DNA from: Haloarcula pelagica
GTDB taxonomy: Archaea; Halobacteriota; Halobacteria; Halobacteriales; Haloarculaceae
DNA: 64,000 bases
Reading direction: 5' to 3'
NCBI RefSeq assembly: GCF_030127105.1
Contig: NZ_CP126163.1
Location: forward strand, 124,001 to 188,000
Under the pieces are notes generated by a model that saw only the letters and a list, made by a program, of their open reading frames with translations, did not search any database and had not been told where the DNA came from. Below are positions 1-64,000 of this stretch, piece after piece. The stretch's first letter is position 1; each line of letters opens with the position of its first letter. Position numbers and translations under genes: made by a program.

Positions 1-453
1 GTAGGCGTGCTCGTGCTCTTCGGCGCCGGTCTGATCGTACTCCATGAAGAACCGTCGCCACGCGGTCGCTGATCCGCTTACACTGAGCGTCCAGTGAGGT
101 GGGTCGTCCGACGTTGACGATGGCCGTTCGTAGTGTTCCGAGAGCTGGTCGAACAGCCGGTCGACGATGTCGCCCTTCCAGACCGTGGGACGGTGCGGAT
201 CGAAATCCGGAGCGATGAGGTCGGTCCACTCGCTGTAGGATTGGATCTTGTGGGAGAGCGAGAGTCGAATTTCCTGTGTCTCCAGGGCGTCGGTGTGCTC
301 CCAATCGCCGACCCGGCGGAATCGCTCTGCAACGCCGCGGGCGTCGATGGTCAGGGAGGGGAACGCTTCGTCCCCAGTCGTCGACGTCGCCTTGTCGGTG
401 TCCTGCTCGTCTGCGTCCTCTGCTGGCAGTGTTGGTTGGTCTTGTGTCGACAT
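1..453 (-). CDS. Hypothetical plasmid protein, N-terminal 151 residues, cut by window edge
   Basis: The reading frame is open from an ATG at 451-453 down to base 1, so only the N-terminal part is present. The protein starts MSTQDQPTLPAEDADEQD, has an acidic low-complexity N-terminus, and then a globular part with many Trp, Arg and Asp residues (for example VGDWEHTDALETQEIRLSL). I do not recognise a family. A leader hairpin of the block-wide type lies upstream at 483-511 (long class, about 58 bases between TTTTCTG and ATG), which ties the gene to the same regulatory group as its neighbours. Confidence 0.75.
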   Translation of the reverse strand, partial: MSTQDQPTLPAEDADEQDTDKATSTTGDEAFPSLTIDARGVAERFRRVGDWEHTDALETQEIRLSLSHKIQSYSEWTDLIAPDFDPHRPTVWKGDIVDRLFDQLSEHYERPSSTSDDPPHWTLSVSGSATAWRRFFMEYDQTGAEEHEHAY

Positions 454-482
454 AGTTCTCTGACGGGCCGCTCTCTCTGGAA

Positions 483-511
483 CGCCCCTCACCCACTAGG
501 GGCGCAGAAAA
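483..511 (-). promoter_or_regulatory. Leader hairpin, long class
   Basis: On the minus strand this reads TTTTCTG, then CGCCCC / GGGGCG arms around a loop holding GGGTGA. The sequence between hairpin and ATG (CCAGAGAGAGCG and on) is also shared with other long-class copies at 7179, 23650 and 27830. Confidence 0.7.
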
Positions 512-543
512 CCGCTGTCGACAGCCAGCGGACGAAAGAGGAT

Positions 544-1380
544 CTAAAGCCCGTGGGCTTCCATCTCCTGGTCAGCTATCGCCTCGGCCTCGAAGGTCAG
601 CAGGTGCGACCGGAGACGGGCGTGAGCACTGTCGGCATCGCTGGAAACGCAGAAGCGGTTCGGCTGGGCATCCCGCGGATTGCCCCCGCTGTCGATCCAC
701 TCCTGTAGCGTAAACTCTCGTGCTTCCCGGTCGCCGTCAGCGGTTTCGAAGACGGCTGCGACCGACGGCGTATCGTGGTTCTGAGCGACGTATGCGACCT
801 CGACGGCGTCGTGGCTGGCATCGAAGCGCTCCCAGCCGTCGACCTCGGCAGGCGGGTCCTCGGCAAACTGCTGGATCTCGCGTCGGACCAGTTCGTCCTC
901 GGCGGCCTCGCGCCAGGCCTGCTCGATATCTTCGAGTTGGGACTGCTCGATGTCTTCGAGGACCTCAGCGTGGACGCAGTCGCCCGCCCAGGCCAGCACT
1001 GTCTGGGCTTTCTGGTAAACTACCTCCGGTTCGCCCGCCAACTGGCCGATGTTCCGCTCTCGGGGCGTCATCGAGAACACCTGGTACCGCCAGAAGCCGG
1101 GGTCATCTTCACGGTCCTCGTCGCGATCGGGCGCCCACTCCTCCATCGAGGTCCGGATGTCCTCGTGGTGGTGGAACCCGGTTCGGAAGCCAGCGGCACA
1201 GAGAATCCGTTCGGCGAGGTCGATGGCACGTTCCTGGTCGTCGGCAGGCACCTCGTCGGGGCGCTCGACGTCGACGTGGAATGGGAGTCCGACGTCGCTC
1301 GCGATGGCTCGCTGGAAGTCGGGTTCGAGCGGGAAGTCGTCGAGGAAGTACGGTTCGATCGGGGTGTCAGTCGTCTCCAT
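544..1380 (-). CDS. Hypothetical acidic plasmid protein (278 aa)
   Basis: The protein begins METTDTPIEPYFLDDFPLEP and is strongly acidic throughout. Residues about 45-75 (QERAIDLAERILCAAGF) and 120-190 look helical and rich in Glu and Gln, including the near-repeat LEDIEQSQLEDIEQ. There is no signal peptide, membrane segment or catalytic motif that I recognise. It is a single gene preceded by a leader hairpin at 1389-1415, and lies downstream of an insertion-interrupted gene on the same strand. Function unknown; most likely an accessory replicon protein found mainly in haloarchaeal plasmids. Confidence 0.7.
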   Translation of the reverse strand: METTDTPIEPYFLDDFPLEPDFQRAIASDVGLPFHVDVERPDEVPADDQERAIDLAERILCAAGFRTGFHHHEDIRTSMEEWAPDRDEDREDDPGFWRYQVFSMTPRERNIGQLAGEPEVVYQKAQTVLAWAGDCVHAEVLEDIEQSQLEDIEQAWREAAEDELVRREIQQFAEDPPAEVDGWERFDASHDAVEVAYVAQNHDTPSVAAVFETADGDREAREFTLQEWIDSGGNPRDAQPNRFCVSSDADSAHARLRSHLLTFEAEAIADQEMEAHGL

Positions 1381-1388
1381 TTTTCGAA

Positions 1389-1415
1389 GCCTCCACCCCG
1401 TGAGGCGACAGAAAA
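1389..1415 (-). promoter_or_regulatory. Leader hairpin with GCCTC/GAGGC stem
   Basis: Minus strand: TTTTCTG, TC, then arms GCCTC and GAGGC around the loop ACGGGGTG, nine bases before the ATG at 1380. The stem differs from the CCTC/GAGG and CGCCCC/GGGGCG copies but pairs fully. Confidence 0.7.
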
Positions 1416-1724
1416 TTGACGCTGGTGTCAGCTGGATCTAGAGGTACTGGTCGACAGTCTCGCCGTGCTTCATTTCGAGGATATCCCAGTCGACGGCTTC
1501 CTCGTACTCGGTGCGGATCTCGCCGTCGACGAGCATATCGTCGACGAAGGCGTCGACCTGAGTCTCAACGGGGGCGTCCTGCAGACAGCGCTCCTTGGCG
1601 GTGAACCGGATGCCGCAGAAGGTCCGGTCGTCGGCTGCAAGCTGCCAGAGCAGGAGTTTGCGGTTGCCATGACATCCTCCCCGTCGTGAACGACGGGGTT
1701 TCCTCCGTGAGAGTCTCAGCCGGT

Positions 1725-3074
1725 CTAAGACTCGCCGGAAGCAACATTCCCGTTGTGGTGGACGGTACTCGGGTCTGTGCGCTGTTCTTTGGGACTTTCC
1801 CTCGCGGGAGAGCGTGGTGACTCCGACCAGTTGTGGTCGTCCCACTCGAACCGCACGGGCCGTGCCATCGGCCTGACTGCTTTCTCTGTGTGCCGCTTCA
1901 GAAACGTTTCTGACGCCGTAAGGTCGGCGTGTCCCTCGAACCCACACGGGCAGGTGAGCGTGTCTTGATGCCGTGTCGTCCGGTCTGTGCCGCCACACTG
2001 CGGGCACTCTTGACTGGTCCACGCTTCCGACCGGACTTCGACCGAGATACCGTATTCCTCGGCGGTACAGACCAGTCGCTCGGTGAATTGCTTGAACGCC
2101 CAGAAGTTGTGCGTTTTCGCGTTGGTTTCGACCGACCAGTGTGTTTCGAGTACGTCGGTCAAGCCACCGATATACACCGTATCGACACCTTCGGCGTACA
2201 GTCGGTCCAGCAGGTCACGACACAGTGCTTCTTGGGCGTGGTTGCGGCGACGGGTCCGCTTCCGATACAGTCGCCGGATACGGTTGCTACTGTATCGGCC
2301 TTCCCGTAGCTTGGACTGTAACCGGGCGATTTCTCGCGTCGTCTGCCGGAAACGGTCGAATAACTTGCGGCCTTCGTACAGGTATTTCTCGCCGGTCGTC
2401 GTGGTACAGGCAACGAGATTGTTTGCACCAATGTCCAGAGCGGCCATCTCGTCGGCCAGTGGAGTATCCCGTGCATCGTCAGAAACAGTCACGGGTTGCG
2501 AAGCTCGGAAGGTGCTGTCAGTCTCGTCGTACCACAGGTCCAACCGGCCCTGCTTCTCGTAGTCGGGCCAATTCGGGTCGCCAGCGATTTCGAGGCGGAG
2601 ACGCCCAGTATGGTCGTATCGGTCTTTCAACTCGCTCCCGACCAGTATCTCAAGCCGGGACCGCTCGCCCCATTCGACAGTGTACGATGTGTTTCGAATG
2701 ACGGTTTTGAGAACACGTCCATCATCCTCGTTGCCACGGAATCCCGGCGGTTCCGGGTGTTCCGTAACCGACGTGCTCGACTCGTCGTGGTACTTGTTCT
2801 TCGTATCGAAGAACCCGCGCCAGGCTTCACTGTTTTTGCGAATGACCTGTTGAGCGGTGGACGCACCAAGCACGCCTTTGTATTTGCCTTCGAGACTGCC
2901 CGTATCGGCGTCCCACACGTCCTCGCCCTCGAAGCCGCCCTTGTCGTTGTATCGCATGAGGCGCTGATAGTTAACTTCGTTCCAGAGAGCGGCGGAAGCG
3001 TCCAACAGGTCCCGTAGCAGTTGCTCACCATCGTCGGAGAGCGGTCGCACGGCGAACGTGTTGGTACGCTTCAT
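1725..3074 (-). CDS. tnpB: TnpB-family RNA-guided nuclease-like protein
   Basis: 449 residues, in the usual TnpB range. The RuvC-I aspartate is in [12 protein letters not shown], a zinc finger is formed by CPQCGGTDR and CPCGFEGH, and the RuvC-III aspartate is in GHADLTASE. At the usual place of the RuvC-II glutamate (normally xxxEDL) the sequence reads VYIGGLTDV, so the catalytic Glu seems replaced by Gly. TnpB of IS605 elements is an omega-RNA-guided DNA endonuclease; with this change the protein may be inactive as a nuclease, or may act as a DNA binder. It sits in an element that interrupted a small gene. Confidence 0.85.
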
Positions 3075-3121
3075 GCCACAATCGTTTTAACGACTCTCCG
3101 TCAAATAAGTCTTGTGAGACA

Positions 3122-3265
3122 ATGCGACCAGCAATAGATATTTCGCATGGACTACACGGACGGGTGAAAGACTACGCCGAAGCAAACGACCTGTCGCTCG
3201 ATGAGGCGTATATCGAGGTTCTGGAAACGGGACTCGAAACGTTGGAGACTCAAGACCAGCAGTAA
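3122..3265 (+). CDS. Small 47-residue ORF inside the IS element, divergent from tnpB
   Basis: ATG at 3122 gives MRPAIDISHGLHGRVKDYAE followed by an acidic helix-rich tail ending TLETQDQQ, stop at 3263-3265. It starts 47 bases upstream of the tnpB start on the opposite strand and lies wholly inside the element. The pattern of an N-terminal strand followed by helices resembles a short ribbon-helix-helix protein, which could repress the shared promoter region. The second IS1341 element at 48.2 kb lacks it. Coding is supported by haloarchaeal codon use and a clean start/stop, but the ORF is short. Confidence 0.55.
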   Translation: MRPAIDISHGLHGRVKDYAEANDLSLDEAYIEVLETGLETLETQDQQ

Positions 3266-3433
3266 CGGGGCGGTTTCTCACCAGAGCTTACGCGATTCAC
3301 GCCCGCCCTGTTCGGTCCTCGGTTCCGACTTGCGGTCGGAACACTCGTCCCTCACAGGAAGGGCGGGACTCTCTCGCTGTCACAGGTAGCCAGTTCTTCG
3401 AGCAGTGCTTCGTCGTCTGTCGTAGTGTTCACT

Positions 3434-3468
3434 GGTGGAGTCCTCCACCTTTCTGGGGGCGCAGAAAA
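3434..3468 (-). promoter_or_regulatory. Leader element of the interrupted gene (divergent copy)
   Basis: Minus strand: TTTTCTGCGCCCCCAG, then AAAGGTGGAGG and a perfect hairpin GGTGGAG-GA-CTCCACC just before the GTG start at 3434. It keeps the TTTTCTG and SD-like parts but has a different fold from the other copies. Confidence 0.5.
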
Positions 3469-3817
3469 CCGCCGACTCCCCCAACCGGCTGTCGCCGACG
3501 GGATTTTGGCTGCGCTCGCCTGTCCCGGTGGCCTCCCATCACGGTCTCCTCCCGACACCACGATGGGGATCAGGTTTCGGCGTTGGGATCTGCCGGTGTG
3601 TGCTCAGATACCTACTTTGATAAACCCTCAGCTGATGAAAGATTTCAACAGTCCAGCTGAATAGAGAGCGAGACTCAGTCACACGTTCGTCACACGGCAC
3701 TTCTGGATCGAATCGCTCAGTACAGCGCGCTAATCGAGCGTTATATACTCTTTTCAGTACTGACCGGGGTCATGCCAGCGACTGAGAATTATATAGGCTT
3801 GCCTCGATGTCCCCGCT

Positions 3818-4279
3818 ATGGAGGATTACACACTCGACGACGTGGACCGGGGAATCCTGTTCACCTTGCAACGGGACGCCCGCAACACGACCATCGACGA
3901 GATCGCCGGTGAGGTCGATGTCTCGCCCAGTACCGTCCGGAACCGGATCGACCAGATGGAGGAGGCGGGCGTCATCGAGGGCTATTACCCGAAGATCGAC
4001 TACGAACGTGCGAACTTCCCGCTCCACGTCATGTTCGTCTGTAGCGCCCCGCCCGAACAGCGCGAGGAACTGGCTGCAAAAGCACTGGAGGCTCGCGGCG
4101 TCGTCGACGTCAGGGAGATGCTCACGGGCAAGCGCAACCTCTACGTCGAGGTGGTCGCCACGGACACGCGCGATCTCACCGCCATCACGAACGAACTCTC
4201 GGGACTGGGGTTCGACGTCGAATCCTCCGAGATCATCACGAGCCATTCGGTCCGCCCCTGGGGCGAGTTCGAGTTCTGA
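3818..4279 (+). CDS. Lrp/AsnC-family transcriptional regulator
   Basis: 153 residues. The N-terminal half is an AsnC-type winged helix (LDDVDRGILFTLQRDARNTT, then STVRNRIDQMEEAGVIEGY). The C-terminal half (residues about 68-150) has the alternating strands of a RAM ligand-binding domain (LYVEVVATDTRDLTAITNEL). The length is normal for the family. It is not next to an obvious metabolic gene; it opens a run of four plus-strand regulatory genes. AT-rich sequence at 3744-3796 (TTATATACTC and ATTATATAGG) supplies likely TATA boxes. The ligand is unknown. Confidence 0.85.
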   Translation: MEDYTLDDVDRGILFTLQRDARNTTIDEIAGEVDVSPSTVRNRIDQMEEAGVIEGYYPKIDYERANFPLHVMFVCSAPPEQREELAAKALEARGVVDVREMLTGKRNLYVEVVATDTRDLTAITNELSGLGFDVESSEIITSHSVRPWGEFEF

Positions 4280-4463
4280 CCGCCCGCACCACGGTGTGAC
4301 GAACCGGTACCCAGGTGGTATCCAATTTTCGCAACTCTAACGGTGATTTCCGTAGATTTCGCAACCTACTAGCTGTGAGACACACAACACTTTTGCGCTT
4401 CTCACGATTCTGGGTGCTTGAGGGACGAAACGGGTCAGCCATCGGCGCTTACCCGGGATCATC

Positions 4464-4826
4464 ATGAGCAACACCAGCACCACCACATCGGGCTCTGCAG
4501 ACCAGACCCCGACCGAACCGGAGGTAGACCGCGTCTCCGATGCATTGCGCCATGGGGACCGCCGCCACATCCTGCTGACTATCGCCGACGCCGAGCTGGC
4601 CGACGAAGAGAGACTCTCCCTCCAAGAACTTGACCTCGACAGCACGGACCGTCCCGCAGTGGAACTCGTCCACAGACACCTCCCAAAACTCGCCGAGGCG
4701 GGCTACATCGAGTGGGACCGAGAGATGGGGACGATCACGCGAGGCCCGAACTACGACGAGGTCGGGCCACTCCTGCAGTTGATACAGAACCACAGCGACG
4801 AACTGCCGGGAGAGTGGTCGCTCTAA
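4464..4826 (+). CDS. Winged-helix protein of the haloarchaeal DUF7344 type
   Basis: 120 residues. After an acidic, Thr-rich N-terminus the sequence VDRVSDALRHGDRRHILLTI begins a winged helix, with the recognition part in AVELVHRHLPKLAEAGYIEW and a wing in DREMGTITRGPNYDEV. This pattern (R.RH.L, H.HLPKL...G.I.WD) is typical of small haloarchaeal wHTH proteins that sit next to bat-type and HalOD1 genes, as here. Probably a sensory or regulatory adaptor; target genes cannot be told from the sequence. Confidence 0.75.
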   Translation: MSNTSTTTSGSADQTPTEPEVDRVSDALRHGDRRHILLTIADAELADEERLSLQELDLDSTDRPAVELVHRHLPKLAEAGYIEWDREMGTITRGPNYDEVGPLLQLIQNHSDELPGEWSL

Positions 4827-4894
4827 CGCCCCACGTTCACGAGAGAGCAGTCGTGAGCTACGACCGACGGTCACAGGAACTGATCTAAGAGAGG

Positions 4895-5572
4895 ATGGTC
4901 TCGACGATCACCGACGTTCGGGTGCCCGCCGATGCGTTCCCACTGGGACAGATCCTGCAGGAGTACCCAGACATCGAGATCGAATTAGTGCGCATCGTAC
5001 CGACAGATCAGGGAGTGATTCCGCTGTTCTGGATCACATCCGACCGGGAATCAGAGATCAAAGCGACGCTCCGGGCGGATCCACTCGTCGAACGTCTCGA
5101 CGAACTGACCCGGATGCCCGACCGCGTTCTCCTGTCGGTCAACTGGAGCCCGGACATCGATGCGCTGGTCGGGACACTCATCGATCTGGGCGTCGTGATA
5201 CTGAGTGCTGAAGGGACAGCAAATTTCTGGGAGTTTCGGCTCCAGTTCGCGGATCGTGACCAGTTGTCGGCATTTCGCCGACAGTGTGCCACGCACGACG
5301 TTCCAGTCGAATTACTGCGAGTGTACAATCCAACACTGCCGACTGATCAGGGACCACTGACCCCAGAGCAACGGGAGGCTCTGGAGCTGGCCTACGAACA
5401 CGGATTCTGGGATATCCCGCGTGGCGTGACGCAAACTGAACTCGCCACGCTCGCTGGGATTAGCGACAATTCGATGTCACAGCGCCTCCGACGTGGAATC
5501 AGGGTCGCTGTCTCTGAACTCCTCTACGGGACCACCACCGACTCGCCGAGTGGAGACAGCGAGGGAGAATAA
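4895..5572 (+). CDS. bat-type helix-turn-helix transcriptional regulator
   Basis: 225 residues. The C-terminus (LTPEQREALELAYEHGFWDI, then GVTQTELATLAGISDNSMSQ) is the HTH_10 domain named after the bacterio-opsin activator Bat. The N-terminal 150 residues form a mixed alpha/beta sensor-like domain without PAS or GAF motifs that I can name. Such proteins are abundant in haloarchaea and usually act as activators. It lies 68 bases after the winged-helix gene on the same strand and is followed by a HalOD1 gene. Confidence 0.85.
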   Translation: MVSTITDVRVPADAFPLGQILQEYPDIEIELVRIVPTDQGVIPLFWITSDRESEIKATLRADPLVERLDELTRMPDRVLLSVNWSPDIDALVGTLIDLGVVILSAEGTANFWEFRLQFADRDQLSAFRRQCATHDVPVELLRVYNPTLPTDQGPLTPEQREALELAYEHGFWDIPRGVTQTELATLAGISDNSMSQRLRRGIRVAVSELLYGTTTDSPSGDSEGE

Positions 5573-5708
5573 TATAGCGTCTCGATATCGAGAGTAGGCC
5601 ATTTCACAGAAGTCGTCGTATTGACGAATCAATGATAACCGGGCGCATCCAGGCCGCAGGTGTCATCCCCTATCCAAGACCGAGGATCGTCCCTCGCCGG
5701 TGATTCAA

Positions 5709-6179
5709 ATGAGTTCTGAGCAACCCAACCCGTTCGACGAACACGCAGAACACGTGTCGTACGCGACCCACGACTGGAGCGACGAGTGGCCCATCTCTGG
5801 GACAGTCGTCGACGCGATTGCACACCACTGCGGTACCGACCCGATCGATCTCGCTCCGCTGTACCGCCACGTCGATGTGGACGCTCTGGATCAGTTGGTC
5901 ACCTCCTCCGCTGACTCGTCTCGTCCAGAGGGGCACTGTCGGATAACCTTCGACTACGATGGCGACGAGGTCACGGTCACCCACGACGGTGAGGTGACTG
6001 TTCGCACTGGCGGTGTCGCACCAGACCAGGATGGCATTGACGAGGCGACCTTCGAGAGAGAACTGGCCCGTCTCGTCCGGGCAGCGGCGGCGAACGGTGT
6101 CGACGTCAGTGGTGCCTGGCCTGTTCGGGACGAGACCCCTTCGCAGAACTGGCGAATCGAGATAATCGCTGGCCGGTGA
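5709..6179 (+). CDS. HalOD1 output-domain protein
   Basis: 156 residues from the ATG at 5709 (MSSEQPNPFDEHAEH). Residues about 28-105 fit the HalOD1 output domain: ISGTVVDAIAHHCGTDPIDL followed by APLYRHVDVDALDQLV and the strand pair GHCRITFDYDGDEVTV. The domain is found in haloarchaeal signalling proteins and as stand-alone proteins; its biochemical role is unknown. The C-terminal 50 residues are not recognised. A GTG at 5700 could add three residues. Confidence 0.8.
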   Translation: MSSEQPNPFDEHAEHVSYATHDWSDEWPISGTVVDAIAHHCGTDPIDLAPLYRHVDVDALDQLVTSSADSSRPEGHCRITFDYDGDEVTVTHDGEVTVRTGGVAPDQDGIDEATFERELARLVRAAAANGVDVSGAWPVRDETPSQNWRIEIIAGR

Positions 6180-6911
6180 CTTAGTACTGGATGCGGATAC
6201 TATCCGAACCGAATCTCGGGTAGAGAGATATCGATTCGACTATCTGAGGGTAGATACGCAACAGCACCGTCATCATGATCTATGAACCGTTGGTTTCCGA
6301 TTCGAGGGCAGGATACGATTCGTAGACCTTCTCCATGGCCGATACTGAAACTGACAGACACCACGCGGGCGGACAAGACACTGGCGCATACGGGCCTAAG
6401 TCAGCTACCCACCGGCCGCTGATCTAGAAACTGGAAACCAGTTCGTTAAAGCTGGGACAATAACTGGGGTTTGAATTTCAGACATATTGAAAATAGACTA
6501 TTATTTACTAGTACCATACAAATTGACGGGACGCGGAGACAGCTACACAGAGCGATTCAGAACTCGATACGGATTCCCGCGTCCCTCCCTCTCTGGGAGG
6601 AACAGTCACGTTCCGCCATCTGGAGTAGCCGGTTGAGGTCGGAGCCTCCACCGCTGACGATGACTGATCGGCTGGCTTCCTAAACCACACGATGGCGACA
6701 GGATTAGTACAGATCTTTCACACGGCGTGACGAAACTTTGATTATTCCGATTGCCTCGGGCACCGGGAGCACAGGCGGGGCCTCCCCTGCTATGCTACGG
6801 TGCGTTCTCGTATCGAAGCCGCAGCGAGCTCCTGTCGGAGCCGGTTGGCCCCTTCAAGCGAGCGGTGGGTTTTGTTTCTAATTCCTAGCATAAAAAATCT
6901 ACTAGGACTTC
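6180..6911. other. Intergenic stretch without a convincing gene
   Basis: About 730 bases. Only short frames without haloarchaeal codon bias are present. At about 6585-6612 there is a weak resemblance to the block-wide leader (minus strand CTGTTCCTCCCAGAGAGG) but the T-run and downstream ORF are missing. Likely decayed sequence. Confidence 0.5.
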
Positions 6912-7148
6912 TCAGGAATCCGCCTTGTCGGGCTGAATATCACGGAGTCGGTCGCTGATCTCGTCGTCGTACTCAGCGAGCAATTTGTAGAACTCGTCGA
7001 TGGTCTCTTCGGCAGTCTCGCCCTTCGCTTTGATGGTGACCTGGTCCTCGTCACGGGTTCCAGTACCGCGTTTGAGCCGGGCTTCCATGCTGGTCCCGAT
7101 ATCTGTTCGCTCGATACGCTCGACGTCGGCTGAAGTGTCGTCTGACAT
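6912..7148 (-). CDS. Small plasmid protein (78 aa, DUF7389-like)
   Basis: MSDDTSADVERIERTDIGTS then a central ARLKRGTGTRDEDQVTIKAK and a helical tail (AEETIDEFYKLLAEYDDEIS). The pattern 'R.DIG....LKRGTGTRDQD....KGKG.....A' matches a small protein common on haloarchaeal plasmids; the central basic loop may bind nucleic acid, but this is a guess. Own leader hairpin at 7179-7208. The next gene upstream is the methylase-like gene. Confidence 0.75.
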   Translation of the reverse strand: MSDDTSADVERIERTDIGTSMEARLKRGTGTRDEDQVTIKAKGETAEETIDEFYKLLAEYDDEISDRLRDIQPDKADS

Positions 7149-7178
7149 GGTTTTGTGTCGGGAACGCTCTCTCTGGAA

Positions 7179-7208
7179 CGCCCCTCACCCCGCTGGGGGC
7201 GCAGAAAA
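7179..7208 (-). promoter_or_regulatory. Leader hairpin, long class
   Basis: Minus strand TTTTCTG, arms CGCCCC and GGGGCG, loop with GGGGTGA, then the shared spacer TTCCAGAGAGAGCGTTCCCG and the ATG at 7148. Almost identical to 23650-23679. Confidence 0.8.
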
Positions 7209-7214
7209 GTACGG

Positions 7215-8039
7215 TCAGTGGTCGCTGTCGAAGGCTAGCAACGACGCCTGCTCGCCGCCAGATAGCGTTGAGACGGACACCGACCTGCTCTCCTCCTGGC
7301 GCTCTGAGTCCTGTCCTGCGTCGTCTGGGGCGACCTCCTCGGCCGTGTTCTCGAACGCCGAGGTGAGCGACTCCCGGAGGTCCTCGACCTCGTCTTTGTC
7401 GAGTTCGCGAACGCTCCCGCCCATCGGCGAGTGGGATGTCTGCCAGGCTCGTTGGTACTCGACGGTCAGCGAGTCGCCCTGGACGATGTAGGCGTCGAGA
7501 TTGAAGAAACAGCAGTTCAGCGCTGCCATTTTCGCACAGAGCGGGTCCTTATCCTGGCCGACAAACAGCGCTTCCGGATGGCGCCGACCGCCGACCAGAA
7601 GCATCCGCCCGCTCCCGCAGGCCGGATCGAGGACTGTCTGTCGACCACCGGTTTCGTTGTCGTCGACGATTCCGGAGATCTCGGCCATCATCTCGCACAC
7701 AGAGTGTGGAGTGAAGTGCTGGCCGAATGCGTCGCTGGACATCCCGTACTCCTCGTAGACGGCGCCAAGAACATCAGCGTCGGTCTCTGCCATGCGCTCC
7801 TGGAGCTGGCCGAACGCCGTGGCGAAGAGGTCGGCCGAGCGCTGCCCCTCGGGCTGGTCCAGGTCGGCCCTATCGCGATAGCCCTCGAGAATCTCCAAGT
7901 AGGGCTCGTCCCGGCGCTGGAGCGCGAACAGCATCAACTCGACCCAGTCGCGGAAAACGGTATGGGCGCTGTGGCCGCGCTGGCGGATCTGTTCGAGCGT
8001 CGCAACGAGGTCGTCGACGTCGACGTGTGGAGAAGCCAT
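7215..8039 (-). CDS. N6-adenine DNA methylase-like protein lacking the NPPY/F motif
   Basis: 274 residues. Residues about 100-125 (YEEYGMSSDAFGQHFTPHSV) match the region before the methyltransferase fold of HsdM-type enzymes, and LDPACGSGRMLL at about 138-149 is SAM-binding motif I. VGQDKDPLCAKMAALNCCF fits motif II. After QGDSLTVEY the catalytic NPPY/NPPF motif should follow, but the protein turns into an acidic linker and ends without it. So the SAM pocket seems present while the catalytic loop is absent. It could be a regulatory or decoy methylase-like protein. Leader hairpin immediately upstream. Confidence 0.8.
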   Translation of the reverse strand: MASPHVDVDDLVATLEQIRQRGHSAHTVFRDWVELMLFALQRRDEPYLEILEGYRDRADLDQPEGQRSADLFATAFGQLQERMAETDADVLGAVYEEYGMSSDAFGQHFTPHSVCEMMAEISGIVDDNETGGRQTVLDPACGSGRMLLVGGRRHPEALFVGQDKDPLCAKMAALNCCFFNLDAYIVQGDSLTVEYQRAWQTSHSPMGGSVRELDKDEVEDLRESLTSAFENTAEEVAPDDAGQDSERQEESRSVSVSTLSGGEQASLLAFDSDH

Positions 8040-8067
8040 CCTCTCACCCCTCTGGAGGAACAGAAAA
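8040..8067 (-). promoter_or_regulatory. Leader hairpin, short class
   Basis: Minus strand TTTTCTGTT, CCTC, loop CAGAGGGGTGA, GAGG, then ATG at once. The SD-like GGTGA lies in the loop, 28 bases from T-run to start codon. Confidence 0.8.
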
Positions 8068-8122
8068 CGGGGGAGTACTGCGTCTTAACCAACAATCCCA
8101 CGGCGACCCGGCTCAGCGTTGG

Positions 8123-8575
8123 TTAAGAGCAGCGACCGAGGTCGTACAGGTTAGCCAACAGGCGCTGGAACAGTTGCTGGTCTGTCGGCCCAACAGGATC
8201 GAGTTTCTCGGGACGTTTGGCGAGCACACTGGCGAAGTCCTTGTCGGGCACCCAGCCACTCGATCGCTTCGTCGCGTCCCACTCCTGGACGATGGCCTGT
8301 GTAGCGTTCTCGGTGACGTAGACGGCTCGAATCGCTGGCCGCTCGCGCAACGGCGCCCCGGTGACTTTCCGGCTGCCGGGTTTGACTTTCCACTCCAGCA
8401 AGAGCCCGGCGCGAACCTGGACTGCATACACGGGCACTTGCTCTGGACCGGGCGACTCGCGACGGCCGCCGTCGGCCCAGGATTGCGGCAGTGGTTCGGG
8501 ATCTGACTCGTCTTTCCAGCGCCACGTTCGTTTTTTGCTCGCGTTCCGTGAACTGGATGTGTAGGCACTTCCCAT
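8123..8575 (-). CDS. Hypothetical plasmid protein (150 aa)
   Basis: Begins MGSAYTSSSRNASKKRTWRW, a basic start, then a central strand-rich region (PVYAVQVRAGLLLEWKVKPG and AIRAVYVTENATQAIVQEWD) and a helical end (QQLFQRLLANLYDLGRCS). No family recognised. It is divergent from the SWIM gene at 8682, and its leader hairpin at 8581-8609 has a stem of its own. Confidence 0.7.
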   Translation of the reverse strand: MGSAYTSSSRNASKKRTWRWKDESDPEPLPQSWADGGRRESPGPEQVPVYAVQVRAGLLLEWKVKPGSRKVTGAPLRERPAIRAVYVTENATQAIVQEWDATKRSSGWVPDKDFASVLAKRPEKLDPVGPTDQQLFQRLLANLYDLGRCS

Positions 8576-8580
8576 AGTGG

Positions 8581-8609
8581 ATCTCTCACCTCCCCTGAGA
8601 TGCAGAAAA
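8581..8609 (-). promoter_or_regulatory. Leader hairpin with ATCTC/GAGAT stem
   Basis: Minus strand TTTTCTGC, ATCTC, loop AGGGGAGGTGA, GAGAT, then CCACT and ATG. The loop contains the full haloarchaeal Shine-Dalgarno GGAGGTGA. The stem is different at several base pairs from other copies, supporting RNA structure. Confidence 0.8.
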
Positions 8610-8681
8610 TCAGGCGTAGATTGCGTCTATCCTAACTTTCTTGCACTTAGCGCTAGTACGAAAGACCACGAGGACTCCCCG

Positions 8682-9068
8682 ATGAAAACAGCCGAGTCCC
8701 CCGCTCCGACCAGCGATCGTTCTGCCCCGGACCAGTGGGTTGCTCGCCAGCCCGAGGGCACGCGCGACCTCGATTTCGAGACGATTCGCCAGTCCCGATC
8801 GACGACCTGGAGTGCTGCACTCGAGGCGAGCGTCGACATCGACCGCGGCGGTCGCCCGGACCTGTTTCTGGTCGCTGTCGACGACGACTGCCCGGCCAAC
8901 TGCTCGCTCGCCGAGTACCCCTCTGGCGAGCATGCTGGTTGGTGCAGCTGCCAGGTCTTCCAGGCGACCGCAGTCTGCCCGCATCTGTGTGTGCTCCGCC
9001 AGCGGGCCGCTCTCGGCGATCTCTGCTTTCCTGTCCGGATCGACGGCAGTCAGTCGCCGTCCGTGTAG
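8682..9068 (+). CDS. SWIM zinc-finger protein (128 aa)
   Basis: The ATG at 8682 gives MKTAESPAPTSDRSAPDQWV. The C-terminal third has CSLAEYPSGEHAGWCSC followed by QVFQATAVCPHLC, matching the SWIM pattern CxCx(n)CxH, a zinc fold that binds DNA or proteins. No helicase or transposase domain is attached. The only plus-strand gene in this part of the block, divergent from the gene at 8575. A longer frame starting upstream would overlap the leader hairpin and is less likely. Confidence 0.75.
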   Translation: MKTAESPAPTSDRSAPDQWVARQPEGTRDLDFETIRQSRSTTWSAALEASVDIDRGGRPDLFLVAVDDDCPANCSLAEYPSGEHAGWCSCQVFQATAVCPHLCVLRQRAALGDLCFPVRIDGSQSPSV

Positions 9069-9874
9069 GTACAGCTTCGATATTCGAGCCGGCGGATTTC
9101 TAGAATGGTTTTAGCGGGGGTACCAGTTCGTCATCGCCACCACCAGACGGTAGCAATTCAGGGTTGAAAAACAGTCGGTTCCACTGTCCAGCGTTTCTCT
9201 TATACGATACTTTGACGGTTCGTACTTTTGGATAGTTTGGGAAGAGTTAATAGAGCCAGACCGGTTGCATAGACGTCGATACCGGGATTTTCTCAGACCA
9301 ACACAGTCGACAAGAGACTCGGACTCCGAGTCGATACCCACGAAAGTGAACTCACGATTCTAGGACTCGTCGATACAATGGGGGTCAGCCTGCTCGACCT
9401 ACTCGCCTCTCTGTGAGATCATCAGTGTTCGAACGAGGTTTCCCATTCAAGAATAATATGTCCTGGAACCGGTTCTCGGGGCGAAAGACTTGCTATAGGC
9501 CACGAGCCGCTTCTGACCGAGAATTCACCTATCTAGGCAGATATCCTCGAATAAGAAATTAAAAATGCAGTTACGTGGGAAGAAACGTATATGATATAGA
9601 AAAAGCAGAGTATATGTAGGTAAAATCTCAATTATGAGAATAAATGGAGAAATATGGTTTCATAATGGGTATAATGTCGAAAAGGTAGGGACAAAATCCG
9701 AAAATATATCTGCTACCCTGTATGTTCATACCCTGCTGTGATGGCTCTTGTGAGCTACCGGCCGTAGCGTGTAACGTGTGTACAGCTGTTATGAAGCTAT
9801 TAGCTACATTCCGAGTAATGAATAATATATGTACTACTGTTATTCTGTGGTTTGCGAGGGGTGCAACTGCCAGC
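9069..9874. other. AT-rich gene-free boundary of the catabolic island
   Basis: About 800 bases. From about 9440 to 9840 base composition drops sharply (runs such as GAAATTAAAAATGCAG). No coding frame with haloarchaeal codon use is seen. It marks the left edge of the island carried at 9.9-22.5 kb. Confidence 0.6.
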
Positions 9875-10660
9875 TCAGTGATTCAGCTGTGAATTGGCGT
9901 TCTTCTGGATCTTCAACTCGATCACGTTCTTAGCCTGAAACAGGCGGTTTGGCAGTTCCTCGGTAAACCGGTCGCCGTCTAACCGTGCTGCAGGCCCGGC
10001 AATGCTGATTGCACCGAGGACTTCGCCGTCGTCTGTGAGGATTGGGACTGCAACGCCACGAAGGCCCTCGACCGCTTCGCCACGGTTGTAGGACACACCC
10101 TCTTCCCGAATCTGTTCCAATGAGTCGAACAGCTCTTCGCGATCGTGGATTGTGTGCTCTGTCGTCTGACGAAGCCCGTACTCCTGAACGATTGCTTCGA
10201 TCCGGTCTTCGGGGAGGTGGGCAAGAATCGCTTTTCCGAGCGCCCTGTCGTGGAGCCGTGCTCGTCGACCGATCGATGCGTCCATATCTATCGCCTCGTT
10301 ACCGGCCTGTTTGTACAGGATGGTGCCCAATCCCTGCTCTTCCACCATGAGGATCGCTAGATCGCCAGTCTCGTTTGCAAGATCATTGATCTCGTCCGTT
10401 GCAGCTTCGAACAACGGGATTCGACGCCGTGCTTGCCCGCCTATCTCGAGGAAGCGTAGCCCGATCCGGTACTTTTGGTCGGTCTGGACCACGTATCCCT
10501 GGTCCTTGAGTGCCTGAAGATGATAGTGAACCGTACTTTTTGGGATATCCAGATACGTCGCGAGTTCTGTCACCCCCTGTGGACCCTGTTCGTGAAGTGC
10601 CGAGATTATGCTGAGCAATTTCTCGGTCGTTCGTTCCGTATTCCCGTGATTTTCGCTCAT
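9875..10660 (-). CDS. IclR-family transcriptional regulator of the catabolic island
   Basis: 261 residues. Residues about 10-75 are the IclR winged helix (KLLSIISALHEQGPQGVTEL, then IPKSTVHYHLQALKDQGYVV), and the remainder is the IclR effector domain (for example RARLHDRALGKAILAHLPED, and GVAVPILTDDGEVLGAISIA). IclR regulators often control uptake and breakdown of carboxylates; the DHPS cluster of bacteria is reported to carry one. It is divergent from the SDR gene. A TATA-like TTTATTATG lies about 30 bases before the ATG and overlaps the first CATTCGAATATT motif, suggesting autoregulation. Confidence 0.9.
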   Translation of the reverse strand: MSENHGNTERTTEKLLSIISALHEQGPQGVTELATYLDIPKSTVHYHLQALKDQGYVVQTDQKYRIGLRFLEIGGQARRRIPLFEAATDEINDLANETGDLAILMVEEQGLGTILYKQAGNEAIDMDASIGRRARLHDRALGKAILAHLPEDRIEAIVQEYGLRQTTEHTIHDREELFDSLEQIREEGVSYNRGEAVEGLRGVAVPILTDDGEVLGAISIAGPAARLDGDRFTEELPNRLFQAKNVIELKIQKNANSQLNH

Positions 10661-10702
10661 ATCCGGTTAATCACTATGCTACATAATAAACCTTGTTCGA
10701 TT

Positions 10703-10718
10703 CATTCGAATATTCAAG
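10703..10718. promoter_or_regulatory. Candidate IclR operator 1
   Basis: CATTCGAATATTCAAG, 43 bases before the iclR start and next to its TATA box. The same 12-base core with one change occurs at 10933 and 14728. Confidence 0.45.
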
Positions 10719-10932
10719 CCAGGCCGGGCCACCGGTCTATTCCCACCCTCAATGACTGTGTATTGTTCACATGGCGGAAGGGCCGGGGATAGATCGATAC
10801 AGATTTCTGTTGCATGCTGTATTCGCTCTCGATCAGTCCGATATACCGTTCGAATGAGTCGAACTTTCTCTAATTGTTGCTGGTGGTGGCCTCCAGCCTG
10901 GGAGACCCGATCTACGGCGTCGGTCCATCGAT

Positions 10933-10948
10933 CATTCAAATATTGTTA
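10933..10948. promoter_or_regulatory. Candidate IclR operator 2
   Basis: CATTCAAATATTGTTA in the iclR-SDR intergenic region, about 100 bases before the SDR start. Confidence 0.45.
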
Positions 10949-11012
10949 ACGTCTATCATGGGTGGTTGGGCGCCCGCGAATTCTACACAATTGAACAGTG
11001 GGGTTGCGGGTG

Positions 11013-11024
11013 GATTTATATACT
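11013..11024 (+). promoter_or_regulatory. TATA box of the SDR gene
   Basis: GATTTATATACT, about 25-35 bases before the ATG at 11048, as expected for a leaderless haloarchaeal transcript. Confidence 0.6.
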
Positions 11025-11047
11025 ATACCCTCCACACTGCGTGTGTA

Positions 11048-11800
11048 ATGCTTGACGGTAAGACAGCTGTCGTCACTGGCGGTGCGAGTGGTATCGGGAG
11101 AGCGATTGCCGAAAACTACGCCGATCACGGAGCGACTGTCGTCATCGGCGATATCAGACGAGACCCCCGACAGGGCGGAGTGTCAACGGCAGACGCGATC
11201 AACGACCATGGTGGCGAAGCGATGCACGTCGAGGCGGATGTCACCAAGTACGATGAGATCGAGAACCTCGTCGATACAGCAGCAGACGAGTACGGTTCGG
11301 TCGACGTCATGGTCAACAACGCTGGAATCCTTCAGCAGACCCTGCTCCACGAAACGCCCGTCGAGGACTGGGAAGAGTTGATGCGTATCAACGTCGATGG
11401 TGTCTTCTACGGGACGAAAGCTGCACTCAATCATATGACCGAGCAAGGCGGTGGGAGCATCGTCAATATCTCTTCCATCAGTGGGAAGATTGGTCGGGCG
11501 AACGCCCCTGCGTACTGTGCTTCCAAGGGTGCCGTAACGATGATGACCCGTCAAAACGCGATCGATTACGGCCCAAAGGGAATCCGGGTCAATGCTGTCG
11601 GGCCTGGCGGTACGCTGACTGCGATGGTTCACGAGATAATGAGCGAAGAGCGTCAATCGTATCTGGAGGACGCGACGCCGCTCCGCCGGTTAGCTGAGCC
11701 CGAAGAGATCGCCGACGTCGCGACGTTCCTCGCCTCGGATATGGCGAGTTACGTCAACGGGCACGTGCTGATCGCTGACGGAGGCTTCTCTATCGTCTGA
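11048..11800 (+). CDS. SDR-family NAD(P)-dependent dehydrogenase
   Basis: 250 residues, the classical SDR length when started at 11048 (MLDGKTAVVTGGASGIGRA). The nucleotide motif TGGASGIG is at 10-17, Asp35 after the second strand favours NAD, NNAG is at 90-93, and the catalytic Ser143, Tyr156 and Lys160 (SSISGK..., YCASK) are present. It is the first plus-strand gene of the sulfonate-type island. In bacterial DHPS and sulfolactate pathways SDR or related dehydrogenases interconvert stereoisomers (HpsO/HpsP- or SlcC-like); that role is inferred from context only. Confidence 0.85.
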   Translation: MLDGKTAVVTGGASGIGRAIAENYADHGATVVIGDIRRDPRQGGVSTADAINDHGGEAMHVEADVTKYDEIENLVDTAADEYGSVDVMVNNAGILQQTLLHETPVEDWEELMRINVDGVFYGTKAALNHMTEQGGGSIVNISSISGKIGRANAPAYCASKGAVTMMTRQNAIDYGPKGIRVNAVGPGGTLTAMVHEIMSEERQSYLEDATPLRRLAEPEEIADVATFLASDMASYVNGHVLIADGGFSIV

Positions 11801-11947
11801 TTGACCACACCTCTTTGCGGTGTGCGATAGAACCCCGCTTGTTTACAGCGGATCTCTGCCTCGGGTCTCGGTACTGTGCGTGCCTGAATCAGTGAGACAG
11901 CTGTGATTTTCAGCGTGAGGTGTCCATCTCTCGAACGATCCACCAGT

Positions 11948-11960
11948 AAATATAAATAAC
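11948..11960 (+). promoter_or_regulatory. TATA box of the yeiH-type operon
   Basis: AAATATAAATAAC, about 25-37 bases before the ATG at 11985. Confidence 0.5.
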
Positions 11961-11984
11961 TCCTACTCTCTGTTTCGTGTGAGT

Positions 11985-12131
11985 ATGTCTGAGCAGACCG
12001 GCGGATTATCGGGTAGTGGAAAAATCAAATCCACCGTATTGCATCGCTGGGAAGCGCTGGACCGTGGCTGGAAAGCAAGCTTGTTCGGTATACTCATCGT
12101 GCTCCCGTACATTGCAGGAGTCCTCCCCTGA
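11985..12131 (+). CDS. Small single-span membrane protein coupled to the YeiH-type exporter
   Basis: ATG at 11985 opens a 48-residue ORF starting MSEQTGGLSGSGKIKSTVLH and ending in a hydrophobic segment (SLFGILIVLPYIAGVLP). Its TGA overlaps the ATG of the next gene by one base (TGATG), typical of translational coupling, and the TATA box is placed for this start and not for the exporter start. It may be an accessory subunit of the exporter or a coupling leader ORF. No family recognised. Confidence 0.65.
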   Translation: MSEQTGGLSGSGKIKSTVLHRWEALDRGWKASLFGILIVLPYIAGVLP

Positions 12132-13129
12132 TGACGACTCCGGGAACGGGTCTACGGAACGTAGCTCCGGGTATTCTGGTACTGTTCGGGATCGCTGTCA
12201 TCGCCCGGTACCTCGGGAACGCAACCCCGGGTACGACTCCGCTTATCGTCGCGATCGGCATTGGCGCACTCATCGGCAATATGGCCGGTGTCCCTCACTG
12301 GATTCGCCCTGGATTAGACACGCACAAACTCTTCCTCCAGACCGGAATCGTGCTGCTCGGGGCTCGTCTCACACTGGCCGAGATCATCGACACCGGTCCG
12401 ATCGTTGCGCTGCTGGCCGGCGTCATGGTGCTCTTCGGTATCCTGTACATGGAGTGGATCGTCGGCCGGCTCTTCGAAATAAAGAAGCAGACGAGATCGT
12501 TGCTTGCTGCTGGTGCGAGTGTCTGCGGTGTTTCTGCTGTCCTGGCTGTGTCAGGTAGCATCGAAGTCGATGAAACGGACATCACCTACGCTGTTGCGAC
12601 GATACTTTTGTTCGATGCTGTCACACTCGTTGTCTTCCCGCTGGCCAGTCAACTGTTGCCGCTTTCGAGCAAGCAGTTCGGTATCTGGGCTGGATTGAGC
12701 CTCTTCAGTACTGGCCCGACAGCAGCCGTTGGCTTCGCCGTCTCCGAGTCGGCGGGACAGTGGGCAACGATAACGAAACTTGTTCGGAACACGTTCATCG
12801 GCATACTGGCTGTCGCGTATGCTATCCGCTATACTACTGCTGAAACCGATCAGCTGGCTCCTTCGAAGCTCTGGGGCCAGTTTCCGAAATTCCTCTTCGG
12901 GTTTCTCGTCGTCGTTGTCTTCGCCAACGTGGCCGACCCGTCGGCTCGAGCTATCTCTTCCATCGGTACAGTACGTGACTGGCTGTTCCTCCTGGCCTTC
13001 GTCGGCCTCGGCTTCGATATCAGTCTCAGGGAACTCCGGTCAACGGGAATCAAGCCTGTCCTGGTCGTACTCGTCCATCTCACTACTGTCAGTCTGATCA
13101 CTCTCTTCGTCGTCTTCTCGCTGTTCTAA
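12131..13129 (+). CDS. YeiH/UPF0324-family membrane protein, putative sulfite (sulfate) exporter
   Basis: 332 residues with about ten hydrophobic segments. Typical features of COG2855 are ATPGTTPLIVAIGIGALIGN near the N-terminus, then RPGLDTHKLFLQTGIVLLGA, GASVCGVSAVLAVSGSIEVD, and VFANVADPS near the C-terminus. Members of this family are annotated as putative sulfate or sulfite exporters and recur in bacterial sulfonate gene clusters, where sulfite from C-S cleavage must leave the cell. That fits its place directly before the sulfo-lyase genes. Export of sulfite is inferred. Confidence 0.85.
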   Translation: MTTPGTGLRNVAPGILVLFGIAVIARYLGNATPGTTPLIVAIGIGALIGNMAGVPHWIRPGLDTHKLFLQTGIVLLGARLTLAEIIDTGPIVALLAGVMVLFGILYMEWIVGRLFEIKKQTRSLLAAGASVCGVSAVLAVSGSIEVDETDITYAVATILLFDAVTLVVFPLASQLLPLSSKQFGIWAGLSLFSTGPTAAVGFAVSESAGQWATITKLVRNTFIGILAVAYAIRYTTAETDQLAPSKLWGQFPKFLFGFLVVVVFANVADPSARAISSIGTVRDWLFLLAFVGLGFDISLRELRSTGIKPVLVVLVHLTTVSLITLFVVFSLF

Positions 13130-13178
13130 ACTCCACTACCAGAACATTTATGAGTGCGTAACTGAACTGGAGTCATGT

Positions 13179-13502
13179 ATGCCCGATAGGTACTTAGAGG
13201 TGGTCGAACCAGAAGACAACGTTGCGACAGCACTCCGGGAACTCGAAGCTGGTGAGACAGTTACGGTCGGTGTCGGTGATACCGAACGGACTGTCGAGGT
13301 TTCCGACGACGTACAGTTCGGACACAAGATCGCGATCGAAGATATCGCTGCGGGCGAGACGATCACGAAGTACGGGAAGAGTATCGGCAACGCAACGGAG
13401 GACATCTCCGCGGGTACGTGGGTCCACGTCCACAACGTCGAGAGCAACTACGGACGTGGTGACCTCGCAGACGAGACAGAGACCGCCGCGGTGAGTGAGT
13501 GA
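13179..13502 (+). CDS. suyA: UxaA-family small subunit (SAF domain), probable (R)-sulfolactate sulfo-lyase alpha
   Basis: 107 residues. The SAF-domain core is clear: QFGHKIAIEDIAAGETITKY then GKSIGNATEDISAGTWVHVH. In altronate and galactarate dehydratases this domain is fused to the large part, whereas in sulfolactate sulfo-lyase it is a separate small subunit (SuyA), as here. It is followed after six bases by the large-subunit gene. A TATA-like ACATTTATG lies about 30 bases upstream of the ATG at 13179. The substrate cannot be read from this subunit; the neighbours point to (R)-sulfolactate. Confidence 0.8.
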   Translation: MPDRYLEVVEPEDNVATALRELEAGETVTVGVGDTERTVEVSDDVQFGHKIAIEDIAAGETITKYGKSIGNATEDISAGTWVHVHNVESNYGRGDLADETETAAVSE

Positions 13503-13508
13503 ATACAG

Positions 13509-14675
13509 ATGAGTGAATTCCTTGGATACGAGCGCGAGGACGGAAGTATCGGCATTCGAAACCACGTCGCTATCATCTCTACAGCGCCCTATGCCAACGA
13601 TACTGTGAAGCGTGCGGCCGATATCGTCGAGAACGCGGTTCCGATTACGCATCCACTCGGACGCTGTCAGACGAAGCCCGACGTGTTCCAGACCTACCGT
13701 ACTCTCCTGGGGTATGGGACCCATCCGAACGTCTATGGGACAGTCGTCGTCGCACACGCTGGTGAGATCGTCGACGGAGACGAACTGGCCGAAGACGTCG
13801 CCGAGACAGGCCGCCCGAGCGAGTCGGTCAACATCCACCGCGAGAAGGGCGTGATGAACGGGCTCAAGACCACCGTCAACGCGGCGAAAGATATGGTACA
13901 GGAGGCTAGCAACCAGAACCGTGTCCGTGCGGACATGTCGAATCTGACGTTCGGGATCAACTGCGCCACTTCGGACACGACGAGCGGTCTCTGCCAGCAC
14001 AAGGCGACTGCGAAGGCCGTCTGGCGTCTCATCGACGAGCACGGTGGACGTGGTTGTTTCGCCGAGACACCGGAGTTCTTCGGCGGCGAGAACGAACTCT
14101 CTGAACGCGCGGTCAACGACGAGGTCCGCCAGGAGATCCTCGACCGCGTCGAAAACTGGAACCAGCGCCTTCAAGCGACGGGCTACGACGTCCGTGGTGC
14201 CCAGCCGACTCCCGACAACATGGATGGCGGTCTCACTACCATCGAGGAGAAGTCCCTGGGCGCGCTGGTCAAGTCAGGTGACGGCCCGATCCAGGACATC
14301 ATCGATTACGGTGCGAAGATCCCCGACGAGTCGGGAATGTACATCATGGACACTCCAGGGCACGGTGCTGAGTCGGTGACTGGCATCGGTGCGGGTGGCG
14401 CCCACTTCATGGTTATCTCGACCGGGCAGGGCCACACCCTCTCGAACGCGATCATGCCCACCATCAAGATCACGGGCAACCCTGGCAGTGCCGAGCGTGT
14501 CCCTGAACAGACCGATGTCGACGTCAGCGAAGCACTGGTCGGCGACGAGACGTTCGACTGGGCCGGCGAGCAACTCTGGGACGAGATCAGTGATGTCGTC
14601 AACGGCAAACTGACCATGAGCGAGGCCATGGGTGAGAGTCAGTTCGCCATTCACCGTATCGGCCCTTCGACGTAA
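13509..14675 (+). CDS. suyB: UxaA-family large subunit, probable (R)-sulfolactate sulfo-lyase beta
   Basis: 388 residues, the SuyB-like length. It begins with the family signature FLGYEREDGSIGIRNHVAI and continues with NCATSDTTSGLCQHKATAKA (Cys152), AETPEFFGGENELSERA, DNMDGGLTTIEEKSLGALVK and MDTPGHGAESVTGIGAGGAH. UxaA-family enzymes are Fe-dependent lyases; SuyAB cleaves (R)-sulfolactate into pyruvate and sulfite. Hexarate or altronate dehydration is the alternative, but no sugar-acid aldolase or kinase gene is nearby, whereas an HpsN-like gene, a YeiH exporter and PEP synthase are. Assignment to Suy is therefore from family plus context. Confidence 0.75.
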   Translation: MSEFLGYEREDGSIGIRNHVAIISTAPYANDTVKRAADIVENAVPITHPLGRCQTKPDVFQTYRTLLGYGTHPNVYGTVVVAHAGEIVDGDELAEDVAETGRPSESVNIHREKGVMNGLKTTVNAAKDMVQEASNQNRVRADMSNLTFGINCATSDTTSGLCQHKATAKAVWRLIDEHGGRGCFAETPEFFGGENELSERAVNDEVRQEILDRVENWNQRLQATGYDVRGAQPTPDNMDGGLTTIEEKSLGALVKSGDGPIQDIIDYGAKIPDESGMYIMDTPGHGAESVTGIGAGGAHFMVISTGQGHTLSNAIMPTIKITGNPGSAERVPEQTDVDVSEALVGDETFDWAGEQLWDEISDVVNGKLTMSEAMGESQFAIHRIGPST

Positions 14676-14727
14676 CGACGAACAGTACGTAGCAGTCCTG
14701 CAGTCCAAATTCATTTTATCATCTACT

Positions 14728-14743
14728 CATTCAAATATTCAAA
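14728..14743. promoter_or_regulatory. Candidate IclR operator 3 before the HpsN-like gene
   Basis: CATTCAAATATTCAAA, 61 bases before the start at 14804 and just upstream of AT-rich promoter sequence. Same core as at 10703 and 10933. Confidence 0.45.
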
Positions 14744-14803
14744 TATATAAATCAAACCTACACCTACAGAAGTTTTATTATGGTGTAATAGTTAGTGCGA
14801 GAC

Positions 14804-16084
14804 ATGGGGACTAGTAGAGAATACCTCAAAGATGCACCAGAGCAGTCCACGGAGATCACCAAAGAAGTCCGTGACAGCGTGTACGATATTCTGTCGCAGG
14901 TCCGTGAAGAACAAGACGACGCCATTCGAGAGTTGACCCAGAAGTTCGACGGCGTAGAACTCGATGAATTCCGGGTCACTGACGACGAAATCCAGGCGGC
15001 AAGGAACCAGCTATCCGAGGAGGAGAAAGAGCGGATCGATTACAGCATCGAGCGTGTCCGTGATTTCGCACAGGCTCAGAAAGAATCGATAGATAACGAC
15101 TTCGAGCGCGAGTTCGGTGAGGGTATCGTCTGTGGACAGCGGACACTTCCGGTTGAAGCGGCCGGAACCTACGTTCCTGGTGGCCACTTCACCCACATTG
15201 CGACTGCACCGATGTCGATCGTCCCCGCGCGTGTGGCAGGGGTCGACCGGGTTATCACCTGTACCCCACCCCGGGAAGACGGGTCGGCAAACGCCTACCA
15301 GTTGTACGCCATGGATCAATCGGGTGCCGACGAGATCTACAAGATCGGTGGAGCTCAGGCGATCGGGGCGATGGCATACGGGACTGAGTCCATCGATTCG
15401 GTAGATGTCGTCACCGGTCCGGGTAACGTCTTTGTCTTCGAGGCTAAACGACAGGTCTTCGGTGAGGTCGACCTCGACCTGCTCCCGGGGCCGACAGAGG
15501 TCCTTATTGTCGCAGATGAGACCGCCGACCCAGAGGTCGTCGCACTCGACCTCCTCTCCCAGGCAGAACACACAGAGACGTCACAGCCCGTCCTGGTCAC
15601 GACCGACCGTGAGTTAGGTGAGCAGACGCTCGACGAGATCGAATCGTGGCTACCACAACTCGACACCGAAGAGACGGCCCGGAAGTGCTGGAATCAGAAC
15701 GGGCAGATCGTGCTTGCCGAGGACGATGCAGAAGCGGTCACGATCGCCGACGAGTACGCGATCGAACACGTCCAGATCATGACGGAGGCGCCCCGTGATA
15801 TTCTCGAGCAGATGAGTAACTACGGCGGTGCGTTCCTCGGTGAGAACGCGCCAGTAGCCTTCGGCGATAAGATCACTGGCCCCGATCATATCCTCCCGAC
15901 ACACGGAACAGCACGATTCAACGGCGGGTGCTGGATCAGTTCGTACATGAAGACGATCACACACCAGGAGCTGACAGCGGAAGGTGCTGCACACCTGTCG
16001 GAGTACGCGGCTCGTATCTCGGAGATGGAAGGGATGCACGGACATCAACTATCGGCCGAGATACGACCAATCTCTGATGACTGA
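14804..16084 (+). CDS. hpsN: HisD-family dehydrogenase, probable sulfopropanediol (DHPS) dehydrogenase
   Basis: 426 residues from ATG 14804; TTTTATTATG at about 14771-14780 is the TATA box. Histidinol-dehydrogenase fold: YVPGG at 123-127, GGAQAI at 182-187, GPGN at 205-208, GPTEV at 229-233. Zn ligands as in HisD appear kept (Q253, H256, D361, H414), as does the catalytic E321-H322 pair. The C-terminus ARISEMEGMHGHQLSAEIR resembles HpsN, the NAD enzyme oxidising (R)-DHPS in two steps to (R)-sulfolactate. No other his gene is nearby and the gene sits between SuyAB-like and TRAP genes, so catabolism is favoured over histidine synthesis. Confidence 0.8.
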   Translation: MGTSREYLKDAPEQSTEITKEVRDSVYDILSQVREEQDDAIRELTQKFDGVELDEFRVTDDEIQAARNQLSEEEKERIDYSIERVRDFAQAQKESIDNDFEREFGEGIVCGQRTLPVEAAGTYVPGGHFTHIATAPMSIVPARVAGVDRVITCTPPREDGSANAYQLYAMDQSGADEIYKIGGAQAIGAMAYGTESIDSVDVVTGPGNVFVFEAKRQVFGEVDLDLLPGPTEVLIVADETADPEVVALDLLSQAEHTETSQPVLVTTDRELGEQTLDEIESWLPQLDTEETARKCWNQNGQIVLAEDDAEAVTIADEYAIEHVQIMTEAPRDILEQMSNYGGAFLGENAPVAFGDKITGPDHILPTHGTARFNGGCWISSYMKTITHQELTAEGAAHLSEYAARISEMEGMHGHQLSAEIRPISDD

Positions 16085-16413
16085 AATCGACCGGAAGCGG
16101 CTACGACTACCGATCTGGGTTGCTCCATCGTAACCCCGAGTCGGTTCGTCCCGGATCGACAGTTTCGATCTGTATGCGTGGTGAGCGTTTTCGAGGAGTG
16201 GTCCCCGTTAGCAGAAGAGCACGGGCGAGTTGGAACGCTCTCGGAGACGTGGTGGGCCTCGCCACGACCGCAGACCCCGGCTACGCCTCTTCGCAGTCTG
16301 TAGCGTCTGATTTTCAGAATATCTTCAATCTCGACTGGCAACCGAAGCGTGGCCGACGACCCCCGATATATATGATCGTTAATTATTAATACTATGGCCA
16401 TGTGTTGCTTACC
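16085..16413. other. Intergenic region before the TRAP transporter
   Basis: 330 bases without a credible gene. Two AT-rich stretches near the 3' end (CGATATATATGATCG at 16364-16378 and AATTATTAATACT at 16381-16393) are candidate promoters for dctP-type gene transcription. Confidence 0.5.
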
Positions 16414-17553
16414 ATGCCGACTATTAACAGACGGCAATACATCAAAGGTGTCGGTGCCGCAAGTAGCGTCGCTCTCGCTGGATGCAGCGGAGAGAACCAG
16501 GGTTCCGGGAGCGGTGATGGAGGCAGTGGGGACGGCGGCAGTGAACAGGACGGAGCGTCGACGTCGAATGCTGGCGGAACTACATACGAACTGAACGTCG
16601 CAACCGCCTACAAACTGGGGACTACGGAGGAGTACCCAGTGATGCAACAGGCGTTCAAAGAGAACGTCGAGGAAGCTTCCGATGGCCGCATCTCGGTCAA
16701 GCTTCACCCCAATGGGGTTCTCGGTGCAGGAACTGAACTTGCCGAGAAGGTTCAGACGGGAACGGTCGAGGCCGCACAGTTCTCGTTCTCGAACTTCTCC
16801 CCGTATGCATCGGCAGTCGATCTGGTCAACCTCCCTTACTTCGCGGGGACGAACCAGCAGTTCGTCAACCTGGTTACCAGCGATGCATGGGAAAACAACG
16901 TCCACAACAATGTCCGGGAGAACGGGTTCGAACCGCTGTTCTACCTCGTCATCGATCCGCGGGCTATCGGTGTCGGTAAAGGGAAGGATGCGGTGCTGAC
17001 GCCGGAAGATATGGCCGGTTTCAAACATCGAATTCCTGGGTCACAGATCCTCGAAGAAGCCTGGAAGATGGTCGGAGCGAACCCGACGCCGATCGCCTGG
17101 GGAGAAACGCCGTCTGCAATCGAGGAGGGGGTCGCCGATTCGCTTCACGTCTCCATCGAAGCGTTCGTGACGTTCGGTTTCAGCGATCTCGTCTCACACA
17201 TCACCCGGACACAGATGGTAGAAGATGCTCAGGTATACGCGATGAACGAGAAATGGTACAGCGATCTTCCGAGTGACCTACAGAGCGCTGTGGATGACGC
17301 CTCCGAGAAGACGTTCCAGGACAATCTCAACCAGGTGCCCAAATCACGTGAGAACTCCATGGCCAAACTGGAAGAGGCGGGCGTCGAAGTCCACGACCTG
17401 TCCGACTCGCAGCTACAGAAGTGGAAGGACAAAGCTGGCTACCAGCGCTCCGAGTGGGACAGCTGGAAAAAGAAACTGGCGGGCGACATGGAGACGTTCA
17501 AGAAGCTAGAACAGGCAAAAGAGCAGAAGAGCGATTTCGAAGTCCCGAACTAG
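16414..17553 (+). CDS. TRAP transporter solute-binding protein (DctP type), Tat lipoprotein
   Basis: 379 residues from ATG 16414. The N-terminus has a twin-arginine signal (TINRRQYIKGVGAASSVALA) ending in a lipobox with Cys (ALAGC), then a Gly/Ser-rich linker usual for haloarchaeal lipoproteins. The mature part has DctP features: ISVKLHPNGVLGAGTELAEK, FAGTNQQFVNL, HRIPGSQILEEAWKMVGANP, TPIAWGETPSAIEEGVAD. It captures an anionic substrate outside the membrane for the QM permease. Bacterial DHPS uptake also uses a TRAP system (HpsKLM); the substrate here is inferred. Confidence 0.9.
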   Translation: MPTINRRQYIKGVGAASSVALAGCSGENQGSGSGDGGSGDGGSEQDGASTSNAGGTTYELNVATAYKLGTTEEYPVMQQAFKENVEEASDGRISVKLHPNGVLGAGTELAEKVQTGTVEAAQFSFSNFSPYASAVDLVNLPYFAGTNQQFVNLVTSDAWENNVHNNVRENGFEPLFYLVIDPRAIGVGKGKDAVLTPEDMAGFKHRIPGSQILEEAWKMVGANPTPIAWGETPSAIEEGVADSLHVSIEAFVTFGFSDLVSHITRTQMVEDAQVYAMNEKWYSDLPSDLQSAVDDASEKTFQDNLNQVPKSRENSMAKLEEAGVEVHDLSDSQLQKWKDKAGYQRSEWDSWKKKLAGDMETFKKLEQAKEQKSDFEVPN

Positions 17554-17591
17554 CACAGTAGTTTTAAATCGACGTATCATCATCATCGACC

Positions 17592-18158
17592 ATGCTCGAA
17601 AACCTGCAAACCAACGTCCGCTCAAACCCGATGGGACGGCGGATAGCGTCAGCCGGTGGATTACTGAACGAACATCTCGAGAGGTATCTCCTTCTCTCGA
17701 TCTACGTGTACATCATCGCGATAATTGGTATCGAGGTCTTCCGCCGGTTCGTTCTGAACAACGCCAGCATCTGGGGCGAAGAGACGGCTCGGTTCATGTT
17801 CATCTACCTCACCTGGATCGGTGCGAGCTGGGGAGTCCACAAACGGCTGCATATCCGAATCGACATCCTCCACCAGTACGTCTCGGAGCGGACGACGGGA
17901 CTCTTGTACATTCTGGGCGACATCGTGATGCTTGCCTTCGTCGTCGTCGCGATCCAGTGGACGATTCCACAACTCCAGACGCTCCTCGAATTCGGTGGCG
18001 CAACCCAGGCGTTGCGAGTCAACAAAATCTACTTCCAGGTCGCAGTCCCGATCGGAATGGGGCTGCTTACAGTACGCATCTTACAGGCACTGTACCGAGA
18101 TGTCAAGGACGTCTTGGCCGGCCGAGAAGTGTACAAAGGGGAGCAACTCTTCGCATAA
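17592..18158 (+). CDS. TRAP transporter small permease (DctQ type)
   Basis: 188 residues with four membrane segments. The family features are YIIAIIGIEVFRRFVLNNAS followed by IWGEETARFMFIYLTWIGAS and RLHIRIDILHQYVSE. It lies 38 bases after the binding-protein gene with its own TATA-like TTTTAAATC at about 17563-17571, and two bases before the large permease gene. It forms the membrane complex with the DctM protein and uses the Na+ gradient, known for the family. Confidence 0.88.
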   Translation: MLENLQTNVRSNPMGRRIASAGGLLNEHLERYLLLSIYVYIIAIIGIEVFRRFVLNNASIWGEETARFMFIYLTWIGASWGVHKRLHIRIDILHQYVSERTTGLLYILGDIVMLAFVVVAIQWTIPQLQTLLEFGGATQALRVNKIYFQVAVPIGMGLLTVRILQALYRDVKDVLAGREVYKGEQLFA

Positions 18159-18160
18159 CC

Positions 18161-19435
18161 ATGGTTTCAACAGCTGTCCTCGGGATTCTCGCTTTCACTG
18201 CACTCCTCATCCTCATAGGTATCCCGATCTTTGCGTCACTCGGCATCGGAGGGTATCTGTTGTTGGAAGTGACGGGAATCCTTCCGACTATCCTCCTCGG
18301 GCAAACTCTGTTCACCGGCCTCAATGCGTTCGCTCTCATCGCGGTTCCCCTCTTCATCCTCACCGGGGACGCGATCGTCGAGACGGGGTTATCCCACAAG
18401 CTACTGAACTTCACTCAGAGCGTCTTCGGTGGGTTCCGGACCGGGATGGGTACTGCCACCCTCTTCGGTTGTGGGCTGTTCGCGGCGATCAGTGGATCGA
18501 ACGCGTCCGATGCGGCGGCTCTGGGCCGGATCACACTTGATCGGCTTGAGGACCGAGGCTATCCACGCTCGTATGGCTGTTCACTGGTTGCGAGTGGCGC
18601 TTCGACCGGTATCCTCATCCCGCCCAGCATCTCCTACATCATCGTGGGCCTCGTGTTCGGTATCTCAGCGTCTACCCTGTTCCTAGCTGCACTGATCCCG
18701 GGTGTAGCCATTCTCCTCGGCATGGTCGTGATGAACGTATTAGTGAACAGGTATCAGGGGTACGAGACCGGTACCGGTCATCCTGAAGTCACCGATGTCG
18801 CGTTCAGTCTGTGGGACGCGAAGTACGGGCTACTGATTCCGTTCATTATTCTGGGCGGAATCTACAGTGGGACGTTCACCCCGACGGAAGCATCTTCCGT
18901 TGCCGTGATTACGACTATCATCATCGGAATCGGACTACAAACTCTATCTCTGCCGCAGTTCCCGGAGATGCTGGAACGCAGTGCGCTGGTGAACGGGGTC
19001 ATCTCCCCGATTATCGCTATCGCGCTGTTGTTCAGTCAGATCCTCTCTGCGCTGGGGATCCCGGAGGCGCTCGTCAGTGCGATCATCGGGACCACGAGCA
19101 ACTTCTACCTCGTTACGCTCATCATGATCGTCCTCCTGTTCATGGCCGGTGCGATCATGGAGACGACGCCGAATATCCTCGTTCTGGGGCCACTGCTGCT
19201 CCCAGTGGGCGAGCGCATCGGGATGGATCCGGTCCACTTCAGCGTGTTCTTTATCTCCGCGCTTGCGGTGGGATTCATCACGCCACCGATCGGACTCAAC
19301 CTGTACGTGATGTCCGGCGTCAGTGGTGAATCGATAACCGATATCGCGAAGACCGCAGTACCGTTCATGATCGCGATGTTGGGAATTATCTTGCTCATCG
19401 CATGGTTCCCCATTCTCTCGATGTGGGGCATATAG
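18161..19435 (+). CDS. TRAP transporter large permease (DctM type)
   Basis: 424 residues from ATG 18161, a normal DctM length, with about 12 hydrophobic segments. Typical sequences are LNAFALIAVPLFILTGDAI, GCGLFAAISGSNASDAAALG, STGILIPPSISYIIVGLVFG, TPTEASSVAVITTIIIGIG and GFITPPIGLNLYVMSGVSG. A longer frame begins at 17957, but the start two bases after the small permease stop fits both family length and operon layout. It completes a P-Q-M TRAP importer. Confidence 0.92.
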   Translation: MVSTAVLGILAFTALLILIGIPIFASLGIGGYLLLEVTGILPTILLGQTLFTGLNAFALIAVPLFILTGDAIVETGLSHKLLNFTQSVFGGFRTGMGTATLFGCGLFAAISGSNASDAAALGRITLDRLEDRGYPRSYGCSLVASGASTGILIPPSISYIIVGLVFGISASTLFLAALIPGVAILLGMVVMNVLVNRYQGYETGTGHPEVTDVAFSLWDAKYGLLIPFIILGGIYSGTFTPTEASSVAVITTIIIGIGLQTLSLPQFPEMLERSALVNGVISPIIAIALLFSQILSALGIPEALVSAIIGTTSNFYLVTLIMIVLLFMAGAIMETTPNILVLGPLLLPVGERIGMDPVHFSVFFISALAVGFITPPIGLNLYVMSGVSGESITDIAKTAVPFMIAMLGIILLIAWFPILSMWGI

Positions 19436-19567
19436 CGATCCACCCTGTTTTCGGAGCTGCCCGGGCTCACCTGTAAGAACAGGGCTGTCGCAGGGTTGCT
19501 CGGAAATTCTATGAGTAACCTGAGGGACAGGAGCAAATCTTTTTATATCCATTGCTATTAATTGGGC

Positions 19568-19852
19568 ATGATGGTAACTGCCAACTCACTTGCCAAATTC
19601 GGTCGGTACTCAAGCGGCGCGCTAGTCCTGATATTCCTCCTGAACCTTCTCCTGGACTCGGAAGCTATACCATTCGTGGACTGGAGTCCGTTCCTCGGCG
19701 GTGTAGAGCAATTTCTGATACTGCTCGTCGCATCTGCCCTCATCTCGATCGAGTTTATCATCGCCGATATGCGGTCGGAGGCCCGGGAAGCCGAGGACCT
19801 AGAGCAAGACGGTTCTACCGAGCCACCCGTCGATGTCGGTGTCGAATCCTGA
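19568..19852 (+). CDS. Small two-span membrane protein (94 aa)
   Basis: Starts at tandem ATGs (19568/19571), 25 bases after TTTTTATATCC at 19540-19550, so probably leaderless. It has two hydrophobic segments (SGALVLIFLLNLLL and EQFLILLVASALISIEFIIA) and an acidic tail (EAEDLEQDGSTEPPVDVGVE). The arrangement resembles the small unknown membrane proteins that sit beside haloarchaeal TRAP genes. Role unknown; it may assist the transporter. Convincing codon use and promoter support coding. Confidence 0.7.
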   Translation: MMVTANSLAKFGRYSSGALVLIFLLNLLLDSEAIPFVDWSPFLGGVEQFLILLVASALISIEFIIADMRSEAREAEDLEQDGSTEPPVDVGVES

Positions 19853-20237
19853 GCCGGTGATTTCGTCTCGCATATCGTTCCCTTCTGGCGGGCTGGGAGC
19901 AGTGCTATCCGTCGGTATCTCCCCGATTCGATTCAGTCTTGGTTCACTCTGATCGCTGGCTGGTACGAACTAACGACCGCCCTCTGTACCGACCGGTGTC
20001 GGCTTCGGGACTCACCGAGGCGCGGCGCGTCCTGTCTCGCTATCGGGACGCTTCGATCGGACCGTATCTATCGACCGAGACCTCCCATCGGATCGGTTCC
20101 GTCTACGACTTGTTCCTACTCCGTCCGCGCCGAGCGTGAAGTGTTCTTGCCGCCGGTGGAACGCTAGCGTTGGACTCGTGGTCCCAGTAGCAGTTCAGTC
20201 TCCCTAGTTGCGGGTCTCGGGTGGCCTATCCACGTGA
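19853..20237. other. Intergenic stretch, no supported gene
   Basis: About 385 bases between the small membrane protein and the PEP synthase promoter. Short frames are present but without start signals or recognisable product. Confidence 0.45.
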
Positions 20238-20245
20238 TTTAAATA
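20238..20245 (+). promoter_or_regulatory. TATA box of the PEP synthase gene
   Basis: TTTAAATA, 31 to 24 bases before the ATG at 20269. It decides the start in favour of 20269 over an upstream GTG at 20221. Confidence 0.6.
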
Positions 20246-20268
20246 CTGGGACGGTGACGATCATCCAT

Positions 20269-22545
20269 ATGCCAGTAGCCTGGCTGAACGCAGTCAACGC
20301 GAGAGATGTCGATATCGTCGGTGGCAAAGGTGCGTCGCTCGGTGAGCTACACGACGCCAGTTTACCCGTGCCGCCAGCGTTCGTCGTCACCGCCGACACG
20401 TATCGGACGTTCATCGAGGAGGCGGGAATCTCCGAAGAACTGTTCGAAGCGGTGGCTATCGACAGCGAGGATTCAGCAGCACTTGCCGAAGCTGAACAGC
20501 ACGCCCGCGAGCTAATTCTGGAGACAGAATTCCCCGAGAGTGTTGCTGGGACACTCCTCAAGGCGTACGACGAGTTCCACGACGCCCCGTTCGTCGCTGT
20601 CCGCTCCTCGGCGACAGCCGAGGACCTCCCGGACGCGTCGTTTGCGGGACAACAGGAGACCTTCCTCAACGTCGATCGAGCAGCGCTACTGGACAGGATC
20701 AGACGCTGTTGGGCATCGCTCTTCACTCAGCGCGCAATATACTACCGTGAGGAGCAGGGGTTCGACCACGTGGATGTCGACATCGCCGTCGTCGTGCAAC
20801 GAATGGTCGATGCCGAGAAGTCCGGTGTGCTGTTCACGAGTCATCCCTCGACTGGCGAACCGGAAATCACGGTCGAAGCGGCGTGGGGGCTGGGAGAGGC
20901 TGTCGTCTCTGGGACTGTCTCTCCGGACCATTACACCTACGACCGTACCAGTGATTCTGTCGAAAGCGTCTCTGTTGCCACAAAAAAGCGAATGCACGTC
21001 CGTGACCCGGAGACGGGCGAGACAGTAGAAGAGACCGTTCCTGACGACCGACAGAACGAACGGGTACTTGACGCCGACGAATTAGAGTCGCTCTATCATC
21101 TCGGTGAACGCATCGAGGAACACTACGGCCAACCACAGGACGTCGAGTGGGCGATCAGTGGGGGAGATATCTATCTCCTCCAATCCCGTCCGATCACCAC
21201 TATCGACGAGCAATCGACTCGAGACCGGCAGACATCTGGCACTGAGAAGCAGGACAGTAGCACCGACGACGTGCTGGTCGATGGACTGAGTGCCAGTCCC
21301 GGCACGGCAACGGGAACTGTCCGTGTCGTCGGGACACTCGACCAACTCGACAAGGTCAATCAAGGCGACGTAATCGTGACAGAGATGACGACCCCCGACA
21401 TGGTACCGGCGATGAAGCGGGCAGCAGCGCTCGTCACCGACGAGGGTGGCATGACCAGTCACGCCGCGATCGTCTCGCGGGAACTCGGGGTGCCTGCCGT
21501 CATCGGGACAGAGACGGCAACTGGGACGCTGACCGACGACCAGGCTGTCTCGGTTGACGGTGACCGTGGAATCGTCGCTGACGGTTACCGTGAGCCCGAT
21601 GAGACGGGATCGTCTGAGGACTCGGAGTCGAAGTTGCACGCTCCTTCAAGCAAGCCGATGACGGCGACAGACATCAAAGTCAACGTCTCGATACCCGAAG
21701 CTGCGTCACGTGCGGCGGCGACGGGTGCCGATGGGGTCGGCCTGCTCAGGATGGAACATATGGTGCTCTCGACGAACAAGACCCCCCAACAGTACGTATC
21801 CGACCATGGAGCTGACGCCTTTGTGAACACTCTCACTGATTCGATGCGGAACGTTGCTGAGGCGTTCTACCCCAGACCAGTCAGGATTCGCACACTAGAT
21901 GCCCCGACGGACGAGTTTCGCCAGCTCGATGGCGGTGAGGGAGAGCCGGACGAACACAACCCGATGCTGGGCTACCGTGGCATTCGACGATCGCTCGCGG
22001 AGCCAGAAACCTTCGAACTCCAGCTCCGCGCGTTCAAGAAGCTCTACGGAATGGGGTACGATAACCTCGAACTGATGCTCCCACTGGTGAACGACGCCGA
22101 GGACGTTTCTCGTGCGGCATCGGTGTTGGAACAGGTCGGTATCGACCCGAAGAAACGCCCGTGGGGCGTGATGATCGAGACACCGGCGAGCGCGCTCTGC
22201 ATCGAAGAGTTGTGCCAAACCGATATCGAGTTCGTCTCGTTCGGGACGAACGACCTCACACAGTACACACTCGCGGTCGACCGGAACAACGGAACTGTCG
22301 CCGGTCGATACGACGAACTCCACTCGGCCGTGATGAAGTTGATCACCGAAACTATCGAAACTTGCCGTGAATACGGCGTTTCGACTAGCATCTGTGGTCA
22401 AGCTGCATCCAAACCGCAGATGATACGCACACTTGTCGACACTGGTATCACGTCTATCAGTGTCAACGTAGATGCCGTTAACGATACACAGGGGGAGGTA
22501 AAGCGTGTCGAGCAGAAAATGATACTCGAATCTGTCCGAGAGTAA
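20269..22545 (+). CDS. ppsA: Phosphoenolpyruvate synthase
   Basis: 758 residues from ATG 20269 (MPVAWLNAVNARDVDIVGGK). The N-terminal PPDK/PEPS ATP-binding domain includes VDIVGGKGASLGELH and FVAVRSSATAEDLPDASFAG. The middle swivelling domain has the phosphohistidine in GGMTSHAAIVSRELGVPAVI. The C-terminal PEP-binding barrel has IETPASALCIEEL, FVSFGTNDLTQYTLAVDRNN and the catalytic Cys in TSICGQAAS. The reaction is ATP + pyruvate to AMP + PEP + phosphate. Carried next to a pyruvate-yielding lyase, it would feed the product into gluconeogenesis. An acidic linker at about 430-465 joins the last two domains. Confidence 0.9.
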   Translation: MPVAWLNAVNARDVDIVGGKGASLGELHDASLPVPPAFVVTADTYRTFIEEAGISEELFEAVAIDSEDSAALAEAEQHARELILETEFPESVAGTLLKAYDEFHDAPFVAVRSSATAEDLPDASFAGQQETFLNVDRAALLDRIRRCWASLFTQRAIYYREEQGFDHVDVDIAVVVQRMVDAEKSGVLFTSHPSTGEPEITVEAAWGLGEAVVSGTVSPDHYTYDRTSDSVESVSVATKKRMHVRDPETGETVEETVPDDRQNERVLDADELESLYHLGERIEEHYGQPQDVEWAISGGDIYLLQSRPITTIDEQSTRDRQTSGTEKQDSSTDDVLVDGLSASPGTATGTVRVVGTLDQLDKVNQGDVIVTEMTTPDMVPAMKRAAALVTDEGGMTSHAAIVSRELGVPAVIGTETATGTLTDDQAVSVDGDRGIVADGYREPDETGSSEDSESKLHAPSSKPMTATDIKVNVSIPEAASRAAATGADGVGLLRMEHMVLSTNKTPQQYVSDHGADAFVNTLTDSMRNVAEAFYPRPVRIRTLDAPTDEFRQLDGGEGEPDEHNPMLGYRGIRRSLAEPETFELQLRAFKKLYGMGYDNLELMLPLVNDAEDVSRAASVLEQVGIDPKKRPWGVMIETPASALCIEELCQTDIEFVSFGTNDLTQYTLAVDRNNGTVAGRYDELHSAVMKLITETIETCREYGVSTSICGQAASKPQMIRTLVDTGITSISVNVDAVNDTQGEVKRVEQKMILESVRE

Positions 22546-22868
22546 ATGTGGCTCCAGAAATTCGACATCTGTATGTGTATGAGGTGTAGGTCGAAATATA
22601 ATCACACCTTCCGCAGGTTTGGGAACGATTTGGATCTAGTGAATGCAGAATCACTGAACATGGATTAACATATATCTCGAGTGGGGTGGGACGGGACACA
22701 CTCTGCACCCCACGGCGTATCTATTAATAGAAACTGGGTCTCAGCGGGGGTAACGCAATATCTATTAATAGATCCTCTCGGCGTTTCAGAGAGTTGGTGG
22801 CTCAGGTTTAGCTGTCTCCACAAGGATCTCTGCGGGAATAATACAGTTGAACTTCCGACCCCAGAGCG
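22546..22868. repeat. Gene-free right edge of the island with two identical 12-base palindromes
   Basis: TCTATTAATAGA occurs at 22720-22731 and again at 22761-22772, 41 bases apart, in an otherwise GC-rich stretch. No gene was found here. The region separates the island from the minus-strand accessory block. Confidence 0.6.
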
Positions 22869-23177
22869 TTAGTGGTCCGGGAGCGCTCGGGCCTGTGCGG
22901 CGCCGCGGATGGCCTCGATAATCCGGAACATGACGACTCCTAGCAGCAGGAACGAGACGAGCCCGGCGCCGTAGCCGAAGAGAGTCCCCGTTCGCATCGT
23001 CGCGACCAGCAGGGGCGACAGTGCCAGCCCGACACCCGCTGAGGAGAACACCACGGTCGCTGCACCAGCGAGCGGCGCGGAGACATCCGCTCGTCGAGAC
23101 AGCATGGTCTCCAGCGTGATTCCGACGAGCACACTCGCAAGGCCGCCAACCAGTGCGAAGGCTTGGAACTCGTTCAT
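22869..23177 (-). CDS. Small membrane protein (102 aa, three hydrophobic segments)
   Basis: ATG at 23177 gives MNEFQAFALVGGLASVLVGI. Three hydrophobic segments follow (VGGLASVLVGITLETML, AGAATVVFSSAGVGLALSPL, FGYGAGLVSFLLLGVVMFRI) and a short basic-helical tail. Its start overlaps the stop of the upstream gene by four bases (ATGA), so the two are co-translated. No family recognised; a longer upstream frame is rejected because it would run deep into the neighbour. Confidence 0.75.
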   Translation of the reverse strand: MNEFQAFALVGGLASVLVGITLETMLSRRADVSAPLAGAATVVFSSAGVGLALSPLLVATMRTGTLFGYGAGLVSFLLLGVVMFRIIEAIRGAAQARALPDH

Positions 23178-23620
23178 GACTGGTCCCACAGGGTGATGGC
23201 GGCCAGTGGCTGGACGTCGACGCGACCGAGTTCCTCGTGATCGAGACACTCACAGAGCGCCTCGCGGACCGTTGCTCGCGAGCAGGGCTCGATATCGACG
23301 CCGTTCCGGGGGTCGTCCCGGAGCTGGACGTACTCGACGTCGACGGCCAGTCCAGTGTGCTCGGTGCGACACCAGATCGTCTCGACGCCGCCCTGGGTCT
23401 CTTTGGTGCGGTATCGAGCGGCCACAGGCTCGTGGCGAAGCTCAACCATGACGCACTCGACGAAGGCGGCGACCTCCGTTGGCGACCGTAGCGTCGGGAC
23501 CTTCGCTTCGAGGGAACTCCAGGGATCGTGGTGGGCTGGTGCATCGACCTCGTCGACGACGAGATCAGCGGGTTCGCTTGCTGGCTGTGCGACTCCGTCA
23601 GCCTGGCTGTTGATAGACAT
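23174..23620 (-). CDS. Hypothetical plasmid protein (148 aa)
   Basis: Starts MSINSQADGVAQPASEPADL at the ATG 23620, placed 59 bases after the TTTTCTG of the long-class leader. The central part alternates strands (SPTEVAAFVECVMVELRHEP, and VETIWCRTEHTGLAVDVEYV). No known family. First gene of a two-gene unit with the small membrane protein. Confidence 0.75.
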   Translation of the reverse strand: MSINSQADGVAQPASEPADLVVDEVDAPAHHDPWSSLEAKVPTLRSPTEVAAFVECVMVELRHEPVAARYRTKETQGGVETIWCRTEHTGLAVDVEYVQLRDDPRNGVDIEPCSRATVREALCECLDHEELGRVDVQPLAAITLWDQS

Positions 23621-23649
23621 GGTTCTGTGTCGGGGCGCTCTCTCTGGAC

Positions 23650-23679
23650 CGCCCCTCACCCCGCTGGGGGCGCAGAAAA
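23650..23679 (-). promoter_or_regulatory. Leader hairpin, long class
   Basis: Minus strand TTTTCTG, arms CGCCCC/GGGGCG, loop with GGGGTGA, then the shared spacer to the ATG at 23620. Confidence 0.8.
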
Positions 23680-23878
23680 TCGCTGTCGCGTCGGTCTGAC
23701 AGCCACTTTACTCTGACAGTACGATAGGAAAAATCTCAAAATCTTATTTCACACTATAGAAAGGTAAATAACTCACCCAATCTGACATAAATTAGCCACG
23801 GTTTTCAGATACTCGGCCAGTGCGAAACATTGTTGAGCCGAATGGTGAGAACCTGGAGCGGGTGACAGACTATGAGAC

Positions 23879-24280
23879 TCAATCGGCGGCCACTGCGTCA
23901 CCCTGCTTGATGTATCGTTCAGCGGTTTCCCGCAATGTCTCTCCAGTAATCGGTTTTTCGAGATACCCTTGATTGTCTTGGTCGGACTCGTCGGGCACAT
24001 CGATCGCAGAGATATACACGACTGGGACATCCACGCCGTGGTCGCGGAGCCGCTGAAGAAACTCGTCACCGGAGACCTGGGGCATCCGCCGGTCACAGAA
24101 TACCAGATCGACTGTCTCGGCAACCATTTCGGGCGCAACGTCCCCGTTGGCAGCGGTTTTCACGGTGTAGTCCGGCCGGAGGTGGAGGGTGTACAGATTG
24201 CGGATATCAGGCTCATCGTCAATTATCAGCACTGTTGGGGTCTGGCCATCAGCACTGTTCTCATCACCTGTAGCTGCCAT
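23879..24280 (-). CDS. Stand-alone response regulator receiver protein
   Basis: 133 residues. The receiver fold is complete: acidic pair in TVLIIDDEPDIRNL, phosphoacceptor Asp in DLVFCDRRMPQVSGDEF, Ser/Thr switch in VVYISAIDV, and Lys in GYLEKPITG. There is no output domain, so it acts through protein contacts, possibly with a histidine kinase encoded elsewhere. Not preceded by the block-wide leader. AT-rich sequence at about 24283-24295 could hold its promoter. Confidence 0.88.
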   Translation of the reverse strand: MAATGDENSADGQTPTVLIIDDEPDIRNLYTLHLRPDYTVKTAANGDVAPEMVAETVDLVFCDRRMPQVSGDEFLQRLRDHGVDVPVVYISAIDVPDESDQDNQGYLEKPITGETLRETAERYIKQGDAVAAD

Positions 24281-24390
24281 GTGTCTAAATTAATGCTAGT
24301 AAGTGTACCAACGTTGCCTTACTGTGTAGGTACCGGATCATCCAAACACCGAGCAGTCCAGCATCACCAGTTGAGCCGGGTCACGAACGA

Positions 24391-25383
24391 CTACCCTCCG
24401 GTTGAAGAGGTGTGATAGGAAGTAGCGGATGTGAACGATGTGAGTTCCTCGATACGGTCTTCAAGCTCGGTAATCTCGGCTTGTAACTGCTCTACCTCAT
24501 CGTCAGTAGCATCGCTAGCCGCGATCCGATCTTTCAGTCCTTGCAGCCGTGTTTCCTTGGACTCCTCGTCAACATTGGCTTTCCGGACGTACTCGGTCGT
24601 GTCGAGTTCGTAGAGGTCCGATTCTGCAAGCTCGGTTACCGCAAGTGCATCATCGACTTTGTCGCGGTCAAGACTGGTGACACGCTCGCGGTCAATACCG
24701 GCAGCTTCCAACGCATTCACCACCGTTTCCTCGTCCTTGAGCGAGCGCTGGCTACGCGTCGTCCGTTGGACCGAGCCGAACTGTCCACTGACAGGTTGGT
24801 CGTGATGGAGCCGACTCAAGAGAACGTCGGCGATCTCTTTACGAAGATCGTCAGCACTACGCTGAACATCTGACAGCATCGTATAGAGGTCCACGAGTGC
24901 GTTCGTTTCGATCGTGGTGGGGTCGGTCATATCGTGGCGCTCCAAGGCATCGGTCAGCAGGAGCGCATCGCTATAGACCTGCAAATCCGGCTCTTCGCGC
25001 TTAGTCTCTTCGTCCGCCTGTCCGGATGTGGCCAGTTGTGTAGTCGTTTCGAGGTCTGTCTGGCGGATGACGCCAACGTCTTCATCGACTTCCATGCGCG
25101 GGTGCAGTGACCAAACCGCAGCGAACGGCTCGGCGTCGGGTGGCAACCGGTCAAGATCGAACTCTTGGGCCGGCGCATCGCTAACCCGACGGAACAGCGT
25201 CTCGAATTGCTCGCGCTGGAGTGGCCGTGTCTTGTCTTTCTCGATGTACTCGATGATAATTCGATGTTCCTGCGTATCGCTGATCCGGAACGGCGTCTGT
25301 GAAAGTGGTGTCACCAGTACCGCATCCGCTGAAAGGTCTTCAGCCTCGTCCAGCAGCGTGTGCCAGCTAACACTGAACGACAT
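24391..25383 (-). CDS. Hypothetical plasmid protein with C-terminal coiled coil (330 aa)
   Basis: Starts MSFSVSWHTLLDEAEDLSAD. The first 110 residues look globular; residues about 150-225 are helical (LLLTDALERHDM, VDLYTMLSDVQRSADDLRKE). A further segment (EETVVNALEAAGIDRERVTS, then DKVDDALAVTELAESDLYEL) has the look of a helix-hairpin domain, and the end (SDATDDEVEQLQAEITELED) is a clear coiled coil. No enzyme motif seen. Function unknown; possibly a DNA-associated scaffold protein. Confidence 0.7.
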   Translation of the reverse strand: MSFSVSWHTLLDEAEDLSADAVLVTPLSQTPFRISDTQEHRIIIEYIEKDKTRPLQREQFETLFRRVSDAPAQEFDLDRLPPDAEPFAAVWSLHPRMEVDEDVGVIRQTDLETTTQLATSGQADEETKREEPDLQVYSDALLLTDALERHDMTDPTTIETNALVDLYTMLSDVQRSADDLRKEIADVLLSRLHHDQPVSGQFGSVQRTTRSQRSLKDEETVVNALEAAGIDRERVTSLDRDKVDDALAVTELAESDLYELDTTEYVRKANVDEESKETRLQGLKDRIAASDATDDEVEQLQAEITELEDRIEELTSFTSATSYHTSSTGG

Positions 25384-25428
25384 ATTTAATCCACTACTTC
25401 CGTCATCAAAGATGTACTGACCAAGTCC

Positions 25429-26328
25429 TTAATCGAGGATGTGAGTCTGGAGCCGCCCGAACCAGAGCCGAATCGTCGTTGTCGAGAGGTCGACGGCCTC
25501 GCTCAGTGTTTCCTGGGTGATCCGCTGGTCGGCGTTCCGACTGGCGAGGTACACGGCGGCAGTTGCGATGCCGACCGGATTCCCGTTGATCTGGGCAGAC
25601 TCAGTGGCCTGCTCGGCTAGCTGGCTCGCGTGCTGCTGCACGTCGCGAGGAACCCGCCTAGGAACGTCCGAACAGACCTTCGGCACCCAGTCGACGGGCA
25701 GGGCGACCGGAATCGAGAGCTCGAGTTCCGCCTGGAACGTCCGATAGCAGTTCCAGGCCTGCCCTTCTGAACACCGAGCGACCTCGGCCACGTCGCGCAT
25801 TCGAACGACGCCGTTGCACCGGCCGGCGGCGTACACGGCGGCCGCTGCACCGCCTTCGATCGACCGCCCGTGCAGGAGGTTGGCGTCCTGTGACTGCTGG
25901 AAGAGTGTCGCGGCCCGCTCTCTGACCGCGTGGGACTGTTCGAGCGCGCTGGCCATCCGCCGGATCTCGCCGAGGCCGTGCGCGAGGTTCCGATCGCGCT
26001 TGCTCTCGAATTTGGACTGGCTGTGGAGTCGCCGCTGTCGAGAGAGCCGCCGGCGCCGACTCGCGGAGATGTCCGGCCTGTCGACAGCTCCGATGGTCGT
26101 CGAGAGGCCCCGGTCGTGGCGCAGGACTGTCCGGGGAGCGCCGGTCCGCTGCCCCTTGCACTCGTCGTCGAACGAGCGCCACTCGGGGCCGTGGTCGACA
26201 GGCTGCTCGTCGACGACCAGGCCACACTCCGGACAGTGGGTCTCCTGGCCGCTGGTGGCCAGGCTGGCGCCACACTCGGGACAGATCTGTGTCGATGCGT
26301 CGAGTCGTGTCTGGACACGTGAAGACAT
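25429..26328 (-). CDS. Transcription initiation factor IIB (TFB) paralogue
   Basis: 299 residues. The N-terminal zinc ribbon is CPECGASLATSGQETHCPEC, followed by a B-reader/linker-like region (GPEWRSFDDECKGQRTGAPR, then the Arg-rich SRQRRLHSQSKFESKRDRN). Two cyclin repeats follow (SIEGGAAAAVYAAGRCNGVV; GNPVGIATAAVYLASRNADQ), ending in ETLSEAVDLSTTTIRLWFGR. It is a basal factor linking TATA-bound TBP to RNA polymerase. Haloarchaea have several TFBs with separate promoter preferences; this one is carried by the accessory block and has the block-wide leader, so it may direct transcription of the block. It is somewhat divergent from chromosomal TFBs. Confidence 0.88.
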   Translation of the reverse strand: MSSRVQTRLDASTQICPECGASLATSGQETHCPECGLVVDEQPVDHGPEWRSFDDECKGQRTGAPRTVLRHDRGLSTTIGAVDRPDISASRRRRLSRQRRLHSQSKFESKRDRNLAHGLGEIRRMASALEQSHAVRERAATLFQQSQDANLLHGRSIEGGAAAAVYAAGRCNGVVRMRDVAEVARCSEGQAWNCYRTFQAELELSIPVALPVDWVPKVCSDVPRRVPRDVQQHASQLAEQATESAQINGNPVGIATAAVYLASRNADQRITQETLSEAVDLSTTTIRLWFGRLQTHILD

Positions 26329-26336
26329 GGAGAATC

Positions 26337-26366
26337 GCTCCTCTACCCACCAGGGGAGTCAGAAAA
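26337..26366 (-). promoter_or_regulatory. Leader hairpin of the TFB gene
   Basis: Minus strand TTTTCTGA, CTCC, loop with GGTGGGTA, GGAG, and then CGATTCTCC before the ATG at 26328. Confidence 0.65.
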
Positions 26367-26419
26367 TGCGGATATACCTCAAGACCGAACAAAGCGAACT
26401 ACGGTGTCGGGAAGCGTGC

Positions 26420-26845
26420 CTACGTTTCGGAGTCGGCTGGTTCAACGATATCGAGGTCCAGCAACTGATGAATCGGAGCTTTGTCGAAATCCGACGCATC
26501 ACAGGTGACAAAGGTCGCGCTATTTTCGCGGGCCGTTGCAGCGTGGAGCAGGTCGGCCAGGTCCAATGAGACATCTTGTTGCGAAAGAGATTGCTCCAGT
26601 AGGACCGCCTCTACCGCAACGGCTTCATTCAACGGTAAGACACGCTGGATTCGTTGGTTCAGTGCGTGGTGGTTCTGGTTGACGGTACTCTGTGTTGAAT
26701 AGTAGCGAAGGTACTCGAACAACACCGTCGCTGGAATTGCCCACGGCTCTTTCGCGTGTTGTTTCAGGTATGCGATGACGTTAGCATCCGGATCAGGCCG
26801 TGCGAATTTCGCGACCACGCTGTTGTCGAAACACAGCATCGTCAC
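26420..26845 (-). CDS. PIN-domain toxin (VapC type)
   Basis: 141 residues. PIN-domain acidic residues are visible: Asp in MLCFDNSVVAKF, Glu in PATVLFEYLRYY, Asp in DLADLLHAATARENSA and Asp in FVTCDASDF. PIN toxins are Mg-dependent RNases that cut tRNA or rRNA. The start overlaps the antitoxin stop by four bases (ATGA), the usual antitoxin-toxin layout. It likely stabilises the replicon. Confidence 0.85.
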   Translation of the reverse strand: MTMLCFDNSVVAKFARPDPDANVIAYLKQHAKEPWAIPATVLFEYLRYYSTQSTVNQNHHALNQRIQRVLPLNEAVAVEAVLLEQSLSQQDVSLDLADLLHAATARENSATFVTCDASDFDKAPIHQLLDLDIVEPADSET

Positions 26846-27063
26846 CGGTGGCTGTTTTCTTCGAGTGATTCGGATAGCTTGTCATGGGTTTCGTCCATGT
26901 GCTCCTCGATGCCCTCCTCTGCAAAGCCGGCCATTGCTTCCACATCGTCAGCTGTGCGCGTCACTGCTAACCGATCAAGCAGCTCATCAAACGTTTCGTC
27001 GTCACGTTTCACCGCCTCAAGCTTCTGTTTCGTTTCTTCTGAGATCCGAATCGATGTACTCAT
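26842..27063 (-). CDS. Antitoxin of the VapBC-type pair (ribbon-helix-helix-like)
   Basis: 73 residues from ATG 27063: MSTSIRISEETKQKLEAVKR is the pattern of a small RHH DNA-binding region (strand SIRIS, then helices). The rest (DDETFDELLDRLAVTRTADD) is acidic and would wrap the toxin. It precedes and overlaps the PIN gene; the pair would be autoregulated. The AT-rich stretch just upstream (ATACATTGTATGC, 27069-27081) could be promoter and operator. Confidence 0.8.
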   Translation of the reverse strand: MSTSIRISEETKQKLEAVKRDDETFDELLDRLAVTRTADDVEAMAGFAEEGIEEHMDETHDKLSESLEENSHR

Positions 27064-27131
27064 ACGAATACATTGTATGCAAACCGTGGTAGTTGTTTCG
27101 CCCCCATCGTTGTGGTCGGCAACGACGTGGC

Positions 27132-27800
27132 TCAGGCGTCGGGAAGCTTGCCGTCGGGGCGGGGCACCAGCCCCTCGCGGATCTCGATATCGACACGCCG
27201 GAGGTGCTTGCACCGATCGGCGGTGTCGGGACAGGTACACGTCTCCTCGAGAACGTCGACCTCGTAGCGACTGTCCGACGCCGAGTGGACCTCGTAGACA
27301 CCGGGCTGTTCCAAGAAGGCGACGTCGATGGACTCGCGCTTGGCCCGCTTGGTGCGAGGGTCGTCCTCAGAGTGGACCGCGAAGAGGTCCTCTGCTGGAT
27401 CGGTGACGCCGCCATCGTCGACGCGAGCCTGCGCGACGCCCCCGTCGGCCACCGCTCGGCGCGGCTCGCCGTCGACGTGCATCCCGAACTGGTCGTCCAG
27501 GGCGTCGGCGTCGATCCACTCGGGGATCGGCCGCTCACCGGTCGCGAAGGCGACCCGCTTGCGGTGCTTGCACTCCTGGCCGGGGTTGTACTGGGACCAG
27601 GGACACTCGCAGGTCCCTTGGAAAGTATCGACGAGATACTCGGAACCAGAACTGGAGTTGACCAGGTACAGGCCGGGTGCGTCCCGCGCCCGGCCGATCG
27701 AATCCAGGACGGTCATGACCTCGGTGAGCGCCGCGACAGTGCGTTTGTCTGGGCCAGCCTCCTCGACGTCGATCTCGGTGGGAGTGTCGGTTGTAGCCAT
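27132..27800 (-). CDS. Protein with two SWIM zinc fingers (222 aa)
   Basis: Starts MATTDTPTEIDVEEAGPDKR at ATG 27800. Two SWIM motifs are seen: CECPWSQYNPGQECKH at about 86-101 and CTCPDTADRCKH at about 197-208. Each is preceded by similar strands (GLYLVNSSSGSEYLVDTFQG; GVYEVHSASDSRYEVDVLEE), so the protein arose by internal duplication. SWIM domains bind DNA or proteins. It has the long-class leader and may be paralogous to the SWIM protein at 8682. Confidence 0.8.
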   Translation of the reverse strand: MATTDTPTEIDVEEAGPDKRTVAALTEVMTVLDSIGRARDAPGLYLVNSSSGSEYLVDTFQGTCECPWSQYNPGQECKHRKRVAFATGERPIPEWIDADALDDQFGMHVDGEPRRAVADGGVAQARVDDGGVTDPAEDLFAVHSEDDPRTKRAKRESIDVAFLEQPGVYEVHSASDSRYEVDVLEETCTCPDTADRCKHLRRVDIEIREGLVPRPDGKLPDA

Positions 27801-27829
27801 AGATAGCAGGCGGCACGCCCTCTCTGGAG

Positions 27830-27858
27830 CGCCCCTCAGCCCGCTGGGGCGCAAAAAA
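27830..27858 (-). promoter_or_regulatory. Leader hairpin, long class (TTTTTTG variant)
   Basis: Minus strand TTTTTTG, arms CGCCCC and GGGGCG, loop AGCGGGCTGA. The first element changes from TTTTCTG to TTTTTTG and the SD-like part is weakened, but the stem is intact. Confidence 0.7.
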
Positions 27859-28098
27859 TCAGCCCGATGCTCGCTCCTGGGAATCCGCTGGATCGCGACG
27901 AAGTTCGCGCGCTCGCATCCGCAGGTGGGACTGGACTGGCGTCCTGTTCTGGTTCCGGTTCTCGTATGCGAGATACTGCTGGACGGTCTCAACCGAGTGC
28001 ATACAGCGAATCCCGGCTAGAATCGGCTGGAGGTGGTCGCCGTCCAACAGCCGCTCGGGCGGCAACTCGTCGAGGATTGCGTCTCGCTCGTCGCTCAT
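27859..28098 (-). CDS. Small plasmid protein (79 aa)
   Basis: MSDERDAILDELPPERLLDG begins at 28098, four bases inside the end of the upstream gene (ATGA overlap). The rest (MHSVETVQQYLAYENRNQNR, RMRARELRRDPADSQ) is helical and basic towards the end. Its stop directly abuts the leader hairpin of the next unit. No family recognised. Last gene of a three-gene translationally coupled operon. Confidence 0.75.
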   Translation of the reverse strand: MSDERDAILDELPPERLLDGDHLQPILAGIRCMHSVETVQQYLAYENRNQNRTPVQSHLRMRARELRRDPADSQERASG

Positions 28099-28400
28099 CG
28101 CTGACCCTCCGGGCGCGCTTGCATGTGCTTGTGGGCCAACAAAAGCCCCTCGTCGAGCGTCTCGCAGGAGCCGATTAGTTTCCCAGCCCGCCGGAGCGCC
28201 CAGCCCTGGTTCGTCGACCGAAGGAGCAGCGCCGCCGTCGTGTCGGGAACGTGCCAGCCGATCGAGTTGCTCGTGTGGACCTGGAACTCCCATTCCCCCA
28301 CAGTGGCGTCAATCGCCGCTTGCTCCTTGTCGATCATCGCCTCCGACCGCCGGCCACCGGCACCAAAATCGCCCAGCGTTGCAGTCCCCTCCGAGCTCAT
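28095..28400 (-). CDS. Small plasmid protein (101 aa)
   Basis: MSSEGTATLGDFGAGGRRSE, then a globular part (EWEFQVHTSNSIGWHVPDTT and GWALRRAGKLIGSCETLDEG). Overlaps both neighbours by four bases. Not recognised; the middle gene of the coupled trio. Confidence 0.75.
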   Translation of the reverse strand: MSSEGTATLGDFGAGGRRSEAMIDKEQAAIDATVGEWEFQVHTSNSIGWHVPDTTAALLLRSTNQGWALRRAGKLIGSCETLDEGLLLAHKHMQARPEGQR

Positions 28401-28699
28401 GCCGGGACCTCCTGTCGGGGCCAGCTAGCGACCGTCGCCTCGATGGCGTCGACGATCGTCGCGACGCGAACCTCCAGCGGCGCCGTTTCGTCGACGTCGA
28501 CGTCCAGGACCGCCCGCAGTTCCAGCACGTCCGGGAGGGACAGTGTGTCCGACTGCTGTGCAACTGCCCGCAGGACCACCGCTTCGAGGTCGTGGTCGCT
28601 GGCGTCTTCGCGAGCGCTCTGCGCGATGGACTCGACGAACGCCGAGTGGTTCTGACACGAGACACCCACACTACTCTGTCGAGACTGGTTACGGGACAT
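28397..28699 (-). CDS. Small plasmid protein (100 aa), first gene of a coupled trio
   Basis: MSRNQSRQSSVGVSCQNHSA at ATG 28699, directly after the short-class leader hairpin. Helical throughout (AFVESIAQSAREDASDHDLE, LPDVLELRAVLDVDVDETA). No family recognised. Because only this gene of the three has the leader, control at its start would be passed on through ATGA couplings. Confidence 0.75.
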   Translation of the reverse strand: MSRNQSRQSSVGVSCQNHSAFVESIAQSAREDASDHDLEAVVLRAVAQQSDTLSLPDVLELRAVLDVDVDETAPLEVRVATIVDAIEATVASWPRQEVPA

Positions 28700-28727
28700 C
28701 CTCTCACCTCCCTGGAGGGGCACAAAA
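28700..28727 (-). promoter_or_regulatory. Leader hairpin, short class (TTTTGTG variant)
   Basis: Minus strand TTTTGTGCC, CCTC, loop CAGGGAGGTGA, GAGG, ATG. The loop holds the complete SD GGAGGTGA. Confidence 0.8.
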
Positions 28728-28747
28728 TCTGGCGGAGAGCGCTAGCC

Positions 28748-29074
28748 CTACGAGGGCGGGAATCGCACTGACCCTTCAGCCCCGACGGCGTGGGCCACCG
28801 GCTCGAAGGGGACCGCGAGACTCCGAAGAATGTACTCCTCGCCGTCGTACACGAAATTGAGCGAGGCCGTTCCCTTAGACTCGTACCCGCCCTCGTCGTG
28901 CTCGAAGACTGCCGTGAACCCACAGGACCGAAGCGTGGTCTGGCCGTCGCCCTTTGCGAGATCGACATCGGTGTGTGGCGCATCCTCGAACCACTGAACA
29001 GCCACGTTCCGGGCCGCCTGTCGATCCGCCTCCAGAGTGCTCACCAGACTTTCTTTGACAGTTTCTGGTAACAT
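28748..29074 (-). CDS. Hypothetical small protein (108 aa)
   Basis: MLPETVKESLVSTLEADRQA is a helical N-terminus; the rest is strand-rich and acidic (CGFTAVFEHDEGGYESKGTA, NFVYDGEEYILRSLAVPFEP). It lacks the block-wide leader and instead has AT-rich promoter-like sequence immediately upstream (about 29086-29110). Not recognised. Confidence 0.7.
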   Translation of the reverse strand: MLPETVKESLVSTLEADRQAARNVAVQWFEDAPHTDVDLAKGDGQTTLRSCGFTAVFEHDEGGYESKGTASLNFVYDGEEYILRSLAVPFEPVAHAVGAEGSVRFPPS

Positions 29075-29125
29075 ATTTTCTCATTTCAACAGGAAAATAA
29101 CATAAAAATAGTGTTTGAGTTATCC

Positions 29126-29380
29126 TTATATCCACTGAGCAATATTTGACTGCCCCCTCTCTGTGGAAGCGTTGGGCTGCTGTGTGTCCGCCCCAGGACA
29201 CTGCTCGTAGCCCGCAACCTCGCGGAGCGCTCGCTTGTCTCGCCCAGCATGGACAGCACAGGGATGCCCGCTTGGACGGCGACACTGGCTACCGACGTCT
29301 GCGCCACAGGACGGGCAGGCGACTTCCAGCGCCGGGTCGCGCTCCCAGTGTTGCCCGCAGGTCGAACACTGGACGGTCAT
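29126..29380 (-). CDS. Zinc-ribbon protein (84 aa) coupled to the acyltransferase-like gene
   Basis: MTVQCSTCGQHWERDPALEV followed by ACPSCGADVGSQCRRPSGHP gives two CxxC knuckles (CSTCGQ, CPSCGA), then C and H residues (GSQC, CAVHAGR) of a second zinc-binding part. This pattern resembles the small zinc-finger proteins common in actinobacteria and phages. Its ATG overlaps the stop of the upstream gene by four bases. Confidence 0.75.
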   Translation of the reverse strand: MTVQCSTCGQHWERDPALEVACPSCGADVGSQCRRPSGHPCAVHAGRDKRALREVAGYEQCPGADTQQPNASTERGQSNIAQWI

Positions 29381-30132
29381 CCTGACCACCGTTCGAGCGT
29401 CGACTGCTTGCGAACGCGCTCGACCGGGCAGAGAAACCGCCACTTGTACCGCTCTCTGATCGGCTTGTCCTCGCGGTTGCTCGCTTGGCCGGGCTCTCGA
29501 TATCCCGTACAGGTCCAGCCTTTGTCTCGCAACGCTCGCACCATCGCGCCGTCGAAATCCGCCCGGACCCACGTCAACAGGAATCGGATACTACGGTCCT
29601 CGTGGTCGCGAACGAATCGCTCCTGGGAGCGGGCCAGCGCTGCTGACGCGAGATTGGGCATCCGCACACCCAGACAGATCCGTGCGGCCTCGACGATCGT
29701 GTCGCCGGCGACGACCTCGCTGTCGACGACGGGCTCGTCCGTCGACGGGAGGACCCGGCGGGCTGTTGGCCGAATGCCTCGTGGTAAGGACTCGATCTCG
29801 ACGGGTTCGGGTCTCAGCTGGCCGTCGACGCCGTATCGGATTCGCTTTTTCGAGATCAGCGGGTAGCGGTAGGTAATCGCGCCGACGAGCGACTCCTGGA
29901 AGTACAGCCCGTGGTGAGCGAGATTGACCGACGGCAGCGAGTCCATGTAGGAGTGGTGAGCCTGGTAGACGGCGGCTGCGGTCTCCCGGTCGATCGGGGC
30001 GACGTCGACGTGGTCGGCGAACCGGACCCCGAGCGGCGCCGTGAACGGGTCGCCGCCAGCGTGGATCGGACAGTCACAGGAGATCGTCGACGGACGATGC
30101 TGGAACGATTTCGTTGGTGGGTGAGTAGCCAT
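29377..30132 (-). CDS. Possible GNAT/Mom-like acyltransferase (251 aa)
   Basis: Starts MATHPPTKSFQHRPSTISCD. Residues about 40-100 (APIDRETAAAVYQAHHSYMD, then NLAHHGLYFQESLVGAITYR) and 140-215 (AARICLGVRMPNLASAALAR, SIRFLLTWVRADFDGAMVRA, LRDKGWTCTGYRE) look like a GNAT fold as in phage Mu Mom-type DNA-modification proteins: a substrate helix, a strand with an 'LVGAI' turn, and a late 'D....G.....YR.' strand. This is a by-eye similarity only. Short-class leader just before the ATG; a coupled zinc-ribbon gene follows. Alternative: unrelated plasmid protein. Confidence 0.6.
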   Translation of the reverse strand: MATHPPTKSFQHRPSTISCDCPIHAGGDPFTAPLGVRFADHVDVAPIDRETAAAVYQAHHSYMDSLPSVNLAHHGLYFQESLVGAITYRYPLISKKRIRYGVDGQLRPEPVEIESLPRGIRPTARRVLPSTDEPVVDSEVVAGDTIVEAARICLGVRMPNLASAALARSQERFVRDHEDRSIRFLLTWVRADFDGAMVRALRDKGWTCTGYREPGQASNREDKPIRERYKWRFLCPVERVRKQSTLERWSG

Positions 30133-30159
30133 CCTCTCACCCGCTGGAGGAACAGAAAA
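30133..30159 (-). promoter_or_regulatory. Leader hairpin, short class
   Basis: Minus strand TTTTCTGTT, CCTC, loop CAGCGGGTGA, GAGG, ATG at once. Confidence 0.8.
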
Positions 30160-30171
30160 CCGCGGTGTGGG

Positions 30172-30846
30172 CTACTGTGAGGTTTGTTTCGGAGCGACGA
30201 GAACCGCGCTGTCTGGCCCCTCCAGCAGCATCCCATCGCCGCCCAAGAAGTACAGCGTGTACCGCTCAGGCGTGTACCGGTGGCCGTCGACGAGCGTTGC
30301 GAGCGCTCGCGATAGCAACCGCGCCGAGAACAGTGGTCGGCCCGACGGGAACGTGAGCCGCCCGGACTCCAGGGGTTCCCAGGCGTCGAACCGGAACCCT
30401 GCTGGCGGCGTGTACGTTGCCCGGGAGACGGCGACGAGATACTCCTGTCCGTCGACGACCTTACCGGTGGAACGACCACGACCCAGGTGGAGCTGGACGA
30501 ACCCGTCACACTCGTCGGTCACCTCTTTTTGCCAGGAGATGGGGGTCGGGGCGTCGGCGGTGGGCACTGGCGGCCCCTGGGCTGCCTGCTCCCGGAGGTG
30601 AGTTTTGGCCGCTGCTTCGCTCTCGAACTCCTCGCCGCAGGTGCAACAGAACTCCTCGTCTTCCGCGTAGTAGCCGTCGGTATCCTCGATTCGGACTGTA
30701 TCGCCCTCCCGGAATTGGATACGGTCGACGTACCGCCAGGAGTAGGCCGCCTCGATCTCGTGGTCGCCAGCGAGGTTGGTGAACTGGAAGCCACCGGACT
30801 GGTCAGGAGTCGCTGCCTCGGTCGGAGTGGAACTGTCTGTCGACAT
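30172..30846 (-). CDS. Hypothetical protein with a C2H2-like zinc finger (224 aa)
   Basis: Starts MSTDSSTPTEAATPDQSGGF. After strand-rich sequence (YSWRYVDRIQFREGDTVRIE) comes FCCTCGEEFESEAAAKTHLR, with CxxC and a following His as in a C2H2 finger, though the second His is not clear. The C-terminal half is strand-rich (YLVAVSRATYTPPAGFRF, YTLYFLGGDGMLLEGPDSAV). Function unknown; perhaps DNA-binding. Confidence 0.7.
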   Translation of the reverse strand: MSTDSSTPTEAATPDQSGGFQFTNLAGDHEIEAAYSWRYVDRIQFREGDTVRIEDTDGYYAEDEEFCCTCGEEFESEAAAKTHLREQAAQGPPVPTADAPTPISWQKEVTDECDGFVQLHLGRGRSTGKVVDGQEYLVAVSRATYTPPAGFRFDAWEPLESGRLTFPSGRPLFSARLLSRALATLVDGHRYTPERYTLYFLGGDGMLLEGPDSAVLVAPKQTSQ

Positions 30847-30873
30847 CCTCTCACCCTCTGGAGGAACAGAAAA
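30847..30873 (-). promoter_or_regulatory. Leader hairpin, short class
   Basis: Minus strand TTTTCTGTT, CCTC, loop CAGAGGGTGA, GAGG, ATG. Almost identical to 8040-8067; the following bases (CGGGGG...ACTGCGTC-like) also match on the far side. Confidence 0.8.
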
Positions 30874-30928
30874 CGGGGGTCGGCTGCGTCTTAACCAACG
30901 AACCCGCGATTATCCCCTCCAGTGTTGG

Positions 30929-31585
30929 TTAAGCCCAGCGCCGGAGGTCGCTCTGTGCGTCTGTCTGCCCCAGGATCGACAGCCGATCGGAGCCGGAGAC
31001 ACGAACCGCCTCGCCGTCACGAGCGATGTACTCGTTGAGGTATCGGTGGTCTGTGTCCCGATAGGTTCCGTCTTCGTTGGTCTCGGCCTCCGGCGAGACG
31101 TACACGATGCTGAACGCGGGCAGGCCGAACGATCGGGTGCGGGTGACCTGGAGGACCATGCCGTCGCCAGGGCCATGGCACTCGAGGAGGTCCCCGCGAT
31201 GGAGTTCCTCGTCGAGAGGTGGCCGCCCGCACTCCGCTCGGGTGAGCTTCTGGCCGTCGTAGCTGGCCGTCCACGGTTCCAGTGGGTCCAGGTCCTGGTC
31301 GGGGCAGACCCGTGCCGTCGTGTCGTCAAGCAACTCGACGACGAAGGGGTACTGGCTGCCAAAGTGGTAGTCGTAATCCGGCGACCGCCGGGCTCGCTCG
31401 ACGTGTGTCTCGACTGCTTGGCTGGCCATTTCCCGACTCGGGAACAAGCCCTGCCAGCTACAGTGATGGTCAGCACAGACGGCCAGGAACCCAGTCTCGG
31501 TGGTCCGAATCGTCTCTCGATCGAGCGGTGTGCCGACACGGACGTCCGCTGCCCGTTCGATCTGACGAGTTCGTGAGCTACACAT
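30929..31585 (-). CDS. Hypothetical plasmid protein (218 aa)
   Basis: MCSSRTRQIERAADVRVGTP starts at 31585, overlapping the end of the upstream gene by eight bases. A region with Cys and His (GFLAVCADHHCSWQGLFPSR, then VETHVERARRSPD) looks like a zinc-finger module of the same type as in the 30172 gene. The rest is strand-rich (FGLPAFSIVYVSPEAET). Not recognised; co-translated with the DUF6884-like gene. Confidence 0.7.
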   Translation of the reverse strand: MCSSRTRQIERAADVRVGTPLDRETIRTTETGFLAVCADHHCSWQGLFPSREMASQAVETHVERARRSPDYDYHFGSQYPFVVELLDDTTARVCPDQDLDPLEPWTASYDGQKLTRAECGRPPLDEELHRGDLLECHGPGDGMVLQVTRTRSFGLPAFSIVYVSPEAETNEDGTYRDTDHRYLNEYIARDGEAVRVSGSDRLSILGQTDAQSDLRRWA

Positions 31586-32423
31586 CTTGGCCTCCCTCCC
31601 CGCCGTCAGTGGCAAGACTCGTCTGCCTCGTGGCACGGAACCTATCGGGGACGTCTTCGAATGCGTCCAGGCCTGCCTGCTCGGTGCCGTCGACGTCGAC
31701 GCTACTGTGGTCTGTTTGCCACGTGGCACGTTCCCGCTCGAAGCCCCCGTCGAAGGCTGAGAGCTCCGATTCTCTGGCGGGCGTGGCGGCTGCATCGAGG
31801 GCCTCGGCCCGGTCGGAGAGCCACGCCATCTGCTCGAACATTCCGTCGAAATCTCGCTCCTGGAAGGGGAACCGGACAGTCGCCTTCGGCGGGAGCGCTC
31901 GGTACGTCTCGCGACCGGTCCGAATCGCGGTTGGCCGCTCGTCGAAGATCCCGCGCTCGCGAAGCGCGTCGACGTAGTCGCTGCCAGCCAGTACGACCAA
32001 CTCCCGGCAGGGCGACTCCTGTTGATCGGCGGCGAACGGGCGGCGAAGCCAATCGCCGAGAGCCGAGTGGACACGAAGCGCCCACTGATCGAGACGGGTT
32101 TCGACTCGGTCCCCTGACGGGAGTTCGTAGTTCAGCTCCCCTTCGATCGGTTCTCTGCGGAGGGCCTCAATCGTGGTATCGTAGGGGTCGACCGTCTGGC
32201 GGGGCAGCAACACGCCGTGTTCGGCGGAGAGGACACCCCAGGCGTTTGCTCGTCGATCGGCCGTTCGCGCCCACTGGACGGCGGCCTCAGCGTACTTGCG
32301 CTTGACGGCGAAATACGAGGACGTGTAGAGGTTGCGAGCGTCGGCTGGATCGTCGGTTTTTGCGTCGCCGCAACCGATGAGTACGAAGCGGCCGCGGGTT
32401 CGCTCGGTCTGCGTGGTGGTCAT
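31578..32423 (-). CDS. DUF6884-like protein (281 aa)
   Basis: ATG at 32423 gives MTTTQTERTRGRFVLIGCGD. The N-terminal 160 residues fit the DUF6884 pattern: LIGCGDAK, then ARNLYTSSYFAVKRKYAEAA, WGVLSAEHGVLLPRQTVDPY and later ELVVLAGSDYVDALRERG. The C..K...LY.S arrangement recalls, by eye only, the core of archaeosine-synthase-like proteins. The C-terminal 110 residues are a low-complexity acidic region. A leader hairpin with a seven-pair stem lies before the start. Confidence 0.7.
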   Translation of the reverse strand: MTTTQTERTRGRFVLIGCGDAKTDDPADARNLYTSSYFAVKRKYAEAAVQWARTADRRANAWGVLSAEHGVLLPRQTVDPYDTTIEALRREPIEGELNYELPSGDRVETRLDQWALRVHSALGDWLRRPFAADQQESPCRELVVLAGSDYVDALRERGIFDERPTAIRTGRETYRALPPKATVRFPFQERDFDGMFEQMAWLSDRAEALDAAATPARESELSAFDGGFERERATWQTDHSSVDVDGTEQAGLDAFEDVPDRFRATRQTSLATDGGEGGQDV

Positions 32424-32428
32424 TCTCA

Positions 32429-32458
32429 ACTCCCTCACCCCGTCAGGGAGTCAGAAAA
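32429..32458 (-). promoter_or_regulatory. Leader hairpin with ACTCCCT/AGGGAGT stem
   Basis: Minus strand TTTTCTG, ACTCCCT, loop GACGGGGTG, AGGGAGT, then TGAGA and ATG. The longest perfect stem of the set; it also overlaps the last codons of the upstream gene (stop at 32443). Confidence 0.8.
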
Positions 32459-33390
32459 TCCGCCTTCGGCGTCAGCCCCTCCCGGTACTCGATTCGCTCT
32501 CGTTCGTGCTGATCGCGGAAGGCGAGTGTCTCGCCGTTCTCGTACTCGACGACAATGGCGTCCTCCAGAGCTTCGGCGGTCGCCCGCCGACCGTCGACGG
32601 CCCACACTGGGTCCATCGGCTCGGTCTCCAGCGGACTCCGAGTGTCTCCGCAGCTGGGCCAGACGCCCTTGTCCTGCCAGAATCGCTTGATCCACTCCAG
32701 ACTCTCGCGAACCGTCTCCCGGATCGAGAGGTGGTCGGCGGCGGCATATCCATGCGGCGTGAAATACTCACCGTGCAGCGCCGCCAAGTGGATTCCGTTC
32801 CAGTCAAGCCCGACGATATCGGCTGGCTCCTCGCCGGTCACACGCGGCTGTGTGAGCGCCTCGATGGCCTCGTACTGTTTGGGCGGACTCGCACCCAAGA
32901 GATGCACCCGCCGCCCGCGCCAGTCCACGATATCCGTATACTCGTCGGCGGTCTGATCCGAGTATCCCAGTGGGTAGCCCAGTACGATGTCCTCGTCGAT
33001 CACGTCGATGGCTACCCGGCACTTCGGGACGATAATGACCTCTGTACCCGGAAACTTCCGTGTCAGCTCCCGTGCGGCCTCGTTGTACCGTCTGGCCTCC
33101 TGGCGGTCGTATGCATCGCCGAGTATCCCGACCGACGGCTCGTGGGCCTCGAACCGCTGGATGTACCGGTCAAGGTCGGGATTACGAAAGTCGTTGTCGA
33201 GGATCTCGACCGGGACGTCGACGTTCCGGAGCGAGGACTGGTAGGAGTAGTCCTCGCGGACGCCGACGGCGAACCCCCGTGCATAGGCGTCGATCACGAA
33301 GGGTTCGCGATGGAGGAATCCGATGTAGTCTGCGCGCTGTGCGTCGCCGATAGCCGTCGCTGACCAGGAGTGGATTGCTTCGGAGGACAT
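32443..33390 (-). CDS. DUF6610-like protein, possibly a TGT-type TIM barrel (315 aa)
   Basis: Starts MSSEAIHSWSATAIGDAQRA at 33390. Several strand ends look like a TIM barrel: EPSVGILGDAYDRQEARRYN, TEVIIVPKCRVAIDVIDEDI, VLGYPLGYSDQ, RRVHLLGASPPKQYEAIEAL, DIVGLDWNGIHL. The series 'VIIVPK', 'G.PLGYS', 'VHLLGAS', 'D.VG.DWNG' resembles tRNA-guanine transglycosylase-like barrels, which include DNA-modifying DpdA. This is inference without a search. It is followed by the DUF6884-like gene, 20 bases before that ATG. Confidence 0.65.
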   Translation of the reverse strand: MSSEAIHSWSATAIGDAQRADYIGFLHREPFVIDAYARGFAVGVREDYSYQSSLRNVDVPVEILDNDFRNPDLDRYIQRFEAHEPSVGILGDAYDRQEARRYNEAARELTRKFPGTEVIIVPKCRVAIDVIDEDIVLGYPLGYSDQTADEYTDIVDWRGRRVHLLGASPPKQYEAIEALTQPRVTGEEPADIVGLDWNGIHLAALHGEYFTPHGYAAADHLSIRETVRESLEWIKRFWQDKGVWPSCGDTRSPLETEPMDPVWAVDGRRATAEALEDAIVVEYENGETLAFRDQHERERIEYREGLTPKADFLTP

Positions 33391-33412
33391 CGAGTATCGC
33401 GCGCCACTATCG

Positions 33413-33443
33413 GGCGCGCCCAGCTGGCCAGCGCGCCACAAAA
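33413..33443 (-). promoter_or_regulatory. Leader hairpin, divergent copy with GGCGCGC/GCGCGCC stem
   Basis: Minus strand TTTTGTG, GGCGCGC, loop TGGCCAGCTGG, GCGCGCC. The overall plan is kept (T-run, then strong stem) but the SD-like loop is lost. Confidence 0.55.
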
Positions 33444-33471
33444 CTCACCCTACTGGTTATAGAAAGGTGCG

Positions 33472-33915
33472 TTAGGGTGGATTCGAGCGGGTATTGACAA
33501 GCGTGGGGTCGTCACGTTCCAGCGCTGTTCGCCAGCATTTCAACACGGCTCGGGTAACAACTTCGACCGCTTCGACCTCGATACACGAGGGAACTCTCGT
33601 GCTCGCATCCGGTGGTTCGTGGAAATGCTTCTCTGTGACGTTCGGTTCCGGATGGCGATCGAAGCGAAAGTCGATGCCATCTGGTTCGGTGTAATGGAAG
33701 TTGTAGCAGTCACGTTCCGTCCAGACAATGTCGAACCTCCCGGACGGGCTAGCGCCAAAGCCCTCGCCGACCGTAATATTCAGTTCCGGTTGCGGGTCGA
33801 GCCGACCACTGAGGTCGTGATGAGTCACCAGTGGTTCGCTCTTGAGAAAGATATCTCGGATTCGTTGGAGTGCCTCGTAGTCGATCGGCCCCGTATTCCC
33901 TGCGATATACGTCAT
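33472..33915 (-). CDS. Possible toxin partner (DUF6516-like, 147 aa)
   Basis: MTYIAGNTGPIDYEALQRIR starts a helical region; then GRFDIVWTERDCYNFHYTEP, GIDFRFDRHPEPNVTEKHFH and a helical C-terminus. The strand-rich core with paired His residues resembles DUF6516-type toxin-like proteins, which occur beside a winged-helix gene as here. Three bases after the HTH gene stop. Assignment tentative. Confidence 0.6.
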   Translation of the reverse strand: MTYIAGNTGPIDYEALQRIRDIFLKSEPLVTHHDLSGRLDPQPELNITVGEGFGASPSGRFDIVWTERDCYNFHYTEPDGIDFRFDRHPEPNVTEKHFHEPPDASTRVPSCIEVEAVEVVTRAVLKCWRTALERDDPTLVNTRSNPP

Positions 33916-33918
33916 TAG

Positions 33919-34440
33919 TCAGACAACCACTTTTTCAGCATCGTAGAAGCTGATCGCTGCTTTCGCGAGGTAGAGATTCTTCTGAGCCGTTTGCCACGTC
34001 TTATGGTCCTCCCAACCGTCATGATCATCCGGGTCAAGCTGTTGTGCGAGTTCCGCAGGTGACTCGACGTCATGTTTGGTTCTGATCTCGTTGACTGTCT
34101 GTTTCAGATCCTGCAATGTCTCGACCAGTTCTGCTTCCGAGTACGCATCGTGCAGCTCCAACACCTGCTGATAGATATACATCTGATCGTTGCGCTTGTA
34201 CAGCGCGCCCTGCCCACTGTCAATTGTCTCGACGAGCCCGATGTCAGTGAGCTCCTTGAGTTCATCACGAACCACTGGCTGGCTCGCTCTGGCTTTCTCG
34301 GCTATCTCGGACGCCGGCGTTGGCTCAGTCGTTCGCGTGATTACGACCTTGATTCGTTCTCGCGTCGTTGTTTCGTCCTTCCAGTCACTAACCGCCGCCT
34401 CATTTACGTCGTCGTATTTCTCGGTTGGATCGAAATTCAT
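33919..34440 (-). CDS. Winged-helix protein (173 aa), partner of the downstream gene
   Basis: MNFDPTEKYDDVNEAAVSDW, then a winged helix (TTEPTPASEIAEKARASQPV followed by VRDELKELTDIGLVETIDSG) and a C-terminal helical segment (LELHDAYSEAELVETLQDLK, AQKNLYLAKAAISFYDAEKV). This fits haloarchaeal DUF7342/TrmB-like regulators paired with a small toxin-like gene. Likely represses its own operon; inferred from layout. Confidence 0.7.
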   Translation of the reverse strand: MNFDPTEKYDDVNEAAVSDWKDETTTRERIKVVITRTTEPTPASEIAEKARASQPVVRDELKELTDIGLVETIDSGQGALYKRNDQMYIYQQVLELHDAYSEAELVETLQDLKQTVNEIRTKHDVESPAELAQQLDPDDHDGWEDHKTWQTAQKNLYLAKAAISFYDAEKVVV

Positions 34441-34673
34441 GCGTTTGCCCTGTCTCGTTTGCGGTGGCGCCGGATCGGTTGTCGATGTTGAATCCGATAT
34501 CGTGGGAGATCCGCCATGCCTACATAAGATATTCTTTGAGGTGCAAATATAACTTACGCTAGAACGACTTTCGAGCGAGAGTGGATGGCCCTGATCTGGT
34601 TACCAGATCTCCTTTTAGGCCGGATTTTTAGCCGACACGACTCTTTCCGTCCGTTTCTCGTATTCGATCGGCA

Positions 34674-35627
34674 CTATCCCTCGACTACATCGATGAGATC
34701 CGCTGCTGTCGAGGAGATCCGGTCCAGCCGGTCCCGTAGCGTCTCGGCTGCCTCCCCGTCCCAGGCCGCCAGATAGAACGCCGAGTTGTCGGGGTCCAGT
34801 CCGAAGTGTCGACTGACGATGTAGGCGACGGCCTCGGCTTCGACCTCACGCTTTGCCCGCTCCGTCTCGTCCTCGACGTCGAAGTGGAGCTTGGCGTGGG
34901 CGAACTCGTGGATCAGCATGCTCGCGACCGCGGCCCGGTTGTCCTGGTGCTTCACCTCGACCACGGGATTGGTCGTCGTCACGCTCCGGCGCGAACAGAC
35001 GCCCTTTGCCGCCCCATGGTCCCACTCGTCGGAGTCGACGAGCTGTGCGTCGATGCCGATCTCGTCGGTCGCAGCCAGGAGGTCCTCGACGAGTCCAGCC
35101 GGGTCGCCGTGGGTCTCGGTCTCCAGTTCCGGGAGTGGCTCGCCGTCGGTCTGGGAGATGTCGAAGACGCTGGCTGGCCGGAATCCAACCAGTCCGCGGG
35201 GCCACTCGTCGGGCTCGGTCTCGTCGTAGTCACAGTCAGTGTTCTCGTGGTAGGACGGCGAGTTCCCGCACTTGGGACACTTGTTGGTGACGATGGGTGC
35301 CCAGATCCAGATGGCCGACTCGCCTTCCTGGACGTAGCGGTTGAACCCGTTTTTCCAGGTGTTGTACCCCGCGACGCGGGTCGCCTCGGGACACTGCATC
35401 TTGATCAGCAGCGTGTTCCGCGCCGAGTAGTCATGGAACTTCGATTGGACGTCCAGCCAGCGCTGGAACTGCTCGCTGGCCTGGGCCTCGTCGGTGAGAT
35501 CAGCGAGGTCCTCAACCCACCCGTTGAGGCGCTCGCGCATGTCGTCGGCACGGCTGTCCGAATCGTCGAAGGTAGTGGTCTGCTGGCTGTGCTCCTGGTC
35601 GGGGAGGTTGCTCTGTATCGTCGACAT
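34674..35627 (-). CDS. ArdC-like ssDNA-binding protein with zinc-metallopeptidase motif
   Basis: 317 residues from ATG 35627 (MSTIQSNLPDQEHSQQTTTF). The N-terminal domain has the ArdC/DUF1738 pattern: FQRWLDVQSKFHDYSARNTL, LIKMQCPEATRVAGYNTWKN, then VQEGESAIWIWAPIV and an inserted zinc knuckle (CPKCGNS). The C-terminal part has HEFAHAKLH (HExxH) with Glu/His helix downstream, as in ImmA/IrrE-like peptidases. ArdC-type proteins protect incoming plasmid DNA from restriction. Long-class leader upstream; an IS5-type element sits between the leader and whatever lay before. Confidence 0.82.
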   Translation of the reverse strand: MSTIQSNLPDQEHSQQTTTFDDSDSRADDMRERLNGWVEDLADLTDEAQASEQFQRWLDVQSKFHDYSARNTLLIKMQCPEATRVAGYNTWKNGFNRYVQEGESAIWIWAPIVTNKCPKCGNSPSYHENTDCDYDETEPDEWPRGLVGFRPASVFDISQTDGEPLPELETETHGDPAGLVEDLLAATDEIGIDAQLVDSDEWDHGAAKGVCSRRSVTTTNPVVEVKHQDNRAAVASMLIHEFAHAKLHFDVEDETERAKREVEAEAVAYIVSRHFGLDPDNSAFYLAAWDGEAAETLRDRLDRISSTAADLIDVVEG

Positions 35628-35659
35628 CGGTCTGTGTCGGATCGCGCTCTCGGGCACGA

Positions 35660-35687
35660 CCCCTCACCTCCCCTGGGGGGCAGAAAA
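35660..35687 (-). promoter_or_regulatory. Leader hairpin of the ardC-like gene
   Basis: Minus strand TTTTCTGCC, CCCC, loop AGGGGAGGTGA, GGGG. Full SD GGAGGTGA in the loop. The IS5-type element inserted directly behind its TTTT. Confidence 0.75.
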
Positions 35688-35689
35688 TC

Positions 35690-36619
35690 CTGCTCTGTTG
35701 AATAGATGCTGAGTCACAGTTAGAGCGGTTCACAGAGCGGTTCTATGTTTGTGATGGCGACCATCAGGACAATTTCACGGAACTGCCGATACCAGTCAAG
35801 CGCTCGCTCGGCATCGCCGAGCGAGCGCTTGATTGTCGAATACGAGGTTTCGGCCATCCACCGCTGAGAGTACCCTTTTGCCCGGATGAGTGCGTTATTC
35901 GCGGTTGCGTTCAGCGACGAACCACGGTAGTGAACAAGGTAGTCGATATCTAGTGCGGCAATCTCGTACTCGGTGTTCCAGTCCTGGAAACCTGTGTCTG
36001 CGGCGACGGACTGCAGGTCGCCCGCGTTCCGGCGGACGACCTGCGGTCCGGTCTTGGTATCGTGTAGCCAGCGTGCCGAGATGTGTACGTCAAGCACAGC
36101 AAGCGATTCCACATCGGTCAACGTCGTCACTTTCAGCGTCTGAACGCTGTTTCCGGAGCGTTGCCGGTAGTACGATGAAGAAATGCGGCGGTCGAAGAAC
36201 GTGCTGTCGAGTGCTACGTGCCCAGACTGCGGGTGTTGCTGCGCTGAAACGCGCAGCAACGCCCGCCAAACCCACATTTTCAGCCGGTCGAAGGACTTGT
36301 AGATTGTTGTGTAGTCAGGGAGTTCGTCCTGATCAAGATCAAGAAGCTCACGGAGTTCAGCCATGTATTCCAGCCGATTGGGCGTTTCACGGTAGCTGTA
36401 CTCTTCTTCGACCCGGAAACAGTGCAAGACGACGTGGACCCAGCGGGCGAACCCGCCGCTGGCGGGCTCGCCCGCGTGCTTCCCTAACGCTTGTTTGGCT
36501 AGACGCCGACACTGCTCAACGAAGTCGAGGATGTCGACTTCCATGGACAGAGTCAATTCCTCGGCTTCGTCCTTCTACTCCGCGATATCAACCGATTAGA
36601 CCGCTATTCAACACAGCAG
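35690..36619 (-). mobile_element. IS5-family element, complete (930 bp)
   Basis: Terminal inverted repeats are CTGCTCTGTTGAATAG at 35690-35705 and its complement at 36604-36619 (one mismatch). The six bases AAAATC flank it on both sides (35684-35689 and 36620-36625), consistent with a target duplication. The single transposase gene fills the element. Confidence 0.85.
35720..36544 (-). CDS. IS5-family transposase
   Basis: 274 residues from ATG 36544 (MEVDILDFVEQCRRLAKQAL). DDE residues fit: Asp in VALDSTFFDRR, Asp in VAADTGFQDWN, and Glu in RWMAETSYSTIKRSLGDAER. It is uninterrupted and so may be active. Distantly similar to the decayed copy at 39.6 kb (shared TIYKSFDRLK, TFFDR, STIKR motifs). 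Confidence 0.88.
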   Translation of the reverse strand: MEVDILDFVEQCRRLAKQALGKHAGEPASGGFARWVHVVLHCFRVEEEYSYRETPNRLEYMAELRELLDLDQDELPDYTTIYKSFDRLKMWVWRALLRVSAQQHPQSGHVALDSTFFDRRISSSYYRQRSGNSVQTLKVTTLTDVESLAVLDVHISARWLHDTKTGPQVVRRNAGDLQSVAADTGFQDWNTEYEIAALDIDYLVHYRGSSLNATANNALIRAKGYSQRWMAETSYSTIKRSLGDAERALDWYRQFREIVLMVAITNIEPLCEPL

Positions 36620-36649
36620 AAAATCCCGCTGCTGTGCTCTGGCTAAAGT

Positions 36650-36949
36650 CTATTGATACAGAAGGGCCAATAGCACGACACAGAGACCAGTTGTGGTCAC
36701 GAGTCCCCGTGCTAGCAGAATAGATCCTGTACTAGCACCTGCGAGATTCGCGACTGTAACTGTCAGGAACACACCCGTCGTTAGGAGTCCGATTCCGAGG
36801 GCGAGCGAGCGCATCTTTGGAGCGTCGTTTCGTCTAAAGCCACGATACGCCAGAATTGAAACGAAGAGTCCAACGAGCCCAGTCAACCCCCGCGAAAGCC
36901 AGACGATACTGTCAGGAGAAAGTGCCTCTGTACCCGGAAGCCCCGTCAT
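36650..36949 (-). CDS. Small membrane protein of a DUF7521-like pair (99 aa)
   Basis: Three hydrophobic segments (SRGLTGLVGLFVSILAYRGF, LALGIGLLTTGVFLTVTVAN, ARGLVTTTGLCVVLLALLYQ). Its start overlaps the upstream gene by four bases. The YRGFRRNDAPKMRSLALGIG loop matches LLRGYRRGPG..MLYLALGL in the neighbour, so the two are paralogues. Such proteins travel with an HTH gene in haloarchaea. Role unknown. Confidence 0.75.
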   Translation of the reverse strand: MTGLPGTEALSPDSIVWLSRGLTGLVGLFVSILAYRGFRRNDAPKMRSLALGIGLLTTGVFLTVTVANLAGASTGSILLARGLVTTTGLCVVLLALLYQ

Positions 36950-37275
36950 TTCGACCCGCCTCCATAGACAGTCCAGAGGATAACTCCTAACCCGGCGAGT
37001 TCACACCCACTCACGATTGTGGTACGACCAACGGTGCCAACACTCGTGAGGGTGGGTAATCCGACTCGAAGGAGTTCCGGAACGGTCGTGAGCAGAATCA
37101 GGCCGAGAGCAAGATATAGCATCCCAGGCTGTCCTGGCCCCCGACGATAGCCGCGAAGGAGAACGATCGCGATGACGAAAGATAGGATGATCGACATGAG
37201 TATCAGGCCGATGACGGCGAGCGCGATCACCGGGTCAGCGGACGGTGAACGGAATTGTAACAGTACATCCAGCAT
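36946..37275 (-). CDS. Small membrane protein of a DUF7521-like pair (109 aa)
   Basis: Three hydrophobic segments (ALAVIGLILMSIILSFVIAI, MLYLALGLILLTTVPELLRV, CELAGLGVILWTVYGG). Directly follows the HTH gene (its ATG ends one base before that gene's stop codon) and overlaps the next gene, so all three form one operon. Confidence 0.75.
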   Translation of the reverse strand: MLDVLLQFRSPSADPVIALAVIGLILMSIILSFVIAIVLLRGYRRGPGQPGMLYLALGLILLTTVPELLRVGLPTLTSVGTVGRTTIVSGCELAGLGVILWTVYGGGSK

Positions 37276-37620
37276 TCAGGACAACCCCTCGAACAGGTTG
37301 GTGAATCGGTCGGCCGGATTCGTCGCGGATCTTGTCACGGTCACCTCGTACGTGCCATCCTCGAACGTGACCGCCACTTCGCCGACGGTAGCTACGTATT
37401 GTTTGTAGTGGTGACCATCAGGATCGATCGTTTGTTGTTCGGCCACGAGGCCCGCCTCCTCTAACCGGTCGAGGCGACGGTACGCTGTCGGATCGGACAT
37501 TTCACAGGCCGTGCAGAGCTCAGAGGCGGACATCGGTTCAGCGGTGAGTTCGGCGAGGATGGCTCGCGCGTACTCGTCGTCGAGCAACGCGAGGAGTTCA
37601 TCATCGCCTTCCTCGTCCAT
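37276..37620 (-). CDS. ArsR-like winged-helix regulator (114 aa)
   Basis: From ATG 37620: MDEEGDDELLALLDDEYARA. The winged helix is clear (ILAELTAEPMSASELCTACE, then MSDPTAYRRLDRLEEAGLVA) and ends in a wing with YKQYVATVGEVAVTFEDG. It heads a three-gene operon with two small membrane proteins, the common haloarchaeal HTH-DUF7521 arrangement. Likely senses through or regulates the membrane proteins. Confidence 0.8.
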   Translation of the reverse strand: MDEEGDDELLALLDDEYARAILAELTAEPMSASELCTACEMSDPTAYRRLDRLEEAGLVAEQQTIDPDGHHYKQYVATVGEVAVTFEDGTYEVTVTRSATNPADRFTNLFEGLS

Positions 37621-37720
37621 ACCGTCTCCCTGCGAGCGGTTGCAAATAAAAACCCTTCCCGACTTCTGGACTGGAAGCCGATGCTGGGGTCCTACTGTGG
37701 TCGGGATTCTCCAGTCGAGT

Positions 37721-38671
37721 ATGCCCTCCACAGAGACCCAGGGCCAGACTATGTGGCGTGTCCGGTACTGGCTTACCTGGCCGGTTTGGAACCACGGCGA
37801 TCAACGGCTTCGGGCCCCGCTCCGGGCACTGATACCGCTCGTCCTGACGTTTCTGGCTCTTGCGGTAATCCAGACAGCAGTTCGAGCCCGGTTCGAGCAT
37901 CCAATTCGCGAGCTCCTCGAGCTACTCGGTCTAGCAGTCGTTCTCACTCTGGGACTTCTCGTCGCCACGAGGCTCATCGACCGACGTCCCGCCACCGACT
38001 ACGGGCTCTCGGTCGATCGTGACTGGTGCAAGACCGCCGCTGTTGGGAGCGTGATAGGAATCTTAGTCAACGCTGGGGCTCTCGTCGTGTCGCTTTACGC
38101 CGGCTGGGTATCCGTGACAGGGTTCGCTGAAACCCCTGGTACCCTCCCGTTCGTTCCGGCAGTGGTCGTCACGTTCGGGTTGATTGCTGTCGCGGCAATG
38201 TGGGAAGAGTTCATCTTCCGAGCGACTATGTTGAAGAATCTCGCAGAAGGCGGTGCAGGATATGTCGGGGAGAAACCAGCTATCCTTCTAGCCGTCCTCA
38301 TCAGCACACTCGTCTTCGCGACATTACACGGCGGGAAAGTAACTCACGTCAGCCAGTATGGCTACTACGTGATCGCTGGCTTGGTGCTCGGAACCGTGTA
38401 CGCGCTCACCGGCGAGCTCGCACTTCCCATGGGATTTCATGTGTTCTACAATTTCTCACAGGGTTTCCTCGGACTTGGAGTCTCTCAAGTCACGCCCGAA
38501 CTCGTTGTTCTTGAGCTCGCCGGCCCGGATAAATGGGTCGGCGAGGAGGGGCTCGTCCATGTTTCCTTCGCGATCCTTGGTGGTCTCTTGCTTCTCGCGT
38601 ATATCCGCTGGCAGAATGGGCAGTTACAAATAAGCGAACACGTGACCCGATGGAATCCAATCTCAACATGA
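37721..38671 (+). CDS. CPBP-family intramembrane metalloprotease
   Basis: 316 residues from ATG 37721, with about eight hydrophobic segments. The CPBP (Abi) motifs are present: AAMWEEFIFRATMLKN (EExxxR), LVFATLHGGKVTHVS and LPMGFHVFYNFSQGFLG. These glutamate and histidine residues form the metal site of the Rce1-like fold. Members cleave prenylated or peptide substrates or act in bacteriocin immunity; no partner gene is evident here. Divergent from the HTH operon. Confidence 0.85.
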   Translation: MPSTETQGQTMWRVRYWLTWPVWNHGDQRLRAPLRALIPLVLTFLALAVIQTAVRARFEHPIRELLELLGLAVVLTLGLLVATRLIDRRPATDYGLSVDRDWCKTAAVGSVIGILVNAGALVVSLYAGWVSVTGFAETPGTLPFVPAVVVTFGLIAVAAMWEEFIFRATMLKNLAEGGAGYVGEKPAILLAVLISTLVFATLHGGKVTHVSQYGYYVIAGLVLGTVYALTGELALPMGFHVFYNFSQGFLGLGVSQVTPELVVLELAGPDKWVGEEGLVHVSFAILGGLLLLAYIRWQNGQLQISEHVTRWNPIST

Positions 38672-39074
38672 TTCAGAATTGCCAGAATTGAATAGAAGGA
38701 ACTTCTTCTCGACAAGGGCGGTTGCGGGGGCGAGTTCACTCTCAAGTTGTCTGTCGATGCGCCGGCGTCGGATTTGAATACGGCCCCACCGACGGTTCCC
38801 ACCGGAGCGTGGACACAGTACTAAGCCAACAAGACGAATACGTCCGCGACGAACGCCTCCGTGCCGTCACAGGAGAACTTGACATGGATTTCGACGGTGC
38901 TCACACGCTGGCAACCTGGGTCTTCGATGGGACAGCATACAAGACGAACTTTCCGTTAGAATTCAGAGCCCTCAACAGAGCCAATATAGTCTCTGTTTGT
39001 GATTCCTAGAGAAGGTTTCTGGACTACTACACCCAATCGGACGGAGAAACCCAGAAAGAAACTTGACCCGCTCG
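38672..39074. other. Gene-poor stretch, possible decayed ORF
   Basis: A frame at 38722-39009 reads into VDTVLSQQDEYVRDERLRAV and MDFDGAHTLATWVFDGTAYK, which looks coding in style, but its start is unclear and no family is recognised. Possibly the remains of a plasmid gene. Confidence 0.35.
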
Positions 39075-39527
39075 TTATGTCCTGACTGAAGGTGTTCGAC
39101 GCGCGCCGGTTTTCGTGGCGAGCCAGCCACCGACCTTCGAGCCGAGGAGCCCAACGAAACCGGCGAACCCGAGTAGCACTATTGTGAAGCCAACGGCTAA
39201 CATCGAAACTGTGACCACGCGGAACCAAAGGGGACTGCCCCACGTAATCGCAGCCTCGAGCAAGTCGACTAGGAGCCACAGTCCCGGCAGTCCGCCAAGA
39301 ACGCCGGCACGGAACCCGGCACTCGAAGCTTCAGTTTCCGTCGCTGCCGCGCTAGCGAGATAGCCAGCGAGGAGCCCACCCCAGAACACCATGTTGAGCG
39401 AGAACTCACTGCCCATTCTCGATTGCCAGTAGAAGCCGATCGTGAACGGGAGGGTAGCAACTCCGCCGATGAGGGCGTACTTCCACGTCGCAGTCACTTG
39501 GAGGGGGAGGGGACCAATTCGAACCAT
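39075..39527 (-). CDS. DUF5518-like membrane protein (150 aa)
   Basis: MVRIGPLPLQVTATWKYALI begins the first of about four hydrophobic segments (KYALIGGVATLPFTIGFYW, NMVFWGGLLAGYLASAAA, AGFRAGVLGGLPGLWLLVDL, VSMLAVGFTIVLLGFAGFVG). The 'W..AL.GG....PF', 'GGLLAGYLA' and 'GFRAG..GG..G' blocks fit the haloarchaeal DUF5518 family. Single gene; function unknown. Confidence 0.8.
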   Translation of the reverse strand: MVRIGPLPLQVTATWKYALIGGVATLPFTIGFYWQSRMGSEFSLNMVFWGGLLAGYLASAAATETEASSAGFRAGVLGGLPGLWLLVDLLEAAITWGSPLWFRVVTVSMLAVGFTIVLLGFAGFVGLLGSKVGGWLATKTGARRTPSVRT

Positions 39528-40204
39528 GAAGATCTATTCAGTTCGGGAAAACAAAAAAGTAGCTTTTGGCTCTGGTGAATCGCTGGACAGCGTCGGCTTC
39601 AACCGTCAGAACTAGTGGAATGAAGCGGGAAATCGCCGATGTCCATGTCGAAGATCTCCCGCTTCACGAGCAAAGCGGTTCAGTTAGCTAAAAATGCTGT
39701 CGGTGGTCGAGGCGAAGTCGCCGCCCCCGAAGGGGTGGCGGCTTCGCCGAGTATGCGGTGGTGTCGCTGCACTGTCTGCGGGTTTACCTGGAAAAATCCT
39801 ACCGAGAGGCACTCGATTTGCTGAGCGAGATGCCACAAATACTCGGGGAGATCGGCCTCAACGCGACCGATCTCCCCGACCACTCCACGCTAGTCAAGTG
39901 GTTTGACAGAATCAAGACAGCACTCTGGCAAGTGCTGCTGCGCCTCTCGGCGCAGCTGCACGAGCCGAGCGGTCACGCCGCCATTGATGCGACGTTCTTC
40001 GACCGCGAAAACGCTAGCAAGCACTACTGTCGGCGGACGAATTACCGGGTTCAGACGCTCAAAGCTACTGCTCTCGTCGACACAGAAAGCCAAGCCATTC
40101 TGGATGTTCACTGTACGACTGAGAAACGCCACGACACACAGCTCGGCTGGCAGGTCGCCCTCCGCAACGCGGGCGACCTCGCTGCCTCGCTGCCGACAAA
40201 GGCT

Positions 40205-41591
40205 CAGTACTTCACAAAGCCGGTTAGTTGAGAGGTCTGCTTGCTGAAGGTGTGTCTAAGACCAAGCAAGCAGACGGTGAAATCCACGAGGACCAGCTCC
40301 TTAACTTCCTCGTCAACACGCTTGACGAGGAAGTCGATCTCGGTCTCGGCGCTAATGCTGAAATCGATGCTGAGGACATCTACGAGGTCCTCGTCGGCGC
40401 TTGCGCCGACGGGACCTCGATATCTGAACTCTGCGAGACCAGTGAAGATTCTCCTCATCAGAACACGATTCTGTACCACCTCCGCGAGAAGTTCGACCTA
40501 ACGTCGGTTGAACAAGTCGGGAACGCACTCCTGCAAAAGGACGTTCTAGAGGTTCTTCCTGAGCAGGTGGAGGTCGTCGCGGACCTCCACCTGCGGCCCT
40601 ACTACGGTGACGAGGACGAAACAGCTGGCCTCTATCACTCAGAAGCAAAGCGTGGAACCACTGCGTTCCACGCCTATGCGACACTCTACGCGCGTGTGAA
40701 GAATAAACGGTACACGCTGGCGGTGCGCCGTCTCATCGACGGCGACACCGCCAGCAGTGTCCTCGCCGAGTTTCTTGGTTTGCTTGACGGCCTTGACCTC
40801 AGCGTCAAGGCCGTCTATCTTGACCGAGAATTCTACGATAGCAAGTGTCTCACGCTGCTTCACGCACACAACTACGCGTACGTGATGCCGATCGTCCGAT
40901 GGGGAAAGACGATCAAGCAGGAACTCTCGAGAGGATGGAGCCGCATCATCCAACATGACCTGACAGGGAAACTCGACGGTCACAGCTGGACCGTCGAGTT
41001 TCCAGTCTACATCGACTGTACCTATCAAAACGGACGGTACGGCGAGCACGGAGTGGCGCGTCACGGCTACGCCGCTGACGCGCCGTTCCTTGACACACCG
41101 CGAGATGCTCGATACCACTACGCGAAACGCTTCGGTATCGAGGCCAGCTACCGACTCTCTGAACAAAGTATCGTGACGACCACAACGAAGAATCCGGTTG
41201 TACGGCTGCTGTACGTCGTGGTTAGCCTACTTTTGCAGAATGTGTGGCGGTATCTCCATTGGGAGTATGTGGCGACGCCCCGCCGTGGCGGGCGTCGCCT
41301 CTGGTCCTGGTCGTTCGAGGAGTTCATCAACATGTTGTGTCGGGCAGCGTGGACGGCCCTCGCGGTGCGTCGGGCCGTCCCCGCGAACCGGCCACCGGAC
41401 GACCGGTTCCACCGGTAATCACTGACCGAGGACGCTGCCTCGTGAGTGGCAACGCTGCCGCGTCGGCGGCTGATCGCCGCCGACACGGCAGCTCGGTCCT
41501 CGATTAGCGTTCATCGACCACTATCGACGACTCATCCCAATAGAACAGGTGACTCAAGTCAGGTCAACTGGCGATGCTTTGTGAGGTACTG
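40205..41591 (+). mobile_element. ISH3-family element, complete (1387 bp)
   Basis: Ends CAGTACTTCACAAAGC at 40205-40220 and the inverted GCTTTGTGAGGTACTG at 41576-41591 (one mismatch). A five-base target duplication AGGCT lies at 40200-40204 and 41592-41596, inside the IS5 transposase gene. Size and TSD match ISH3. Confidence 0.9.
40252..41418 (+). CDS. ISH3-family transposase
   Basis: 388 residues from GTG 40252; an in-frame TTG at 40228 is possible. It has the ISH3 plan: N-terminal helical part (GEIHEDQLLNFLVNTLDEEV), then VVADLHLRPYYGDEDE with the first catalytic Asp, AVYLDREFYDSKCLTLLHAH with the second, and a late EASYRLSEQSIVTTT with the Glu. The frame is intact, so the element is probably functional. 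Closely similar to the decayed copy at 62.4-63.8 kb. Confidence 0.9.
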   Translation: MSKTKQADGEIHEDQLLNFLVNTLDEEVDLGLGANAEIDAEDIYEVLVGACADGTSISELCETSEDSPHQNTILYHLREKFDLTSVEQVGNALLQKDVLEVLPEQVEVVADLHLRPYYGDEDETAGLYHSEAKRGTTAFHAYATLYARVKNKRYTLAVRRLIDGDTASSVLAEFLGLLDGLDLSVKAVYLDREFYDSKCLTLLHAHNYAYVMPIVRWGKTIKQELSRGWSRIIQHDLTGKLDGHSWTVEFPVYIDCTYQNGRYGEHGVARHGYAADAPFLDTPRDARYHYAKRFGIEASYRLSEQSIVTTTTKNPVVRLLYVVVSLLLQNVWRYLHWEYVATPRRGGRRLWSWSFEEFINMLCRAAWTALAVRRAVPANRPPDDRFHR

Positions 41592-41890
41592 AGGCTACGA
41601 TTGGATGGATTTACGCGAAAAACTCCGGGAAGAGGGCGTAAGACCGCTGATCAAACATCGTGAGTTCCGGCCCATCGATCACGCGCATAACGCGCGGATC
41701 GATGGGCCTCGATACCGCCAACGAGCGATGTGTGAGACCGTCTTCTCCACGATCAAGCGCACGCTCGGCGACGCCGTACGTGCGCGAACTTGGTACGGAG
41801 AATTTCGAGAACTCGTCTTGATGTGTGCGGTTCACAACATCAAGCAGTCGCTGAAACAGTGAAATCAAGCTACGTCTGGCGATTCACCAC

Positions 41891-41988
41891 GGCCGTCCTC
41901 GTGGATTTCACCGTCTGCTTGCTGCTGTTTGCTAGGCACATTCGCAGCAAGCAGACGTTCTAACTAACCGGCTTTGTGAGGTACTGAT
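41891..41988 (-). repeat. ISH3 left-end remnant, inverted
   Basis: The complement of this segment repeats the first ~100 bases of the intact ISH3 (shared TTCACAAAGCCGGTTAGTT and GCAAGCAGACGGTGAAATCC). It is the end of an older ISH3 copy cut by the IS5 insertion. Confidence 0.75.
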
Positions 41989-42063
41989 GCTACCTCCTAA
42001 CCTCGACATCGTTTCTTCGCGCATCACTAGTTTTTTGATTACCCACAAGCACATTTTCCGAGT

Positions 42064-42387
42064 ATGCTCTCCCTTAGCCCAATGGTTATCAAATGGCTTG
42101 CATGCGGTGCATTCACCATGTTCCTCGGTGGAATCATTAACTCCGGGTGGACGTGGTTGCTGGCTGGCTACAGCGAGCCGGTCTCAACAGTCTCCGATAA
42201 TGTCGTAGAGAACATGGTTGGAAATACGATTTTCCGAGTCGGTATCGCCATCTTCGGGGTCGGCGTACTTGCGACTGTGATGGCCCTACCTTCGTATCTC
42301 GGGGTTGTGGTTGGTGGGGTAATTCTGGTGGATGTGGGACGCTTGATTTACCAATTAAATACCCGGTCGTACTCACAACCGGTCTAA
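42064..42387 (+). CDS. Small membrane protein (107 aa)
   Basis: MLSLSPMVIKWLACGAFTMF with hydrophobic segments at about 8-33, 56-76 and 78-95 (RVGIAIFGVGVLATVMALPS, YLGVVVGGVILVDVGRLIYQ). A start at the second Met (42082) is possible. Not recognised. It lies between the ISH3 remnant and the origin region. Confidence 0.6.
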   Translation: MLSLSPMVIKWLACGAFTMFLGGIINSGWTWLLAGYSEPVSTVSDNVVENMVGNTIFRVGIAIFGVGVLATVMALPSYLGVVVGGVILVDVGRLIYQLNTRSYSQPV

Positions 42388-42765
42388 TACAGAACCGCGT
42401 CAAGGACAAAGCGCGAGAGGCTGGCATTCCGGCCAAATACGTCCGACGGGAGTACACGAGTACAGACCCACGATCCACCGTGAAACGAACGAGAAACACT
42501 CGCAAATGACTCTCTCGGCGGTCCATGGGTGGACCCCCTACCAGCGATAGCTGCACTTAGCTGGTATTCCCCATGTGTGGGTAGCCGCACCGTTCACGAC
42601 GCGGAGGTTCTCACAGGCGGAACAGGCCGGGTGTCTTGGGGCTAAGCAGCATCCGGGATGAAACGCTCATTACTCGGCTTCTTTCACACGGACCAGTTAG
42701 CAGGACTGTTCAAACTTACTACCTATTGAGAGTTCTAACAAGGCTGAATTACCCTACACCCACAC
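42388..42765. other. Decayed sequence, possibly IS200/IS605 remnant
   Basis: The plus frame at 42394-42508 reads NRVKDKAREAGIPAKYVRRE, resembling the segment before the zinc finger of TnpB. The end (GGGTGTCTTGGGGCTAAGCAG, 42632-42652 region) resembles GAGTGTCTTGGGACTCCC at about 60329. No intact gene. Confidence 0.35.
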
Positions 42766-43097
42766 ACCACCGTGCAAGTGTTCCTAGGTGAAGAGATGGA
42801 GTAGGTGTTCTTGAATTGCTTTGGTCCACACACGCATACACGCAATAGATGGTATCCTCAGACAAATTTACAAGTTTCGTTGAGTAACTACTACACTACC
42901 ACTAGTCGTTAATAAATATTTTATTGTATAGGTGAAATAGGCCTCTAATAGTATATTTCGCACTTATCTGTTTATACAACTCCGTCATTTAGCTATTTGA
43001 CCCCTCTCACTTGTTATCACCAAGAACACTTGCACGGTGGTGTGTGTATGTTCCCTCGATCCGACTCAACGAGAACACTTGAAACACATGCAGGGTA
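42766..43097. other. Probable replication origin: inverted repeats flanking an AT-rich core
   Basis: ACACACCACCGTGCAAGTGTT at 42766 (inverted) faces AACACTTGCACGGTGGTGTG at 43025, with a strongly AT-rich stretch between (about 42890-43000, including TAATAAATATTTTATTGTA). A degenerate third copy (GAACACTTG...ATGCAGGGTAGTG) at about 43073-43100 runs into the orc gene start. Inverted Orc-binding repeats around an AT-rich unwinding element next to orc1/cdc6 is the standard haloarchaeal origin layout. Confidence 0.75.
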
Positions 43098-44468
43098 GTG
43101 GATGATTTTATTACTGAAGATGGGGAAGTGGGAAGTAAGATGGTACAGACGGACGAGAATCCGTTCGAGGGAAAAGATCCGATCTTCAAGGCGAAACAAC
43201 CACTCAAAAAGGACAGCTTTGACCCTGATACAATCTTCCACCGTGACGAAGAGATAAACCACTACGTTAATTCCCTCCAAGATGTCGTTGTCGGTCATGA
43301 TCCTAACAATGTGTTCGTGTATGGTCCGACAGGTGTCGGAAAAACAGCTGTAACCAAGTGGGTTCGAGACAAACTGCTTGAAAAAGCGAGTGAGCAGGAT
43401 GTTCCCCTCAAAATTGTCGGCCCGGTCAACTGCCGCAACTACAAATCATCCTATCGGCTTGTCAGTCGGCTTGTCAATGAGTTTCGGGAACCAGGAGACA
43501 AGCTCCCGAAAAGTGGATACAGCACGGATACCGTCTTTGAGTTCCTTTACGAGGAGATTGAATCTGTTGGCGGGAACGTTCTGATTATCCTTGATGAAAT
43601 TGACAACATCCCTCCTGATGCCCGGAACGATTTCCTTTACGACCTTCCAAGAGCAGAAGCAAGTGAGAACGCAGCAATCGACCAAGCTCGAATTGGTCTC
43701 ATCGGTATCTCGAACGATCTGAAGTTCGTTGACTCTCTTGAACCGAAAGTGAAGAGTACTTTGGGGGAGCGGGAAATCAAATTTGGGCCATACGATGCAA
43801 ATGAACTTCGTGATATCCTCGGTTATTATGCGGATCTCTCGTTCCATAACGACGTTCTCAGCACTGAAGTGGTTCCACTCGCGGCAGCGTTCACTGCTCA
43901 GGAGCGTGGGGATGTTCGGCAAGGTCTGAAAATTCTCGAAAAAGCTGGTGAATACGCCCGAATGGACGGGTCAACAGTCGTCACAGAAGACTACACTCGC
44001 CGTGCGACTGAATCGATTGAGACTGATGAGATACTCGACTGTTTCAAGAATGATCTTACCCGCCAACAAGCACTGACTTATATTGCCACAACACTTGCGA
44101 TTATCGAGCCAGAACACGACGCACGGACGAAACGGATCTACAGTCTCTATTCGTCGATTGCTGAAGCGGCCGATAGCAAGGTCCGCTCGGAGCGGAAAAT
44201 CTACGAGTTCCTTGACCAGCTGTCGATGCAAGGATTCGTTCGGTCTGAAGACCGCAACCTAGGCAGAGGTGGTGGGCGACGGTTCGTATACCAGGTGACT
44301 GACGATCCTGTTGATATCATTAATGCCGTCGTCAAGTCAGATTACAGTGGGGCGCTCCCAAACAATGTCTGGAATATCTTGAAACACCACAAAGAAGACG
44401 AGTCGACATCGTTCGAAGCACCTGACCCGGACGACAAAAAACAGCAGCAGATATGGCAGTTCACGTAG
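43098..44468 (+). CDS. Orc1/Cdc6-family replication initiator
   Basis: 456 residues from GTG 43098; ATG at 43140 (MVQTDENPFEGKDPIFKAKQ) is an alternative that clears the repeat. AAA+ motifs: Walker A GPTGVGKTAVTKW, Walker B NVLIILDEIDNIP, sensor 1 IGLIGISNDLKF, sensor 2 in the GDVRQGLKILEKAGEYAR region. The C-terminal winged helix (about 330-420) includes DSKVRSERKIYEFLDQLSMQ and GRRFVYQVTDDP. It binds origin repeats and loads the replicative helicase. Its repeats on both sides suggest it serves this origin. Confidence 0.92.
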   Translation: MDDFITEDGEVGSKMVQTDENPFEGKDPIFKAKQPLKKDSFDPDTIFHRDEEINHYVNSLQDVVVGHDPNNVFVYGPTGVGKTAVTKWVRDKLLEKASEQDVPLKIVGPVNCRNYKSSYRLVSRLVNEFREPGDKLPKSGYSTDTVFEFLYEEIESVGGNVLIILDEIDNIPPDARNDFLYDLPRAEASENAAIDQARIGLIGISNDLKFVDSLEPKVKSTLGEREIKFGPYDANELRDILGYYADLSFHNDVLSTEVVPLAAAFTAQERGDVRQGLKILEKAGEYARMDGSTVVTEDYTRRATESIETDEILDCFKNDLTRQQALTYIATTLAIIEPEHDARTKRIYSLYSSIAEAADSKVRSERKIYEFLDQLSMQGFVRSEDRNLGRGGGRRFVYQVTDDPVDIINAVVKSDYSGALPNNVWNILKHHKEDESTSFEAPDPDDKKQQQIWQFT

Positions 44469-44469
44469 C

Positions 44470-44653
44470 AAAGTCAACGACCCCACCCTACTTCGCTCAG
44501 TCTGATGACTTCGCTCGTTGAGGGTGGGGCTTGTCCGTGTCCTCGTCCTCGAACCCGGTCCGGGTGGGCGGTAAATCCGCCACTCGGCGTCACCGTTCCA
44601 GACTTCAGGGCAAGTTGACTGTTGCCCGTCCGCTGAGACGACTGTTGAACCTC
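44470..44653 (-). repeat. Inverted remnant of a tnpB 3' end
   Basis: The complement matches 47536-47725, the 3' end of the intact tnpB gene and its element end (shared CAACAGTCGTCTC.GCGGACGG, CAAGCCCCAC.CTCAACGAGC). It lies between orc and the downstream repeats. Confidence 0.75.
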
Positions 44654-44657
44654 TGTA

Positions 44658-44717
44658 ACACTTGCAGGGTGGTGTAGGTCTGAGTGTATGCATCGAACAC
44701 TTGCAAGGTGGTGTGTA
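44658..44717 (+). repeat. Two direct Orc-type repeats downstream of orc
   Basis: AACACTTGCAGGGTGGTGTA (44660) and AACACTTGCAAGGTGGTGTG (44697) with spacer GGTC.GAGTGTATGCATCG. The same pair with nearly the same spacer is repeated at 45127-45186. Confidence 0.8.
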
Positions 44718-44833
44718 CAGCTGTGTGATTAAGACCAATCGATCTTGCGCAGGAGGATGAAGAAAATTGTGCCACAGAGCACGTATAGGTGTCTCTCCGA
44801 TTCACGCCAGTTCAGCCCCAACGGAGGCGTTGT

Positions 44834-44932
44834 ATGTACCTCGGCATCAACACCCACAAACGGTATTCGCAGGTTGCCGTCGTACGCGACGGTGGCTCTC
44901 GCCCCATCGAGGAATATCGAAAGACAAGCTAA
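44834..44932 (+). pseudogene. IS110-type transposase N-terminal remnant
   Basis: MYLGINTHKRYSQVAVVRDG followed by GSRPIEEYRKTS and a stop. The 'Y.GI.THK.YSQVAV' start matches the N-terminal catalytic Asp region of IS110-family DEDD transposases, here with Asp to Asn. The sequence that follows to about 45067 (AFQLRCELYRKPGDEALKHA) is another fragment that I cannot assign firmly. Confidence 0.55.
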
Positions 44933-45067
44933 CACCGTATCTCAGAGCCTTTCAGCTCCGCTGCGAACTCTACAGAAAACCAGGTGACGAAGCGCTCAAA
45001 CATGCTCTCGACGCTGCCTTCTGGAAATCAACAGCGTGCTTCACAAGAGCGAAGACCAATTACTGGA

Positions 45068-45186
45068 CCAAAACACTTGCACAGTGGTGTGTCCGAGCGC
45101 AGACGTTGGAGAAGAGGTTAAAAAAGAACACTTGCAGGGTGGTGTAGGTCCGAGTGTATGCATCGAACACTTGCAAGGTGGTGTGT
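45068..45186 (+). repeat. Three Orc-type repeats
   Basis: AACACTTGCACAGTGGTGTG (45069), AACACTTGCAGGGTGGTGTA (45130) and AACACTTGCAAGGTGGTGTG (45167). The last two duplicate the 44658-44717 pair. Confidence 0.8.
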
Positions 45187-45345
45187 CCGCTTGACCCGCG
45201 TAACACGTCGAAGCGTTGCTTGACGTGTGGGTTTACCCACGACGACAACCCCAGCAAGAGTCGTTCGAGTGTCAGAAGTGTGGGTGTGAGAATCACGCAG
45301 ATTACGAATGCGTCTTCAGGCTCGGGAGGAAATCAATCTCCCACA
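45187..45345 (+). pseudogene. TnpB C-terminal remnant
   Basis: Read across a frameshift: NTSKRCLTCGFTHDDNP then QQESFECQKCGCENHADYE. These are the zinc finger (CxxC...CxxC) and RuvC-III region of a TnpB of the IS1341 type. Only this piece remains. Confidence 0.7.
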
Positions 45346-45965
45346 TCATGGTCGGACTCTTTATCTGTCAAAAGTCTGTAGTCAATGTAGCTATCTATTT
45401 CTGACCGAATAGACCGAGTAGCACCCGTTGTCACTCGTTCAAATATTTCGCCACTAAATAATGCTGTCAAGAAGTCAGCGACCATATCAGGATCTATATC
45501 TCTGAAATCACCAGATTCAATACCATTCTGCACGATTTCTTTTACCCTGTCACGAAAGATATTTTGCGATCTATCAATCTGCTCTCGGAATTTTTTGTCT
45601 TGCGCTGCTTGCATTCGCAACTCCGTCAATACAATTTCATAGTCTCGGGCTTGTTGCTCATTGTCCTGAGGGATGACTTGATCAAAGAGGCTCCGAAGTT
45701 GAGTTTCAGGGTCACCATCATCGGGAACAGGCATTCCGATCTGTACGAACCGCTCAAGTAAGTAGTCAAGAAGATCTAGTAGGACCTCATCTTTTCCATC
45801 ATAATGATAAAAAACCAGTCCTTCTGACTTGGGAAAATGCTCACTAATTCGGTCTATCGTGAGATCTGCATATCCGTGTTCGGCCAGAGCAGTGAATGTA
45901 GCTTTCAAGATTGCTGTCTTGGTCTCATCAGTTTTGTCGGCAAAGAGGGGGGTTCTATCTTCCAT
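45333..45965 (-). CDS. TetR-family transcriptional regulator
   Basis: 210 residues. The N-terminal HTH is typical: ETKTAILKATFTALAEHGYA, then DLTIDRISEHFPKSEGLVFY and HYDGKDEVLLDLLDYLLERF. The C-terminal helical domain would bind a ligand. AT-rich upstream region. Related in build to the TetR at 59287 (shared GYA.L.I.RI, Y.HYD.KD, EFREQ, G.FRDID). It may control the RND-type exporter at 52.8 kb, though IS debris lies between them. Confidence 0.85.
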   Translation of the reverse strand: MEDRTPLFADKTDETKTAILKATFTALAEHGYADLTIDRISEHFPKSEGLVFYHYDGKDEVLLDLLDYLLERFVQIGMPVPDDGDPETQLRSLFDQVIPQDNEQQARDYEIVLTELRMQAAQDKKFREQIDRSQNIFRDRVKEIVQNGIESGDFRDIDPDMVADFLTALFSGEIFERVTTGATRSIRSEIDSYIDYRLLTDKESDHDVGD

Positions 45966-46063
45966 ACTATTTGATTCCTATTGCGGTTAACTATGATTGT
46001 GCTCTCTGAAGTAACTGTTTACTATCTTGATTCAGCGAGAGAATTTACTGAATTGAGGGGGGT

Positions 46064-46376
46064 GAGTCCCCTTCCTCAACGAGTGACCGAAGGGAGCGAG
46101 TAGGGAGGATACAGCGCCACACAATTCCCAAACACATTCTCGAAACTCGGAGAAATCCCGCTCACCTTCTACCGTGACCTGCCTGACGACGCCGAAATCA
46201 AGACGGTCACAATTAAGCAGGAACCGACTGGGAAGTGGTACGCCAGACTCGGCATCAAAACGCCTAACGGCCCGCTGAGGAAGCCCGAGCATCCCGAACA
46301 CTGCGTCGGCATCAACTGAAGCGGTAGCGCGGAGTCCCCTTCCTCAAGGAGAGACCGGAGGGAGCGAGTAGGGAGG
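46064..46376. repeat. 45-base direct repeats flanking a tnpB fragment
   Basis: GAGTCCCCTTCCTCAACGAG...GTAGGGAGG at 46064-46108 and a near-identical copy at 46332-46376. Between them 46116-46319 encodes QFPNTFSKLGEIPLTFYRDL ... GKWYARLGIK, an internal TnpB piece. The repeat can fold (CCCCTTCCT...AGGGAGG) and probably is the 3' end/guide-RNA scaffold of an IS1341 element. Confidence 0.6.
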
Positions 46377-46443
46377 GGGAGGAGCGCGTTCGTATAGGTC
46401 ACAGAAACCAATTTATAAATAGCCACAGATCTACATTGAAACT

Positions 46444-47700
46444 GTGGCAGACGACTATGTGCGCCGGACAGCAATCACCCGCCTCTCGGTAGATAGCAAG
46501 CAACGCGAGCTGCTTGAGAAAACCATCTCTGAGTGGAAGCGTGGTTGCCAACTCGCCACGGATATGGCGTGGGGCAAATGCAACGCCAAGAGCGACGTAC
46601 AACCCCTCGCCTACGACGACGTGCGCGAGCACACCGACCTCGGGAGTCAGCACGCGATTCTCGCCACCCACCAAGCCGCCCAAGCCATCACCGGCTGTAT
46701 CGAACGCCGGTCTAACGGCGAGAAGGTCAGCAAGCCCACCTTCACCGCACCGACAGTGAAGTACGACACCCGGACCATGACGCTGTTTGATGATGATACC
46801 GTGTCGCTCTCCACAACGGAGAGTCGCGTCCGGTGTGACCTTGCTCTCCCTGACGCCGACGACGGCTACCAACGACAGTACCTCGACTCTGACGAATGGA
46901 GCGTTACGGAAAGTACACTCACCGCCCGCGACGGCAACTACTTTTTACACATCGGCTTCCGCCGACACAAGACCGACACCGAACGGAACACCGCCGAGGA
47001 CGGAACGGTTCTCGGGGTTGACCTCGGTATCGAAAACCTTGCCGTCACCAGTACCGCCTCCTTCGTCAGCGGGCGGGAGTTGACCCACGACCTCCGCGAG
47101 TTCGAGAAGGTACGCGCCGGACTCCAACAGACAGGCACGCGAAGCGCCCACCGGACACTCGAACAATCGAGTGGCAGCGAACTACGGTACATCCGTGACG
47201 TACTACACCGAGCGTCGAACGCCATTGTAGACGAAGCACTCCGATACGAGTGTGACGTGATTGTATTCGAGGATTTAACTCATATTCGCGAGCGCACGGG
47301 TGCGTCGTGGGGCCACAAGTGGGCGTTCCGAACGCTGTACGAACAAGTCGAGTACAAAGCCGAAGCGGAAGGCATTTCGGTGAAACAAGTGGGTTCGGCG
47401 TACACGTCCAAGCGGTGCGCCGAGTGTGGATTCACGGCAGGGGAGAATCGCCCGACTCGCACCGACTTCCAGTGCGTGAAATGCGGGTCGGAAGCGAACG
47501 CAGACTACAACGCGGCGAAGAACATTGGTATGCGGTACGTCCGCCGAGGCCAACAGTCGTCTCGGCGGACGGGCAACAGTCAACTTGCCCTAAAGTCTGG
47601 AACGGTGACGTCGAGTGGCGGCTTTACGGCCCACCCTGTCGGGTTCGAGATGGAGGACACGGACAAGCCCCACTCTCAACGAGCGAAGTCGTCAGACTGA
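46444..47700 (+). CDS. tnpB: TnpB-family RNA-guided nuclease (RuvC residues intact)
   Basis: 418 residues from GTG 46444 (VADDYVRRTAITRLSVDSKQ). RuvC-I Asp in VLGVDLGIENLAV, RuvC-II Glu in DVIVFEDLTHIRERTGASWG, zinc finger CAECGFTAGENRPTRTDFQC with KCGSEAN, and RuvC-III Asp in NADYNAAKNIG. Of the three full tnpB genes in this window only this one keeps the catalytic Glu. There is no tnpA. The element ends near 47725 and cuts the adjoining minus-strand membrane gene. Confidence 0.9.
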   Translation: MADDYVRRTAITRLSVDSKQRELLEKTISEWKRGCQLATDMAWGKCNAKSDVQPLAYDDVREHTDLGSQHAILATHQAAQAITGCIERRSNGEKVSKPTFTAPTVKYDTRTMTLFDDDTVSLSTTESRVRCDLALPDADDGYQRQYLDSDEWSVTESTLTARDGNYFLHIGFRRHKTDTERNTAEDGTVLGVDLGIENLAVTSTASFVSGRELTHDLREFEKVRAGLQQTGTRSAHRTLEQSSGSELRYIRDVLHRASNAIVDEALRYECDVIVFEDLTHIRERTGASWGHKWAFRTLYEQVEYKAEAEGISVKQVGSAYTSKRCAECGFTAGENRPTRTDFQCVKCGSEANADYNAAKNIGMRYVRRGQQSSRRTGNSQLALKSGTVTSSGGFTAHPVGFEMEDTDKPHSQRAKSSD

Positions 47701-47723
47701 GTGAAGTAGGGTGGGGTAGTTGA

Positions 47724-48022
47724 CCCACGGCGATTGAGGGCATCGGGAGCATGTTGATACTGTCCGTTTCGAGAAGCCGTTTGGCCAAAATGATCACACC
47801 CGCGAAAACAATGATTGACGGATAGGATCGAAACAGGCGAACGGACCAGACTAACGAATCCAGGACGTTTCGACGAATTGTGGATATCTCGATATTACGG
47901 CAATCAAGACATCCACAGCCATCAACATCGTCTTGGGTCTTGATCGTCGGTACCACGTCATCCGTAGTTGTGTCGCCGGCAGTAGAAGCTCTTCGGACCG
48001 ATGTGTCGGTATGTTCACTCAT
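47724..48022 (-). pseudogene. Membrane protein gene (DUF7847-like) truncated by a tnpB element
   Basis: MSEHTDTSVRRASTAGDTTT, a Cys pair (VDGCGCLDCRNIEIS) and one hydrophobic segment (SYPSIIVFAGVIILAKRLLE) are followed by the end of the tnpB element, after which the frame is foreign. The start overlaps the stop of the HTH gene (48019), so the two were an operon. Confidence 0.7.
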
Positions 48023-48205
48023 TCGGCAGTAACGAACTGGGAGATAGATTTGCCGGCGGCAAGCAGGATCGACGGTGGACCAAGCAGTGAGGCGAAGGAT
48101 TTGAACGCACGTTTGAGACTTGGCCGATCGTCGTCGGTGCCGAGAAAGAGCAGTATCGGATCTTCAGAAACGACGTAGACGCTCATTTCCTGGCCTTTCT
48201 CCGAG

Positions 48206-49721
48206 TGACCTCCTCCGCGCCCTGACGGGCGCGGCTTCCCGAACCGCACCGCAAGCGTTGGGATATTTGCCGGTCTACGGGCAGACCTGTTCTTGTGGGG
48301 CGACTCTCCCCGTCGATTTGTCGAACAGGCGCACCGATGGCTGGGCCAGACAGCCGTTACTCCTATCCACAGAGGGACTCGGAGTTACCGTCGCTCGCAT
48401 ATTCTCCGCCGCGTTCAAGTCGCTGTTAGCAACCAACTCGCAGTTCTCACAGACGTACAGACCACGTTCGACACGGTTCGAGTCGGCTTTCATCCTACAC
48501 GCACAGCACGTTATCGACGTCGCAAGTTCGTACTCATCAACACGCTCCACGTCGATGCCACGTTCTTCAGCCTTGTACTCGATGTGCTGAATCAGCGTAT
48601 CAAACGCCCAGTCGTGCAGGCGCTTGTTCCCGTGGCGACCCCAGTCCTCATCCGCACGAATGTTCTTGGGATGCCCGACCGCTATCGTCTCCACGCCACG
48701 GTCTGCACATTGCTCCACGATATCTTTCGAGAGCGCGTGTAGAAAGTGGGTCTGCCGGCGAGATTTCTTCTGGCGTGCCCACCCTGCATAGGTGCTAAGG
48801 CCGTTCTCGCCTTCCGTGTCGTATTCTTCCTGGCGGAAATAGTGGGCGTCTTCTTTCAGCGCGCTCCCCGGATACAGCAGTGTCTCATCCCCGACTGAGA
48901 CAGCCGCAGTATTACACATCCCGAGGTCAACACCAGCCGTCTTCTCACCAGACGAGTCAGCGGCGTCGATGGCCACTTTGCAGACAAAGTGGAGTTCCCA
49001 GTGGTCGCCGGTCCAGACGATGCGGACCTGTTGTACGTCTTCGACGGCAGTCAGGTCTGTGTCTGGCCCGGTATCGTATTCGCAGAGAACGAAGTCGCTC
49101 CACCCATCTTTTAGGTTCTTCCCCTTCGAGAGGCGGACTTGCTGGTGGTCGGTGTCGAGTTTGAAGCCGTCTTCTTTGAACGTGATTGTTGAGCGTGGTC
49201 GTTCGTCACCGTGTTTGCGGTAGCCAGGTGGGTTGGCGTCTGGGTCGTCTTGTTCGAACCAGGACTGGAAAGCACCAGTCAATTCTTCGACGATTGCTTG
49301 GCTTGATTGGGCGTTCAAATCTTTCCAGCACGGTTGGTTCTTCATGTAGGACTTGAGCGGTCCTTCCTCGGGGATGTCACCGGTTTCGTCCCAGATGCGG
49401 CCAGCCGTCCACCGAGCGACGTTCCAGATTTTACTGCCGGAACGAGCGAGTGAATCGAGGTCTTGCACGACACCCTCACGGTCGTTGGTGAGCGCCGCTG
49501 TGATGGTGCGCGTCGTGACCAGATTCACTATACATAGCCTATGACAGTACGCTGACTTAATTGCTTCGGGTCGGCGTTGAATATCCAGTCAAGCGAAGTA
49601 GTGATGACCTCCCCCAGAGCTTACGCGATTCACTCCCGCCCTGTTCGCTTCTCGGTTCCGACCTGAGGGGTCGGAACACTCGTCACTCACCGGAAGGGCG
49701 GGATTCTCTCGCTGTATCAAG
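48206..49721 (-). mobile_element. IS1341-type element 2, tnpB only
   Basis: Left end (49618-49715) nearly equals 3285-3380; right-end hairpin CCGCGCCC TGAC GGGCGCGG at about 48214-48233. No small divergent ORF is present, unlike the copy at 1.7-3.4 kb. Ends accurate to a few bases. Confidence 0.75.
48275..49528 (-). CDS. tnpB: TnpB-family protein with altered RuvC-II
   Basis: 417 residues, starting MNLVTTRTITAALTNDREGV. RuvC-I Asp in TAGVDLGMCNTAAVSV; zinc finger CCACRMKADSNRVERGLYVC with NCELVANS; RuvC-III Asp in NSDLNAAENM. At the RuvC-II site it reads ETIAVGHPKNIR, with Gly where Glu is expected. It differs from the 1725 protein in sequence although the element ends match. Confidence 0.85.
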   Translation of the reverse strand: MNLVTTRTITAALTNDREGVVQDLDSLARSGSKIWNVARWTAGRIWDETGDIPEEGPLKSYMKNQPCWKDLNAQSSQAIVEELTGAFQSWFEQDDPDANPPGYRKHGDERPRSTITFKEDGFKLDTDHQQVRLSKGKNLKDGWSDFVLCEYDTGPDTDLTAVEDVQQVRIVWTGDHWELHFVCKVAIDAADSSGEKTAGVDLGMCNTAAVSVGDETLLYPGSALKEDAHYFRQEEYDTEGENGLSTYAGWARQKKSRRQTHFLHALSKDIVEQCADRGVETIAVGHPKNIRADEDWGRHGNKRLHDWAFDTLIQHIEYKAEERGIDVERVDEYELATSITCCACRMKADSNRVERGLYVCENCELVANSDLNAAENMRATVTPSPSVDRSNGCLAQPSVRLFDKSTGRVAPQEQVCP

Positions 49722-50077
49722 ATAGCAGGTGTCCGTAACTTCGATCATGCCAGCTGATTCGAGATTCTCCAGGTGGTAATGGACGTTCTGCACGCTCTGA
49801 TTGAGCTGATCAGCGATCTGTGACGGCGTCGCGGGCGTTTCGTTGAGCAGCCGAAAGATCTCGTAGGCGGTTTCGGAAGACAATACTTCGATCACGTCTC
49901 GCGTTCCGTCGTCGTCGAGACTCAGGACGGCCAGAGTATCGCTTCGTTCGACGGTTGCGTCAGTTCGTGTCGGGAGAATCCGTGACATAGGTGGTTAGTT
50001 TCGGTGGGTGGCGATCGTAGGGATCCGGTCTGCGCGGTGGCTGTTCGAAGCTAGTATATGTAATTGTTGGTGGATGG

Positions 50078-50425
50078 TCATACTGAGTCCAGAGTATCAG
50101 CTGAGGCAGCGATTAATCGCATATAGTAGGCTGTGTACACCGTGTGGAAGTACGCGAAGCTGACCGCTGAAAGGGCGATCCCAATGGGGAGCAGGACAGC
50201 GATCGGAATTCCAAGCTTGATCGGTAATACGTCGGCTGGGCCAGAATCTGTCATTGTCAACTGGAGCAGGTATTCGGGAATGAAGAAGACGTTCAGCAGG
50301 ACGAGCCACGCCGCGGAGAATCCAGCGACGCTTTTCAGATTCGAGCGAACGGGTCCAATACTTTTCCGGAACGCGTCGGTAACGCCCTCGTTTTCGATGA
50401 CAATCGCCGTGTCGTAAAACTGCAC
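50078..50425 (-). pseudogene. C-terminal fragment of a multi-span membrane protein
   Basis: MQFYDTAIVIENEGVTDAFR then hydrophobic segments (SVAGFSAAWLVLLNVFFIPE, PIGIALSAVSFAYFHTVYTA). The pattern 'F.D.AIV.E..G..DAFR.S.G.VR.NL.SV.GF' is the C-terminal half of haloarchaeal DUF7847-type proteins; the N-terminal half is replaced by IS sequence at about 50430. It may be the other half of the gene cut at 47724, but direct joining cannot be shown. Confidence 0.55.
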
Positions 50426-50503
50426 AAACTTGAGCTACCCACGGCTGAACAGTAGTTACTGAAGCAGGAGAGAAACGATTGTCGTCGCGGTCGTTATCTC
50501 GAT

Positions 50504-51143
50504 ATGGCCGAGACAACCGAAGCAAAGCAGGTGAGTCGGGCGGCGTCATCACTACTGTTTCCGGAACTTGAGTTTGGCACTGCAGCTAACGCCACATACC
50601 CGAGCGAGGACTTCCAGCGAGTCCTCGCTCGGATTGCCTTCGACAACGAGTTTGCCAACGCTGGCGCGAAAGCGTATCACCTCGCTCGTGGTGACAATGT
50701 TGGGACGGAAGCGCGGAATCCGCTAGCGCGAGCACTGCTGTACCACCTTCGTGGACTAGAAGCGGACGGGGTCGACGATCAGTTCGACTGCGTCCGCGAT
50801 GCTGTGCTCGACCATGCGATCCACGCTCGGGTTTTCACGGCCCATTGACGTTGCGATCGACGTTCACAACTGGCTCTACTACGGCGATAGTGAGACACCG
50901 CACGTCTCCCAGACCGATCCAGACCGAGGAACTGACTGTGCGTACAAGTTCGCTACCATCTGTATCGTTGATCCGAGCGTCCGATTCACGCCTGGGTGGG
51001 TGCCATTAGATGGTGACAAGACCGACGAGTTGGCGGAACTAAACTTCGAGAGGGCAGCCTCGGGGCTTAATCATGAGGTGGTTCCTGATTTGGTCATTTC
51101 GCCGACCGGAACCAGTGGATTCATACATCTTCGCTCACTTTGA
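50504..51143 (+). pseudogene. ISH-type transposase N-terminal remnant, frameshifted
   Basis: MAETTEAKQVSRAASSLLFP and on to ARALLYHLRGLEADG, frameshift near 50830, then RPIDVAIDVHNWLYYGD (first catalytic Asp) and YKFATICIVDPSVRFTPGWV, after which it breaks off. The first 100 bases occur again inverted at 58603-58705. Confidence 0.7.
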
Positions 51144-51166
51144 CTGAGTACTCAGCTAAATCCAAT

Positions 51167-52816
51167 ATGACACAGAATATGCTTCGCAACCCGAAGTCGT
51201 TAGTTACCGCTCTGACCGTCGTTCTGGTCATGGGGTTCGTTGTTAGTGCGGTCCCCACTATTGCGACTGCCCAGGCATCACAATCTGGAGATGTTATTGG
51301 GAACCCAAAGATCTCCTTTGCAACTTCATCTGGGACGCTGTCGGCTGACACTACCGATGAACTCACAGTTTCAGTTGTTAATCGCGGTCTGATTATCGAG
51401 CATGGTCCTTCGCAGTACGAAAATGAAGTCATGACCGCTAGAGGATTAACTTTTGAGGTAGATGACGAGAATGCACCAATTGATGTCCAAACCGGAAGGG
51501 TATCTGTTGGTAACTTCCCAACTGGAAGTACCGAACGAACTGTCTCTGTCATAGTCCCGGACCATGCTGAACCGGGAACGTACACACTCCCGGTTAATTA
51601 TGAGTATTCGTACACCCGTCATATTCGCTATGGCCCCAGAGGACTCACTGAAGGAAGTGACTCCACACGAACTGAGACGGGCTCAATAACGATCCAAATC
51701 AAGGAAGACGCCCGGTTTGAGATTGTCGAAACAAATGCGACAACCCAGGTCGGCGATGATAGCGATATTTCGTTCACGCTCCAGAATACTGGCTCAGAAA
51801 CCGCGAGAGGAGCAAGTGTGAATGTGGAGTCAAAGAGTAGCTCCCTAACATTCGAATCCGGTGACACGTCTTCAACGGCATCTGTTGGTGACTGGGAACC
51901 AGGCGAGGTCCGTACTGTCAATTATACAGCTGCACTCGAATCAGACGCTGCCGTACGAGGATACTCCGCTGATTTGGCGGTAAATTATGATGATTCCAAT
52001 GGGGTTAGTCGGATGTCAGACCCGATTACGACTACTATTCAGTCTATTCCCGAGCAGGAGTTCACATTCACCGACGTGGAGTCGCAACTCCGTGTTGGTG
52101 AGGACGGTGACTTGATCGGCACCGTGCGCAATGACGGACCCCTGCCGGCACGTAGCGTCGTGGTACAGTATACTGGCGATGACCAGAGTGTAATTCCAAC
52201 GGAGCAGTCAACCGCTGTAGGAACGCTTGATCCTGGCCAGTCCGAGAATTTCTCGCTGCCGATCGCAATCAGCAGTAGTGCCGAAGCTGGTTTACGTTCG
52301 CTTGATATGGCTGTTAAATACCGTACTGACGAGGGCGAGACAAGGACTTTCCAGGAGCTTGCTGTAGACGCCGAGATTGCTCCTGAGCGCGATCGTTTTG
52401 ATGTCACGGTCGAGAACCGTACCATACAGGCAGGTGGTTCCCGTACTGTCGATGTTGCGGTAACGAATAATCTCAACGAAGTCGCGAGCGATGTAGAGGT
52501 TCGGCTATTCGCTGATGATCCGTTAGACACTGGTGACACTGACACGGGGTACGTCCAGTCACTTGATCCAGGTGAGACCAAGACGGTGACCTTCGAGCTG
52601 ACTACCACCGGATCTGCGACGGTGGGAAGCACTTACCCCATCTCCATAGACTTCCGGTATGATGACACCGATGGCGACAGCCATCTCACCAAAACCTACC
52701 GCGTTCCAATTGATGTGACCGAAAGCGAAGAAGGGGGGCTACCGCTGCCGATCATCGCTGTCGTGCTTCTCATTATCGGAACGGGGGCACTCGTCGCCTA
52801 TCGGAGGCTGCAATAG
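51167..52816 (+). CDS. Secreted COG1361-type protein with CARDB-like domains
   Basis: 549 residues from ATG 51167. N-terminal signal (KSLVTALTVVLVMGFVVSAV). The body has three or four CARDB/NEW3-like beta domains with the usual 'G....I.V.N.G...A..V.V' (DISFTLQNTGSETARGASV; GDLIGTVRNDGPLPARSVVV; RTVDVAVTNNLNEVASDVEV). A C-terminal membrane anchor (LPIIAVVLLIIGTGALVAYR) follows. It faces the cell exterior. Three bases separate it from the RND gene, so it probably is an accessory subunit of that exporter. An in-frame TTG at 51140 is less likely. Confidence 0.85.
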   Translation: MTQNMLRNPKSLVTALTVVLVMGFVVSAVPTIATAQASQSGDVIGNPKISFATSSGTLSADTTDELTVSVVNRGLIIEHGPSQYENEVMTARGLTFEVDDENAPIDVQTGRVSVGNFPTGSTERTVSVIVPDHAEPGTYTLPVNYEYSYTRHIRYGPRGLTEGSDSTRTETGSITIQIKEDARFEIVETNATTQVGDDSDISFTLQNTGSETARGASVNVESKSSSLTFESGDTSSTASVGDWEPGEVRTVNYTAALESDAAVRGYSADLAVNYDDSNGVSRMSDPITTTIQSIPEQEFTFTDVESQLRVGEDGDLIGTVRNDGPLPARSVVVQYTGDDQSVIPTEQSTAVGTLDPGQSENFSLPIAISSSAEAGLRSLDMAVKYRTDEGETRTFQELAVDAEIAPERDRFDVTVENRTIQAGGSRTVDVAVTNNLNEVASDVEVRLFADDPLDTGDTDTGYVQSLDPGETKTVTFELTTTGSATVGSTYPISIDFRYDDTDGDSHLTKTYRVPIDVTESEEGGLPLPIIAVVLLIIGTGALVAYRRLQ

Positions 52817-52819
52817 CTG

Positions 52820-55309
52820 ATGTCATTTGACGAGCAGATCGAGATATGGACGCGGCGGGTTAACGACACTATCGTCGACAGTCCACGTAGAGTCATTGTC
52901 GCATTCCTCGTGCTCACGCTTATATTCGCTGGCGGGATGGGACTAGTCAGCACAGATACCGAAGCGACTGACTCATTCACCGAAGGACTTGAGGAACAGG
53001 AGGCACTTGACGCAGTTAATCAGGAGTTCGAAGACCCGTTTGAACCGGAGAGTGAATCTACTCAACTTATCCACTCTGGAGGGAACGTCTTAACGAAAGA
53101 AGCGCTTCTCAGAGACCTCCGGATTTTAGAGGAAGTTGAGTCGCGCGATGACCTCCGTGTCGCCTCTGCCAATGGCCCGGCAACGGTCATTGCCCAGCAG
53201 ATTGACCCTTCAGCGGACACGGCAGCTGAACAACGACGCGCTATCGAATCGACGAGTGCGACCCGCATCCGGAAAATCGTTCGCGAACTGTCGGAGGATC
53301 CACGATTTACCGGGACAGTTGCGACCGATTTCAATCCGACGAGCGCGAGTGCTTCAGCGTCAATCACGGTCATTTCACATGATGTGCCCGCCGGGTTCTC
53401 TGACAGCAATCTCCAAGAAGTCCAGACAACAATTCGATCTATCGCGGCTGACCAGCCTGGCGACATAACTGCCTTCGGAAGCGGCATAACAAACGCTGAA
53501 ACAGCCAACGTTATCGGAGATTCACTTACCATCGTGATGCCTGTTGTCGTCCTGTTGTTGCTATTGTTCTTGATTGTCGCTTACCGTGATCCGATCGACC
53601 TCTCTCTAGGTCTACTGTCGCTTCTGATGACCGTCATCTGGACGTTTGGATTCCTTGGCTTCTCTGGAATTCCATTTAATCAGCAGATGATTACCGTCCC
53701 TGTACTGTTACTTGCAGTTGGAGTTGACTTCGGGATCCATATCATCAACCGCTACCGTGAGGAGGCCGTCGCGGGGTACAATGCTACAGAGGCGATGCGG
53801 GAGGCGAATAACCAACTGATAATCGCCTTCATCATTGTAACGGTTACAACCGTGTTTGGGTTCGGCGCAAACGTAATATCTGATCTCACACCGATCCGGA
53901 ATGTGGGGATCGCCTCAGGAATTGGGATTATTTTCACCTTCCTGATCTTCGGGCTGTTTCTCCCGGCAGCGAAGTTAGAAGTCGACAAATTGCGAGAGGC
54001 CTATAACATCCCCGAGTTCAACTCGGCACCGATCTCCTCTGAAGACTCGGCGCTCGGCAACCTATTGACGTTCCCGGCGCAGGCCAGTCGGTATGCTCCG
54101 ATCGCATTTGTTGTCGTGTTGCTCGTAACCGGTGGGATGGCAGCGGTGTATGGTAGTGGCGTCGACACTTCCTTCGAAACCGAGGACTTCCTTCCACCAG
54201 AGGAACAGCCCGCATACGTGACTGGACTTCCAGAGCCGTTCGCACCAAGCGAATATACTGTCACTGAGACGCTCAACCTGCTTGAAGACCGCTTCTCGAC
54301 CAATCAGGATCAATCTGTAAAATTGTACGTTGAGGGGAACTTTGAAGAGAACCATGCCCTCGAGGCGCTCGCAGCACCGAACAATGACGCGCCAGGCTCG
54401 CTCGCAGTTGGGGACGGCGGATCTGCTCGGCCGACAAGTATAGTGACAGTGATTCAGTCGTATGCCGAGCAGGATCCAGAATTCGCCAGACTGGTCGCTC
54501 GTAACGACCTGAACGGAAATGGGATCCCCGATCGAAATCTGGACCTTATATACGATGTGTTGTTTGCTTCGCCAGCTGGCGACCGCGCTGAACAGTATCT
54601 TACTCCAGATCGGCGGAGCGCACAGGTCGAATACGCCATTGACTCGGACGCTTCACAAGCCGAAGCTGCTGCCGACGCTAGAGTATTTGCGGAAGAGTTC
54701 CGCTATGAAACGACTGCAACCGGCCAGCTTGTCGTCTTCGACGCAGTGACGGATATTATTTTCAACTCTTCAATTCAGGGATTGATTATCGCCATGGGGT
54801 TAACTGGGTTGTTCCTTATCATTGCGTACGCCGTACTGGAAAACAAGCCGCTACTAGGGATTGTAAACCTCTTCCCGATCCTGATTGCAATCGCGTTTCT
54901 GCTTGGGACGATGCGATATCTCGGGATCTCATTAAACGCGCTAACAGGGACAATACTCTCAATCTCAATTGGGCTTGGGATTGCATACTCTGTCCATGCT
55001 ACCCACCGGTTTGTCGATGAGTACAACGCTGGTGCCGACGCTTACGAGTCGATGATTATTACATTCTCGGGCACAGGTGGAGCTCTGCTCGGGAGCATGC
55101 TCACAACGTCGCTCGGGACAGGTGCGCTTGCACTCGCTATTACACCTGTCTTGGGTGACTTTGGCTTATTAATGGCAATAAGCGTCATCTACTCGTTTGT
55201 ATTCACTATCATCGCGCTTCCCCCTGCAGTCTTGCTGTGGGAACGCTACCAGGGTGTGTGGGCCGAAATCACGGAAAGCTCGAGCCGAAAGTCTCACTCT
55301 TCACAGTAG
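52820..55309 (+). CDS. RND/MMPL-family exporter
   Basis: 829 residues. One N-terminal span (VIVAFLVLTLIFAGGMGLVS), a large outer loop, five spans (about 235-385, with VLLLAVGVDFGIHIINRYRE, the MMPL-type GVDFGI..I.R motif), a second start span at about 425, a second loop, and five more spans with ISIGLGIAYSVHATHRFVDE, the matching GLGIAYSVH.THR motif. Such two-fold proteins move lipids, hydrophobic compounds or drugs using the ion gradient. Operon with the secreted CARDB-like protein. Confidence 0.9.
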   Translation: MSFDEQIEIWTRRVNDTIVDSPRRVIVAFLVLTLIFAGGMGLVSTDTEATDSFTEGLEEQEALDAVNQEFEDPFEPESESTQLIHSGGNVLTKEALLRDLRILEEVESRDDLRVASANGPATVIAQQIDPSADTAAEQRRAIESTSATRIRKIVRELSEDPRFTGTVATDFNPTSASASASITVISHDVPAGFSDSNLQEVQTTIRSIAADQPGDITAFGSGITNAETANVIGDSLTIVMPVVVLLLLLFLIVAYRDPIDLSLGLLSLLMTVIWTFGFLGFSGIPFNQQMITVPVLLLAVGVDFGIHIINRYREEAVAGYNATEAMREANNQLIIAFIIVTVTTVFGFGANVISDLTPIRNVGIASGIGIIFTFLIFGLFLPAAKLEVDKLREAYNIPEFNSAPISSEDSALGNLLTFPAQASRYAPIAFVVVLLVTGGMAAVYGSGVDTSFETEDFLPPEEQPAYVTGLPEPFAPSEYTVTETLNLLEDRFSTNQDQSVKLYVEGNFEENHALEALAAPNNDAPGSLAVGDGGSARPTSIVTVIQSYAEQDPEFARLVARNDLNGNGIPDRNLDLIYDVLFASPAGDRAEQYLTPDRRSAQVEYAIDSDASQAEAAADARVFAEEFRYETTATGQLVVFDAVTDIIFNSSIQGLIIAMGLTGLFLIIAYAVLENKPLLGIVNLFPILIAIAFLLGTMRYLGISLNALTGTILSISIGLGIAYSVHATHRFVDEYNAGADAYESMIITFSGTGGALLGSMLTTSLGTGALALAITPVLGDFGLLMAISVIYSFVFTIIALPPAVLLWERYQGVWAEITESSSRKSHSSQ

Positions 55310-55388
55310 TTGCCGAACCTAGCTGAGATTCTTCATGCTCTTTCGAGAATTCAACTTCGAATCTGAAAGTCAACACAACTATCCCAGG

Positions 55389-56608
55389 GGCACTGTCTAG
55401 TGGTGCTTCAAGCCTGATGTGATATCGTTAAGCTGCTGAACGACCTCTAGAATCTCCTCATGAGCAGGAAACTGTACTTCGTCGATTTGACGGAGGAAGA
55501 GCGAGCAGAACTCGAAGCGCTGGTCTCAGCTGGCAACCACAGTGCTCAAAAACTCACCCGAGCACGTATCTTGTTAAAATCCGACGAAGGCTGGAGCGAC
55601 CCGAAAGTCGCTGACGCGCTGGACTGTGGCCGCGCCACCGTCCAGCGCACGCGTGAGCGCTTCTCCCGCGAGCGTCTCGGTGCCATCGAACGCAAGAAAC
55701 CGGATCGTCTCTATGCGCGCAAACTCGATGGCAGCGCTGAAGCCCACCTGATTGCGTTGGCGTGCAGCGAGCCGCCCGAAGGGCGCGCTCGCTGGACACT
55801 CCACCTCCTCGCAGACACCCTTGTCACTCTCGATGAGATCGATGTCGAGTCGATCTCACATGAGACCGTTCGACAGATTCTCAAAAAAACGAACTGCAAC
55901 CTCACCGATCCACCCAGTGGGTGATTCCTCCCGGCCAAAACGCCAAGTTCGTCTGCCGGATGGAGGATATTCTCGCCCTCTACCACGAACCGTATGATGA
56001 GGATCAGCCGGTCGTCTGCTTCGACGAAACCAACAAACAACTTCTCACCCACGTCCGCGACCCGCTCCCGGCGAAACCGGGAGCGGTCGCTCGCACTGAC
56101 TACACGTACCGAAGAGGCGGAACGCACAACCTCTTCGTGATCAGTGAACCACTGGTCGGCTGGCGTCACATCGATGTGACCAAGAAACGAGCCAAGGTCG
56201 AGTTCGTCGAGCAAATGCGCCAACTCGCCGATGTGCACTACCCGGATGCAGATCGCATCCGGGTGGTGCTCGACAACTTCAGCACTCACACCGAGTACGC
56301 CTTCTACGAGTTTCTCCCGCCAAAGGAGGCTCGGCGGTTGCTTGCGAAGCTAGGGTTTCACTTCACACCGCCGCACGGAAGTTGGCTCAATATGGCAGAA
56401 ATCGAGCTCAGCGCACTCGTATCTCAGTGTCTCGCCCGCCGGATTCCCGACGCAGCGACGCTCCGTGCGGAGGTCGCTGCGTGGGAACGGAGCCGGAACG
56501 AAGCGGATTCCTCTACCGACTGGCAGTTCACAACCGATGATGCCCGCATCAAACTTCGCAGGCTCTATCCCGTCTCAAGTGACGCTTGAAGCACCACTAG
56601 ACAGTGCC
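55389..56608 (+). mobile_element. IS630-family element
   Basis: Perfect terminal inverted repeats: GGCACTGTCTAGTGGTGC (55389 on) and its complement ending at 56608, 25 bases long. One transposase gene, broken. A short copy of the end (CTAGACAGTGCC) also occurs at about 60148. Confidence 0.85.
55460..56589 (+). pseudogene. IS630-family transposase with one-base frameshift
   Basis: First frame 55460-55924: MSRKLYFVDLTEEERAELEA with the HTH (DPKVADALDCGRATVQRTRE), ending at a TGA. Second frame 55921-56589 resumes at IPPGQNAKFVCRMEDILALY and has DDE residues in VVCFDETNKQLL, IRVVLDNFSTHT and GSWLNMAEIELSAL. Where TGG would continue PSGW-IPPG, only TG is left. A GTG restart overlapping by four bases is a formal alternative. 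Confidence 0.8.
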
Positions 56609-56948
56609 GTGCCGAATCTATAGAAACGGAAGACAAATCACAATACTATTAGTCCAGAGAGTAATATCCGGTTGGTGGCACTTCTTGAGGAGCGCGCTCA
56701 AAAGCGGTCTACTGGCCACCTTTACACCGCAACCCAGGGCGCGCCCGCCGCCTTCGACCGAGACATAGACCAGTACTCCCTGAGCTAAACGTTCTTGATG
56801 TCGATACCCAAGGGGCAGGCAGTTATGAGCGAAGAAGATCCAGACCAAAGCGATTTTCACTCGCATCGGACCGGGTGGTCGGGAGCACATCCGTCCTCTC
56901 GACCGCCCTGTTTCGGCAGTTTCTCGGACACGAATCAGCAACTACTGT
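56609..56948. other. Gene-free stretch between IS630 and the surface protein
   Basis: 340 bases without a supported gene. The sequence at 56943-56966 (CTACTGTTCAGTCGTGGGTAA region) matches the inverted IS end at 50432-50455, so a remnant of that element borders the surface-protein gene. Confidence 0.5.
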
Positions 56949-58523
56949 TCAGTCGTGGGTAACTGACTTAGAGATATTCATCTGCTTTCCATCATTGAGT
57001 GGCGCTGTTCTACTAACAGGGGTAACCTCAATTGATTCCGCGTCATGAAGATCAGTAGCTGGAACATGGACTGAAAACGTTTGATTCTCAGTGACGGTAG
57101 TTTTGTAGTGATACAGCCACGGTGACGGAACAGATTGTGTTGACTGGATACGTACCCAGATATTATTCATGGGTGCTATATTTGTTGTTCCATTTACCGA
57201 TATATTAGTTGAATCGGCCTTTAGATTGATTTCGTCCTTGGTCGTTATATTCGCCGATGGTGCTACAACCTCAATGGTGTTCGAAAGAACAGTAACGTTT
57301 GACGGTCCTTCAGAGCGGGATACGGTCATGATAATATTTAGTGACTCATTTTGTACGTTACTAAACCCATCCGTGCTGAGTGCAGCAGTCATATTCCCAT
57401 CCGAGTCTGAAATGTAATTAAAGGGTAACGGTGCGACGATTTCAGTGGGCCCGTTGGTGCTTGCTTTTAGATTGACACCGTTGCCGAGCGTACCGTTACC
57501 TTCGTAACCATACAGGATCGTTCCAGTCTGGGTTGAATCACCAACGCTCACTTGAACGGTATCGGCCGAATCATGGCTTGGATTGTGTACCCCAGCGAAT
57601 TGTACGAGTAGCCGACTGTCAGATGGCAGAGTTACGCTGTCATTAAATCCAATCGTAATAATTCCTTGGCTGTTAATCCGAACAGTCGTCACTGAACTAC
57701 TTAGATCTCTGTTGATGATCCCATCACCAGTGGTATCAATTCCGATGTGCTTGATATTGGCATTGGATAGCGTCTTGGGGATATTTCCGTCACCACCTCG
57801 ATAATCAACTTCAACGGTAGAGAAGCTACTTAATTCGTCGGAGCTATATTGGACAGTATGAGTCGTCTCTGCTCTCTCTGAGCTATTACTAGGATAAATT
57901 AGGTTGTTGCCTGGAAGCGAAGATCGCATTGTGGTGGATAGCTCAGGTCTAAACCCATAGTTTACAACAACCGTATCTCCTCGGGCCACTGATTCATTGA
58001 ATTGGAAGCTGGTTCTAATTGACTGGGATGTGACCTGCTGATTCTTTGGAAGGACAGTTGCCTCTCCAGCCCTATATTCAACGTCATATACTTTCAGTTC
58101 GATAGTGGATGAACTATTCCCCAAGGTAACTATCATATCATATGTTCCTGGGCCAAGGGGGTTTTCGACTGGAGAAATAATATCCAGACTATCTGGGCCT
58201 TGGGCCCGATATGCAGCGGACTCGGGAGCGTTGCGCGCGGCATTTGGTAGTACGCTTAATGATATGCTCCCGTCTGCATTCTGATCAGTGATGTTTAGTT
58301 GGGCTTGATAATTTTGATTCTGCACGGTCACTGTAGCGGTGCTTCCGTCAGGAATGGATAGTTCTGTCGTAGCTGAGCTGTTTTCTTCAACTCCAACGGA
58401 TCGGTCTTCAAACGACACTTGTTGTTCCGCTGGTTGACTTGCAGAGACACTAGCTGGGACAGCTACAACTACTAAGGAGAAAATGAGGAGTGCTGTTATT
58501 ATGTTGGATACCACTCTATTCAT
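56949..58523 (-). CDS. Secreted surface-type protein, 3' end probably truncated (524 aa)
   Basis: ATG 58523: MNRVVSNIITALLIFSLVVV is a Sec signal ending near SVSA. The mature part is Ser/Thr/Asn-rich with many NxS/T sites, and a repeated strand pattern resembling BGTF/S-layer-like domains (GPGTYDMIVTLGNSSSTIEL; IDTTGDGIINRDLSSSVTTV). There is no C-terminal membrane anchor or PGF-CTERM signal; instead the last codons coincide with an IS end (from about 56967), so the natural C-terminus seems lost. Confidence 0.75.
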   Translation of the reverse strand: MNRVVSNIITALLIFSLVVVAVPASVSASQPAEQQVSFEDRSVGVEENSSATTELSIPDGSTATVTVQNQNYQAQLNITDQNADGSISLSVLPNAARNAPESAAYRAQGPDSLDIISPVENPLGPGTYDMIVTLGNSSSTIELKVYDVEYRAGEATVLPKNQQVTSQSIRTSFQFNESVARGDTVVVNYGFRPELSTTMRSSLPGNNLIYPSNSSERAETTHTVQYSSDELSSFSTVEVDYRGGDGNIPKTLSNANIKHIGIDTTGDGIINRDLSSSVTTVRINSQGIITIGFNDSVTLPSDSRLLVQFAGVHNPSHDSADTVQVSVGDSTQTGTILYGYEGNGTLGNGVNLKASTNGPTEIVAPLPFNYISDSDGNMTAALSTDGFSNVQNESLNIIMTVSRSEGPSNVTVLSNTIEVVAPSANITTKDEINLKADSTNISVNGTTNIAPMNNIWVRIQSTQSVPSPWLYHYKTTVTENQTFSVHVPATDLHDAESIEVTPVSRTAPLNDGKQMNISKSVTHD

Positions 58524-58602
58524 TGTATTAGCTACTACCCGGAGTCGCATATATGTCTTGTGTCAGAGTCACAGAGATGCACGGAGGAAGTCTACGACTT
58601 CA

Positions 58603-58705
58603 GTCGTGGGTAACTGACCTTCAACGTCCTCGACCCACCTGCTTTGCCCGGTTGTCTCGCCCATATCGAGATAACGACCGCGAAGACAATCGTCTCTCTC
58701 CCGCT
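58603..58705 (-). repeat. Inverted copy of the IS end at 50.44-50.55 kb
   Basis: The complement shares GTCGTTATCTCGATATGG and GATTGT CT/GT CGCGGTCG with 50468-50545, which includes the start codon region of the ISH-type transposase remnant. With that remnant it brackets an 8-kb segment in inverted orientation. Confidence 0.7.
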
Positions 58706-58745
58706 AGACAATACAGGCATATAAACATACAAATAGTACGACTTA

Positions 58746-59252
58746 ATGTCGCACATGGAAAAACAAAAAATAGAATGGGTACGTCCCTACATCGCTGCAT
58801 TAGTTGACAACCACAGTGGTATTGTAGTCACAGTTGGGAAGGCATCTGATCGAGCTGTCGGATACCGGATCGCTATTGAGTGTCGGATAAAAACAGAGTC
58901 AACTGAAAGTATTGAACTATTGGCTGAATTCTGTGATGAAGTTGGTGTTAAATATAGAACAAAAGAACAAACTGATCGAGAATACACTAGCTATGAACTG
59001 GTGATCGGACGACGGAACTCAGTTCAGACATTCCTATTGGAACTTCATCCATATCTAGTTGTCCGGAACGAAGCTGTCGAAATATTATGTGAAACAATCA
59101 TTCCCAGTCTTGAACAGGGAAAGCATAACAATAAACAGTCTTTTTTACAGTTATTCGAACATATCGAACGGTTTCGTGAAGAAGTTGGAAGAGCAAACCG
59201 TGCCAAATACAATATGAGTCATTTTAAACAGGAATGGGATCTAGAGCCTTGA
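58746..59252 (+). CDS. LAGLIDADG-type homing endonuclease-like protein, degenerate motif (168 aa)
   Basis: ATG 58746, with ATATAAAC at about 58718 as TATA box. The N-terminus WVRPYIAALVDNHSGIVVTV aligns with the LAGLIDADG helix of such enzymes, then strands (GYRIAIECRIKTESTESIEL), a helix (LLAEFCDEVGVKYR), ELVIGRRNSVQTFLLELHPY and a helical end (KHNNKQSFLQLFEHIERF). The aspartate that binds metal is replaced (VDNHSG for IDADG). It is a free-standing gene, not in an intron or intein visible here; it may be inactive or a repressor-like derivative. Confidence 0.6.
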   Translation: MSHMEKQKIEWVRPYIAALVDNHSGIVVTVGKASDRAVGYRIAIECRIKTESTESIELLAEFCDEVGVKYRTKEQTDREYTSYELVIGRRNSVQTFLLELHPYLVVRNEAVEILCETIIPSLEQGKHNNKQSFLQLFEHIERFREEVGRANRAKYNMSHFKQEWDLEP

Positions 59253-59286
59253 GTCAACGAGAGTCCTCGACAAGCTTGATGTCTCA

Positions 59287-59895
59287 ATGACTACCGACCA
59301 ACGCAAAGAGAGTTGGAGCACTGCCGAAGAAGAGATTATGCAAGCCACTTATCGGGCCCTGCTCGAATACGGCTATGCCGGCCTGTCGATCTCCCGGATC
59401 GCCGATGAGCTTGGCAAGTCAAAGGCCGCGATCTACCACCACTACGACACGAAAGACGACCTTATGATCACGTTCCTCAAGTTCACCGTGGATAGATTCG
59501 AAGAGACGATTGATACAGAAACAGGTGATGAACCGGTAGAAGACCTTAAGCACGCCATCGAGGAACTTCTCCCACTTCAGCGTGACGAGGAGCAACGACG
59601 GCTTCAGATGGTACTGGTTAGTCTTCGATCACAGGCGGTGACGAATGAGACATTTCGCGAGCAATTTACGCAGATCGATAAACAACTGGCAGCTACCATA
59701 CGGAGCATCGTTGACCGTGGTATCGACGAAGGCACTTTCCGTGACATTGACTCGTCACGGGTTGCAGAGCACATCTTGGCTACGGTCAACGGCGCGATGT
59801 ACGGTCGAACGACCACAGATCGCCATAACACCGCTGCGGCGGCACGCGTTTCCCTGGTCTCGTATATTGATACCGAACTGAAACGTCACTCCTGA
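59287..59895 (+). CDS. TetR-family transcriptional regulator
   Basis: 202 residues. The HTH is MQATYRALLEYGYAGLSISR then IADELGKSKAAIYHHYDTKD. The helical C-terminal domain contains RDEEQRRLQMVLVSLRSQAV. Similar in layout to the TetR at 45333. It could regulate the RND-type exporter or the surface-protein gene; no operator was identified. Confidence 0.85.
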   Translation: MTTDQRKESWSTAEEEIMQATYRALLEYGYAGLSISRIADELGKSKAAIYHHYDTKDDLMITFLKFTVDRFEETIDTETGDEPVEDLKHAIEELLPLQRDEEQRRLQMVLVSLRSQAVTNETFREQFTQIDKQLAATIRSIVDRGIDEGTFRDIDSSRVAEHILATVNGAMYGRTTTDRHNTAAAARVSLVSYIDTELKRHS

Positions 59896-60354
59896 GGACA
59901 ACGTATGAACCCAATTCCAAACCGCTCCGTGAGAGCGATCGACACCCAGCAGGTCTAGATCGCGACCGTCTCCCTGATCGACAGCCCCGCCGTATGGAGA
60001 CGCACCCCAAACCGCCGGACGGGTGTCGGGGTTCGCTCGTTCTCCCAAACGTCTTGACCGTCCTCATCTAACGTTTCGCTGAGCAGGTCTGCGAGTTGCA
60101 TGGACACTTCTCGCTATGGCCTCCTCGCTTCTCAAACTCGCTCAACTAGACAGTGCCCTCCTGAGGGAACCGATAGCTCGCCACCAATGGTGAAAGCATT
60201 CCAAAAACCTCACAGAACTCTGAAAAAGCATCTAGCACTAACGAGTGCTACCCATCTGAAAGCACCAGTACAAGTGTGATGATATCGACCCTGAGCGGTG
60301 GGTAAGTCTACGGGCGCGGTAGGCCGAGTGTCTTGGGACTCCCCCGAAGCAGTT
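59896..60354. other. Gene-free stretch with IS debris
   Basis: 460 bases. Contains the IS630-type end CTAGACAGTGCC at about 60148 and an IS200/IS605-like end (GAGTGTCTTGGGACTCCCCC) at about 60329 next to the stop of the ParA partner gene. Confidence 0.5.
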
Positions 60355-60912
60355 TCACTCAATTCCGTAACCAACAATATGGGCAGCATCGAGGAGCGAG
60401 AGGTCATCATTCGCACCGGCTATCAGTACAATTTCATAGACATCTGTCTTTGGAACTTCCCCATTGAATTCGTCTTCTAACGCTCGCTTCGCTCCCCGAA
60501 TATCATCCATTGTTTCTTGTTGAATCGTCACTGTGAGATCCACATCTCGATACTCCTTCACATTCGAACGGCGCTGCTTGATCGGGAGATTCGACATCGA
60601 AAATTCCTCTGGGATCGTATGATGCGTTTCTCCCGTTCGCAGATCACCAGCTTTACCCGCAGGAGGAAGCGAGGTCTCCGACTCTGCCTCTTTGTTGGGC
60701 GCTGTTTCATCTTCTTCAGTTGCTGTCTCTGTTTCTGTTCCAGTTGCTGAAGTCCCCACAGACTGCTTCGTGTTTTGCATTTTCTCTTCTTCTTGAGAGC
60801 CACGCTTTGTCTCCTCCTCAGCTGTGGGTTGCCCCTCTAACTCTTCGCTGTTATCGTCGCCTAGTGCGTCTGTTGAACCTGAATCGAAATTGTACCGGCC
60901 TTCTTTCCCCAT
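60355..60912 (-). CDS. ParA partner protein (185 aa)
   Basis: MGKEGRYNFDSGSTDALGDD begins a long acidic, disordered region (about 1-105, many Glu and Thr). The C-terminal 80 residues are ordered: VKEYRDVDLTVTIQQETMDD, then GAKRALEDEFNGEVPKTDVY and EIVLIAGANDDLSLLDAAHI, resembling a short RHH-like or dimerisation domain. Its ATG overlaps the ParA stop by one base (TAATG). Likely the centromere-binding partner for partition, by position. Confidence 0.75.
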   Translation of the reverse strand: MGKEGRYNFDSGSTDALGDDNSEELEGQPTAEEETKRGSQEEEKMQNTKQSVGTSATGTETETATEEDETAPNKEAESETSLPPAGKAGDLRTGETHHTIPEEFSMSNLPIKQRRSNVKEYRDVDLTVTIQQETMDDIRGAKRALEDEFNGEVPKTDVYEIVLIAGANDDLSLLDAAHIVGYGIE

Positions 60913-61853
60913 TAGGCATCCACCTCCGTTGTTGGATCTGCACCCTCAAGCAACTTCTCCGGGGTTGCGTCTCCCATCTTCATATCTTTCACATCATCCC
61001 AGCGGTCGATCGCTTCTTCGTAGCTGTACTCCCCAACCATCCACCGCCCAATCACCTTGTAGGCTAGCGGGACGTGCTCTTCGTACGATCGTAGTTCTCG
61101 TGTCTCGTCGGACTCAATGAAGCTGAAGAGATCCATCCGCTTATCCCAGGTATAGCGAAGCAGGGAGTGCTCGGGAATTGAGAAGGGACTGATTGGGATT
61201 CCCTCGCTTTCCATCTGCTCACGATATTCTTCGAAGATCTTTGCGTTTCCAACACGACAGGGTACCGTCCCGCAAATCGTCACGTCAACATTCATTCCTC
61301 GGAACCCCTTTTCGATTGCTGCTAACGTATCTTCAAGTTCTTTCTGAGAGGCTTTCCCTTTCGGGGTAAGTTCGATCGGCACCATGATGTTCTGCGCCGC
61401 GACGAGCGCGTTGTCAACTAGCTTTGTGTGGGTTGCTTGTGTATCTACAATCACCACATCGTAACCGTTGCTCAATTCTTCAATCGCGTCACGAACCACG
61501 AAAAATTGATCTGCTGCCATCCGCGGTGAATCAGCGACCGCTGATTCAAAGTTCCCCATATCCTCGTGTCCTGGCACGAGATCAAAATGCTCGGTTTCGA
61601 CAATAATTTCATCCAGTCCTATATTGTCGAACAGAACATCCATAATATTTGGTTCGACGATGTATCCAGTGTCTTCATCGTCGTACGTGAGTTCGCCATA
61701 TCCACAGTAATGCGTTAATGCCCCTCGTTGTGGATCAAGGTCTACAGCGAGGACATTATATCCGTCACGCCCGATTGCTGCCGCAGTTTGCATCGCATTT
61801 GTTGTCTTACCAGGCCCTCCGCTGGCAGACCACCAAGTGAACCCAATTGCCAT
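60912..61853 (-). CDS. ParA/Soj-family partition ATPase
   Basis: 313 residues from ATG 61853 (MAIGFTWWSASGGPGKTTNA). The deviant Walker A reads SGGPGKTT with no Lys before the GG, unlike the KGGxGKT of most ParA proteins. Walker A' is NVLAVDLDPQRGALTHYCGY, and Walker B-like YDVVIVDTQATHT. FTWWSASGGPGKTT is characteristic of haloarchaeal plasmid ParA. It moves plasmid copies with its partner. An upstream ATG at 61877 could add eight residues. AT-rich promoter region 61860-61990. Confidence 0.9.
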   Translation of the reverse strand: MAIGFTWWSASGGPGKTTNAMQTAAAIGRDGYNVLAVDLDPQRGALTHYCGYGELTYDDEDTGYIVEPNIMDVLFDNIGLDEIIVETEHFDLVPGHEDMGNFESAVADSPRMAADQFFVVRDAIEELSNGYDVVIVDTQATHTKLVDNALVAAQNIMVPIELTPKGKASQKELEDTLAAIEKGFRGMNVDVTICGTVPCRVGNAKIFEEYREQMESEGIPISPFSIPEHSLLRYTWDKRMDLFSFIESDETRELRSYEEHVPLAYKVIGRWMVGEYSYEEAIDRWDDVKDMKMGDATPEKLLEGADPTTEVDA

Positions 61854-62383
61854 ATGTAGAATAATACTGCCATCCATAATAAAAGTTCGCCAGACAAGCC
61901 ACCTTTCAACAAGATGGCCAAACAGGCGTCTGTATGGCCATATTATTTGCCTACTGTATTTTTGTTTAGTAAGTCTTCTAGAAATCTATAGAGCAAACCA
62001 TACTATAAAGCCTAAAAACACGGGTTAAAGTAAAATACGAAGCAGCGTCTTCGTTTCCTACGAGGACTAACTGACGCTCAGACGCGAATTTATCCATTGT
62101 ATGCATACTCAGCGCCTCACGAAGCATCGCCAGTTCACCTGACCTGAGTCTCCTATTCAATTGAGATGAGTCGTCAACAGTGGTCAAAGGTGCTAATCGA
62201 AGTAGAAGCTGCCGCTGTCGGCGGTGATGGCTGGTATTCGTCGGTCTGTATCTCGCAGCCTCCAAGCCCAAATCCTGCTTCGGCTCCTCGAAGAACGTCT
62301 AGATGTGCTATCGCATTCCGTAAGAGCGAATCACCTATCGATCGGTGCGTCTATTTTTTGTAGCGAGGTGCTTACCCCAACTT
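61854..62383. other. Upstream region of parA and IS border
   Basis: 530 bases. The AT-rich 61855-62035 part probably holds the parA promoter and may hold partition sites, but no clear repeat array is visible. The rest lacks a supported gene. Confidence 0.45.
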
Positions 62384-63761
62384 CAGTCGATCACATCGAT
62401 AGCCGCGTAATCTTGTCTGATAGCGGTGAATCAGATCGAACCGGTCGTGCAACGTCTTCGAGGCACTGGTGAGTGTGGTCTTCGGGATGGACCGTCGCTG
62501 TCGGCGGCGGACTGCCGCCGACGCGACAGTGCTGCCACTCATAACCGCTGTCCGGACGGGTGGACAGCTACCGGAAGAACCGGTCGTCGAGTGGCTGGTT
62601 CGCTGGAACAGCCCTGCGAACACCAAGCACTGTCCAAGCGGCCCGCAGCACCATCTCACAGAACTCCGTGAACGGCCCCTCCAGAGGCGGCGCCCCCGCG
62701 GCGGGGCGCCGCCACGTACCTCCAGTGAAGATACCGCCAGCTGTTCTGGAGCAGCAGGCTCACGACAAACATCACCAGCCGTAGACCAGCGTCCTGAGAA
62801 CTGGTGAATGCGAGGCTCTGCTTGGCTAAGCGGTAACTCGACTCGACTCGATGCCGAAGCGTTTGCTGTAGTGCTCTCGTGCATCCCGCGGCGTGTCAAT
62901 GAACGGCGCGTCAGCGGCGTAGCCGTGACGCGCCACCCCGTGCTCGTCGTATCGTCCCTGCTGGTAGACGCAGTCGATGAACACAGGGAACGTCACCTCG
63001 CCGGCGAGATCGTGTTCGATCTCGCGGCTCCAGCCTCTGTCCAGTTCCTCTTGAATCGCCTCTCCTCACTTGACGATCGGCATGACGTAGGCGTAGTTGT
63101 GCGCGTACAGCAGTCCGAGACAGGTGCTGTTGTAGAATCCGCGATCGAGGTAGACGGCCTTGACGCTGAGGTCAAGGCCGTCGAGGAGGTTGAGAAACTC
63201 GGCGAGGACATCGCTGGTGGTGTCGCCAGAGACAAGCTGGCGCACCGCCAGCGTGTACCGCTTATTTCGTACCCGCGCGTAGAGCGTCGCGTACGCGTGA
63301 AACGTCGTTATCCCCCGTTTCGCCTGCGATGAGTACAGCGCTTCTGTCTCGTCTTCGTCGCCATAGTAGGGATCGAGGTGGAGGTCTGTGCAGACCTCCA
63401 CCGGTCGATCCGGCAGTGTCTCAAGCGTATCTCGTTGGAAGAGAGTGTCACCAACCGCCTCAACCGGATCAAGCTCGGACTGATCGGTGAGATGTCCCCG
63501 GACGGCGTTGGCATGCGGTGAGTCGTCGGTCGTTTCGCAGACGTGGTTGATCGAGGTCCCGCCGGCGCTGGCGCCGGCGAGGACCTCATACAGTTTCTCC
63601 GTGGTGACTTCGACGTTCTCGCCGAGACCTATCGCAAGTTCCTCGTCAAAGCTGTTGACGACAAAATTAAGCAGGTGCTCTTCCTCTATCTCGCTGTCTG
63701 CTTGGGTGGCTTCCACATTCCTCCCAAGCAGACGCTTCCTCTAACCCGATGTGATCGACTG
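62384..63761 (-). mobile_element. ISH3-family element, decayed (1378 bp)
   Basis: Ends CAGTCGATCACATCG at 62384-62398 and its complement CGATGTGATCGACTG at 63747-63761. Similar size and gene to the intact ISH3 at 40205 but with different ends, so it is another member of the family. Confidence 0.8.
62568..63716 (-). pseudogene. ISH3-family transposase with frameshifts
   Basis: The first frame runs 63716-63066 (MEATQADSEIEEEHLLNFVV to HNYAYVMPIVK, stop). Remaining sequence to 62568 encodes in shifted frames EELDRGWSREIEHDLAGEVT, RFGIESSYRLAKQSLA and, at the end, DDRFFR. Compared with the intact copy it has a stop or frameshift after PIV and another near 62690. Confidence 0.85.
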
Positions 63762-64000
63762 AGGTTTCCGCGTGACGGTGTTGTGCCAGTGACAGCGACT
63801 TGAGCCTCGCTGAAAGAGCGCGTGCACGAGATAGTATCTATCATCTGCCCTCGCTACTACCTATTGTTACGCTCCCGCTTCCGCGTGCAAAGCTGAATCA
63901 ACTTACTGCTTTTTATGCATATTTCTGCACTATGCCTGCAAGCACCCCAATACAACACACAAAGCATTTATAATACCAACCTCCACTTTGGAGTGCCCCT
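63762..64000. other. Right end of window, no gene seen
   Basis: 240 bases after the ISH3-like element, becoming AT-rich beyond 63890. No coding frame or repeat is supported. Confidence 0.45.

Follow-up and report, generated by a model that had tools for sequence, protein, structure and literature searches.

The window, a stretch of 64,000 nucleotides of Haloarcula pelagica DNA, lies within a plasmid-sized contig (C3, 258,123 bp) that is found alongside a 3.53-Mb contig, and carries copies of one repeat on both sides of an orc1/cdc6 gene. This raises the question of whether the locus is a replication origin, to which family it belongs, and what the copies downstream of the gene do. The answer that we consider very probable is an oriC2-cdc6E-type origin on C3, in which an inverted pair of Orc-binding repeats (ORBs) would initiate replication, five downstream ORBs would titrate the initiator, and a composite element at the orc promoter would mediate autoregulation.

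The repeat, AACACTTGCANNGTGGTGT, is present in seven full copies and one degenerate copy around an intact orc1/cdc6 (Table 1), and GGTGGTG forms the G-rich end of every ORB. In the whole 4.46-Mb genome, all matches without mismatches lie at the orc locus, none with one or two mismatches were found anywhere, and the remaining three-mismatch matches are few, at about the level of a reversed-pattern control. Because exact matches are confined to the locus genome-wide, chance can be ruled out as the source of the repeats. The match between the distal and proximal ORBs extends beyond the repeat itself (42756-42783), and the AT-rich core that separates them reaches 75% AT in its richest 60-mer (42910-42969). 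A conserved sequence element was looked for in the core across the oriC2-cdc6E family and was not found. An earlier note on this DNA had counted eight repeats and had recognized inverted Orc-binding repeats beside orc/cdc6 as an origin pattern. Its coordinates were accurate to within 0-3 bases, and the pattern holds, as an inverted ORB pair, an AT-rich core and an intact orc are all seen; seven of the eight repeats proved to be full copies, while the one near 43073 consists of a half-site and a degenerate ORB.

Table 1. Sequence features of the orc1/cdc6 locus, in window coordinates.
Feature	Position	Strand	Remarks
Distal ORB (AACACTTGCACGGTGGTGT)	42764..42782	-	inverted; conserved in an alignment of 16 loci
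AT-rich core, putative unwinding region	42784..43024		241 bp, 62.7% AT
Proximal ORB	43025..43043	+	direct orientation
Composite: half-site AACACTTGA and degenerate ORB AACACATGCAGGGTAGTGG	43074..43101	+	proposed autoregulatory operator
TATA-like box TTTTATTA of the orc promoter	43106..43113	+	position conserved, function putative
orc1/cdc6 (cdc6E type)	43140..44468	+	442 aa from ATG 43140
Solo 3' end of a TnpB (IS1341-type) element	44473..44647	-	between orc stop codon and array
Downstream ORB 1	44657..44675	+	
Downstream ORB 2	44696..44714	+	
Chimeric IS remnants inside the array	44754..45052		left part of IS110, followed by a fragment that also occurs next to IS1595-type elements
Downstream ORB 3	45072..45090	+	
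Downstream ORB 4	45127..45145	+	
Downstream ORB 5	45166..45184	+	

The Orc reading frame is intact and contains AAA domains, a Cdc6 lid (E 9.5e-20) and a Cdc6 C-terminal winged helix (4.3e-12). A GTG at 43098 is also readable as a start, but the ATG is favored because of conservation in the family and a TATA box located 34 nt before it. The protein is 74-75% identical to the single copy found in each of 15 other genomes of the genus, a copy that is chromosomal in every case where contig size permits a decision, and 85-86% identical to its counterparts at loci of Halobellus inordinatus, Halorubrum vacuolatum and Halorubrum sp. Hd13 (Haloferacaceae). Among phage records, Orc matches were distant only (best about 27% identity), and a search of viral contigs for the two-ORB pattern detected none.

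A search for the repeat near orc genes, which had been suggested as a check, found the same ORB (AACACTTGCANGGTGGTGT) at 0-3 mismatches in all loci of the oriC2-cdc6E family. A 100/100 branch unites the Orc with Haloarcula Cdc6E and the rest of the family, within which it belongs to a separate subclade. As had been anticipated, the repeat is unlike that of the chromosomal oriC1: the ORB is of the oriC2 type and the Orc is of the cdc6E family, which 16 of the 31 other genomes in the genus lack, and an oriC1 assignment was rejected on these grounds. Genome G084, which we take to be Haloarcula hispanica ATCC 33960, has exactly 11 ORBs behind the gene, within an intergenic region of 722 bp. The published H. 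hispanica oriC2D comprises 11 ORB elements, and the intergenic region that holds them, downstream of cdc6E, measures 722 bp (PMC3936714). Since the two sets of numbers are equal, the window locus can be assigned to the oriC2-cdc6E family and, judged by its sequence, is a plasmid-borne member of it. In H. hispanica, oriC2 is an active chromosomal origin that needs Cdc6E, and it is controlled negatively by oriC2D, likely through titration of Cdc6E (PMC3936714). A separate locus (L022, G201:C3) carries three exact oriC2-type ORBs at 234848, 234907 and 236350, with the family Orc not among the matches, and is possibly a decayed origin.

Comparisons were extended to 30 family loci from the Haloarculaceae, Haloferacaceae, Natrialbaceae, Halalkalicoccaceae and Halobacteriaceae, which include close relatives and represent perhaps 10-12 independent lineages. 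Every one of the 30 has an inverted ORB pair upstream of the gene and copies downstream, and the downstream ORBs, 228 in total, are without exception oriented like the gene-proximal ORB. Where downstream copies are few, the context accounts for it: the contig end cuts the array in L060, and in L074 one copy follows at once and two more lie ~1.7 kb on. Within the Haloarcula arrays, ORB columns are 97.0% conserved compared with 80.5% for spacers, a level matched in 0 of 2000 random placements, and gaps make up 0.2% and 16%, respectively. The higher conservation of ORB columns argues that selection acts on the downstream sites themselves.

Downstream copies are also found beyond the family. Three other Orc genes of the H. 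pelagica genome are each flanked on either side by repeats of their own (C4:91499, with three downstream; C2:304977, seven; C3:118887, six), and such copies are widespread in haloarchaea according to the literature (PMC3936714 and PMC3528665 among the sources). Among 87 further loci from three Orc families, one family has them wherever an inverted pair is detectable, and in the others they are sporadic. The array, which the earlier note had called unusual, is therefore not so, given its presence in all 30 loci and in other Orc families; the accompanying suggestion that it serves copy-number control or extra binding gains support from the published negative control in the H. hispanica relative (PMC3936714). 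In locus L013 and its relatives L213-L239, unlike in the oriC2 family, the downstream array runs opposite to the gene-proximal upstream copies.

The downstream ORBs could alternatively serve as an additional origin, or as a segregation site loaded with Orc, and have no regulatory function. Some haloarchaea do have ORBs downstream of the gene only (PMC3528665), and a ParA-like gene is located 16 kb away; nevertheless, a downstream inverted ORB pair was found in none of the 30 loci and oriC2D alone does not replicate in H. hispanica (PMC3936714), which makes this reading very improbable. The gene in question encodes a ParA/MinD-like ATPase (60912-61877, minus strand) and is a possible plasmid partition gene.

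We instead favor a role in titration. According to this proposal, Orc would bind the inverted ORB pair (42764 and 43025) beside the AT-rich core, and replication would start there. The five downstream ORBs, all in the same direction, would bind additional Orc and lower the amount that is free, restraining initiation and copy number. Titration is modeled on what was proposed for oriC2D of H. hispanica, where the chromosomal array acts in trans and its effect is graded with the number of ORBs (PMC3936714). For the window locus, we infer both origin activity and titration of Orc by the five sites. A different mechanism, handcuffing, would have array-bound Orc pair with origin-bound Orc and block the origin, as in bacterial iteron plasmids, rather than act by simple titration. 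The uniform direction of downstream ORBs in 30 loci would suit such pairing, as would a layout of origin sites, promoter site and downstream array that resembles those of plasmids P1 and F. The trans effect and the graded response in H. hispanica fit titration, yet they are compatible with handcuffing as well (PMC3936714), and we consider handcuffing the less likely mechanism by a wide measure.

IS remnants lie between the gene and the array and also within the five-ORB array. The TnpB 3' end matches window positions 47551-47724, the end of a full TnpB element at 46444-47724, at 91.4%, and a Haloplanus TnpB element at 94.9%; the IS110 part of the chimera matches Haloarcula sp. GH36 at 97%. The right end of the TnpB remnant is set against the orc stop codon, and any guide RNA still made from it would run antisense to the last part of orc. 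Rfam searches of the whole window, and of 44400-45400 at a relaxed threshold, gave no match in the origin. A match to sot0042 (sense overlapping transcript RNA) was obtained at 48214-48390, at the end of a TnpB-like ORF on the minus strand (48275-49528). Within the array, the 60-bp units 44657-44716 and 45127-45186 are 98% identical, which suggests that it may have grown by duplication.

A second orc gene is located on C3 just left of the window and 48 kb from the window locus (L014, C3:117387-121541; gene C3:118887-120041). Its repeat, GCTCATATTGCAAA, differs from that of the window locus and is arranged as an inverted pair upstream and six copies downstream. With a second orc and its repeats on the same contig, the window origin could be redundant. 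The cumulative GC skew of C3, a weak signal, reaches its minimum at 114.5 kb, near the second orc, as opposed to 167 kb for the window locus. It is thus conceivable that the locus is a dormant or decaying oriC2-type replicon that was captured, that the other Orc system with its inverted pair and six downstream copies took over, and that the array was broken by the insertions described above; the homologous and well-formed haloarchaeal origins oriC4 and oriC5 are dormant (PMC3528665). We regard this as unlikely. The Orc frame is intact and has kept all of its domains, the seven repeats are perfect or almost perfect, and none of the conserved elements is missing. In addition, the array of Natrinema gelatinilyticum is likewise split by an insertion, and both halves have been kept.

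The composite element provides the third part of the proposed mechanism. Its half-site begins at 43074 and is followed by the degenerate ORB at 43083-43101, which has 3 mismatches, and the element abuts the BRE position of the orc promoter. The composite is present in 30/30 family loci, and the distance from its start to the TATA-like box is 32-33 nt throughout (29 loci measured by script; L081 by eye, with the box ACTTATG), with a standard deviation of 0.5 nt in 15 representative loci. Across the same 15 loci, the proximal ORB and the composite ORB are 46-78 nt apart, and the members of the inverted pair 261-522 nt apart. Because the spacing to the TATA box is fixed while the spacing to the origin ORBs varies, we consider the composite to be tied to the promoter and not to the origin. 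Judged by its position and conservation, it is probably an operator for orc autoregulation, and the most likely sense of that regulation is repression; Orc bound at the half-site and degenerate ORB next to TATA/BRE would control its own synthesis.

If the composite were instead a third origin ORB that aids Orc loading, with no operator role, its resemblance to an ORB and its place in the origin region would be explained; its constant distance from the TATA-like box, set against the variable distance to the origin ORBs, makes that doubtful. The copy reported near 43073 is real as a repeat-like sequence, and its conservation in every locus at a fixed TATA spacing fits a promoter operator better than an origin ORB. 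No earlier description of the composite was found in the main texts of the open-licence literature. Other Orc families (L010 and its relatives L184-L212; L159, L161 and L178) also have an ORB or degenerate ORB at the orc promoter, either some 30 nt ahead of the start codon or immediately upstream of a TATA box, hinting that promoter-linked ORBs may be general among Orc families.

The history of the family can be approached through the chromosomal site. The sequences that flank oriC2 in H. hispanica are 2,656 bp apart in that species and 61 bp apart on the H. pelagica chromosome, and by this measure the latter has an empty oriC2 site. In a tree of the neighboring acyl-CoA dehydrogenase gene, 15/15 genomes with a chromosomal oriC2 fall in one clade and H. 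pelagica lies outside it. A further 14 genomes outside the clade are also without ORBs beside the acyl-CoA dehydrogenase gene, the exact empty-site junction having been read in H. pelagica only. The plasmid Orc groups with those of Halobellus, Halorubrum and Saliphagus (100/99), and an AU test rejects a group composed of the plasmid Orc and the Haloarcula chromosomal copies (p about 1e-4). The simplest reading would be that the family was inserted once into the chromosome of a single Haloarcula clade and reached the H. pelagica plasmid separately. According to a published study, oriC2-cdc6E occurs in Haloarcula only, and its acquisition preceded the divergence of the Haloarcula species (PMC4441112). 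Our results qualify this view, as about half of the present, wider genus is without oriC2-cdc6E at the site and several other families carry it; part of the discrepancy comes from today's wider definition of the genus. Two family members were not seen together in one genome, which is what incompatibility would predict, but the genus has one plasmid carrier only, and an argument for incompatibility from the co-occurrence of plasmid and chromosomal oriC2 was dropped for this lack of power.

The origin family and control by downstream repeats, the published mechanism of the family, were already known. The new points are modest: a probable operator locked to the promoter, downstream copies that all run in one direction, and a plasmid form with its empty-site history. 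A plasmid form is now supplied for an origin whose presence in the Haloarcula chromosome had been attributed to acquisition from outside, and an arrangement tested in one species is extended to 30 loci. The promoter operator, apparently undescribed, would make autoregulation of the initiator directly testable in a tractable archaeon.

The closest known system is oriC2-cdc6E of H. hispanica, which has in common with the window locus the Orc family (75% identity), the ORB sequence, the inverted upstream pair, an array of one direction directly downstream, and the promoter composite. The two differ in that the window locus is on a plasmid-sized contig with 5 downstream ORBs, whereas H. hispanica oriC2 is on the chromosome with 11, and in the ORB-to-ORB distance of the inverted pair (261 versus 354 bp). 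Unlike H. hispanica oriC2, the window locus also has an array interrupted by IS remnants and lies outside the Haloarcula chromosomal clade. The oriC2 homolog of Halorubrum lacusprofundi has, by its published description, a small downstream array of three ORBs (PMC3936714). All three blocks of the anatomy are shared by the plasmid-borne members in Natribaculum breve (CP095393) and Natrinema gelatinilyticum (NZ_CP100758) and by draft contigs of Halobellus inordinatus, Halorubrum vacuolatum and Saliphagus infecundisoli; these five have 4-8 downstream ORBs within 2 kb and an Orc that is 68-87% identical to that of the window.

Bacterial parallels are functional. In Escherichia coli, datA and autoregulation of dnaA through DnaA boxes likewise combine titration of the initiator with initiator sites in the initiator's own promoter, although datA has no homology to the window array and is far from dnaA, whereas the window array adjoins orc. 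In plasmids P1 (incC-repA-incA) and F (ori2-repE-incC), origin sites lie upstream, an operator is found at the initiator promoter and a directional array follows downstream. Only this functional layout is alike, as the initiators are unrelated, and an iteron plasmid replicon of the P1/F class was rejected for the window locus since its initiator is Orc1/Cdc6. The comparison with P1/F iteron plasmids is not made in PMC3936714. We put at about even chances the broader proposition that members of the oriC2 family are self-contained replicons, autoregulated through an operator locked to the TATA/BRE of the initiator gene and titrated by an array of one direction, that they are convergent with bacterial iteron plasmids and circulate on haloarchaeal plasmids, and that a single ancestral insertion brought the family into the chromosome of one Haloarcula clade.
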